Shown piece by piece: positions 1 through 36,941 of a stretch of 36,941 bases of DNA (position 1 is its first letter; every line of letters begins with the position of its first letter). The notes beneath the pieces were generated by a model. It saw only the letters and a list, made by a program, of their open reading frames with translations, did not search any database and was not told the DNA's origin. This stretch comes from Bacteroidota bacterium (GTDB lineage: Bacteria > Bacteroidota > Bacteroidia > AKYH767-A > OLB10): NCBI GenBank assembly GCA_025352785.1, contig JANXSD010000084.1, positions 1 to 36,941 of the forward strand. The letters are read 5' to 3'. The translations under genes and the position numbers were made by a program.

Positions 1-1
1 C

Positions 2-163
2 CAGCGTTCAATCAAGAATAATTTCGAGTATATTCGCAGCGAAATTTTAGCTACAAGTCTAGAAATAGTGGATGTGCTAGAAGGTGAAGATGTCATTCCA
101 GTGGAGGTAGACGAAGACCTCAAAGTATTAACCGCAGTAAACAAATACGTCAATGGCCACTAA
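2..163 (+). CDS. ileS: Isoleucyl-tRNA synthetase, C-terminal end (partial)
   Basis: This is the last 53 codons of a gene that begins before the window. The frame is open from base 2 to the TAA at 161-163. The translated tail contains NNFEYIRSEILATSLEIVDV, which resembles the C-terminal anticodon-stem contact domain of Bacteroidota isoleucyl-tRNA synthetases. The enzyme charges tRNA-Ile in the cytoplasm. The next gene starts at 153 inside this one (11-base overlap), so the two are probably translationally coupled. The ileS - TraR/DksA-like - lspA order is common in Bacteroidota and supports the call. Because only the tail is visible, the identification rests on this short match plus synteny. 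Confidence 0.8.
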   Translation, partial: QRSIKNNFEYIRSEILATSLEIVDVLEGEDVIPVEVDEDLKVLTAVNKYVNGH

Positions 164-1235
164 AAAACCCACTGCTAAAGGTAAAAAACCAGCTCCTAAG
201 AAGATGGTAAAAAAAGCTCAGGCAAAAAAGGTAATCGCTAAAGCAGCTCCTAAAAAAGTTGTGAAGAAAGCAGCTCCTGGAAAAGTTGTAAAGAAAGTAG
301 CACCTAAAAAAGTTGTGAAGAAAGTAGCATCAAAACCTGTAGCTAAGAAAGCTCCTGCAAAGAAGGTTTTTAAAAAAGCGGCAGTAAAAGCGAAACCTAT
401 GGCTAAAAAGCCAGCGACAAAAAAACCAGTAGCAAAAAAACCTGCAGCTAAGAAAGTTGTTGTAAAGAAAGCTATTGCTAAAAAGCCAGCAGCCAAGAAA
501 GGTGTCGTAAAAAAACCAATGACTAAAAAAGTTGTTGTAAAGAAAGCTCCAGCTAAAAATGTGGTGGTAAGTAAACCCATAAAAAAGGCGGCTCCAGCGA
601 AAATGCCGATGAAGCCTAACCCTGTAAAACCTGCAAAAGCAGTTGTTGTTAAGCCAACACCTGTTGCTAAGCCCGTAGTTGCGAAACCAATTTCTGCTGC
701 GAAGCCCGCTGCAGCTCCTAAACCAATCGTTGCTATAAAGCCAATAGCAACGCCAAAGTCTGTTGAGACAGCAAAAGCAATTTCTCCAGTTAAACCAATT
801 ATAGAAAAAAAAATATTACAACCGAAGATGAGTGACGTGAAGCAGAATACCCCGCCTGAAAAATCGAGATACAGTGATTCAGAATTAGTGGAATTTAAAG
901 GGTTAGTCGTAAATAAATTAGAAGAAGCCCGTAAAGAATTAATCAATTTACAAGCACAAATTATCAATGCTAATGAAAATGGCACTGATGATACAGGTGC
1001 ATCTTTCAAAATGTTGGAAGATGGTTCAGATACTTTAGCTAAAGAAGAGGCTGCACAACTAGCAGCTCGTCAGAAGAAATTTATTGAGCAATTAGAAGCA
1101 GCGTTAATACGTGTAGAAAATAAAACGTATGGAGTATGTCGCGTTACAGGAAAGTTAATTCCTAAAGAACGACTTCGAGCGGTGCCACATACTACACAAA
1201 GTATGGAAGCTAAAATGCAGCAATACCGCGACTAA
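153..1235 (+). CDS. TraR/DksA-like protein with long histone-H1-like N-terminal tail
   Basis: The protein has 360 residues. Residues 1 to about 225 are low complexity, rich in Lys, Ala, Pro and Val, with 9-residue repeats of the type AAPKKVVKK at 31-66 followed by shorter AxKKP-type repeats. Residues about 235-360 form a DksA/TraR-like domain: a predicted helical hairpin, then a degenerate zinc-finger region around YGVCRVTGKLIPKERL. Only one cysteine (C329) remains of the four in classical DksA, so zinc binding is unlikely; loss of cysteines is common in Bacteroidota versions. DksA-like proteins bind RNA polymerase through its secondary channel. The basic tail suggests nucleic-acid binding like histone H1, which is an inference. 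Related Bacteroidota proteins are often only about 125 residues, so the tail is an addition. It overlaps ileS by 11 bases and precedes lspA. Confidence 0.85.
   Translation: MATKKPTAKGKKPAPKKMVKKAQAKKVIAKAAPKKVVKKAAPGKVVKKVAPKKVVKKVASKPVAKKAPAKKVFKKAAVKAKPMAKKPATKKPVAKKPAAKKVVVKKAIAKKPAAKKGVVKKPMTKKVVVKKAPAKNVVVSKPIKKAAPAKMPMKPNPVKPAKAVVVKPTPVAKPVVAKPISAAKPAAAPKPIVAIKPIATPKSVETAKAISPVKPIIEKKILQPKMSDVKQNTPPEKSRYSDSELVEFKGLVVNKLEEARKELINLQAQIINANENGTDDTGASFKMLEDGSDTLAKEEAAQLAARQKKFIEQLEAALIRVENKTYGVCRVTGKLIPKERLRAVPHTTQSMEAKMQQYRD
243..350 (+). repeat. Tandem 27-bp coding repeats in the Lys/Ala tail
   Basis: Four consecutive 27-base units (243-269, 270-296, 297-323, 324-350) encode variants of the nonapeptide A-A-P-K-K-V-V-K-K. 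The repeats then degrade into shorter KKP/AKK units further downstream in the gene. Such arrays expand and contract by recombination or slippage in whole codons, so the tail length may vary between strains. Confidence 0.75.
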
Positions 1236-1265
1236 TTAAGCATTTATTTTTTTAAAATAATATCT

Positions 1266-1311
1266 AATGACAATCATCTATATTCTTTCGAGAAAATAGA
1301 TGATTGTCATT
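1266..1311. terminator. Long perfect inverted repeat between the DksA-like gene and lspA
   Basis: The 16-base arms at 1266-1281 and 1296-1311 are exact reverse complements, separated by 14 bases. The stem is AT-rich and is followed by only a short T stretch, so it is not a classical intrinsic terminator. It could act as an attenuator, an mRNA-stabilising hairpin, or a weak terminator between the DksA-like gene and lspA. The structure is seen directly; the role is inferred. Confidence 0.45.
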
Positions 1312-1326
1312 TCTAATAGTCCTTAA

Positions 1327-1944
1327 GTGAAACGCCCCTTATTACTAATTTTCGGAATTCTTTTAGCCGACCAACTGATAAAGTTTTGGGTTAAAACTAC
1401 TATGTACCTTGGTCAGGAATACCATATTGCAAATTGGTTCATCTTGCATTTTACGGAGAACAATGGCATGGCATTCGGAATGGAATTCGGAGGTGTTTAT
1501 GGTAAATTACTCTTGAGTTTATTTCGGATTGTATTCGTTATCGCAATCACTTTTTATCTTAAAAGATTAATTAAAGAAAAAGCAGATTCATTTTATATTA
1601 CATGTGTTGCATTAGTTATTGCAGGTGCTACTGGAAACATTATTGACAGTACATTCTACGGTTTGGCATTTAGCACTAGCGAATACCAATTAGCGCAATT
1701 CTTGCCACAAGGTGGAGGCTATGCCTCGTTGCTACATGGGAAAGTAGTCGATATGTTTTACTTCCCTATTATTTCGGGCTATTATCCTTCTTGGATTCCC
1801 TTTTTTGGTGGTGATGATTTCTTATTCTTTCGTCCGGTTTTTAACTTAGCTGATAGCAGTATTTCTGTTGGTATTATGTTGATGATTGTTTTTCAGAAAC
1901 GATTTTTTTCGGAGGAAAAGAAGGGAGAAATAATTACGAATTAA
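1327..1944 (+). CDS. lspA: Lipoprotein signal peptidase (signal peptidase II)
   Basis: The 205-residue inner-membrane aspartic protease cleaves the signal peptide of diacylglyceryl-modified prolipoproteins. Visible family motifs are DQLIKFWVK near residue 15, FTENNGMAFGM at 42-52, GNIIDS with catalytic Asp107, VVDMFYFP at 140-147, and FNLADSS with catalytic Asp176. Four hydrophobic membrane segments are apparent. The GTG start at 1327 is chosen because a TAA lies directly upstream in frame, and the next ATG, at residue 26, would remove the first membrane segment. At 205 residues it is longer than the roughly 160 of Proteobacteria; Bacteroidota forms have an insertion between the two catalytic motifs, visible here at about 112-140. 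Confidence 0.95.
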   Translation: MKRPLLLIFGILLADQLIKFWVKTTMYLGQEYHIANWFILHFTENNGMAFGMEFGGVYGKLLLSLFRIVFVIAITFYLKRLIKEKADSFYITCVALVIAGATGNIIDSTFYGLAFSTSEYQLAQFLPQGGGYASLLHGKVVDMFYFPIISGYYPSWIPFFGGDDFLFFRPVFNLADSSISVGIMLMIVFQKRFFSEEKKGEIITN

Positions 1945-1956
1945 TAATTACGAATT
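1929..1956. repeat. Perfect 14-bp tandem duplication across the lspA stop codon
   Basis: The unit AATAATTACGAATT occurs twice back to back (1929-1942 and 1943-1956). The lspA stop TAA (1942-1944) sits at the junction. Similar AATTACGAATTACG-type simple repeats occur in intergenic DNA of many Bacteroidota. It may be a slippage product; no function is evident. Confidence 0.6.
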
Positions 1957-2005
1957 ACGGAAATCTTGTAATCTTTTTTTAATCCTATTCTAACAATTTG
2001 TATCA

Positions 2006-2536
2006 TTAAATCAAACCCTCAAACTCACTTCGTTCAAGTTTCATAAAACACTGATTTGAATAATGATTTTTTGATTTAAAATAGTTTTTTATTTTCCCAT
2101 AGTGCTCAAATCCAATATTTTCATAAAGTTTTTTAGCACTTGCATTTCCTTCTACAAAGCTTAGCGTGATCTGTTCTATTTTCTGATTTGAAAACGCTGA
2201 ATGTATTGCCGTGATTAATAATCGTGCTCCCACTTTTTTGTTTGCATATTCAGCTTTTACATACATCTGAACAATCTCTCCACGATGTTTTGTTTTGTTT
2301 CTTGCCTGTCGATCAAAACCACAAATGCCAATTAAACGATCATCATCAAAAGCTCCAATCATAAAATGATCAGGATTTCCTTCTTCCATATATTTTTCGA
2401 AAATTAATTTTGTACTTGCATTTTCTTCTTCAAAAGTAGAACCAAAATATTCTGGGAATTGTTGCAAACACTCTAGTCGTAATGATCGATAAATCAGAGT
2501 TTCATTAGCAACAAGTTTTCTAAAAGTAATTTCCAT
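2006..2536 (-). CDS. GNAT family N-acetyltransferase
   Basis: The protein has 176 residues and a full-length GNAT fold. The N-terminal helix region starts MEITFRKLVANETLIYRSLR. A central strand, GEIVQMYVKAEYANKKVGARL, carries the acetyl-CoA pyrophosphate-binding V-(K)-x-x-x-x-x-x-G-x-[GA]-x-x-L pattern. The C-terminal part contains SFVEGNASAKKLYENIGFEHYGK, with the usual N-x-x-A-x-x-L-Y-x-x-x-G-F signature. It transfers an acetyl group from acetyl-CoA to an amine; the substrate cannot be predicted. It lies 17 bases downstream of the glycosyltransferase gene on the same strand, so the two are probably co-transcribed. Confidence 0.85.
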   Translation of the reverse strand: MEITFRKLVANETLIYRSLRLECLQQFPEYFGSTFEEENASTKLIFEKYMEEGNPDHFMIGAFDDDRLIGICGFDRQARNKTKHRGEIVQMYVKAEYANKKVGARLLITAIHSAFSNQKIEQITLSFVEGNASAKKLYENIGFEHYGKIKNYFKSKNHYSNQCFMKLERSEFEGLI

Positions 2537-2553
2537 GATTTTTTAAATCAACG

Positions 2554-3591
2554 TTAATGATTCATCAACATAATTATTTTTTCATTTACTTCTTCAATGG
2601 TAATTCGTCCGATACAAGGATTTTCAGGATGCACACAATGAATTTGATTGCAAGGATTACATGGAAGTATATGATGTAAAACAGCTGATTTTTTTCCGTA
2701 AGGATAAAACACATTAGGCTCTCCTGGACCATATAAACCTAAGCAAGGAATATTACTTAATGCTGCAATATGTAGTGGCCCACTTTCATTACCAACATAA
2801 AGAGAAGCATTTTTTGTGAATGCTGCTAATGCAGATAAACTTAGTTCGCCAGCAGTAGAAAAAGTGGTGAATGGAATTAAATTTCGAATGGAATTGATTG
2901 CTGCAATATCATTTTTATCACCAATAAAAACGATATCAAAACCATATTGCTTTTTCAGATGAATTGCTAATTCTGCAAAACGATCTCCAGGCCACATACG
3001 TAATACGCGACGCGCTCCCGCATGAAAAATCGCAAAATGTTTTAGTTGATAGTTCTCAATAAAATTTATCGATTGACTTTTATCTTCATCAGAACAATAA
3101 ATTTTCGGATCAGGTAAAATAGTTTCAGGCTTTAAAATTTCTTGAATTATTTCGAAGCTTGTTTGCATCTCATGTGGATGTTGCCCTTTGCGTTTATTTT
3201 TTAAGCGTACCATTCCACGTTCTAATCTAAATTTAGGTTGATGGAACAAAGCATATTTTATCCCTTTCCATCCACCTCTTAAATCAACGATAAGATCATA
3301 CTTATTTTCTAAATCTTTTTTAGCAGAAAAAACGGTATTAAGATTTGGATCATTTTGTACAAGACTTATAGCAAATGGTCGGCACCATAAAGAAATCTTT
3401 GCTTTTGGATAACGCAATCGTAGTAATTCAAAGATGGGAGTAGAATAGCAGAGGTCACCAATTTCATCCTGACGAAGGATTAAAATGGTGTTGAAATCCA
3501 TCTCTTGCGGATCCTTGCCCCTGTTGATGAGGCGAGATAATAAAATTGAGCAGGCGTAAATTATTTTATCCTGAAAACCATTTGGCAACAT
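2554..3591 (-). CDS. Glycosyltransferase family 9 (heptosyltransferase-like) protein
   Basis: The protein has 345 residues with the two Rossmann-like halves of the GT-B fold seen in WaaC/WaaF-type enzymes. The N-terminal half has ILRQDEIGDLCYSTPIFELL, the usual R-x-D-x-I-G-D-x-x-x-x-x-P motif. The C-terminal half has FHAGARRVLRMWPGDRFAEL, then YVGNESGPLHIAALSNIPCL, the canonical nucleotide-sugar-binding signature, and a Cys-rich tail (PCNPCNQIHCVHPENPCIG). The family adds heptose or another sugar to lipopolysaccharide core or glycans on the cytoplasmic face of the inner membrane; which sugar is unknown. It is first of a two-gene minus-strand unit with the GNAT gene and divergent from rimP. 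Confidence 0.9.
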   Translation of the reverse strand: MLPNGFQDKIIYACSILLSRLINRGKDPQEMDFNTILILRQDEIGDLCYSTPIFELLRLRYPKAKISLWCRPFAISLVQNDPNLNTVFSAKKDLENKYDLIVDLRGGWKGIKYALFHQPKFRLERGMVRLKNKRKGQHPHEMQTSFEIIQEILKPETILPDPKIYCSDEDKSQSINFIENYQLKHFAIFHAGARRVLRMWPGDRFAELAIHLKKQYGFDIVFIGDKNDIAAINSIRNLIPFTTFSTAGELSLSALAAFTKNASLYVGNESGPLHIAALSNIPCLGLYGPGEPNVFYPYGKKSAVLHHILPCNPCNQIHCVHPENPCIGRITIEEVNEKIIMLMNH

Positions 3592-3739
3592 ACAGCTGCA
3601 AGTATACGTAATTGCCGTCGCGATATTGCCGCATCAGGCTCAGAAATTTAATTTTTATTAAAATTTCTACATCTTTTTTGAATAAAAATGATTGGTATTA
3701 GCGATTGATAATGATTTCTTCAATTGAAAATTGAATTGC

Positions 3740-3772
3740 TTGATAATTAAAAGGCTTTATTGCGTATATTTG
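3740..3772 (+). promoter_or_regulatory. Bacteroidota-type promoter of the rimP-nusA-infB operon
   Basis: TATATTTG at 3765-3772 matches the Bacteroidota -7 consensus TAnnTTTG exactly. A TTG at 3740-3742 lies 22 bases upstream, slightly longer than the ideal 19-21. Transcription would start near 3778-3781, leaving a leader of about 45-50 bases before the rimP ATG at 3827. The position between divergent genes supports the call. Confidence 0.6.
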
Positions 3773-3790
3773 TGGCGTGAAATAGCGATG

Positions 3791-3810
3791 AGGGGACTAA
3801 AAAGTCCCCT
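3791..3810 (+). promoter_or_regulatory. Leader hairpin in the rimP 5' untranslated region
   Basis: AGGGGACT (3791-3798) and AGTCCCCT (3803-3810) form a perfect 8-bp stem with an AAAA loop, followed by a pyrimidine-rich stretch (TCTTCGTTT). It lies between the predicted transcription start and the rimP ATG. In gammaproteobacteria the rimP-nusA operon has an attenuator leader. This hairpin could play a comparable role, or could stabilise the mRNA or act on translation. The stem is seen; the regulatory role is inferred. Confidence 0.5.
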
Positions 3811-3826
3811 TCTTCGTTTAGGAAAA

Positions 3827-4297
3827 ATGGACAAAAACCATATTAAAGCGCTGATAGAACAGCAGTTGAAGGGTACAGATCAGTTTTTGGTGGATATGAA
3901 ATTTTCACCAAATAGACTTGCTATCTTTATCGATAAACCATCCGGAATATTATTGGATGAATGTTCTGCATTGCATCGTTTCTTGGTTCAGGAGCTGGAA
4001 ACTACTGACTTTCTTGAAACGCATGATATAGAGATATCTAGTCCTGGGATGGATTCTCCCTTAATGGTTCCCCAACAATATCTTCGACGTATTGGTCGTG
4101 AGATGAAAGTGGTGGATCAGGATGGAAGGGAAATAAAAGGCGCGCTAACTGCTGCTAACGACGAAGGAATAGAGTTGAAAGAGATCGTAAGCAGAAAGGA
4201 AAACAAGAAAAAAATCGTAACCGAAGTGATGCATACCTTAAAGTATGAAGCTATACGGGAAGCGAAACTCATATTAAATTTTAAATTTATTAAGTGA
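3827..4297 (+). CDS. rimP: Ribosome maturation factor RimP
   Basis: The protein has 156 residues when read from the ATG at 3827 (MDKNHIKALIEQQL). Longer in-frame starts upstream would lie in the predicted promoter and leader hairpin and would give an abnormal N-terminus. The N-terminal alpha/beta domain and C-terminal Sm-like domain of RimP are recognisable, with conserved DECSALHRFLVQELE and the family signature ISSPGMDSPL. RimP helps mature the 30S subunit. The gene is followed after one base by nusA and then infB, the conserved rimP-nusA-infB operon, which makes the identification secure. Confidence 0.92.
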   Translation: MDKNHIKALIEQQLKGTDQFLVDMKFSPNRLAIFIDKPSGILLDECSALHRFLVQELETTDFLETHDIEISSPGMDSPLMVPQQYLRRIGREMKVVDQDGREIKGALTAANDEGIELKEIVSRKENKKKIVTEVMHTLKYEAIREAKLILNFKFIK

Positions 4298-4298
4298 C

Positions 4299-5534
4299 AT
4301 GGACCATCAGGTATTGATTGAATCCTTCTCGGAATTCAAGGACGTAAAAAATATCGACAGAGCAACCATGATGAGCATCTTAGAAGATGTGATTCGAGGA
4401 ATGTTACGTAAACGATATGGCACTGCTGATAATTTTGATGTGATCATCAACATCGACAAGGGTGACCTTGAGATTTACCGAAATCGTACTATCGTGGAAG
4501 ATGGAATGGTAGAGGATGATGTTGCACAAGTAGCCTATGCTGAAGCTGTAAAAATTGAACCCGACTTTGAAGTTGGTGAAGATTTAACGGAACGTGTTTT
4601 CTTAGAAGATTTTGGTCGTCGTGCTGTATTAGCATTGCGTCAGAATTTAGTTTCACGCATTAGCGAGCTAGAAAAAGATGGTATCTATCGTAAGTATAAA
4701 GATCGCGTAGGTGAAATTTTAACTGGTGAAGTTTATCAGATCTGGAAAAAGGAAATTTTAGTGTTGGATGATGAAGGCAATGAGTTAATTCTTCCAAAGC
4801 CAGAAACAATTCCTGCCGATTTCTTTAAGAAAGGTGATGCAGTACGTTCAGTAGTATTGCGCGTTGAGATGGTGAATTCAAATCCTAAAATTATTTTATC
4901 ACGTACCTCACCATTGTTTCTTGAACGTTTATTCGAACAAGAAGTACCGGAAGTTTTTGATGGCTTAATTACTATTAAAAATATTGTTCGTGAACCTGGT
5001 GAACGTGCAAAAGTTGCAGTAGAAAGTTACGATGATCGTATCGATCCTGTTGGAGCGTGTGTAGGTATGAAAGGGTCGCGTATTCATGGTATCGTTCGTG
5101 AATTGCGCAATGAAAATATCGACGTAATTAATTATACGAATAATCTTCAATTATACATCACTCGTGCATTAAGTCCTGCTAAAATCACATCGATAAAGTT
5201 GGATGAAGATACCCGCCGAGCTGCAGTATTTATGAAGCCCGATCAGGTTTCATTAGCGATTGGAAAAGGTGGTCATAATATTAAACTTGCTGGACGATTA
5301 ACGGGTTACGAAATCGATGTTTATCGCGATAGTGAAGACGAAGAGGAGGATGTTGATCTCGAAGAATTCTCGGATGAAATTGATGAGTGGATCATCACTG
5401 AATTAAAAAACATCGGATGTGATACTGCGAAGAGTGTGTTATTACTTTCTATTGAAGACCTTGTGAGCAGAACTGATCTCGAGGAAGAAACGATTAAGGA
5501 AGTGATGCGTATTTTGAATACAGAGTTTGAATAA
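4299..5534 (+). CDS. nusA: Transcription termination/antitermination factor NusA
   Basis: The protein has 411 residues with the NusA domains in order: an N-terminal RNA-polymerase-binding domain (about 1-125), an S1 RNA-binding domain (about 133-200, starting GEILTGEVYQIW), and two KH domains. KH1 contains VGACVGMKGSRIHGIVREL and KH2 contains SLAIGKGGHNIKLAGRLTG. An acidic C-terminal segment (about 345-411) follows. The long C-terminal acidic repeats of E. coli NusA are not visible, and the length is close to that of other Bacteroidota NusA. It modulates RNA polymerase pausing and termination. The ATG follows the rimP stop by a single base, so the genes are translationally coupled. Confidence 0.95.
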   Translation: MDHQVLIESFSEFKDVKNIDRATMMSILEDVIRGMLRKRYGTADNFDVIINIDKGDLEIYRNRTIVEDGMVEDDVAQVAYAEAVKIEPDFEVGEDLTERVFLEDFGRRAVLALRQNLVSRISELEKDGIYRKYKDRVGEILTGEVYQIWKKEILVLDDEGNELILPKPETIPADFFKKGDAVRSVVLRVEMVNSNPKIILSRTSPLFLERLFEQEVPEVFDGLITIKNIVREPGERAKVAVESYDDRIDPVGACVGMKGSRIHGIVRELRNENIDVINYTNNLQLYITRALSPAKITSIKLDEDTRRAAVFMKPDQVSLAIGKGGHNIKLAGRLTGYEIDVYRDSEDEEEDVDLEEFSDEIDEWIITELKNIGCDTAKSVLLLSIEDLVSRTDLEEETIKEVMRILNTEFE

Positions 5535-5688
5535 GCAATGAAAAAATGATTTCTGACATTCAGGAATTGGATTGAATAATTAGTATTTAGCGGTAACGAT
5601 GATGAATTAAATTTTAATTTATCTCTTACCAAAACAAGAGCAGGGATTTGCCGATCACTGTTCTACAAAAGAACCGAATCTGACAAGA

Positions 5689-8600
5689 ATGGCAGAAGAA
5701 AAAGCAGTGCGCCTCAGTAAAGCAGCCAAAGAATTTAACGTTGGTTTGCAACATGTGGTTGAGTACCTGGAATCGAAAGGTGTGAAGGTTGATAGCAACC
5801 CTAATACGAAGATTCCTCTAGAGACGTATGTCCTTTTACAAGAGAAGTATCAGCCAGATAAGATGGCGAAAATGGATGCTCAAGAAGTAACGCGTGAAAA
5901 ACTCAAGCGCGACAATATCGTTATCGTTGCTAAGCCTAGTTCCAATGAACCAAAACACATGGAGCATGAGCAGGATAACGATGATGTTTTGAAAAAGAGT
6001 TTAGATGATATTAAATTTTCTGCTGCTTCTGAGAAAGCGAAACCAGCTGCTCCTAAAAAGGAAGTAGAAGTAGTTGCAACAGCTCCAATTGCCGAAGCAA
6101 TAACTCCTGAGCCTGTTGCTAAAGAAAAATCTGGTGAACCAGAGGTAATAAAGGCGAACGCAGGACTTTCTGATTCTCCTAAAATTCTTGGTAAGATTGA
6201 CCTAGATGCTACCGGCCCTAAGAAGAAATCTACTAAGAAAAACGACGAGGTGCCAACACCTGTTGTTGAAGCAAAAATCGTTACAGAAGAAGAGAAGAAA
6301 ATAAAATCCGCTAAAGTAAATCCTACTATAGTGCGTGATGAAAATAATTCAACTCCTAAAGCGAGGACCGATAAACCAATTTCTAAATCTGGTTATTCAA
6401 AGGGACCTGATACGAGGAGACCTGATGCGAGGTCTCATGGCAATAAGCCACTTGAAGTAAAGCCGCATGATGGTAAATCACAAGTACATAAGCCAGGGGC
6501 AAATAAAGGTGCATTAGCGCCTGCACCAGTGAAGGTGGAAGTTAAAAAGCCTGAACCAATAGTTGAAAAACAAGAAACGCCAATCGTTGCTTCTGCACCA
6601 GTACCTCCAGAGCATATTAGTGTTCGTATAGATAAATTATCAGGACCCAATATTATTGGTAAAATTGTTTTGCCAACGGAGCAATCCAAGAAAAAGCCTG
6701 TCGCATCCTCTGATTTTGAAGGAGATCGTCGTAAGCGTAAACGTAAGGGATCGAATCCTGTAGCAGGATCTAACCAAACTGCTAAGCCCGGTGAGCGTAC
6801 TCCAGGTGGAGCGCCAAATCGCGGACCGGGTGGGCCCGGAGGACAAAATCGTCCAGCAGGTCAGGGTGGACCACGTCCTCCAGGACAAGGTGGCGGACCA
6901 AATAGAGGACCAGGTGGACCAAATCGTGGACCTAACAGAGGACCTCGTGGACCAATTGTTCCAATTGGACCAAAAGTAGAACCAACAGAAAAAGAGATAC
7001 AAGATCAGATTAAAGCAACACTTGCTCGTTTAAGTGGAACTGGAAAATCTAGAGCTTCAAAATTCCGTAAGGAAAAACGCGATTTGCATGCGCAACGACA
7101 AGAAGCAATTGCAACAGAACAATCAGAAAAAGTAATTCAAGTTACAGAATTTTTATCTGCTAACGAATTAGCAAAATTGATGGACGTTCCAGTAGTTCAG
7201 ATTATTTCAACCTGTATGAGTCTAGGACTTTTTGTATCGATCAATCAGCGTCTAGATGCAGAAACTATTACTGTTGTTGCCGGTGAATTCGGATATAAAA
7301 TCGAATTCGTATCAGCCGATATTCAAGAAGCAATTCAAGATGCTGTTGATAGTCCGGAAGAACTTTCTACTCGTGCACCAATCGTTACGGTAATGGGTCA
7401 CGTAGATCATGGTAAAACATCGTTGCTGGATTATATCCGTAAAGCGAATGTTATTGCTGGTGAAGCAGGTGGTATCACACAGCATATTGGTGCGTATGAA
7501 GTGAAGTTAGAAGGCGGACGAAAAATTACTTTCTTAGATACACCAGGTCACGAAGCATTTACTGCGATGCGTGCACGCGGTGCGAAAGTAACCGACGTTG
7601 CCATCATCGTTGTTTCGGCTGATGATAGTGTGATGCCTCAAACGCGTGAAGCGATAAATCATGCGCAGGCAGCGAATGTACCGATCGTTTTTGCAATCAA
7701 TAAAATTGATAAAGCAGGAGCAAATCCTGAAAAGATAAAAGAGCAATTAGCATCCATGAACCTACTTGTAGAGGAGTGGGGTGGAAAAATCCAAAGTCAG
7801 GATATTTCAGCTAAGCAAGGATTGAATGTGGAGAAGTTGCTTGAAAAAGTGATATTGGAAGCTGAATTATTAGATTTGAAAGCAAATCCAGATCGTAATG
7901 CAAAAGGAACAGTAATTGAATCATCGTTAGATAAAGGCAGAGGTTACGTAACAACAATTTTAGTTCAGAACGGAACACTTCGCATTGGTGATGTAGTACT
8001 TGCTGGTTGTTATTCTGGTCGTGTGAAAGCGATGTTTAATGAGCGTGGAGGAAAAGTGGAGGAGGCAGGACCATCAACACCTGTAATGATTTTAGGGATG
8101 AGCGGTGCACCTCAAGCGGGTGATCAGTTCCATGTGATGGAAGATGAACGCGAAGCACGTGAGATTGCAAACAAGCGTCTACAGTTACAACGTGAGCAAG
8201 GAATTCGTACCCATAAACATATTACACTTGATGAGATCGGTCGTCGTTTGGCGATTGGAAACTTTAAAGAGTTAAATGTAATCGTGAAAGGTGATGTGGA
8301 TGGATCCGTAGAAGCATTAGCAGATTCGTTATTGAAACTTTCTAATCCAGAGATTCAAGTGAATGTAATTCATAAGAGTGTGGGTCAGATTTCAGAGTCG
8401 GATGTAATGCTTGCTTCGGCTTCGAATGCGATCATCATTGGATTTCAAGTTCGTCCTTCGGTGAGTGCGCGTAAGATTGCAGAGAATGAACAAATTGATA
8501 TTCGTTTGTATTCTATCATCTATGATGCTATCAATGAAGTGAAAACTGCGATGGAAGGAATGCTTGCTCCAGAATTTGAAGAGAAGATCACTTGTAATGT

Positions 8601-8880
8601 TGAAGTGCGTGAAATATTCAAGATACCGAAAGTGGGTACGATTGCAGGATGTATGGTATTAGATGGCAAGATAAATCGTAATACGAAGATTCGAATTGTT
8701 CGTGATGGTATCGTTGCATTCAGCGGCGAACTAGCTTCCTTGAAACGTTTCAAAGACGATGCAAAAGAAGTTCAAGCAGGAATGGATTGCGGATTAAATG
8801 TTCAAGGATATAATGACATTCGCGTTGGTGATATCATTGAAGGATATGAAAATGTTTCGGTGAAAAGAACGCTGGCTTAA
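5689..8880 (+). CDS. infB: Translation initiation factor IF-2
   Basis: The 1063-residue GTPase brings initiator fMet-tRNA to the 30S subunit and promotes subunit joining. The N-terminus ([16 protein letters not shown]) is the usual IF2 N-terminal helical module. A long charged low-complexity linker follows; at about 365-430 it becomes a Gly/Pro/Arg/Asn-rich segment of RGPGGP and NRGP repeats. The GTPase domain has G1 GHVDHGKT near 573, G2 [11 protein letters not shown]3 DTPGH near 618, G4 NKID near 671 and G5 SAKQG near 706. Beta-barrel and C-terminal fMet-tRNA-binding domains follow. A 154-base gap separates it from nusA with no clear second promoter, and a strong terminator follows the gene. 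Confidence 0.97.
6800..6970 (+). repeat. Gly/Pro/Arg-rich coding repeat in the IF-2 linker
   Basis: Irregular units built from GGACC, GGTGGACC and AATCGTGGACC encode repeated GPGGP, NRGP and GQGG motifs in the linker before the G domain. Open frames on the other strand and in other frames here are artefacts of this composition. Such linkers vary in length and are thought to be disordered. Confidence 0.65.
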
Positions 8881-8938
8881 TTCAGAGTTAAGAATTTAGA
8901 ATGCAGAATTGAAAAAAATAAATTATACGAATTGCGAA

Positions 8939-8967
8939 AGAGGCTTCAGAGATGAAGCCTCTTTTTT
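8939..8967 (+). terminator. Rho-independent terminator of the rimP-nusA-infB operon
   Basis: AGAGGCTTCA (8939-8948) and TGAAGCCTCT (8953-8962) form a perfect 10-bp stem with a GAGA loop, followed directly by six T residues (8962-8967). It lies 58 bases after the infB stop and marks the end of the conserved operon and the start of the accessory region. Confidence 0.92.
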
Positions 8968-8983
8968 GAAGGTTAAAAATTTT

Positions 8984-9100
8984 CAGCTGCATTTCCTGTT
9001 TTTGGATAAAACACGCCAACAATAACGAATGGATTTTTGGATCTGCGCATAAGCCATTCCGTTGTCGTGCCAAGGAAAAGAGGTACAGGGCATTATTAAT
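8984..9100 (-). other. Possible coding or interspersed-repeat remnant
   Basis: This short stretch has a higher GC content than its surroundings. Its minus strand reads in one frame as a plausible short peptide (TEWLMRRSKNPFVIVGVF, then YPKTGNAAENF and a stop) without a usable start codon, and another frame is also open. It looks like a leftover piece of a repeat or gene 3' end rather than a functional gene. No homologue is recognised with certainty. Confidence 0.25.
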
Positions 9101-9125
9101 GAAATCTGAAGAGTATTAAAAAAGG

Positions 9126-9344
9126 TTATTTACTTTTTTTAGCTTCAAATTGTGCTTTCGTTGCTTCAAATTGTTCTTTTACAACTGCAATTATTTTTTC
9201 CGTAAAAATTTCTGAAATTTCCTTTACAGACATTCCTTGATGAATGTTTAAGTCTTTTTCAGACGGATCTTTAAAAGCGGATAATATGTTTTTTTTAGAG
9301 TAAGAATTATTTGCGAAATTTTTACTGAATGATAATGTTTCCAT
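9126..9344 (-). CDS. Small protein of unknown function paired with the Ntn hydrolase
   Basis: The 72-residue hydrophilic protein has no signal peptide or membrane segment. Its C-terminal half (VKEISEIFTEKIIAVVKEQF and onward) is predicted to be one long charged helix ending in AKKSK. It starts four bases after the stop of the upstream hydrolase gene on the same strand, so the two are probably co-translated and may interact. Candidate roles are a substrate, an inhibitor, an assembly factor or an adaptor of the hydrolase; nothing in the sequence decides between these. It is not recognised as a member of a known family. Confidence 0.65.
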   Translation of the reverse strand: METLSFSKNFANNSYSKKNILSAFKDPSEKDLNIHQGMSVKEISEIFTEKIIAVVKEQFEATKAQFEAKKSK

Positions 9345-9348
9345 ATCT

Positions 9349-10641
9349 CTAAATTTTAAAATAGTTGTCGAAGAAATGTTGGTTTAATTCAGGTTTAAAA
9401 TAGTGTTTTCGCTTTATCCATACAAAGCCGTCTCCTTTTGAAATAACAGCAACATCAACAGGTCCACCAACGCTCTCTTCTGCAAAGGTAATTCTTCTTT
9501 TCAAATATGTCAAGTAAATTAAGCTTTCAGCCATTTCTGAAAGATCCTCTTTTGCCAGATTACTTACGGCATTCATTAATGGTGTTATATGGTTTTCCTG
9601 TTTAATTTGTTGATTTAACGACCTGAATTCATTAACAATTGCTAACGTGTCGAGGTTTTGTATTTGTTCTTTTAAAAGAGGATTTGTATTACCAATACTA
9701 TCCAAGATAGTTTGATTATAACGTTTAAACAAGGCATTAAAATTATTAAGATAAACGGCTTCAAGAGATGGGTCAATACCTGTCAAAATCGTGTCTATTA
9801 CATCGGTTTGAGCAAATGGACAAACTGCTCCATTATTACTGTTTGAAATCGAAGCTGCCCTATTTTCATTTACAAAATAACGTAGTCTATTGTCAACTAC
9901 AATTGATATATCAATAGGGATTAGTTGAGGATAAATTTCGTCTTCTCCGAATCCTGTGAAAATTAACCCCGTGAAATTTGTTAATTCTTCTTTTGCTCTA
10001 AGTATTGAGTGGACTGCTTGTTTTATTTTTAGCAAAAGGGTAGGCGAAATTAGAATTCCATTTGTTACAAAACGAAGTTGATTTATTCTATCAAACAATT
10101 CTTTAGAGTAATCCGAAAACATCTCGAAGGTGTAATCAATAAACTCTGGACAAAATTCGGTCTGTGAACCCCAATCCGTAATTAAATTATCAATTAGTTT
10201 TTCCAAAGTATTTAAAAATCCCTCCTTGCTCTCAATAGACGCATTTTCAATTAGGTTTTTGTTTTGGATTGGAATATCATTTAACACGGAGTTTATAATG
10301 TTTAAGGCGAATGCTTCCAAAAATGAAACTTGCAGAGCAATGTCCGTATAAAAATTTTTTGAACGAAGAAATTCGATAAAATTCTCTTCATATTCCTTTA
10401 AGGTTGAAAAGGATATTTCACCAAGTTGTTTTCTGTAAACTTTTATAATTGTTTCCCACGGAGTCGACATAAAAGATGCAGAATTGTAAATCATTATTCC
10501 GATAGGATGTAATTTTGATAATGCAAATACTTTATTCGCCTTGTTGAAAATTTTACGTTCACCATTACTTCCAATTGTAACTGCACTATCTGCTGCAATT
10601 GCGATTGCATGTTTATTTAAGATACCAACTACTGCTGTCAT
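9349..10641 (-). CDS. Large proteasome-like (Thr-nucleophile) Ntn hydrolase homologue
   Basis: The protein has 430 residues. Its first 40 residues match the N-terminus of mature proteasome beta/HslV subunits. Thr2 would become the N-terminal nucleophile after Met removal; counting Thr2 as position 1, Asp falls at 17 (AADS), Thr at 21, and Lys at 33 with another at 36 before VF. These are the positions of Thr1, Asp17, Thr21 and Lys33 in proteasomes. No propeptide is needed. The C-terminus has GGPVDVAVISKGDGFVWI, like a late beta-strand of the fold. Between them, about 80-390 is mostly helical and not like HslV or Anbu, making the protein almost twice the usual size. It is probably an N-terminal-nucleophile amidohydrolase or protease with an insertion domain; the substrate is unknown. 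It forms an operon with a 72-aa gene. No signal peptide is seen, so it is probably cytoplasmic. Confidence 0.7.
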   Translation of the reverse strand: MTAVVGILNKHAIAIAADSAVTIGSNGERKIFNKANKVFALSKLHPIGIMIYNSASFMSTPWETIIKVYRKQLGEISFSTLKEYEENFIEFLRSKNFYTDIALQVSFLEAFALNIINSVLNDIPIQNKNLIENASIESKEGFLNTLEKLIDNLITDWGSQTEFCPEFIDYTFEMFSDYSKELFDRINQLRFVTNGILISPTLLLKIKQAVHSILRAKEELTNFTGLIFTGFGEDEIYPQLIPIDISIVVDNRLRYFVNENRAASISNSNNGAVCPFAQTDVIDTILTGIDPSLEAVYLNNFNALFKRYNQTILDSIGNTNPLLKEQIQNLDTLAIVNEFRSLNQQIKQENHITPLMNAVSNLAKEDLSEMAESLIYLTYLKRRITFAEESVGGPVDVAVISKGDGFVWIKRKHYFKPELNQHFFDNYFKI

Positions 10642-10729
10642 ATTTTATAAAATTTATATGATAAAATCCCGAAATTGAATTTGCCTTGAATAAAAAATAT
10701 TTTTAATAATTATTCAACTATCACTATTG

Positions 10730-10737
10730 CAAATTTA
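10730..10737 (-). promoter_or_regulatory. Candidate -7 element for the Ntn hydrolase operon
   Basis: On the minus strand TAAATTTG fits the Bacteroidota -7 consensus TAnnTTTG. It would start transcription near 10723, about 80 bases before the ATG at 10641. No TTG is found at the expected -33 position, so the assignment is weak. Confidence 0.35.
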
Positions 10738-10868
10738 CAATGTAATTTTATAGGAAAAAATTCGATTCTAAAATTATAGTTGATTTTCCTCTAAATTATA
10801 TTTATAAGTATTTGTTGTCGGGTAAATAAGAAAAAAGCAGTTTTTATTAGAGAACAGTAAAATTAATT

Positions 10869-11009
10869 TTATCCGAATGCTCTGTCGTCGCCTTCGGATG
10901 CCATGAATAAATAATGATCATAAATCACATCGCATTTAACACTGTTAATAGCTCTGTCATAACTATTCGGTAGAGAATCGTCTAGTACTTTTTTTATTGC
11001 AGTTTGCCT
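10869..11009 (-). pseudogene. Gene remnant resembling the C-terminus of a type I restriction enzyme R subunit
   Basis: The minus strand is open for 46 codons without a start codon and reads as protein-like sequence ending IYDHYLFMASEGDDRAFG and a stop. The segment VLDDSLPNSYDRAINSVKCD resembles the helical C-terminal tail of HsdR-type subunits (LPxxYDRxxFxxKCxxVYxH pattern, from memory of the family). The rest of such a gene would lie at higher coordinates, but that DNA is now the promoter region of the XRE-ImmA gene, so only a tail survives. The open frame and codon-like composition are seen; the family assignment is tentative. Confidence 0.35.
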
Positions 11010-11070
11010 TCAAATTTGGTTTTATGATGGACGCATTTTAGCCGATTGGTGAAAAAATTCATAAAATTAA

Positions 11071-11110
11071 TGGTTGACAATAAATAATAATTTATTATTT
11101 TTGTCAACCA
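11071..11110. promoter_or_regulatory. Palindromic operator overlapping the promoter of the XRE-ImmA/PIN operon
   Basis: TGGTTGACAA (11071-11080) and TTGTCAACCA (11101-11110) are exact reverse complements. The inner arms AAATAATAA (11082-11090) and TTATTATTT (11092-11100) also pair, giving a 19-bp stem with one unpaired base. The same DNA holds a promoter: TTG at 11074-11076 as the -33 element, 19 bases, then TATTTTTG at 11096-11103 fitting the -7 consensus TAnnTTTG. Transcription would begin near 11110, about 25 bases before the ATG at 11134. A repressor bound here would block polymerase, most likely the HTH protein encoded next. Confidence 0.8.
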
Positions 11111-11133
11111 TAATGAGAACTGAAATAAATTGA

Positions 11134-12207
11134 ATGATGGAAAATGTATTTGGCAATAGGCTAGTGTCAGCACGAAAGATGGCTGGTATGTCCTTACAAG
11201 ACTTGGAAACCAAACTTGAAAAAGTTGTTTCTCGTCAGGCATTACATAAATACGAACAAGGCAAGATGAAACCAGATAGTCAGGTTTTAATCGCCCTATC
11301 AAATTCGTTGAATGTGCCTGTTGATTATTTCTATTCAATTCCTATTGTCCAAATAGAACTCAAAAACATAAGTTATAGAAAATACTCTTCAAAGATTTCA
11401 AAAACTGAACAAGTTTCGGTTGAAGAAAAGACTAAGGAAAATTGTGAACGTTACATAGAATTGGAACATTTGATTAATCCAAATGAAAAGTCAGAATACT
11501 TTGTTTATGATAAAGTAATTGAGAATGCTGATGATGCTGAAACTGCTGCAAAAAAAATGAGAGAAGTTTGGAAGCTTGGTTATGATCCTATCCCAGATGT
11601 TGTGGCGATGTTAGAGGATAAAGGTTATAAAGTAATTGAGCTGGATGCTCCTGAAGGTTTTGATGGAATGAAAGCTGATATTGGTGTTAATAAAATAATT
11701 GTTCTGAAAAAAAGTGTGAAGGAAGGTGAAGATGTAGTTAGAAAAAGATTTACTGCTTTACATGAATTGGCTCATCACTCTTTAAAATTCTCAAACAAAC
11801 TTACTGATAAGGAAGAAGAAAATTTACGTCATTCGTTTGCTTGTGCTGTTTTATATCCTGCAGATATGGCAAATAAAGAATTGAGTAAAGACAGATTTCA
11901 TTTTTATCAAAATGAATTGATTTTGATAAAAGAAAGATGGGGGATTTCTTTTCCTGCTATTTTCTCAAGGGCATTACTTCTTGGTATCATCACCAGTTTT
12001 ATTTATAGAAAGTTCAACGTGGGTTATAGAGAAAGAAAATTGCATTTGAATGAACCTGGAAAATTTATGAGCAAGGAAAAACCTGTGAAGATTCAACGAC
12101 TAGTCTATATGGGTTTGTCAAAGGAAATTTTAACTATAAACGAAGCAGCATATTATCTTGGAATGAGTGCATGGAAATTTAAAGAACAATTGCATCAGAT
12201 AATATGA
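11134..12207 (+). CDS. XRE-family regulator fused to an ImmA/IrrE-type zinc metallopeptidase
   Basis: The protein has 357 residues. Residues 1-70 form an XRE helix-turn-helix (FGNRLVSARKMAGMSLQDLE, then VSRQALHKYEQGKMKPDSQV). Residues about 130-300 form the COG2856/DUF955 peptidase domain with HELAH at 210-214, the HExxH zinc motif, and a downstream Glu near 228 as likely third ligand. The C-terminal 50 residues are helical and may be a second small DNA- or protein-binding module. Proteins of this architecture act as repressors and antitoxins or, like ImmR/ImmA and PprI/IrrE, cleave a repressor on a signal. The stop overlaps the next start in ATGA (12204-12207), coupling it to the PIN gene. 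The palindrome at 11071-11110 suggests autoregulation. Confidence 0.9.
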   Translation: MMENVFGNRLVSARKMAGMSLQDLETKLEKVVSRQALHKYEQGKMKPDSQVLIALSNSLNVPVDYFYSIPIVQIELKNISYRKYSSKISKTEQVSVEEKTKENCERYIELEHLINPNEKSEYFVYDKVIENADDAETAAKKMREVWKLGYDPIPDVVAMLEDKGYKVIELDAPEGFDGMKADIGVNKIIVLKKSVKEGEDVVRKRFTALHELAHHSLKFSNKLTDKEEENLRHSFACAVLYPADMANKELSKDRFHFYQNELILIKERWGISFPAIFSRALLLGIITSFIYRKFNVGYRERKLHLNEPGKFMSKEKPVKIQRLVYMGLSKEILTINEAAYYLGMSAWKFKEQLHQII

Positions 12208-12704
12208 AACTAATTATTACAGATAGCAGCGTATTTTTTGATATTATTAAGATAAAGGCATTGCCTGAATTCTTTGCTTTGGATTTTGAAATCTGCACTA
12301 CTGATTTTGTAAAAGGAGAAATTCTAGAATCGGAACAAAAAGAACAAATTGAAATGTTCATCCGTTCTCAAAAGCTAATTGTTTTTGAGTTAAGTGAAAA
12401 AGAAATTGAGGAAATAGAAAAGTTTAAAACAAAGCGAGTTTTTAAAACACTTATTGATAAAACAGTTTTATGGAAAGCAAAGCAATTGAAATGTCCTTTA
12501 TTGACTGGAGATGCTAAGTTAAAAAGCGAAGCAATTGAGCAAGGAGTTACGGTTCATGGAAGTTTGTGGGTTATTGAAATTATGGTTGACAACAAAGTTA
12601 TTACGTCAGAAGTAGGAGTTGAGTTTTTAGAAAGACTAAAGATTTGTAATGATCGTTTGCCATTAGATGAAATAGAAAAATTGATAAAGAAATTAAAATC
12701 GTAA
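12204..12704 (+). CDS. PIN-like domain protein, probable ribonuclease toxin
   Basis: The 166-residue protein carries the spaced acidic residues of PIN nucleases: Asp7 (ITDSSV), Glu39 (FVKGEIL), Asp85 (LIDKTVLWKAKQL) and Asp103 (LLTGDAKLKSEA). The order and spacing fit a metal-dependent RNase active site. The C-terminal 45 residues (about 122-166) are helical and extend beyond the minimal PIN fold. The start overlaps the stop of the XRE-ImmA gene by four bases. By analogy with known PIN toxin-antitoxin loci it is probably the toxin and the upstream protein its antitoxin and regulator; that pairing is inferred from context. Confidence 0.75.
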   Translation: MKLIITDSSVFFDIIKIKALPEFFALDFEICTTDFVKGEILESEQKEQIEMFIRSQKLIVFELSEKEIEEIEKFKTKRVFKTLIDKTVLWKAKQLKCPLLTGDAKLKSEAIEQGVTVHGSLWVIEIMVDNKVITSEVGVEFLERLKICNDRLPLDEIEKLIKKLKS

Positions 12705-12715
12705 ATAAAATAAAT

Positions 12716-12918
12716 ATGAAAAATGTACAAAATTCAGGTAAAACTTGGTCTACAGAAGACTTGAAGAAGCTTGAAAAATTAGCAACGGAAACACACCCAC
12801 AGGTCTCATTGCTTATAAATTTAAGCGAACAGAAGCTGCAATTTATTCAAAAGCCTCAGCTGAGAATATTTCACTTCATCCAACAAATCAATCACATTAT
12901 AATAGAAGAAAAAAGTAA
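12716..12918 (+). pseudogene. Frameshifted SANT/Myb-like small DNA-binding protein gene
   Basis: The first 25 codons (MKNVQNSGKTWSTEDLKKLE and onward) run into the wrong frame after ATE. Reading the +1-shifted frame from about 12792 gives TPTGLIAYKFKRTEAAIYSK, then a segment ending PTNQSHYNRRKK, with a stop at 12916-12918. Joined, they make a protein of about 67 residues of a familiar Bacteroidota/Proteobacteria type with a Myb/SANT-like tri-helix (W-x-x-x-D, I-A-x-K-x-x-R-T-x-x-A). Adding one A to the run at 12789-12791 restores the frame and the expected E-N-T-P-T. The lesion is therefore a single-base deletion in an A run, unless it is a sequencing error. It lies 11 bases after the PIN gene. 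Confidence 0.75.
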
Positions 12919-13414
12919 TCATAGAAATTTTCTATCTCTACAATGATTACGTTCAAATTGTAAATACTGACGAAAGTGTTTTTGCAATTTTCTTTAATGA
13001 AAATAGTGGAAAAGTGTTTTTCCGCTATAAGATTGGATGACACTCGCAGGTAATGCATCCTGGAATATACTTAGGTAAGGACTTATACGTTATTGAATAT
13101 TTTTTACATAAGCACTATTATTTTGGAAAGGCGAGTATTACAACTGCAACAGATTTTAAAAACGGAAGGCCATTATATATTTATAATAAGAAATGTTTAA
13201 TGCTTCATTGAAAGTAATTGAAGTTGGGTTGAAAGAAATTCTTAGAGGCGAGAGTTATAAACCAATTTCATACAACTGTCAAACTTTTACAGATACTGCA
13301 TGTAATAATGAGCGCAAAAGTGCTGATGCTACAAAATGGATTGAAAGAATTTTATTCGGTAGTGCTGCATTGATCGTATTAGGTGCTGTTTTTGGTGGCG
13401 GTAATGGTAGGTGA
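12906..13414 (+). pseudogene. Broken LRAT-like (permuted NlpC/P60) acyltransferase or peptidase gene
   Basis: Three open pieces together read as one LRAT/NC-domain protein. The first piece (12906-13037) has no clear start and ends at TGA 13038-13040. The second continues in the same frame with MHPGIYLGKDLYVIEYF, the conserved His-x-GIYLG motif (from 13053). A one-base shift in the AAA at 13191-13193 leads to the third piece, which carries SYNCQTF with the likely catalytic Cys (codon 13277-13279) and a C-terminal hydrophobic segment (ILFGSAALIVLGAVFGG) that could anchor it in a membrane. Intact relatives have a His and a Cys forming the thiol active site. At least one nonsense codon and one frameshift make it inactive here. 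The nature of the 12906-13037 part is uncertain. Confidence 0.65.
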
Positions 13415-13416
13415 CA

Positions 13417-13548
13417 CTATTCTTCCGCCGCCAATGAAACCCTCCCTTTTGCCATTGCATATTCCTTTGGTGCTGCTTGCCACAATTTATTTATCTCATC
13501 TTTTATTGTTCGAACTTTTACACGAAGGCTCTGCTTATGCAAAGTTTT
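13417..13548 (-). pseudogene. Short coding-like remnant of unknown origin
   Basis: The minus strand between stop codons reads as 43 residues of plausible coding sequence (VRTIKDEINKLWQAAPKEYA, then MAKGRVSLAAEE and a stop) with no start codon at its upstream end. It looks like the 3' end of a lost gene. The plus-strand open frame at 13383-13574 over the same DNA reads as unlikely Leu/Pro-rich sequence. No family was recognised. Confidence 0.3.
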
Positions 13549-13587
13549 TTAAAGCGGCACTTTTATTGAAATAATTATTAAATTTCA

Positions 13588-14102
13588 CTATATTATTGGT
13601 TGTGGTTTACTTCCTGGAATCCATCTAGGAACTTTTTTAGAATATTGTAAATATTCTTCACCAAAACATTGAAGAAGATACGGATCTTCATAATCACAAA
13701 TATAAATATATGATAATCTTGACCAAATTGTTAACCATAAAAAAGTAAATAGGGAGCAATACGTAATCACCTCTCCAAAAAGGACAAATAGTAATGCCCA
13801 CATCATTGGATGCCTTACTAAGGCATATGGTCCAGAAGTTACAAGTTTAGTTGGTTTAATAAAAGGAATAACAGAACCAAATTTATTTAAGAACATTAAT
13901 AATCCACACAAAGTCGCTAAAAGAGCGCCTGACCACATGAATATGACACCAGTTTTATCCATATAATATATAAATGGAGGTGAATAGAATTTCGAATCTA
14001 ATTCTCGGAAAAATTTAGGGAACACAAATAAAACTGAAAATGGGACGATAAATAAATAAATAAATAAATGGCACTGTCGATTAGTTTTATTAGATATTTC
14101 AT
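13588..14102 (-). pseudogene. Isoprenylcysteine/phospholipid methyltransferase-like membrane protein, out of frame at an (AAAT)5 tract
   Basis: From a GTG at 14025 the frame encodes 145 residues with the ICMT/PEMT-family signature: GPYALVRHPMMWALLF, then YEDPYLLQCFGEEYLQYSKK and VPRWIP near the C-terminus. Several hydrophobic segments mark it as an integral membrane SAM-dependent methyltransferase-like protein. The GTG start is probably not the original one. Upstream in the same frame the DNA still encodes HLFIYLFIVPFSVLFV, a membrane helix, back to a stop at 14110-14112 with no ATG. An ATG at 14102 in another frame gives MKYLIKLIDSAIYLF and joins this helix perfectly if one ATTT unit is added or two removed at 14050-14069. 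The gene may be phase-variable (off here) or a recent pseudogene. Restored length is about 172 residues. Confidence 0.75.
14050..14069. repeat. (AAAT)5 tetranucleotide repeat inside the methyltransferase-like gene
   Basis: Five perfect AAAT units lie 33-52 bases downstream of the candidate ATG at 14102 on the minus strand (read there as ATTT). With five copies the ATG frame reaches a stop after 34 codons. Six or three copies would join it to the long methyltransferase frame. Tetranucleotide tracts near gene starts are a classical slipped-strand switching device. The repeat and frame arithmetic are seen directly; switching is inferred. Confidence 0.7.
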
Positions 14103-14456
14103 GTTTATTCTAAAGTGCTTTATATGATTGGGACAGTCATTTATAATCTCATTACAAACCGAATGAGTTTTCTATTACCATTTTTCTTTTAAAGACATGT
14201 TGTTTTTGCTAATAGAGGCCAAATGAAAACAATGATTTTTTGAGTATTTTATTAAAACGATAATTTATGATTTTTTGCGATTCAAGTTTACTTTTGTTTT
14301 ATCACGGAATCGATTTTTAAATGTAATTATCTAATTATTAGTGTTTTAAACGCGTAAAGAACCTTGAAAGCAGTTCTAATCATAAATTGTCATTTAGCAA
14401 ATATAATTGTCTTTTTGACAACTACAAATATAAGTCCTTCGTCTCAACATAAGTTT
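14103..14456. other. AT-rich intergenic region between the methyltransferase-like gene and the second XRE gene
   Basis: About 350 bases without a supported gene. On the plus strand TACTTTTG at 14289-14296 fits the -7 consensus TAnnTTTG but lacks a TTG at -33; it could serve the XRE gene with a leader of about 150 bases. The region ends with a short palindrome at 14407-14421. An in-frame TTG at 14364 would extend the XRE gene backward but adds an unconserved hydrophobic stretch and is not used. Confidence 0.45.
14407..14421. promoter_or_regulatory. Short palindrome, possible operator of the second XRE regulator
   Basis: TTGTC and GACAA flank five T residues, giving a perfect 15-base dyad 36 bases upstream of the ATG at 14457. 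Its half-site (TTGAC/GTCAA-like) is similar to the outer arm of the 11071-11110 operator. XRE regulators usually bind such dyads near their own promoter, so autoregulation is possible. Five-base arms can occur by chance. Confidence 0.3.
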
Positions 14457-14825
14457 ATGCAGAAACGGGTATTACATATAGGAAAGAAAATAAAAATGCT
14501 ACGGGCTTTTAAGGGACTTACTCAAGAGGATCTGGCTAAGAAAATTAATAAAACGCGATCAATGGTATCTTTCATTGAGCAAACGGGTAAGACGAACCAT
14601 TATACGTTGATGGCAATTTTGAAAGCACTCAATATTTCAGAATCGGAAATAGAAAGTTTTGATGGTAAAGTCTTTGGTCCAAATGAACTTGAAGCATTTT
14701 ATAAAACGGAGTTGGAATTAATAAAGCAAAAATTGGAGACGCTTATCAAAGAAAATGAAGCATTGAAAGAGTTGATTGTTTCTCAGAAAAAATTGATAGC
14801 ACTCCATGAGAAGAAAAGAAAATGA
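14457..14825 (+). CDS. XRE-family transcriptional regulator with C-terminal coiled coil
   Basis: From the ATG at 14457 the protein has 122 residues. Residues 1-65 form the Cro/CI helix-turn-helix (HIGKKIKMLRAFKGLTQEDL, then KTRSMVSFIEQTGKTNHYTL). Residues about 75-122 form a charged coiled coil (ELELIKQKLETLIKENEALK) likely used for dimerisation. The architecture is common in Bacteroidota regulators of unknown targets. The start is chosen at MQKRVLHIG because this matches the usual distance to the HTH, and the upstream extension runs through a possible operator. The gene ends at a strong two-way terminator. Neighbours give no clear target. Confidence 0.85.
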   Translation: MQKRVLHIGKKIKMLRAFKGLTQEDLAKKINKTRSMVSFIEQTGKTNHYTLMAILKALNISESEIESFDGKVFGPNELEAFYKTELELIKQKLETLIKENEALKELIVSQKKLIALHEKKRK

Positions 14826-14832
14826 TTCTAAA

Positions 14833-14879
14833 AAATAAACAAGCAAGGCTTCCAATTTGGAAGCCTTGCTTGTTTATTT
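14833..14879. terminator. Bidirectional terminator between the XRE gene and the secreted-protein gene
   Basis: Arms at 14833-14854 and 14858-14879 are perfect reverse complements over 22 bases, with a 3-base loop. The GC-rich core AAGCAAGGCTTCC is flanked by an A-rich and a T-rich side, so the hairpin can terminate transcription from both strands. It lies directly between convergent genes. Confidence 0.9.
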
Positions 14880-14893
14880 ACAATGTGAAATTA

Positions 14894-16528
14894 TTATTGC
14901 AAAATTGCTTTTCCAATCCACATTTTTTTATAGTCCTCATCATGACCGAAGTAAGTAATTGTTTTATCTTTTTCATCATACGCTCCAGGAAAATCTTTTC
15001 TTAAATAGAATTTTTCATCGCCAAGAACTTTAAAAGAGTTAAGTGTAGATGTTGTTAAATCAACCTTCGCGATGCGTGGAAAAAATAAAGCATGAAATGT
15101 TTGTCTTCCGTTATAAGCATCCATAAAAGAAGCGTATCCTTTGGTTCCTTTTACCTCTAATACTTCCCAATAAACGCTTTTTCCATCAGAGGATGGATAG
15201 AAGTGTTGAATCATCTCAAAGATCTCACTTTTCTTATCATTATTCATTTTGTTAACGCCAAACTGTGCCTTTAACTTTCCCGTTTTGTCGAACTGAAAAC
15301 AAACAATATCTTCATAAGCGATTACAGAACTCTCGCCAAGCTTTACTCTTTCTTTCAACTGACCAGCGATTAAATAATCTTCATCAGCAGTAACATAAAA
15401 TTGCTCGACATGAAACTTTTTTCCCTTGTAAGGATCAGAACCTTTATCAGTAGCGGAAGTTTTAAACTTACTTTTGAATTCGCTTATTGGAGTTGTTGAT
15501 GCGAAGATTAATTTATTGTCTGTAAATTTTAGCAGATGAAAGTTGTCCATTTTTTCATTGGCTAATTTTTGCCATTTAGCATCATAGCGGTTATCGCCAC
15601 CTTCATAAAATCCAGGATTATAAATTGGCGCATACTCCCCGAATACTTGAGCATAATTCTCGGTTGATTTAGTAGAACTGCCGCTGAAATAAATATTTCC
15701 ATTGTTTTCAAAAGCAGCTGTTACAAGCATTGCATTCGAGGGACTTTTAAATTCTACCTTTGTTTTTAAATTGCCTTCAATATCATATTGAAAATAGACA
15801 TAATTATTCGCATCACCATTTCCTTTAGAAGGAGCAAATACCATCACTGTGTTTTCATTTGGCAGTTGATCGCAAAATACTAATGTGTAAGAACCGGTAA
15901 GATCAATTGGATTTTCTTTTAATTCCAGTTTATCATCGAATAGGAGAATATAGAATTTATCTGCTTGATTTTTTTCTTTCGAATCCATTTTTGCAATTAC
16001 CTGAACCCCGCTTTTGTTCGGATCTTCAGATTGATAGGAAGCATAACCAATATAAACTCTTCCATTATCATTTCTGGCTTTGATCGTTTCGTTAGAAACC
16101 ACCTTTTTAATCATGTAACGGGAAGTTTTATAATTCCATGTCCGTTGTTGTACTTGTTTCGATAGTTTTAATTTCATGCTGAGTACATCGAACGAAGAGA
16201 TCCCACCAACACTAGCGTAATAATAAGTTTTTTCAATATCGGCATGAGGTTCTCTTTTTACCTGGACATCCTTTGTAGATAAAAATTTCAGTGTGTTATC
16301 GAAACTATATTCTTCATAATTATCTTGCTCATCTTTTTTTTCACCACGCATCACATACGTTACTTTGATATTGCCTGCAGCATCTTTATCCGTATCATAC
16401 ATAAATCCTTTGTATGCTTTTTTTGATAATGGCTGAATTACTTCCTTTACTTCTTGCGCTTTTGCCTTGATAGCAATAAAGGCAATAATTGCTATCAAGA
16501 GCCATGTTTTTGCGAATAGTTTTTTCAT
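14894..16528 (-). CDS. Secreted protein of unknown function, 544 residues
   Basis: The N-terminus (MKKLFAKTWLLIAIIAFIAI, then KAKAQE) is a clear signal peptide with cleavage after AKA/Q. The rest is hydrophilic and beta-rich, with repeated short strands of the type NIYFSGSS, DNKLIFASTT, EDYLIAGQL and KSVYWEVL, which resemble blades of a beta-propeller; this fold is an inference. No catalytic motif or C-terminal sorting domain was recognised. It is therefore exported to the periplasm or outer surface. A near-perfect promoter precedes it, so it is transcribed separately from the two-component genes upstream on the same strand, although it could be a target of that system. Confidence 0.75.
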   Translation of the reverse strand: MKKLFAKTWLLIAIIAFIAIKAKAQEVKEVIQPLSKKAYKGFMYDTDKDAAGNIKVTYVMRGEKKDEQDNYEEYSFDNTLKFLSTKDVQVKREPHADIEKTYYYASVGGISSFDVLSMKLKLSKQVQQRTWNYKTSRYMIKKVVSNETIKARNDNGRVYIGYASYQSEDPNKSGVQVIAKMDSKEKNQADKFYILLFDDKLELKENPIDLTGSYTLVFCDQLPNENTVMVFAPSKGNGDANNYVYFQYDIEGNLKTKVEFKSPSNAMLVTAAFENNGNIYFSGSSTKSTENYAQVFGEYAPIYNPGFYEGGDNRYDAKWQKLANEKMDNFHLLKFTDNKLIFASTTPISEFKSKFKTSATDKGSDPYKGKKFHVEQFYVTADEDYLIAGQLKERVKLGESSVIAYEDIVCFQFDKTGKLKAQFGVNKMNNDKKSEIFEMIQHFYPSSDGKSVYWEVLEVKGTKGYASFMDAYNGRQTFHALFFPRIAKVDLTTSTLNSFKVLGDEKFYLRKDFPGAYDEKDKTITYFGHDEDYKKMWIGKAILQ

Positions 16529-16572
16529 ATTTTTTTTGGATGTCAGATAATTACTAGATAATTTAATTTTTT

Positions 16573-16602
16573 CAAAAGTACATCAAAAAACACCAAGAAC
16601 AA
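16573..16602 (-). promoter_or_regulatory. Bacteroidota-type promoter of the secreted-protein gene
   Basis: On the minus strand TTG (16602-16600), a 19-base spacer and TACTTTTG (16580-16573) match the -33/-7 consensus. Transcription would begin near 16566, about 38 bases upstream of the ATG at 16528. Confidence 0.7.
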
Positions 16603-16716
16603 TTACCTTTTAGTAGTAATTAATACAAATAAAAGAGTGAGAAGAAAAATCAATAATTTATTAAAAGATTATTTGAAGAACAGAAATAAATAAACCACGA
16701 TATAAAATATTTTCAT

Positions 16717-17346
16717 CTAGGCCTTTAACCCATATACTTTATTCAACGCATCTGTTCGCGAATTTACTTGTAATTTTTCGTAGATGTTACGAATATGTTT
16801 TCTTACGGTTTCTGTGCTGATAAAAAACTTATCCGAAATTTCTTTGTACCGTAATCCTTTAGAAAGTGCTTCAAGCATTTCTTTTTCTCGTGTTGAAAGC
16901 TTTTGTAGCTCAGTATTCACTTCTTTAACTTGAAAGGAGCTAACAATTTTTCTAGCGATATGACTACTCATTGGCGAACCACCTAAATAAAGATCTGTGA
17001 TTGCATCTAAAATCTTAATTGGTTGCGTTGTTTTTGTGATGTAACCACTTGCTCCTGCCTTTAATGCGTTGAAAACAGATTCAGTATCTTCAAAAGAAGT
17101 ACACATTAGGAATTGTGTTTTGGGGCAAAGGGGTTTTAAAATGGAAACAGCTTCAATTCCTGTCTTCCCTGGCAAATGAATATCTGTTAAAATAACATCT
17201 AAATTTAAAACTGGAATCTGCAAAATAGCTTTCTCAGCGGTTTCAAAAACATGGGTACAAGTAAATCCTTCACTTCCATGTATAAGTGCTACGAGACTTT
17301 CACGAATCTGCCTTTCATCTTCAATGATTCCAACTTTTATTTCCAT
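16717..17346 (-). CDS. NarL/FixJ-type response regulator (REC-LuxR)
   Basis: The protein has 209 residues from MEIKVG at 17346; a start 18 bases upstream is possible but gives an unusual N-terminus. The receiver domain (1-120) has the acidic pair Glu9/Asp10, phosphoacceptor Asp55 (VILTDIHLPGKTG), Thr83 and Lys105 (ITKTTQP). The LuxR-type HTH (about 147-209) has LSTREKEMLEALSKGLRYKE, then ISTETVRKHIRNIYEKL. It lies 50 bases downstream of the TPR histidine kinase on the same strand and is its obvious partner. Phosphorylated, it should bind DNA; direct repeats in front of the kinase gene are a candidate site. Confidence 0.93.
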   Translation of the reverse strand: MEIKVGIIEDERQIRESLVALIHGSEGFTCTHVFETAEKAILQIPVLNLDVILTDIHLPGKTGIEAVSILKPLCPKTQFLMCTSFEDTESVFNALKAGASGYITKTTQPIKILDAITDLYLGGSPMSSHIARKIVSSFQVKEVNTELQKLSTREKEMLEALSKGLRYKEISDKFFISTETVRKHIRNIYEKLQVNSRTDALNKVYGLKA

Positions 17347-17396
17347 GATCAAATTTACGTGCATGTTTTGATTTCACTATACCTCATAAGTAGTAT

Positions 17397-19169
17397 TTAT
17401 GATTTTCTAATATTTGTAAGGGGAACAATTATACTTAAAGTAGTACCTGACTGTTTGGAGCTATCTAAGTCAATTTGACCACCTGAAATAGTTATTCTAT
17501 GTCTCATATTTTTAAGGCCATTTCCGGAAAATGTTTGTTCTGTTTCAAAGCCAACACCATTATCGTTGATAATAATGGAAAGTGTATTATTAAAAAGACT
17601 AACATTTACTGCAACCTTAGTAGCTGAAGAATGTTTTACAATATTATTTAATATCTCTTTTACTGACATAAAGATATTACGATGACCTTCTTTCAATATT
17701 TGTAAATCAGTTATAACATCTGGATAATTATTCGTAAGTTCAATAGGAAATTCTTCTAAGTAATCTGTAGTGTATTCCCGAATACGAACAATGAGATTGT
17801 CTAATGTACTATTATCAGGATTTAATGCCCAAATAAGATCGCGCATATTCTCGATTAGATTTTTCGATGTTTCAGAGATGGAACTGAGCTTAGAATTTAT
17901 ATATTCATTGGAGTTTTTTAAAACTGTTTCTGAAAGGAAATTAATTTTTGTTAATCCAGATCCTAATTCATCATGAATGTCTTTTGCAATACGAATACGT
18001 TCCTTTTCTTCTGATTCTTTGATGGCTTGCTGTTGTGAAATTTTACTTTTTAATAGGTAACTTTTATTCCATTGGTATGCTATTCCAGCAATTGTAAATA
18101 TTAGTAAAATACAAAGTGCCAATAAGTAATTGCGCTTTTGAATTTCAATTTCTTGCTCTCGGATGGAAAGATTTTTTATCGTTTCATCTTTTTTTAACAA
18201 TGCAATTTCATCTAGTTGTTTGTCGGATTCATATTTTGTTTTTAATTCCGCTAGCTGACCAGAACGTTCACTACTTATGAAATTAAATTTTTCTTCTTCA
18301 TACATCTTTCTATAAGCAATCGCTTCAGGAAATTTTTGTAATTTTTCATAGGCTATAGAAATGCCATCATACGTTTCAATTATAATTTCTATTGCATTAA
18401 TTTCTTTTGATTTTTCTAGGGCCTCTTTACATAAACTAAGTGAGCGATGGTAGTCTCCTGTAAGCGCATACACATTTCCTAAGTTATTCAGCGTAGCAGC
18501 AACAATAAATTTATCATCTTGTTTAATGGAAAGTGCTAATGCTTGTTCGTAATAATTAATTGATTGGGAATATTTTTTTAGATATTTATATACAATTGCA
18601 AGGTTGTTCAGCGACATGGAAATTTTACCAGCTTCATTTTTAGCAGTATATATTTCAAGCGCTTTGGAATACACCTCCACAGCTTTGTCGTATTTATTTT
18701 GTTGCTCGTAAACAACGCCTTGATTGTTTAAGCAATCGGCAATTAAGATGGAATCGTTTAACTTAACTGCTAATGAAGAAGCAGACTCAAAATATCTTAG
18801 GGCAGTAACAAAATCTTTTTGTTCTGAATAAAGTGTTCCAATGTTTTTTGTTGTTTTTGCTATGCGCTGTTGGTCGTTATTCATTTCAGCAACTGAAATA
18901 GATAATTGATAAAACTTGAGGGCGTTTACGGATTCTCCGATTTTTGATAACGCATTCCCTAAATTATTATATGCATTTGCGAGCTCTTTTTTATTGTTTT
19001 CTTTTTTTGCAAGGTCTATACTATTAGAAAAATAAATTGTTGATTTTTTATACTCACCATGTAAATATAAATCGGTTCCGGTTTTCATTAAACTGTCCAA
19101 TACCCCAGCATTGACGGAAGAAAATAGTAAAAGAAAATATAGGAGAAATATTCTTTTTAATAGTTGCAT
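17397..19169 (-). CDS. TPR-containing sensor histidine kinase (HisKA_3 type)
   Basis: Read from the ATG at 19169 the protein has 590 residues. An N-terminal signal peptide (MQLLKRIFLLYFLLLFSSVN) is followed by about six tetratricopeptide repeats in the periplasm (about 25-300), each with the NNLGxVY...A-type pattern. A coiled coil follows, then one membrane segment (about 347-366, YLLALCILLIFTIAGIAYQW), then a HisKA_3 dimerisation domain with phosphoacceptor His399 (IAKDIHDELGSGL) and a C-terminal ATPase domain with DNGVGF and GNGLKNM. The TPRs probably sense a protein or peptide signal. The start at 19226 is rejected because the extra 19 residues translate a direct repeat in the leader. The response regulator follows. 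Confidence 0.92.
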   Translation of the reverse strand: MQLLKRIFLLYFLLLFSSVNAGVLDSLMKTGTDLYLHGEYKKSTIYFSNSIDLAKKENNKKELANAYNNLGNALSKIGESVNALKFYQLSISVAEMNNDQQRIAKTTKNIGTLYSEQKDFVTALRYFESASSLAVKLNDSILIADCLNNQGVVYEQQNKYDKAVEVYSKALEIYTAKNEAGKISMSLNNLAIVYKYLKKYSQSINYYEQALALSIKQDDKFIVAATLNNLGNVYALTGDYHRSLSLCKEALEKSKEINAIEIIIETYDGISIAYEKLQKFPEAIAYRKMYEEEKFNFISSERSGQLAELKTKYESDKQLDEIALLKKDETIKNLSIREQEIEIQKRNYLLALCILLIFTIAGIAYQWNKSYLLKSKISQQQAIKESEEKERIRIAKDIHDELGSGLTKINFLSETVLKNSNEYINSKLSSISETSKNLIENMRDLIWALNPDNSTLDNLIVRIREYTTDYLEEFPIELTNNYPDVITDLQILKEGHRNIFMSVKEILNNIVKHSSATKVAVNVSLFNNTLSIIINDNGVGFETEQTFSGNGLKNMRHRITISGGQIDLDSSKQSGTTLSIIVPLTNIRKS

Positions 19170-19187
19170 TTTATTTTGACTGAGTAT

Positions 19188-19220
19188 TTTGAATGGTATT
19201 GTTTGATATTTGAATGGTAT
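19188..19220. repeat. Two 12-bp direct repeats with 21-bp period upstream of the histidine kinase gene
   Basis: TTTGAATGGTAT occurs at 19188-19199 and at 19209-19220, a spacing of two helical turns, 19 bases in front of the kinase ATG at 19169. This arrangement is typical of binding sites for dimeric regulators, possibly the cognate LuxR-type response regulator. The repeats are exact; the binding role is inferred. Confidence 0.5.
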
Positions 19221-19524
19221 GTGCAAAACAATTTTCGAAAGATAGCAAAATCAAATTAGTTATAACTCGATGATGATTCTACTATAAGATTCAAAATGAA
19301 GATTTCATCTGATTTCTGTATTGTAAATTAAATGCATAATGGATATTCAGCTCATTCAAAGTTCAAGTAGGCAATGTAATTCTACTATCAATTTAATCGG
19401 AATAATCTTAAAGAACCAATATGTAGTTCTATTCATTTATAAATGATTTATCGCTTAAACCGATTATATTATTTAGAAACGTATATTCGTAGAGTTAATC
19501 TTTAAACTCACCTTATAAATCATT
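19221..19524. other. Intergenic region between the divergent kinase and nucleoside transporter genes
   Basis: About 300 bases of AT-rich DNA with no supported gene. On the plus strand TATATTCG at 19482-19489 is close to the -7 consensus TAnnTTTG and lies 36 bases before the transporter ATG, but no good TTG at -33 accompanies it. On the minus strand no full promoter match was found for the kinase gene. Confidence 0.4.
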
Positions 19525-20787
19525 ATGGAAAGATTTACCGGACTTATTGGTATCGCGCTCATCTTTGGTATTGCTTACTTAGCTTCAAATAATCGAAAGG
19601 CAATAAATTATCGTCTAGTTTTGAGTGGTGTAGGCTTACAATTACTTATTGCAATTCTTGTCTTAAAGATTCCGCCAGTCACTGCTTTTTTTCAAAAATT
19701 AGGTCATGGTATGGAGAAGATTGAACAGTTTGCACGACAAGGAGCCTCTTTTGTTTATGGAGGAATTGCTGTCTCCAAATTCGATGGAACTATCGGAAAT
19801 TATATTAATGGAGGTTTTGTTTTTGCCTTTAATGTAACTTCAACTATTATTCTTGTATGTGTGCTTGTTGCTATTTTATACCACTTTGGTGTGATGCAAC
19901 GTGTGGTATCAGTAATTGCACGAGCAATGAATTTTGTAATGCGTGTGAGTGGTGCAGAGGCATTGAGTAATGTCGCAAGTGCATTCGTTGGTCAGGTGGA
20001 AGCTCAAGTAATGATTCGTCCATATCTTCCTACAATGACGCAAAGTGAATTGCTCGCAAGTATGAGTGGAAGTTTAGCATGTATTGCAGGCGGAATTTTA
20101 GTGGTATACGTGAATATGGGTGCGCAAGCAGGAATGGATTTAGCTCCAAAATTAATTGCAGCAAGTTTAATGGCTGCACCAGGTGCTTTGGTGATCTCTA
20201 AAATTGTTTTTCCAGAAACGAAAGTTAGCGAGACAATGGGTAAAGTAAAGTTAGAAGTGAAAAGTCCCTATATAAATGCTGTTGATGCGATTTCTCATGG
20301 TGCTGGTGATGGATTTAAAATTGCAATGAATGTAATTGCAATGTTGATTGGATTTATTGCATTAATCGCGATGGTAGATTGGATGTTAACTGCTATAGCT
20401 CATCTATTCAATCCATCATTTGATTTAACACTTAATTGGATCTTCGGAAAAATATTTTATCCACTTGCATGGGCAATGGGTGTTCCTTCCGCAGATGTGA
20501 ATGGAGTAGCAACATTACTGGGTCAAAAACTTTCTATTAATGAATTCGTTGCATTTCAAAACCTCGCTCATAAAACTGTTCCTATCGTTACTGAAAAAGG
20601 TTTACTTATTGTTTCCATTGCCATTTGTGGTTTCGCCAATTTTTCGAGTGTAGGAATGCAAATCGGTGGTATTGGTGAAATAGCTCCAACACGAAGAGCA
20701 GATCTCGCTAAGTTAGGAATGAAAGCACTTCTTTGCGGTACACTCGCTTCTTATTTATCGGCTACCATTGCTGGAATATTGATGTAA
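19525..20787 (+). CDS. Concentrative nucleoside transporter (NupC/CNT family)
   Basis: The 420-residue inner-membrane protein imports nucleosides by cation symport. The family features are all present: an N-terminal gate region (FARQGASFVYGG), the central GAEALSNVASAFVGQVEAQV motif that lines the nucleoside site, SMSGSLACIAGGILVVYVNM, and a C-terminal CGFANFSSVGMQIGGIGEIA motif. There are about ten membrane segments, and the length is typical for the family. The gene stands alone, divergent from the kinase and followed by a strong terminator. Substrate range within nucleosides cannot be predicted. Confidence 0.95.
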   Translation: MERFTGLIGIALIFGIAYLASNNRKAINYRLVLSGVGLQLLIAILVLKIPPVTAFFQKLGHGMEKIEQFARQGASFVYGGIAVSKFDGTIGNYINGGFVFAFNVTSTIILVCVLVAILYHFGVMQRVVSVIARAMNFVMRVSGAEALSNVASAFVGQVEAQVMIRPYLPTMTQSELLASMSGSLACIAGGILVVYVNMGAQAGMDLAPKLIAASLMAAPGALVISKIVFPETKVSETMGKVKLEVKSPYINAVDAISHGAGDGFKIAMNVIAMLIGFIALIAMVDWMLTAIAHLFNPSFDLTLNWIFGKIFYPLAWAMGVPSADVNGVATLLGQKLSINEFVAFQNLAHKTVPIVTEKGLLIVSIAICGFANFSSVGMQIGGIGEIAPTRRADLAKLGMKALLCGTLASYLSATIAGILM

Positions 20788-20805
20788 ATTTTTGATAAAT
20801 TTATT

Positions 20806-20850
20806 CTAATACAAAACGGATTCTATATGGAATCCGTTTTGTATTAGTTT
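20806..20850 (+). terminator. Terminator after the nucleoside transporter gene
   Basis: CTAATACAAAACGGATTC (20806-20823) and GAATCCGTTTTGTATTAG (20830-20847) form a perfect 18-bp stem with a 6-base loop, followed by TTT. The stem is long but the T tract short. It lies 19 bases after the transporter stop. Confidence 0.85.
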
Positions 20851-20983
20851 ACGAAAACAGCAGAACAAAGCATTTGTCATAATGTTTATTTTTAGACGAA
20901 TGCAAGAATTCCCTCGACGAAAAAGTAACCATTCGTTGAATATAATCACTTCCTTTGTTATTGAAAATTATACTCAATAAATC

Positions 20984-23140
20984 ATGTTAAAAAGAATAGT
21001 ATCAATCATTATATTAATTAGTCTGTTTGCTACACAGATGAGTCGTGCTGATGAAGGAATGTGGCTTCCAATGCTAATTCAACGACTGAACGAAGCGGAT
21101 ATGCAGAAGGCTGGACTGAAATTATCGGCGGAAGAAATTTATAGCATTAACAATTCATCACTTAAGGATGCAATCGTGTCTTTTGGAGGTTTTTGCACTG
21201 GAGAAATGGTTTCTGATCAAGGACTATTATTCACTAATCATCATTGCGGTTTTGATTATGTTCAGAATCACAGTACAGAAGCGCATGATTATATTACGAA
21301 TGGTTTTTGGGCGATGAATAAAAGTGAAGAGCTTACAAATCCTGGTCTTACTGCTTCCTTTCTTATTCGAATGGATGACGTGACAACACGCATTAAATCA
21401 ATGATGATTGATACGATGAGTGAACCAACAAGGATGGATGTATTTGCTAAGGCAACCAAGCAACTTCAAGAGGAAAATTCTGAAAAGGGAAGATATCGTG
21501 TTGATGTAAAATCATTTTTGCAAGGCAATGAATTTTATATGTTTGTTTATGAAGTTTTCAAAGATGTTCGACTGGTCGGCGCACCTCCTAAAGCAATTGG
21601 TAATTATGGAGCCGATACAGATAACTGGATGTGGCCTCGACATACTGGGGATTTTTCTGTTTTTCGTGTGTATATGTCGCCTGAAGGAAAGCCGGCTGAA
21701 TATTCGAAAGATAATATACCCTATAAGCCTAAGCATTTCTTACCTATTAGTTTAGCAGGTGTAAATAAAGATGATTTCACTATGATTTTAGGTTATCCAG
21801 GAAGAACAGATCGCTATCGCGCATCAGCGGGCGTTAAGATGGATATTGAACAAAGTAATCCAGCAATTGTAAAAATTCGCACAGTGAAATTAGATCTTAT
21901 GAAAAAAGATATGAATTCGATTGATACTGTACGCATAATGTATGATGCAAAGTATGCACGTGTAAGTAATTATTGGAAATATTTTATTGGAGCTACAAAA
22001 GGTTTGAAACGTATGCATGTTGTTGATCAAAAAGAAGCACAAGAAAAAGATTTTAATACTTGGGCAAGTACAACAGTTGATTTAAAACAACGATATGGCA
22101 ATGTAACCTCCAATCTCTCCAATGCATATATCGAAATGATGAAATACAATATTGCGAAAGTGTATTTCCAAGAGGCAATTATGGGAACAGAAATTCTTCC
22201 TTATGCCTATAGTTTTTCTGGATTAGGAAAAATTTTAGAAAATAAAGATGCGAAAGAAGAAGACCTTAAAAACGCTCTTACTCCTCTTCTAAAAGCAAGT
22301 GCCGATTATTTTTCTGAATATAGTGTCAATACCGATAAAAAAATAGTTGTTGGATTATTAGGGTTGTATAGTAAAGATGTTTCCATTAGTCAGCAATCGC
22401 CATATTTCATTAAACTTTTAAATAAGCACGATGGCGATATGAATAAAGTAGCAGATGCTATTTTTAAACATAGTTTATTCACAAATGAAGCATCTGTAAA
22501 TAAATTTCTTGCTAAACCAACATTAAAAATGCTTATTCATGATCCTGCGTATAAGCTCATCACTGAGATTTATACGCATTATATTTCTACCATTCGTGGT
22601 AATTTAAAAGCGCAGCAAAACATCATCGATAAAAACATGAGGTTATATGTAGAAGGATTGCGTTTGATGAGTCCAGATAAAAAGTTTTATCCTGATGCGA
22701 ATGGTACAATGCGCGTGAGTTATGGAAAGGTGGCTGATTATTATCCAAGTGATGCAGTGTATTATAATTATTATACAACGATGGAAGGGTTGATGGATAA
22801 GATGGATAAATCAAATGACGAATTTAATTTGCCAGATAGAATGGTTGACCTCTATAAGAAAAAGGATTATGGACAATACGGACAAAATGGAGTTTTGAAA
22901 ATTGATTTCATCACCACGAATGATATTACGGGAGGTAATTCTGGAAGTCCGGTAATAAATGGTAAAGGAGAATTAATTGGATTAGCATTTGATGGAAATT
23001 GGGAGGCAATGTCAGGTGATATTGCTTACGATCCTCATTATAAACGAACAATTTGTGCAGATATTCGATACGCACTTTGGGTTATAGATAAGTATGCGGG
23101 TGCAGGATATCTTTTAAATGAACTTAAAATAATGCATTAA
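20984..23140 (+). CDS. S46 family dipeptidyl-peptidase (DPP7-like)
   Basis: The 718-residue serine peptidase releases dipeptides from peptide N-termini in the periplasm. A signal peptide (MLKRIVSIIILISLFATQMS, then RA) precedes the mature DEGMW start typical of the family. The chymotrypsin-like triad is visible: His87 (LFTNHHCGF), an Asp in the DNWMWPRHTGDFSVF region, and Ser655 (GGNSGSPV). Gly671 in LAFDGNWEAMSGDI occupies the position that is Arg in DPP11-type enzymes, so a hydrophobic rather than acidic P1 preference (DPP7-like) is expected. Length matches the family. It lies alone between two terminators. Such enzymes support growth on proteins. Confidence 0.95.
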   Translation: MLKRIVSIIILISLFATQMSRADEGMWLPMLIQRLNEADMQKAGLKLSAEEIYSINNSSLKDAIVSFGGFCTGEMVSDQGLLFTNHHCGFDYVQNHSTEAHDYITNGFWAMNKSEELTNPGLTASFLIRMDDVTTRIKSMMIDTMSEPTRMDVFAKATKQLQEENSEKGRYRVDVKSFLQGNEFYMFVYEVFKDVRLVGAPPKAIGNYGADTDNWMWPRHTGDFSVFRVYMSPEGKPAEYSKDNIPYKPKHFLPISLAGVNKDDFTMILGYPGRTDRYRASAGVKMDIEQSNPAIVKIRTVKLDLMKKDMNSIDTVRIMYDAKYARVSNYWKYFIGATKGLKRMHVVDQKEAQEKDFNTWASTTVDLKQRYGNVTSNLSNAYIEMMKYNIAKVYFQEAIMGTEILPYAYSFSGLGKILENKDAKEEDLKNALTPLLKASADYFSEYSVNTDKKIVVGLLGLYSKDVSISQQSPYFIKLLNKHDGDMNKVADAIFKHSLFTNEASVNKFLAKPTLKMLIHDPAYKLITEIYTHYISTIRGNLKAQQNIIDKNMRLYVEGLRLMSPDKKFYPDANGTMRVSYGKVADYYPSDAVYYNYYTTMEGLMDKMDKSNDEFNLPDRMVDLYKKKDYGQYGQNGVLKIDFITTNDITGGNSGSPVINGKGELIGLAFDGNWEAMSGDIAYDPHYKRTICADIRYALWVIDKYAGAGYLLNELKIMH

Positions 23141-23157
23141 TAATTTCCATATTAAAA

Positions 23158-23192
23158 AGTGCTAATTCTCGTCGAGAGTTAGCTCTTTTTTT
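23158..23192 (+). terminator. Rho-independent terminator after the S46 peptidase gene
   Basis: The arms 23158-23170 and 23174-23186 pair over 13 positions with one mismatch and one G-U pair (loop GTC), followed by seven T residues (23186-23192). It begins 18 bases after the stop codon. Confidence 0.88.
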
Positions 23193-23357
23193 GTGATTGA
23201 ATATCGAATGTTTCACTGAGCAATTATTGCCTCAAAGAATATGAATAATTGTACTTATACCAAATAAAATTTGCATGATCTGTAATAGGAGTTTATCTTT
23301 TATACCATCATTTATTAATCACAATATTTACTTACTTTCGGAGTTTAAAAGTATACG

Positions 23358-23747
23358 TTGACACGAATTACTTCCATATTACTCATGACCTATTATTTGA
23401 TAGGTAACCTTTGCTTGCCTCTAGGAGATTTTTCGGCATTGACAGAGATGAGTGCTATGTATCAACATTGTAAAGCAACGGAAGATCATGACATGACTAT
23501 AGTTGATTTTGTTACGGATCACTTGATCAATTTTGATTGTTTAATTGACAATCACGACAAAGGTGATTTGCAAAAACCACATACTTCACTCCAGTTTCAT
23601 CACCAAACACAAAATTATTTCGCATCTCAAAAATTTATTGTTAATAAGGATGTAAGCCAGATATTGAAAATAAAACTGCCATTTTTTCAAGTACGATGTT
23701 ATTATTCTAATTTCCGTTCCTCTATATTTCGTCCACCGATAATTTAG
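23358..23747 (+). CDS. Small exported or membrane-anchored protein of unknown function
   Basis: The protein has 129 residues. The N-terminus (MTRITSILLMTYYLIGNLCL, then PLGDFSAL) looks like a signal peptide or anchor. The rest is rich in His, Asp and Cys (YQHCKATEDHDMT, INFDCLIDNHDKGD), which could bind metal. Proteins with this GNLCLPLGDFSAL...YQHCKATEDHDMT pattern appear across Bacteroidota and, from memory, near metal-efflux genes; that association is not visible here. The start shown is TTG at 23358; an ATG at 23385 would leave a shorter hydrophobic leader. TACTTTCG at 23333-23340 is close to a -7 element. It precedes the PepSY-like gene by 68 bases. Confidence 0.6.
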   Translation: MTRITSILLMTYYLIGNLCLPLGDFSALTEMSAMYQHCKATEDHDMTIVDFVTDHLINFDCLIDNHDKGDLQKPHTSLQFHHQTQNYFASQKFIVNKDVSQILKIKLPFFQVRCYYSNFRSSIFRPPII

Positions 23748-23815
23748 GTTTATTTTAGTTTTAATTTACTATGTCAAGTAGATTCAATGATACTTTAATC
23801 TTAAATAAAAAAATC

Positions 23816-24238
23816 ATGAAAAAGTTAATTTTATTGTTTTCGAGCATTTTAATAATGTTCAGCTGTTCTTATGCGGGAACACCTCCATCGTCTGTATTGA
23901 AATCATTTGAAAAAAAATTCCCGACTGCTACAAAAGTAAGTTGGGGGAAAGAAGGCGCTAAAGAATGGGAAGCGGAATTTACTTTAGATGGCAATAAAAT
24001 TTCTGCAAATTTTGGATTGGATGGAAAATGGTTAGAAACAGAAACGGAAATTCCAATCAAGAGTTTACCAAAAGGAGTAATTGATGCTATCACTTTAAAG
24101 TATCCAGGTTGGGAAATTAGGGAAGCTGATAAAACCGATACCGCGAAGCACGGATTAATTTACGAAGCAGATATTAAATCAGGTGCTCGTAAGTTAGAAG
24201 TTGCCTATAAGGAGGACGGAACTCCAGTAGTAGAGTAA
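23816..24238 (+). CDS. Exported PepSY-like domain protein
   Basis: From the ATG at 23816 the protein has 140 residues; an in-frame start 45 bases upstream would put 15 hydrophilic residues in front of the signal sequence. The signal peptide is MKKLILLFSSILIMFSCSYA; the MFSC sequence could be an imperfect lipobox. The rest matches the two PepSY-like (DUF2874/PF11396) repeats: FEKKFPTATKVSWGKEGAKE, then WEAEFTLDG, and later LKYPGWEIREADK, then YEADIKSGARKLEVAYKEDG. These domains are small secreted beta-lactamase-inhibitor-like folds, often proposed to inhibit peptidases; the target here is unknown. Both this gene and the S46 peptidase act outside the cytoplasm. Confidence 0.82.
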   Translation: MKKLILLFSSILIMFSCSYAGTPPSSVLKSFEKKFPTATKVSWGKEGAKEWEAEFTLDGNKISANFGLDGKWLETETEIPIKSLPKGVIDAITLKYPGWEIREADKTDTAKHGLIYEADIKSGARKLEVAYKEDGTPVVE

Positions 24239-24247
24239 ATATATTTG

Positions 24248-24289
24248 CTCGCCTCTATTCCATAATAGGGTAGTAGAGGCGAGTTTTTT
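24248..24289 (+). terminator. Rho-independent terminator after the PepSY-like gene
   Basis: CTCGCCTCTA (24248-24257) and TAGAGGCGAG (24274-24283) form a perfect 10-bp stem, with a 16-base loop, followed by six T residues (24284-24289). Confidence 0.9.
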
Positions 24290-24417
24290 ATGTAGAATTA
24301 TTTTTTAGACCACTAATTAGATGTGTATTAGTGGGACCAGTATAACTCAGGCAATTGATTAGCTTAAATAAAAAATGCTTCTTCGTTTAAAATTGATACG
24401 ACCATCCATTAGAAAAA

Positions 24418-25533
24418 CTATTTAAAGGTATTCGCTAAATATTTTTGTGCACATTTTTTCCAAAATGACATAAAACTATTTCCTGTAGGTTCGATAGAGG
24501 GGAACATCCATTCTCTTTCATCAAATAAAGCTTTGTAATGATTTGCAGTTGGATGTTCTTTAGCAATTATTATAGGAAATTTAGTATCTGCAATTAATTT
24601 TGAAAACTCGCCCGTAAATAGTTGAAGCCCCTTAATGTTTTCCCCAAGTGCTAAAATAAAATTTAGCACCAAATCTGAAATGGGGAATTTTTTGAAATGC
24701 GATGGTTCAAGTAATAGAATCCGATTCGCGTTTAAATCACATCTCCAGAGTGGATCTAAATTATAAGAGTTATAAATTAGTAATGGTAAGTTGGGATCGA
24801 CAGTAATTGGATGCGTATCTGGTAATTCCGTTGTGTATAAAAAGGGTATATTATCCTGAAGAATTTTTGGAACTTCTGTATTGGATAACTCTTCATAAGA
24901 TTTATCCAGAAAAGTTTCTTTATCAGATGTTGAACAATATTTATTGATATTTTCTTGATTGCAATAATATTTTTTGCTGCTAAATGTCATTGCAACCCAT
25001 TGCCAACTCAATGAATTACTAGCTAAATCTCCATCTAATAGATGGTAATACATCCATCTCGACGGTGAACTCCAATGAGCTTTTGCAATATTTGTACAAA
25101 TGGATGCGACATACATTCGCAAATGGTTATGCATATATCCATTTTTAATTAATAATTTAATACTGTTATCTATTGCTGTGATAGTAGTATTTCCATTTAT
25201 AACATTTTTGGGTATATTAAAATTTACTACCTCAGTTTGTGTATTTATAAGATCATCAAATATTTTATCCCCTTCACGTAACCATATTTTTTGCCAATAT
25301 TCTCGCCATGCCAATTCAAAAATTAAATTATGCGCAGATGTTAAAGTATGTTTGGATAATACATTATCCATAATTTGTTTTGTACTAATAGCACCTTTTG
25401 ATAAATAGGGAGATAGATAAGTAACTTTACCATTTAAGTAATTTCTTGTTTTTGAATAAGCGATGGGATCAATTTCATTGATACGATTTAAGATTGATAA
25501 GTAATCAGTTGGGAAATATAAGTTAATTGACAT
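24418..25533 (-). CDS. Photolyase/cryptochrome-like FAD protein with apparently swapped domains
   Basis: The protein has 371 residues. Residues 1 to about 215 match the helical FAD-binding domain of photolyases: YLSPYLSKGAIS, ELAWREYWQKIWLREG, GYMHNHLRMYVASICTNIAK, and WMYYHLLDGDLASNSLSWQW. In ordinary photolyases this domain follows an N-terminal alpha/beta antenna domain; here it is at the very start. After a linker, residues about 265-371 (ANRILLLEPSHFKKFP, LQLFTGEF, FPIIIAKEHPTANHYKALF) look like an alpha/beta domain of photolyase type placed at the C-terminus. The function could be DNA repair, light sensing or another flavin reaction. The start codon overlaps the flavin reductase stop by one base (TAATG), and the photolyase-like gene is next, so they form one operon. 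Confidence 0.8.
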   Translation of the reverse strand: MSINLYFPTDYLSILNRINEIDPIAYSKTRNYLNGKVTYLSPYLSKGAISTKQIMDNVLSKHTLTSAHNLIFELAWREYWQKIWLREGDKIFDDLINTQTEVVNFNIPKNVINGNTTITAIDNSIKLLIKNGYMHNHLRMYVASICTNIAKAHWSSPSRWMYYHLLDGDLASNSLSWQWVAMTFSSKKYYCNQENINKYCSTSDKETFLDKSYEELSNTEVPKILQDNIPFLYTTELPDTHPITVDPNLPLLIYNSYNLDPLWRCDLNANRILLLEPSHFKKFPISDLVLNFILALGENIKGLQLFTGEFSKLIADTKFPIIIAKEHPTANHYKALFDEREWMFPSIEPTGNSFMSFWKKCAQKYLANTFK

Positions 25534-26009
25534 TAAGCGCGAATAATTTTTTTAGATCTTAAAATATCAAGTGTAAGTGGCCTCTCCTCATTTAGATTTT
25601 TATAAGAAATCACTTCACATATTGTTGCCCAGTGATCACCAACATCAATCCATTCCAAAACAACTAAGTGAATGAATGCACATGCTTCTTGCAATACATG
25701 AAATTCATTCCTCTTTATCAATGGAGCTTTTAGCATAGCGATTTTGTCATGAGAATTGCCACTCGTTTTGCCTAATAATTTTACAAGAGTGTATTGATTA
25801 CTCGATAAAAGTTGTAAAATAAAACTAGGATGCGCCATTACATTTTTAAGCGTACAAGTGTTCTTATATATCCCTACTACGAATCGTTTGGGTTGCATAG
25901 AGAGGGCAGTAACATACGTGCAAATATTCATGTTGTTATTATTTTCGCGGTAAGAAGAAACACTGTAGACTGGTCCATCAATTCGGTTCCATGGTTTTTT
26001 CCTTGTCAT
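25533..26009 (-). CDS. Flavin reductase-like FMN-binding protein
   Basis: The 158-residue protein has the split-barrel flavin reductase fold: VYSVSSYRENNNNMNICTYV near the N-terminus, then ALSMQPKRFVVGIYKNTCTL, PSFILQLLSSNQYTLVKLLG and CAFIHLVVLEWIDVGDHWAT, in the order seen in FMN-binding reductases. It would bind FMN and reduce flavin using NAD(P)H, or act as an FMN-dependent oxygenase partner. It is one base from both neighbours on the same strand, between two photolyase-family genes, which suggests it supplies or keeps flavin reduced for them; this is inferred from context. Length is typical. Confidence 0.85.
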   Translation of the reverse strand: MTRKKPWNRIDGPVYSVSSYRENNNNMNICTYVTALSMQPKRFVVGIYKNTCTLKNVMAHPSFILQLLSSNQYTLVKLLGKTSGNSHDKIAMLKAPLIKRNEFHVLQEACAFIHLVVLEWIDVGDHWATICEVISYKNLNEERPLTLDILRSKKIIRA

Positions 26010-27478
26010 TATTTTTTTGCTAATTCGTTCAATGCAATTTCTTGTAAATAATTAAAACGTTCAGGGTTCATTTTATTTACTTGATGTACCATCATGCTCA
26101 TTCGAGGATTTTTTGCAAAGGAATGTTGATGTTTATGAATAAAATTCCAGTATAAGGCATCCCATGTAATACACCAATCTCCCGCCTTATAATCACTCAT
26201 TTTTAAAATATAATTTGATCCAGAAATATAAGGCTTCGTACTCATGAAACCACCATCTGCAAATTGGCTCATGCCAAAAACATTTGGCACCATTACCCAA
26301 TCGTAGGAGTCTATAAATACTTCCATAAACCATTTATATACTTCTTCAGGATCGAATTCGCTCAAAAGCATATAATTCCCTAGTACCATCAATCGCTCAA
26401 TATGATGACAATAAGCATTCGCTTTCAATTTCTTTATTGTTTCATCTATTGGAGGTATACCAGTTGTTCCTTCATAGAAAGATTTCGGAATTTTTCGATG
26501 ATGATCCCAATAATTTTTCTTTCTTACTTCAACACCTTTTAAGGAATAAACAGCTCGTATAAATTCGCGCCAACCTAATACTTGTCGAATAAATCCTTCT
26601 AATGAATTTAATGGAATATTATTTTTGTTAGAAATGTTTATTGCTTTTTCAATTACTTGTTGTGGTTCAAGCAAACCAATATTAAGCATCGGTGTTAGGA
26701 TACTATGAAACAAAAATGTTTCATTCTTCACTATTGCATCTTGATAAATTCCATAATTCTGAAATCGTTCCTCTAAAAAAGTATCAAGCCAATTTTCGGC
26801 ATCATGATGCGTAATGGGATAAACAAAAGACTTCGTTTCCCCGAAATTAATTGAAAATTTCTTGTCTACATAATCGATTGCTTCATTAACAAATTTATTA
26901 GCAGTATTTTTTTGAAAAGCGGGAATAATCGTTTTTGTAGGAATTTTTTTTCGGTTCTCAACGTCGTAAGTCCATTTCCCTCCCAATGGTTTTTCATTTG
27001 TGATTAAAATATTGAATCGCTTTCGTTGATCAATGTAAAATTCAGTTTGAAAAAATCTTTTTTTATCTTTGAAGTAATCAGTTAAATAATTTAGAGTACA
27101 AATAAAATTTAAACTTTCATTTTTTATTAGCTTTATAGTGTTAACCGCTGCATAACGATTTATTCTTCTTTCAAGAAGATAATCTACAACATCACAATAG
27201 TGAATAGTATTTACTCCTGAGAGTTTGAAATGCTCGAACAATATTTTTGTGTTTGCTAATACATCATCACATTCAATATATTTTACCTTATGTTTTTTTA
27301 AGGTTAATTGATCCACATAGTATTTCATAGAAGCTCTGTGCAAAACTAATTTCTTCTTGTGGAAATTATATTGATTAAAAAATAGCACATCCTCAATGAT
27401 CCAAATTTCTCTGGAAGTATCAACGGATGGGTGATCCTTAAAAAGTTGATGTGGGAATATTAATGTTATTTCTTTCAT
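26009..27478 (-). CDS. FeS-BCP/CryPro-type photolyase homologue lacking most cluster cysteines
   Basis: The protein has 489 residues from ATG 27478 (MKEITLIFPHQLFKDH); an in-frame start at 27541 would overlap the divergent SDR gene. The N-terminal domain (ITLIFPHQLF, IWIIEDVLFF) and C-terminal FAD domain (GFIRQVLGWREFIRAVY, HHIERLMVLGNYMLL, WVMVPNVFGMSQFADGGFMS, NPRMSMMV) match prokaryotic (6-4) photolyases such as Agrobacterium PhrB. In PhrB four Cys hold a [4Fe-4S] cluster. Here the segment equivalent to CxxC reads YKAGDW, and only the third position keeps a Cys (DWC); the first ligand region reads TGIPPI. A cluster is therefore unlikely. It starts the operon with the flavin reductase and the FAD-domain protein. 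Confidence 0.9.
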   Translation of the reverse strand: MKEITLIFPHQLFKDHPSVDTSREIWIIEDVLFFNQYNFHKKKLVLHRASMKYYVDQLTLKKHKVKYIECDDVLANTKILFEHFKLSGVNTIHYCDVVDYLLERRINRYAAVNTIKLIKNESLNFICTLNYLTDYFKDKKRFFQTEFYIDQRKRFNILITNEKPLGGKWTYDVENRKKIPTKTIIPAFQKNTANKFVNEAIDYVDKKFSINFGETKSFVYPITHHDAENWLDTFLEERFQNYGIYQDAIVKNETFLFHSILTPMLNIGLLEPQQVIEKAINISNKNNIPLNSLEGFIRQVLGWREFIRAVYSLKGVEVRKKNYWDHHRKIPKSFYEGTTGIPPIDETIKKLKANAYCHHIERLMVLGNYMLLSEFDPEEVYKWFMEVFIDSYDWVMVPNVFGMSQFADGGFMSTKPYISGSNYILKMSDYKAGDWCITWDALYWNFIHKHQHSFAKNPRMSMMVHQVNKMNPERFNYLQEIALNELAKK

Positions 27479-27517
27479 GACATACAAACAAAGTGAGTAG
27501 TCATTTGTTAACATTTT

Positions 27518-28234
27518 ATGGAAAAACTTAAAGATAAGCATGTGCTAATTGTGGGTGCAACTGGAAGCATTGGCGAACAAACAGTAAAGCAGCTTAGCCA
27601 GTCGGGTGCTATTGTGTACTCGACAAGTAGAGATGCTGATCGCTTAATAACATTTACTTCAAGCTATGGTATTCCTATTTCACGGCAATTTGAAATGGAT
27701 ATTACTTCTCTACAGCAAGTGAATGAAGTAGCGGAAAAAATTCATCAATCAATACCAGCAATTGATATTCTTATTAATGCAGCGGGAATTGGAATAATAA
27801 AACCCTTCGAGCAATTAACAGATTCAGATTTCAGGAAATCAATTGATGTAAATCTAATGGGTGCCTTTAATTTAGTGCAAGCATTTCTTCCTGCTATGAA
27901 GGTCCAAAAGAAAGGATTGATCATTAATATACCAGGAGTTTTAGGAAAGACTCCTATGGCTGGCGCTGCCGCTTATGCAGCGAGTAAGTACGGATTAAAT
28001 GGGATGATGAAATCACTTCGAGAAGAATTAAAGCGTACCGATATCAGAATTACTCAATTGTTTTTGGGAGGTGTTGATTCTTCTTTTTGGGATACCATTG
28101 ATTTAAAAGTACAACGTGATAAAATGATACTTGCAGAAGAAGCAGCGAAAGCAATTTGGTTCTTGTGTCAACAGCCCATATCTGGCGTTATTTCTGAGAT
28201 GGTGATACAGCCATTTAATCATCAAGTAATTTAA
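27518..28234 (+). CDS. Short-chain dehydrogenase/reductase family protein
   Basis: The 238-residue protein has the SDR Rossmann fold: the nucleotide-binding GATGSIGE at 13-20, the NAAG motif near 89, and YAASK containing the catalytic Tyr and Lys. The usual catalytic Ser about 13 residues before the Tyr is missing; the segment reads NIPGVLGKTPMAGAAAY. Activity may therefore be reduced or altered. SDR genes of this type accompany photolyase/cryptochrome genes in many bacteria. Start is the ATG at 27518, 40 bases from the divergent photolyase start. It is followed after 20 bases by the DUF2805 gene. The substrate is not predictable. Confidence 0.88.
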   Translation: MEKLKDKHVLIVGATGSIGEQTVKQLSQSGAIVYSTSRDADRLITFTSSYGIPISRQFEMDITSLQQVNEVAEKIHQSIPAIDILINAAGIGIIKPFEQLTDSDFRKSIDVNLMGAFNLVQAFLPAMKVQKKGLIINIPGVLGKTPMAGAAAYAASKYGLNGMMKSLREELKRTDIRITQLFLGGVDSSFWDTIDLKVQRDKMILAEEAAKAIWFLCQQPISGVISEMVIQPFNHQVI

Positions 28235-28254
28235 AATTATCAAATAGATTTATT

Positions 28255-28533
28255 ATGTCGATTGTATTAAACATTGTTGATGTGGACAGAATTATTGAAA
28301 TGGCATGGGAAGATCGAACACCCTTTGAGGCTATTAAAAATCAGTTTGGATTAAGCGAATCAATGGTCATTCGTTTGATGCGTGCTGAAATGAAACGTAG
28401 TAGTTTCAATATGTGGAGAGAAAGGGTTCAGGAGAGAAATACCAAACATGTGGCAAAAAAATGTGATGATGTTCATCGATTTAAAAGTAGTCGTCAACGC
28501 GTGATCTGTAACAATAAAGTTAGTAAGCGATAG
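28255..28533 (+). CDS. TIGR03643/DUF2805 family protein
   Basis: The 92-residue protein matches the DUF2805 pattern: DVDRIIEMAWEDRTPFEAIK, QFGLSESMVIRLMRAEMKRS, SFNMWRERVQERNTKHVAKK. The first half is helical and resembles a helix-turn-helix; the second half is basic. Family members are small proteins of unknown function often encoded with cryptochrome/photolyase, SDR and DUF2256 genes, as here with photolyases and an SDR. It follows the SDR gene by 20 bases and is probably co-transcribed. The C-terminal tail (about 70-92) is less conserved. DNA or RNA binding is possible but unproven. Confidence 0.85.
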   Translation: MSIVLNIVDVDRIIEMAWEDRTPFEAIKNQFGLSESMVIRLMRAEMKRSSFNMWRERVQERNTKHVAKKCDDVHRFKSSRQRVICNNKVSKR

Positions 28534-28578
28534 GATTATTTGGCAACGTAAATCTTCCATAGAAATTTTAAATAAAAT

Positions 28579-28615
28579 ACAAATAATAGCACCAAATTAT
28601 GGGGCTATTATTTGT
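28579..28615. terminator. Bidirectional hairpin between the DUF2805 and dinB-like genes
   Basis: ACAAATAATAGC (28579-28590) and GCTATTATTTGT (28604-28615) form a perfect 12-bp stem, with further C-G pairing inside, between convergent genes. T-rich and A-rich flanks would allow use on both strands, though the T tracts are short. Confidence 0.65.
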
Positions 28616-28635
28616 AAACTAATTTCAACAATAAA

Positions 28636-29115
28636 TTATTTTTTCAAAAAACTTAATTGTCCTAAATGATATGCCAAATGATTAGTTCGACTGATGATTA
28701 CATTCAACCGATTGCGATGTGGTTCTTTTGCAAAATCTTCTGAAGATACGGAGGTGTGTTTTGCAAACCATTCATCAGGTGTTAAACTACTAAAATGCTT
28801 TTCAAGAATGGCAGTGGAGCCATTCCAATAATTTCTTAGTTCAGAAACGGTTGGAATTTCCATAACCGATTTATCTGGCTTAGCTAAAAAGGGATCATTC
28901 AATTGCGAATAAGATTGTTCGCCAAAACCTAATAATGGCAAGATTTTATCATTAACTGCTGTAAGATGTCCTAATAAATAAATTCCTCTGTTGCGTTTAG
29001 GAGCTACTTCGTTCTGCATTTGTTCATCAGTAAGTTCATTGAACAATTTATTTGCGTTTTGCACTTGAGCATTCCAGCTATCAAGTACCATTTTAACCAT
29101 TAATTGATTTGTCAT
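28636..29115 (-). CDS. DinB-like (YfiT/DinB) family protein
   Basis: The 159-residue protein has the four-helix DinB fold with the three spaced metal-binding histidines: His50 in LLGHLTAVNDKIL, and the pair in the C-terminal RTNHLAYHLGQLSFL. The N-terminal helix (MVKMVLDSWNAQVQNANKLF) and middle insertion are typical of Bacteroidota DinB-like proteins. The family includes thiol-dependent transferases (mycothiol/bacillithiol S-transferase-like) and DNA-damage-induced proteins of unknown activity; no specific substrate is indicated. It is transcribed divergently from an HxlR regulator, and its promoter is framed by two palindromes, so it is probably that regulator's target. Confidence 0.85.
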   Translation of the reverse strand: MTNQLMVKMVLDSWNAQVQNANKLFNELTDEQMQNEVAPKRNRGIYLLGHLTAVNDKILPLLGFGEQSYSQLNDPFLAKPDKSVMEIPTVSELRNYWNGSTAILEKHFSSLTPDEWFAKHTSVSSEDFAKEPHRNRLNVIISRTNHLAYHLGQLSFLKK

Positions 29116-29176
29116 TTATTTGATTTTTTAAAATAATAAATATTGTTTAGTTTATTTCTACTAAGTTTGCTTACAA

Positions 29177-29226
29177 TTGCATAATGCAAGTATTGGCAAA
29201 AGTAATCGAATAGTTGCAAAATGCAA
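29177..29226. promoter_or_regulatory. Twin palindromic operators framing the dinB-like promoter
   Basis: TTGCATAATGCAA (29177-29189) and TTGCAAAATGCAA (29214-29226) are near-identical dyads with centres 37 bases apart. Between and within them lies a minus-strand promoter: TTG (29226-29224) in one dyad, a 19-base spacer, and TACTTTTG (29204-29197) as -7 element. Transcription toward the dinB-like gene would start near 29190, at the edge of the other dyad. The divergent HxlR regulator is the natural candidate to bind both and repress. The sites and promoter are seen; binding is inferred. Confidence 0.75.
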
Positions 29227-29257
29227 GTGTTTTCTAAAAAAAGTTTATTTAAGAAAA

Positions 29258-29671
29258 GTGGAGAATCAAAAATCGCAATGCCCCATTAACTTGTCGTTGG
29301 AAGTGTTTGGTGATAAATGGAGCTTACTTATTATTAGAGATTTGATGTTTGCTGACAAACGTTACTTTGGTGAATTCTTGCAATCAGAGGAAAAAATTGC
29401 TTCTAATATTTTAACGGACAGACTAAATATGCTTGAAGAGAAAGATATCATTACAAAAGTAAAGGATCCCGATCACAAACTAAAATATATATATTCGCTT
29501 ACGAAAAAGGGAATTGATTTATTGCCAATAATGACAGCAATAGGAGTATGGGGGATGACTCATCAACCCTATAATAAAGATATTATTTGCCATGCCAAAA
29601 AAATCATGAAAGGCGGTAAGCTGGTATTGGAATCCATGAAAAAGCAGTTAGCAAAACAACATTTGAAATAA
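29258..29671 (+). CDS. HxlR-type winged-helix transcriptional regulator
   Basis: From the GTG at 29258 the protein has 137 residues. It has the HxlR signature: CPINLSLEVFGDKWSLLIIR, with the family Cys near the N-terminus, then DLMFADKRYFGEFL, the recognition region KIASNILTDRLNMLEEKDII and the wing KVKDPDHKLKYIYSLTKKGI. A TTG start at 29177 would translate through the operator palindromes and add 27 unconserved residues, so the GTG is preferred. HxlR proteins are dimeric and often respond to reactive electrophiles through the Cys. It is divergent from the dinB-like gene and shares the operator region with it. Confidence 0.9.
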   Translation: MENQKSQCPINLSLEVFGDKWSLLIIRDLMFADKRYFGEFLQSEEKIASNILTDRLNMLEEKDIITKVKDPDHKLKYIYSLTKKGIDLLPIMTAIGVWGMTHQPYNKDIICHAKKIMKGGKLVLESMKKQLAKQHLK

Positions 29672-29830
29672 GATCATTTATTTTTCTTAAAAAAAGCATG
29701 ATGAGATTTAGTATTCTTCATTTTATACTTCTAGAAATGTTATGATATAATTCCTTAATCCATGACTCTCAAATGAGTTTTCTTTCAATATCATTTTCTA
29801 ATGTAGCTTAGCGCTATTATTTCAATCATC

Positions 29831-30340
29831 ATGAATGCATATTTAGAAATCACGTTAAGGACATGCACGGTTTACTTATTTATTGTTGCCGCCATTCGGT
29901 TATTTGGTAAAACGGAACTCGCACAGCTATCGGTAACGGATCTGGTTTTTATTTTGCTCATCAGTAATTCAGTACAAAATGCGATGCTGGGTCCTGATAG
30001 TAGCCTTAGTGGTGGGTTAATCGCCGCATCGAGTTTATTTATTTTGAATAGCATTATTAAGCGATTGACTTTTAGAAACAAGACCATCAATAAATTTTTG
30101 CAAGGCGAACCCATCATGTTAGTTCACAATGGCGTCTTATTAGAGGAGCATCTAAAAAAAGTGCATATCACTCATGCGGAGTTGGAGGCCGCAATTCGAG
30201 AGCATGGAGTAACAGATGTAACTCATGTTAACCTAGCAATTTTAGAGGCTGATGGAAACATTTCTATTTTATCTGATGATTTTCAAAAGCGAACTGTTAA
30301 ACGTAGAAAGGCACATCGAACCATTCAAAAGGAATTCTAG
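29831..30340 (+). CDS. DUF421 (YetF-like) membrane protein
   Basis: The 169-residue protein has two to three N-terminal membrane segments (TLRTCTVYLFIVAAIRLFGK, DLVFILLISNSVQNAM, SGGLIAASSLFILNSIIKRL) followed by the cytoplasmic DUF421 domain with the typical LQGEPIMLVHNGVLLEEHLK, ELEAAIREHGV and VNLAILEADGNISIL motifs. The family is widespread, often stress- or sporulation-linked in Firmicutes, with no known biochemical activity. It stands alone between the HxlR gene and the convergent SPOR gene. No clear promoter match was found in front of it. Confidence 0.88.
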   Translation: MNAYLEITLRTCTVYLFIVAAIRLFGKTELAQLSVTDLVFILLISNSVQNAMLGPDSSLSGGLIAASSLFILNSIIKRLTFRNKTINKFLQGEPIMLVHNGVLLEEHLKKVHITHAELEAAIREHGVTDVTHVNLAILEADGNISILSDDFQKRTVKRRKAHRTIQKEF

Positions 30341-30362
30341 TATTTAAATGTACTGCTGCATT

Positions 30363-30761
30363 TCAAAGATCTGGAAGCCGTACATCATCATTAACGATAA
30401 AAGCTGTTGTATAACGATCGCCTAACTTTTTTAAAAAACCTTGTGCTTCGAGCCTTGAACCAAAATCACCAACACGTACTTTAAAATTGGGTTGGTGGTA
30501 AACCAAATAAGCCCCAACTTGAGGAAAAGCACTTACAAAATCAGTTTTTATCTCTTGAGCTTTTGCTCTTTCAGACCCAAAATAAATCTGAATACGATAT
30601 CCTGGCATACTCATTTTTGTTGCGTTAATCTTTTTATAACGCTCAACTAGCAGATTCGCAAGACTATCCTGTTTGAGCGAGGTCCTCTCTTGTGCTTTTG
30701 ACAAAGTAGGGAAAAGAGTGAATCCGAAAAGTAAAAGGAATAGCATGGTTGTATTTCTCAT
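30363..30761 (-). CDS. Exported SPOR-domain protein
   Basis: From the ATG at 30761 (MRNTTMLFLLLFGFTLFPTL) the protein has 132 residues; a longer in-frame start gives an atypical N-terminus before the signal peptide. The signal peptide is followed by a short linker and a SPOR domain (about 55-130): GYRIQIYFGSERAKAQEIKT, YLVYHQPNFKVRVGDF, EAQGFLKKL. SPOR domains bind denuded peptidoglycan glycan strands at division sites. It is probably a small periplasmic or lipid-free cell-wall protein. It is convergent with the DUF421 gene with only 22 bases between stops, and divergent from the act operon. Confidence 0.88.
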   Translation of the reverse strand: MRNTTMLFLLLFGFTLFPTLSKAQERTSLKQDSLANLLVERYKKINATKMSMPGYRIQIYFGSERAKAQEIKTDFVSAFPQVGAYLVYHQPNFKVRVGDFGSRLEAQGFLKKLGDRYTTAFIVNDDVRLPDL

Positions 30762-30899
30762 GATCCAAAAGTAAAGAAACCAAAGATTTTTCTTGTGGAA
30801 GATTCGGTAATTTTTCAATATAAAGACCTTGACAACTTAGATCGAATATAAATTTTAAATTTTCTGCTCAGTTTTATGGGTTCGCGAATTAGTTTGTGC

Positions 30900-30907
30900 T
30901 ATTTTTG
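30900..30907 (+). promoter_or_regulatory. Candidate -7 element of the act operon
   Basis: TATTTTTG matches TAnnTTTG and would start transcription near 30914, upstream of the preferred actA ATG at 30984. No TTG is present at the ideal -33 position. A second, weaker candidate (TTG 30829-30831 with TAAATTTT 30849-30856) lies further upstream. Confidence 0.4.
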
Positions 30908-30983
30908 GCGGCGGGAAAAAAGACTTTTATTGTCAGAAATGAGTAAAATAAACCTTATTCCACAAACGTCTAAACAATCTAAT

Positions 30984-32225
30984 ATGTTGCGTTACGTACC
31001 CAGGTACCTGAGTTTCACGCTTTTAGCGTTTATCTTGAACGTGATTACCTTGTCTCCAAGCATCGCTCAACCAAACGGTGAAGCGCTGTTTAAGCAGAAC
31101 TGTACCTCCTGCCATGTAGTAGGTGATAACAAGGTAGTTGGTCCAGGATTAAAGAATGTCCATAAAAAACAAAGCGATGAATGGCTTTTGAAGTGGATTA
31201 AGAATTCACAAGCCTTCATAAAATCTGGTGATCCAGATGCGGTGAAGATCTACGAAGAGTTCAATAAAATTGCTATGCCAGCATTTGCATTGAAGGAAGA
31301 CGAGATCAAATCGATTATTGCATACATTAAAACTGAAAGCGATAAGGCACCTGTTATAGCTCCAGGAACTACGGATGCAGGAACTGGTGCAGCTGTTGAG
31401 TCTAAAGAAACATCACCACTTGTATACTTATTAGTGTTAGTTCTCATTATTGGATTATATGCTATTTTAAATAGAGTACAAAAGGGGTTAGAGCGCGTTG
31501 TTCGTCAACGTGACGGTGAGGCAGAACCTATTGTATTGAAAGGAAAAACGCGAACAAAGCATTGGATTCGTGAACACAAAAAACTTATTGCAATCCTATT
31601 AATAGTAGGAATGGTGTATGGCAGTGTTAAAGGGTGGGATGCCTTAGCTGGAATTGGGATTTCGCAAGGATATCAACCTGATCAGCCGATTAAATTCTCG
31701 CATAAATTACATGCAGGAACCAATAAAATTGATTGTCGTTATTGCCATTCAGGAGCTGAAAAAGCGAAGAATGCGAATATTCCTTCTGCTAATGTATGTA
31801 TGAATTGTCATAAATATGTTCAGTCAGGACCAAAATACGGAACGGAAGAAATTTCTAAGATTTATAAAGCTATTGATTTTGATCCTGCAAAAGGAGTTTA
31901 TGGTACAAATCAAAAGCCGATTCAGTGGATTCGAATTCACAACTTGCCAGACTTAGCATATTTCAACCATTCTCAACACGTAAAAGTGGGTAAGGTAGAA
32001 TGCCAAACTTGTCATGGTCCAGTTCAAGAAATGGAGCAAGTGCAACAGTTTTCTCCACTTACAATGGGATGGTGTATCAATTGTCATCGCAATACAGAAG
32101 TAAAAATGGAAGGCAATGGCTACTACACCAAGTTGCATACCGATTTATTGAAAAAATATGGACCACAAGCTAAACTTACGGTTGATAAAATCGGTGGTTT
32201 GGAATGTGCTCGTTGTCATTATTAA
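30984..32225 (+). CDS. actA: Alternative complex III subunit ActA with fused monohaem cytochrome c domain
   Basis: From the ATG at 30984 the protein has 413 residues: a signal peptide (MLRYVPRYLSFTLLAFILNV), a class I cytochrome c domain with haem motif CTSCH at 40-44 and axial Met in AMPAFAL, a membrane segment (LVYLLVLVLIIGLYAI), a second near HKKLIAILLIVGMVYG, then a C-terminal multihaem part with CRYCH, CMNCH, CQTCH, CINCH and CARCH. That gives six haem c sites, five as in pentahaem ActA plus one extra. Longer starts (30876, 30939) are possible but lie upstream of the signal peptide. ActA carries electrons from quinol oxidation. actB follows after 63 bases. Confidence 0.92.
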   Translation: MLRYVPRYLSFTLLAFILNVITLSPSIAQPNGEALFKQNCTSCHVVGDNKVVGPGLKNVHKKQSDEWLLKWIKNSQAFIKSGDPDAVKIYEEFNKIAMPAFALKEDEIKSIIAYIKTESDKAPVIAPGTTDAGTGAAVESKETSPLVYLLVLVLIIGLYAILNRVQKGLERVVRQRDGEAEPIVLKGKTRTKHWIREHKKLIAILLIVGMVYGSVKGWDALAGIGISQGYQPDQPIKFSHKLHAGTNKIDCRYCHSGAEKAKNANIPSANVCMNCHKYVQSGPKYGTEEISKIYKAIDFDPAKGVYGTNQKPIQWIRIHNLPDLAYFNHSQHVKVGKVECQTCHGPVQEMEQVQQFSPLTMGWCINCHRNTEVKMEGNGYYTKLHTDLLKKYGPQAKLTVDKIGGLECARCHY

Positions 32226-32288
32226 CAAAGGAATTTATTCCTGATCTGATCATTAACGTATCAACAGTCATTTGCCATAATAATTAGT

Positions 32289-35200
32289 ATGGAAAAAAAA
32301 TATTGGAAAGGTGTCGAAGAACTGAATAACAGTCCTGAATTTACGCGCCTTCGCGACAACGAGTTCTTCGAAAATTTGCCGATCGATGAGGTGCTTCAAA
32401 ACAAAGCATCATCAACATCATCAACTTCTCGTCGTGACTTTTTAAAGTTTCTGGGTTTCGGTGTGGCGGCGGCTTCACTTGCAGCATGTGAGGCTCCTGT
32501 AAAAAAGGCGATTCCTTATGTTGTAAAACCGGAAGAAATAACTTATGGTGTTCCAGATTATTATGCTTCTGCATTTTTTGATGGTAATGATTATTGTAGT
32601 GTTTTAGTAAAAACACGCGAAGGTCGTCCAATAAAAATTGAAGGAAACGAACTATCATCAGTAACAAAAGGCGGAACCAATGCTCGTGTTCAAGCATCTG
32701 TTTTAAGTTTATATGATTCTGCTCGCTTAACAACTCCTTTATCTTCAAAGAAGAAGGCAACATGGAGTGAAGTAGATGCAGCAATAACAAGCAAACTCGC
32801 ACAATCAGCAGCTTCTGGTAAGAAAATTGTGATTTTGAGTAGCACATTGCCAAGCCCTACTACTAAAAAAATCATCACTGAATTCTCTTCAAAATATCCT
32901 ACCACAGAACATATCGTTTATGATGCAGTTTCTTATTATGGTTTGTTAAAAGGTAATGAGCTTTCTTTTGGAAAATCCATGATTCCATCTTATCGTTTTG
33001 ATAATGCAGAAGTGATCGTAAGTTTTGCTGCGGATTATCTAGCTACCTGGCTTTCACCGATCGAATTCGCTCGTCAATATGCAATTACACGTAAATTGAG
33101 AGATGGTAAGAAGAACATGTCACGCCATATTCAATTTGAATCAACTCTTTCGTTGACAGGTTCGAATGCTGACAACAGATATAAATTAAAACCTAGTCAA
33201 CTTTCATCTGCAGTAGCAAATCTTTACAATAAAATTGCCGCTGTCACTGGTGGAGCTTCTGTCTCTTCTTCTGCAACGCCACAAGATAAAGCAATTGAAA
33301 AAGTTGCTCAGGAATTGCTGAATGCTAAAGGTAAAAGTCTTGTGGTTAGTGGATCGAATGATCCCAACGAACAAGTATTAGTTAATGCAATCAATCATTT
33401 ATTAGGCAATTATAACACTACAATTAATCTCAATCAAGAATGTAATCTACGCGCAAGCAATGATGCAGCGGTGATTGAATTAATGAGTAAAATGAATGCT
33501 GGTGAAGTAGGAACAATTATTTTCTGGAATACAAATCCTATCTATTCTTTACCAAACAGTAAAGATTTTCAGTCGGCACTTGCTAAAGTAGGAACGAAAG
33601 TTTCTTTTTCTGATCGTGAAGATGAAACAGCACAATATTGCGATTACGTTGCCCCCGAACATCATTACCTTGAATCATGGAATGACTTAGAGCCGTATAA
33701 AGGTTATTACAACCTTGTTCAACCTACTATACGCCCACTTTTTAATACACGTCAACCTCAAGAGAGTTTGATGAAATGGGCAGCAATGCCACAAGCTGAT
33801 TACTACGCTTACTTAGAAGAAAACTGGAAAAGTAATGTTTATGCGTTGCAAACTGGAATTACTTCAGGACACGCTTTCTGGACACAGTCACTTCGCAATG
33901 GAGTTTTTGAAGTAGCAGTAACAGCACCTTCTGCACCAGCATTTACTGGAAACGTTCAAGATGCAGCATCGAAGATTACGAAGCCAGGAACTGGAGTGGA
34001 ATTAGTAGCGTATGAGAAAACGGGAATAGCCAACGGTGCTCATGCAAATAATCCTTGGTTACAAGAGTTCCCCGATCCAATTTCTAAAGTTTGTTGGGAT
34101 AATTATTTTGCCATTCTTCCTTCGTATGCAGCCAAAATGGGTTACAAACAAGGTAATGTAATAGAAGTTAAAGTTGGAAATACTTCTGTAAAAGGACCCG
34201 TATTATTACAACCAGCAATGGCAGATGAAACAATTGCAATAGCAGTTGGATACGGACGCACAAAAGTTGGTAAAGCAGGAAATAATGTGGGAGTAAATGC
34301 TTATCCTTTAGTAACGATTGCAAATGCTGCAATGAAATATTATTCAGCTGCAACAGTAAGTAAAACCATTGAAGATGATTATCCATTAGCTGCAACACAA
34401 ACACACCATACTATGATGGGTCGTGAAATTGTAAAGGAGACTACTTTGTCAGCATGGTTAAAAGATGCGAAGGCAGGAAATCCAGAGGAGATGATCGAGA
34501 CTCCTTATGGCAAGAAAAAGGTGGAAGATGTTGATTTATGGGCTTCACAAAAGAACCCAGGATTTGATCGTCCTAACCATTCTTGGGGATTAGGAATCGA
34601 CTTAAACGCATGTATTGGTTGCGGCGCTTGCGTAGTAGCTTGTAATGCTGAAAATAATGTTGCAGTTGTAGGGAAAGACGAAGTAATGCGTTCACGCGAA
34701 ATGCATTGGATACGTATTGATCGTTACTATAGTAGTGATGTAACTAAGGAGAATGCTAGCGAAAAAGGATTAGGAAAGTTGGATATGTACGGTGAGATGG
34801 AAAAGCCTGCAGCAGAAAATCCTGATGTGGTTTTTCAACCAGTGATGTGTCAACATTGTAATAGTGCTCCTTGTGAAACGGTTTGTCCGGTAGTTGCGAC
34901 AACACATAGTTCAGAAGGGTTGAATATGATGGCGTATAATCGATGTGTAGGAACACGCTATTGTGCTAATAACTGCCCTTATAAAGTTCGCCGTTTCAAC
35001 TGGTTTGAATACACGAATAATGATAAGTTCCCATATACCATGACCGACAATCTTGGTAAAATGGTATTGAATCCTGATGTGGTAGTACGTTCACGTGGAG
35101 TAATGGAAAAATGCTCGATGTGTGTTCAACGAATTCAGTATGGTAAGTTGGAAGCTAAGAAAGCGGGTCGTCGTCCTCTGGATGGAGAGATCAATACTGC

Positions 35201-35381
35201 TTGTGCACAATCTTGTCCTACCAATGCATTAGTTTTTGGTGATTACAACGATCCACAAAGTGAAGTAAATAAGTTGGCTGTTGATGGCAGATCATACCAT
35301 CTCTTAGCGGAGATCAAAGTGAAGCCTGGGGTATTCTATCAGACAAAAGTTCGTAACAAAGAAGAAGGCAAAGAAGCCTAA
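32289..35381 (+). CDS. actB: Alternative complex III iron-sulfur subunit ActB
   Basis: The 1030-residue protein has a twin-arginine-type signal (SRRDFLKFLGFGVAAASLAA, then C67) that also ends in a lipobox, so it may be a lipid-anchored periplasmic subunit. Residues about 75-740 are related to molybdopterin oxidoreductases; ACIII members bind no molybdenum. The C-terminal ferredoxin-like part (about 770-1000) has the four cysteine clusters CIGCGACVVAC, CQHCNSAPCETVC, CVGTRYCANNC and CSMCVQ...CAQSC, expected to hold several iron-sulfur clusters. It relays electrons between quinol oxidation and the haem subunit. It is flanked by actA and actC in the conserved order. Confidence 0.96.
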   Translation: MEKKYWKGVEELNNSPEFTRLRDNEFFENLPIDEVLQNKASSTSSTSRRDFLKFLGFGVAAASLAACEAPVKKAIPYVVKPEEITYGVPDYYASAFFDGNDYCSVLVKTREGRPIKIEGNELSSVTKGGTNARVQASVLSLYDSARLTTPLSSKKKATWSEVDAAITSKLAQSAASGKKIVILSSTLPSPTTKKIITEFSSKYPTTEHIVYDAVSYYGLLKGNELSFGKSMIPSYRFDNAEVIVSFAADYLATWLSPIEFARQYAITRKLRDGKKNMSRHIQFESTLSLTGSNADNRYKLKPSQLSSAVANLYNKIAAVTGGASVSSSATPQDKAIEKVAQELLNAKGKSLVVSGSNDPNEQVLVNAINHLLGNYNTTINLNQECNLRASNDAAVIELMSKMNAGEVGTIIFWNTNPIYSLPNSKDFQSALAKVGTKVSFSDREDETAQYCDYVAPEHHYLESWNDLEPYKGYYNLVQPTIRPLFNTRQPQESLMKWAAMPQADYYAYLEENWKSNVYALQTGITSGHAFWTQSLRNGVFEVAVTAPSAPAFTGNVQDAASKITKPGTGVELVAYEKTGIANGAHANNPWLQEFPDPISKVCWDNYFAILPSYAAKMGYKQGNVIEVKVGNTSVKGPVLLQPAMADETIAIAVGYGRTKVGKAGNNVGVNAYPLVTIANAAMKYYSAATVSKTIEDDYPLAATQTHHTMMGREIVKETTLSAWLKDAKAGNPEEMIETPYGKKKVEDVDLWASQKNPGFDRPNHSWGLGIDLNACIGCGACVVACNAENNVAVVGKDEVMRSREMHWIRIDRYYSSDVTKENASEKGLGKLDMYGEMEKPAAENPDVVFQPVMCQHCNSAPCETVCPVVATTHSSEGLNMMAYNRCVGTRYCANNCPYKVRRFNWFEYTNNDKFPYTMTDNLGKMVLNPDVVVRSRGVMEKCSMCVQRIQYGKLEAKKAGRRPLDGEINTACAQSCPTNALVFGDYNDPQSEVNKLAVDGRSYHLLAEIKVKPGVFYQTKVRNKEEGKEA

Positions 35382-35425
35382 TAGGAAAATATTAATTAAA
35401 ATTTCAAAGAAACCATACGGCTCTT

Positions 35426-36826
35426 ATGCATAAAGAATCGGAACTCCGTCCACCATTAATCCTCGGAGACAAAACCTGGCACGACATCACAGAAGATGTT
35501 TGTCGCCCGGTGGAATCAAAAGCCAACAAGTGGTGGTGGCTGGCTTTCAGTTTAGCGGTAGCTGCCTTGCTTTGGTGGATCGTTGCAGTATCCTACACCC
35601 TCGGTACTGGTCTTGGTGTTTGGGGATTGAATAAAACAGTAGGTTGGGCATGGGATATCACCAATTTCGTTTGGTGGGTTGGTATAGGTCATGCTGGAAC
35701 ATTGATCTCCGCCATATTATTATTATTCCGTCAGAAATGGAGATTATCGATAAACAGATCCGCAGAAGCGATGACGATTTTCGCGGTAATCTGTGCTGCA
35801 TCATTTATCGTTACGCACATGGGTCGACCATGGGTGGCATATTGGCCAATACCACTTCCGAATCAGTTCGGATCATTATGGGTAAACTTTAACTCCCCAC
35901 TTGTTTGGGACGTTTTCGCGATCTCTACTTACTTCACCGTTTCATTAGTTTTTTGGTATACAGGATTAATTCCTGACTTCGCTGTCATTAGAGAAAGAGC
36001 TACTACAAAATGGCGCAAGCGTATCTATACTTTATTAAGTTTTGGATGGGTAGGATCAGCAAAAAACTGGCAACGTTTTGAAGAAGTATCCTTAGTGCTT
36101 GCAGGTATTTCTACGCCTCTGGTACTTTCGGTTCACTCCGTAGTATCGATGGATTTCGCAACATCATTAGTACCAGGATGGCATACCACAATTTTCCCTC
36201 CATATTTCGTTGCTGGTGCAGTATTCTCAGGATTTGCAATGGTGCAAACGCTACTTATTATCGTTCGTAAAGTATTAGGTCTTGAAGATTATATAACCAT
36301 CTATCACATCGATATGATGAACCGAGTAATTTTGATCACAGGATCGATTGTAGGAGTTGCCTATTTAACAGAATTCTTCATCGCTTGGTATTCAGGAGTT
36401 GAATATGAGCAATATGCTTTTATCAATCGTGCAACGGGTCCATATTGGTGGGCATACTGGAGTATGATGACGTGCAACGTAATCACGCCGCAGTTATTTT
36501 GGTCGACCAAATTACGAGAGAGTGTATTTGCAACATTCATCATTTCCATCTTCGTTAACATCGGTATGTGGTTCGAGCGTTTTGTAATTATCGTTACCTC
36601 GTTACATCGTGATTATATTCCATCCAGTTGGACCATGTACCACCCAACTTGGGTAGAAGCGGGAATCTTTATTGGATCACTCGGATTATTCTTTACTTGC
36701 TTCTTATTATTTGCTCGCGTATTCCCAGTGATAGCGATGAGTGAATTAAAAACGATTATCAAATCTTCATCGGAAGGGGCAAAGAAGAAACATGCTAAAA
36801 CAGTAACGCAAGAAGTTAACGTATGA
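35426..36826 (+). CDS. actC: Alternative complex III quinol-binding membrane subunit ActC (NrfD-like)
   Basis: The 466-residue NrfD/PsrC-family protein has about ten membrane helices. Conserved stretches include the N-terminal VWGLNKTVGWAWDITNFVWW and IGHAGTLISAILLLFRQKWR, then RSAEAMTIFA and the C-terminal GMWFERFVIIVTSLHRDYIP. It is one of two NrfD-like subunits (ActC, ActF) that bind quinol in ACIII. It follows actB by 44 bases and its stop overlaps the actD start (ATGA). The N-terminal hydrophilic tail (about 1-35) faces the cytoplasm in the family. Confidence 0.95.
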   Translation: MHKESELRPPLILGDKTWHDITEDVCRPVESKANKWWWLAFSLAVAALLWWIVAVSYTLGTGLGVWGLNKTVGWAWDITNFVWWVGIGHAGTLISAILLLFRQKWRLSINRSAEAMTIFAVICAASFIVTHMGRPWVAYWPIPLPNQFGSLWVNFNSPLVWDVFAISTYFTVSLVFWYTGLIPDFAVIRERATTKWRKRIYTLLSFGWVGSAKNWQRFEEVSLVLAGISTPLVLSVHSVVSMDFATSLVPGWHTTIFPPYFVAGAVFSGFAMVQTLLIIVRKVLGLEDYITIYHIDMMNRVILITGSIVGVAYLTEFFIAWYSGVEYEQYAFINRATGPYWWAYWSMMTCNVITPQLFWSTKLRESVFATFIISIFVNIGMWFERFVIIVTSLHRDYIPSSWTMYHPTWVEAGIFIGSLGLFFTCFLLFARVFPVIAMSELKTIIKSSSEGAKKKHAKTVTQEVNV

Positions 36827-36941
36827 GCGCTGCATCAAAGAAATTAGTTTACGGCATCTTCCAAGATGATGACGTAGTATTACAGGCAATCGCTACCTTA
36901 AAGAAAAAGGGATTGAATGTGAAAGATGTATTCTCTCCATT
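36823..36941 (+). CDS. actD: Alternative complex III subunit ActD (partial)
   Basis: The ATG at 36823 overlaps the actC stop by four bases. The 39 visible codons (MSAASKKLVYGIFQDDDVVL and onward to VKDVFSP) match the start of the DUF3341/ActD family, a membrane-anchored cytoplasmic subunit. The rest of this gene, and the usual actE and actF, lie beyond the window end. Confidence 0.9.
   Translation, partial: MSAASKKLVYGIFQDDDVVLQAIATLKKKGLNVKDVFSP

Follow-up and report, generated by a model that had tools for sequence, protein, structure and literature searches.

A proteasome-fold hydrolase, very probably of the PMI-4 family, is encoded with a small partner in a mobile two-gene module

The 430-aa protein encoded in the window (the whole stretch of 36,941 nucleotides that we analyzed) is a good example of a known, uncharacterized family of proteasome homologues, very probably PMI-4, and this family makes up one half of a mobile two-gene module that has apparently gone unreported. 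The other half is a tiny gene adjoining the end of the hydrolase gene. Our favored reading, to which we give a probability of about 0.45, is that the small partner controls a protease which lysogenic elements or satellites carry as cargo, most likely for defense against phages. PMI-4 is among the commonest of the new proteasome homologues and previously had neither function nor partner; the near-universal partner gene offers a first handle on it. Both ORFs of the preliminary description proved to be real, lying on the minus strand at 9349-10641 and 9126-9344. The larger one and its putative catalytic codons are as follows.

9349..10641, minus strand: 430-aa Ntn hydrolase resembling proteasome subunits, probably of the PMI-4 family, with a PHROG 5990 match
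10636..10638, minus strand: Thr2 codon, putative N-terminal nucleophile after Met removal, equivalent to proteasome Thr1 (homologue conservation, profile alignment)
10588..10590, minus strand: Asp18 codon, equivalent to proteasome Asp17 (kept in 73/73 homologues)
10531..10533, minus strand: Lys37 codon, best candidate for proteasome Lys33 (kept in 73/73; directly before strand 38-40 of the model)

The hydrolase matched phrog_5990 over residues 1-427 (E 9e-111). Single-sequence searches in Pfam, NCBIfam, PADLOC and PDB gave nothing useful, and the protein had no match at the curated cut-off of PF00227, to which 3 of 71 homologues showed weak matches (best E 0.0033). Profile-profile comparison with 20S beta and HslV placed Thr2 exactly on Thr1 with E values of 1e-4 to 1e-3 (best 1.3e-4), against 0.09-0.8 for column-shuffled control profiles. 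Among full-length homologues, position 2 is Thr in 71 of 73 and Ser in the other two, in line with the proposal that a Thr directly follows Met as in mature proteasome beta and HslV subunits; the proposed absence of a propeptide was likewise borne out. The residues assigned to the Asp17 and Thr21 positions also held, Asp18 being invariant (73/73) and Thr22 present in 71/73, with Ser in the remainder. The preliminary description had further named two lysines, Lys34 and Lys37, for positions 33/36. Both are present in the window's protein; Lys37 is kept in 73/73 but Lys34 is variable in the homologues, which carry chiefly Ser or Thr there, so that the conservation expected of Thr2, Asp18 and the lysines applies to all except Lys34. 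Lys30 is also invariant (73/73), and the hhalign register puts Lys30, not Lys37, at proteasome Lys33. Judged from these alignments, the protein is very probably a Thr-nucleophile enzyme with a Thr2, Asp18 and Lys37 set, and hydrolytic activity is predicted. The source genome has a single copy of it and lacks the classical proteasome family, a PF00227 search of the genome being without match.

In an AlphaFold2 model built on a 71-sequence alignment (pLDDT 87, pTM 0.84), strands and helices follow one another as in a proteasome subunit, and two helical inserts are added. The features outside the catalytic set are listed below.

9973..10422, minus strand: helical insert 1, residues 74-223 (model; mean conservation 0.35)
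9556..9780, minus strand: helical insert 2, residues 288-362 (model; mean conservation 0.38)
9397..9420, minus strand: near-invariant WIKRKHYF tail motif, residues 408-415 (conservation; partly low-confidence in the model)

In a Foldseek comparison of the model with the PDB, the leading matches were all 20S beta subunits, followed by Anbu (probability 1.00/0.99; top match 8u7u_K, E 2.6e-4). This confident model predicts a four-layer alpha-beta-beta-alpha fold related to 20S beta, as had been anticipated when the protein was called an Ntn hydrolase. The C-terminal strand GGPVDVAVI, said to fit the same fold, is present at residues 392-400, and residues 388-405 match the archaeal beta C-terminal strand (E 0.07). 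The middle of the protein, described as 300 helical residues, is indeed helical but consists of two inserts (about 74-223 and 288-362) separated in the model by core strands 224-277. These inserts are the most divergent parts of the hydrolase, whereas the N-terminal core and the C-terminal part are the most conserved (mean conservation 0.72-0.81 for the core segments at the two ends). Since the inserts occupy the sites of the pore loop and of the H3/H4 contacts in ring-forming relatives, a standard barrel is unlikely. Cullin-3, the top match of a PDB profile search with the hydrolase, was discarded as an artefact caused by the helical composition of insert 1.

Regarding the C-terminal tail, residues W408, K410, R411, K412, Y414 and F415 are kept in 71/71 homologues, and the motif was not found in the known proteasome subunits compared. 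It is one of the best-conserved segments in the family despite its partly low model confidence, with a pLDDT below 50 at residues 414-416. The tail is possibly a binding site that folds together with the partner or a substrate.

The description of 22 new proteasome homologues by Fuchs, Alva and Lupas (2021, PMC8665760) includes PMI-4 (Proteasome homolog with Multiple Insertions 4), which has insertions after H1/H2 and between H3/H4 and is spread over many bacterial phyla, cyanobacteria, euryarchaea and phages. PMI-4 is far commoner than PMI-3, the sole other PMI type with both insertions; no function was assigned to it, and no genomic context or co-occurrence suggestive of one was found (PMC8665760). 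When our model is set against this published description, residues 74-223 and 288-362 fall at the PMI-4 insertion sites, and the distribution of the hydrolase's relatives, 233 from genome contigs and 105 from viral ones, agrees with that of PMI-4. Because insertion sites and spread both coincide, we consider the hydrolase very probably a PMI-4 protein, a match made by the published description of the family (reference sequence HDY66466.1). Both have the proteasome fold and the Thr1/Asp17/Lys33 set without a propeptide, long insertions, and a wide distribution. The distinct new branch of Ntn hydrolases suggested in the preliminary description is therefore very probably a family published in 2021 (PMC8665760). 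Two features are apparently unreported and absent from that paper, the small partner, which is nearly universal, and the character of mobile cargo: whereas no informative context was noted there, we found a small partner at nearly every copy and locations in phage, satellite and plasmid cargo slots.

With 20S beta and HslV (PF00227) the hydrolase shares the fold, the Thr/Asp/Lys residues and the C-terminal strand, but it is twice as long, has two helical inserts and an invariant basic tail, and, unlike for 20S and HslV, no AAA+ partner was seen. Connectase is also a proteasome-like relative with an insertion, and is highly specific (PMC8665760); it differs in that its insertion lies between S3 and S4, H1/H2 are missing and no partner gene is described.

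The second gene of the module and its candidate docking motif have the following positions.

9126..9344, minus strand: dedicated partner protein of 72 aa, its start 4 bases past the hydrolase stop codon (ORF, selection, homologous loci)
9273..9290, minus strand: partner motif NILSAF, residues 19-24, corresponding to Bacteroidota DxLSxF; candidate docking motif (conserved in relatives; short helix in the L004 model)

As first described, four bases separate the hydrolase stop from the start of this minus-strand ORF. Its proposed status as a dedicated partner was upheld by the neighborhood survey, in which an ORF of 35-80 aa starting at or overlapping the hydrolase stop was found in 154 of 156 readable homologous loci. 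Under a strict rule (ATG-started ORF of 35-80 aa, start at -60 to +25 nt from the hydrolase stop), a partner was recovered in 150/156 loci, versus 86 of 673 control genes (13%), which were other large ORFs in the same loci. Among the six exceptions, four do have a partner, but one that starts with GTG or overlaps more deeply; L114 and L080 have an intact enzyme without recognizable partner. An independent whole-genome search gave four loci, three with a partner by the strict rule and the fourth with one at +33 nt. No other conserved neighbor was common to the homologous neighborhoods. Comparison with close relatives gave a dN/dS of 0.07-0.29, silent changes dominating; the 72-aa ORF is thus a real gene under purifying selection, which evolves faster than the enzyme core. 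Fusion of enzyme and partner was considered for a long Mesorhizobium protein and rejected: the partner there is an overlapping ORF in another frame, distinct from the protein's C-terminal extension.

The partner often lacks annotation and was probably overlooked for this reason and because it is tiny and divergent. Its sequences form several clusters: one in Bacteroidota with a DxLSxF motif and a C-terminal helix, a broad bacterial-archaeal one with an FFPKS-like motif, one in Bacilli (YFNLP), and one in enterobacterial phages (LREWQKKFNPS). An FF.P-like motif occurs in 47 of 131 partners versus 5 expected by shuffling, a statistic that ignores kinship. Together with the hhalign comparison WIN-L048 (E 0.001 over 35 columns), this faintly hints that all clusters might descend from a single common ancestor.

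Partner identity tracked insert 1 better than the core; permutation gave p values of 0.003 and 0.02 for the larger two of three clusters and 0.23 for the remaining one (n=11). A relative 71% identical to the hydrolase (L004) was modeled with enzyme and partner read through the stop codon as one chain. The first half of the partner was mostly unstructured (block pLDDT 31-40), a short isolated helix formed at the conserved DVLSAF (block pLDDT 76, between blocks of 36 and 40), and the C-terminal helix reached a block pLDDT of 57-80. This one uncontrolled monomer fusion model suggests that the DVLSAF motif may dock on the enzyme. Direct binding would be consistent with this single model and with the mirror-tree correlations, which phylogeny can inflate.

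In the mechanism that we infer, from Met removal through proteolysis, direct binding and partner control to defense, the first gene would encode the proteasome-fold Ntn hydrolase (very probably PMI-4), whose Thr2 would be exposed as nucleophile upon loss of the initiator Met, with Asp18 and Lys37 as catalytic partners. The second, translationally coupled gene would supply a protein of 35-80 aa binding the enzyme through its short hydrophobic motif, possibly also through its C-terminal helix, and probably at the divergent inserts. This small protein would either restrain the enzyme or direct it to a specific substrate. Carried by prophages, satellites, plasmids and islands as an accessory, the pair would most likely protect the host cell, or the element resident in it, from other phages through specific proteolysis triggered in infection.

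The 233 relatives in the genome collection, for 80 of which sequences were retrieved, come from Bacteroidota, Bacilli, Planctomycetota, Nitrospirota, Cyanobacteria and archaea, the closest (69-79%) being in records named Flavobacterium, Cytophagales, Flavobacteriaceae, Cyclobacteriaceae and Saprospiraceae. Among 121 close genomes, comprising the source and its relatives, there was one intact copy, that of the source genome, and one decayed piece; 296 Bacteroidota genomes held five intact copies. The module is mobile, being accessory cargo in phages, satellites, plasmids and islands. Plasmids of Rhizobium, Mesorhizobium, Ruegeria, Pantoea and Enterococcus carry it; it forms the end (last genes) of the Streptococcus satellites Javan103 and Javan468, follows the endolysin in Javan85, and lies between Q and holin in a Providencia phage. 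An E. coli prophage (L200) has it in antisense between Q and a methyltransferase, the hydrolase being WP_000123148.1 and the 49-aa partner ORF unannotated in RefSeq. Repressors and endolysins are the commonest neighboring families in viral loci, and in about ten distinct ones the module stands behind an XRE/CI-like repressor in the same orientation.

The lambda rexAB genes also sit behind the phage repressor. RexAB and other repressor-adjacent exclusion modules thus share with our module the same-orientation slot and the expected expression in lysogens; Rex, however, acts by another mechanism, and the likeness considered here is one of gene position. The defense reading draws, by analogy, on phage defense being a common role of such lysogen and satellite cargo. 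Cargo slots of this kind also house host-fitness or virulence genes. PADLOC had no model or match for either protein, and our literature search found no paper linking the hydrolase family to defense. The 148 chromosomal neighbors sampled (one sample, without a control sample) included few known defense genes and were mostly housekeeping, and the idea of a typical defense-island gene was rejected. A more specific proposal, which we regard as possible though clearly short of even odds, is a widespread superinfection-exclusion system on prophages and satellites, with a proteasome-family effector kept inactive or aimed by its often-unannotated micro-protein. If defense is indeed the role, prokaryotic immunity would gain an effector type with the proteasome fold, and a single testable system would take in satellites and prophages by the hundreds.

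In five of 165 loci (L002, L006, L008, L013 and L017) the hydrolase gene is intact except for one in-frame stop, at a different place in each; L008 also has a truncated partner. These single nonsense codons fit either repeated loss of an accessory gene that carries a cost or metagenome assembly error. As a sign of enzyme cost they would be compatible with toxin-antitoxin-like addiction, in which the hydrolase would be toxic to its own host, the small protein its antitoxin, and loss of the element would kill or arrest the cell. The partner's small size, fast evolution and translational coupling, the mobile carriers, and the toxin-antitoxin-like pair adjoining the window's module all suit this explanation, which we nevertheless consider rather unlikely: an antitoxin gene usually lies upstream or its product is made in excess, whereas the partner here is always downstream, and L114 and L080 keep an intact enzyme with no recognizable partner.

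The constant pairing could instead mean that the small protein is a dedicated substrate, cleaved or ligated in the manner of connectase, itself a specific ligase (PMC8665760), with the processed peptide as active signal or toxin. Some enterobacterial-phage partners do end in a common F[SNC]W-like tail, but no cleavage-like motif is common to all partners, and the motif they share (FF.P / DxLSxF) is hydrophobic and internal, leaving this explanation improbable. Equally improbable is ordinary protein quality control or a metabolic amidase, phage-unrelated and spread by transfer, for although many chromosomal copies have housekeeping neighbors and the location is stable in some flavobacteria, the distribution is very sporadic, 10-kb satellites carrying little beyond their needs include the module, and no linkage to an ATPase or a pathway was seen. 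The flavobacterial copies L025, L026 and L029-L031 are flanked by shared genes, a hemB homologue among them, and this suggests that they have been inherited vertically in place for a long time.

Returning to the window, the module lies within an insertion.

8881..19524, no strand assigned: ~10.6-kb insertion carrying the module, between infB and a nupC-like transporter gene (comparison with L217 and L218)

In the same-family genomes L217 and L218, the nupC homologue follows infB after about 100-385 bp. The island with a neighboring toxin-antitoxin-like pair, as originally described, corresponds to this variable insertion, which holds both the module and an Xre-M78/PIN-like pair. At 11134-12704 on the plus strand, a gene for an Xre-HTH and M78 (ImmA/IrrE-type) peptidase overlaps one for a 166-aa PIN-like protein with a weak DUF3368-like match; the two are a probable toxin-antitoxin pair. 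Other copies have neighbors of their own. Those on the Mesorhizobium (L202, 955-7437) and Rhizobium (L204, 3001-7221) plasmids lie near multiubiquitin-domain and ThiF-family (E1-like) genes, the former also near a RES/Xre pair. In the E. coli prophage (L200, 2144-5396), the hydrolase gene runs antisense to the late genes and has a DNA methyltransferase gene and two tRNA genes of the prophage (Gly, Thr) in its vicinity. Within the window's insertion, the minus-strand segment 14894-19226 encodes an unknown 544-aa protein, with no Pfam match above cut-off, together with a LuxR-type response regulator and a TPR histidine kinase.
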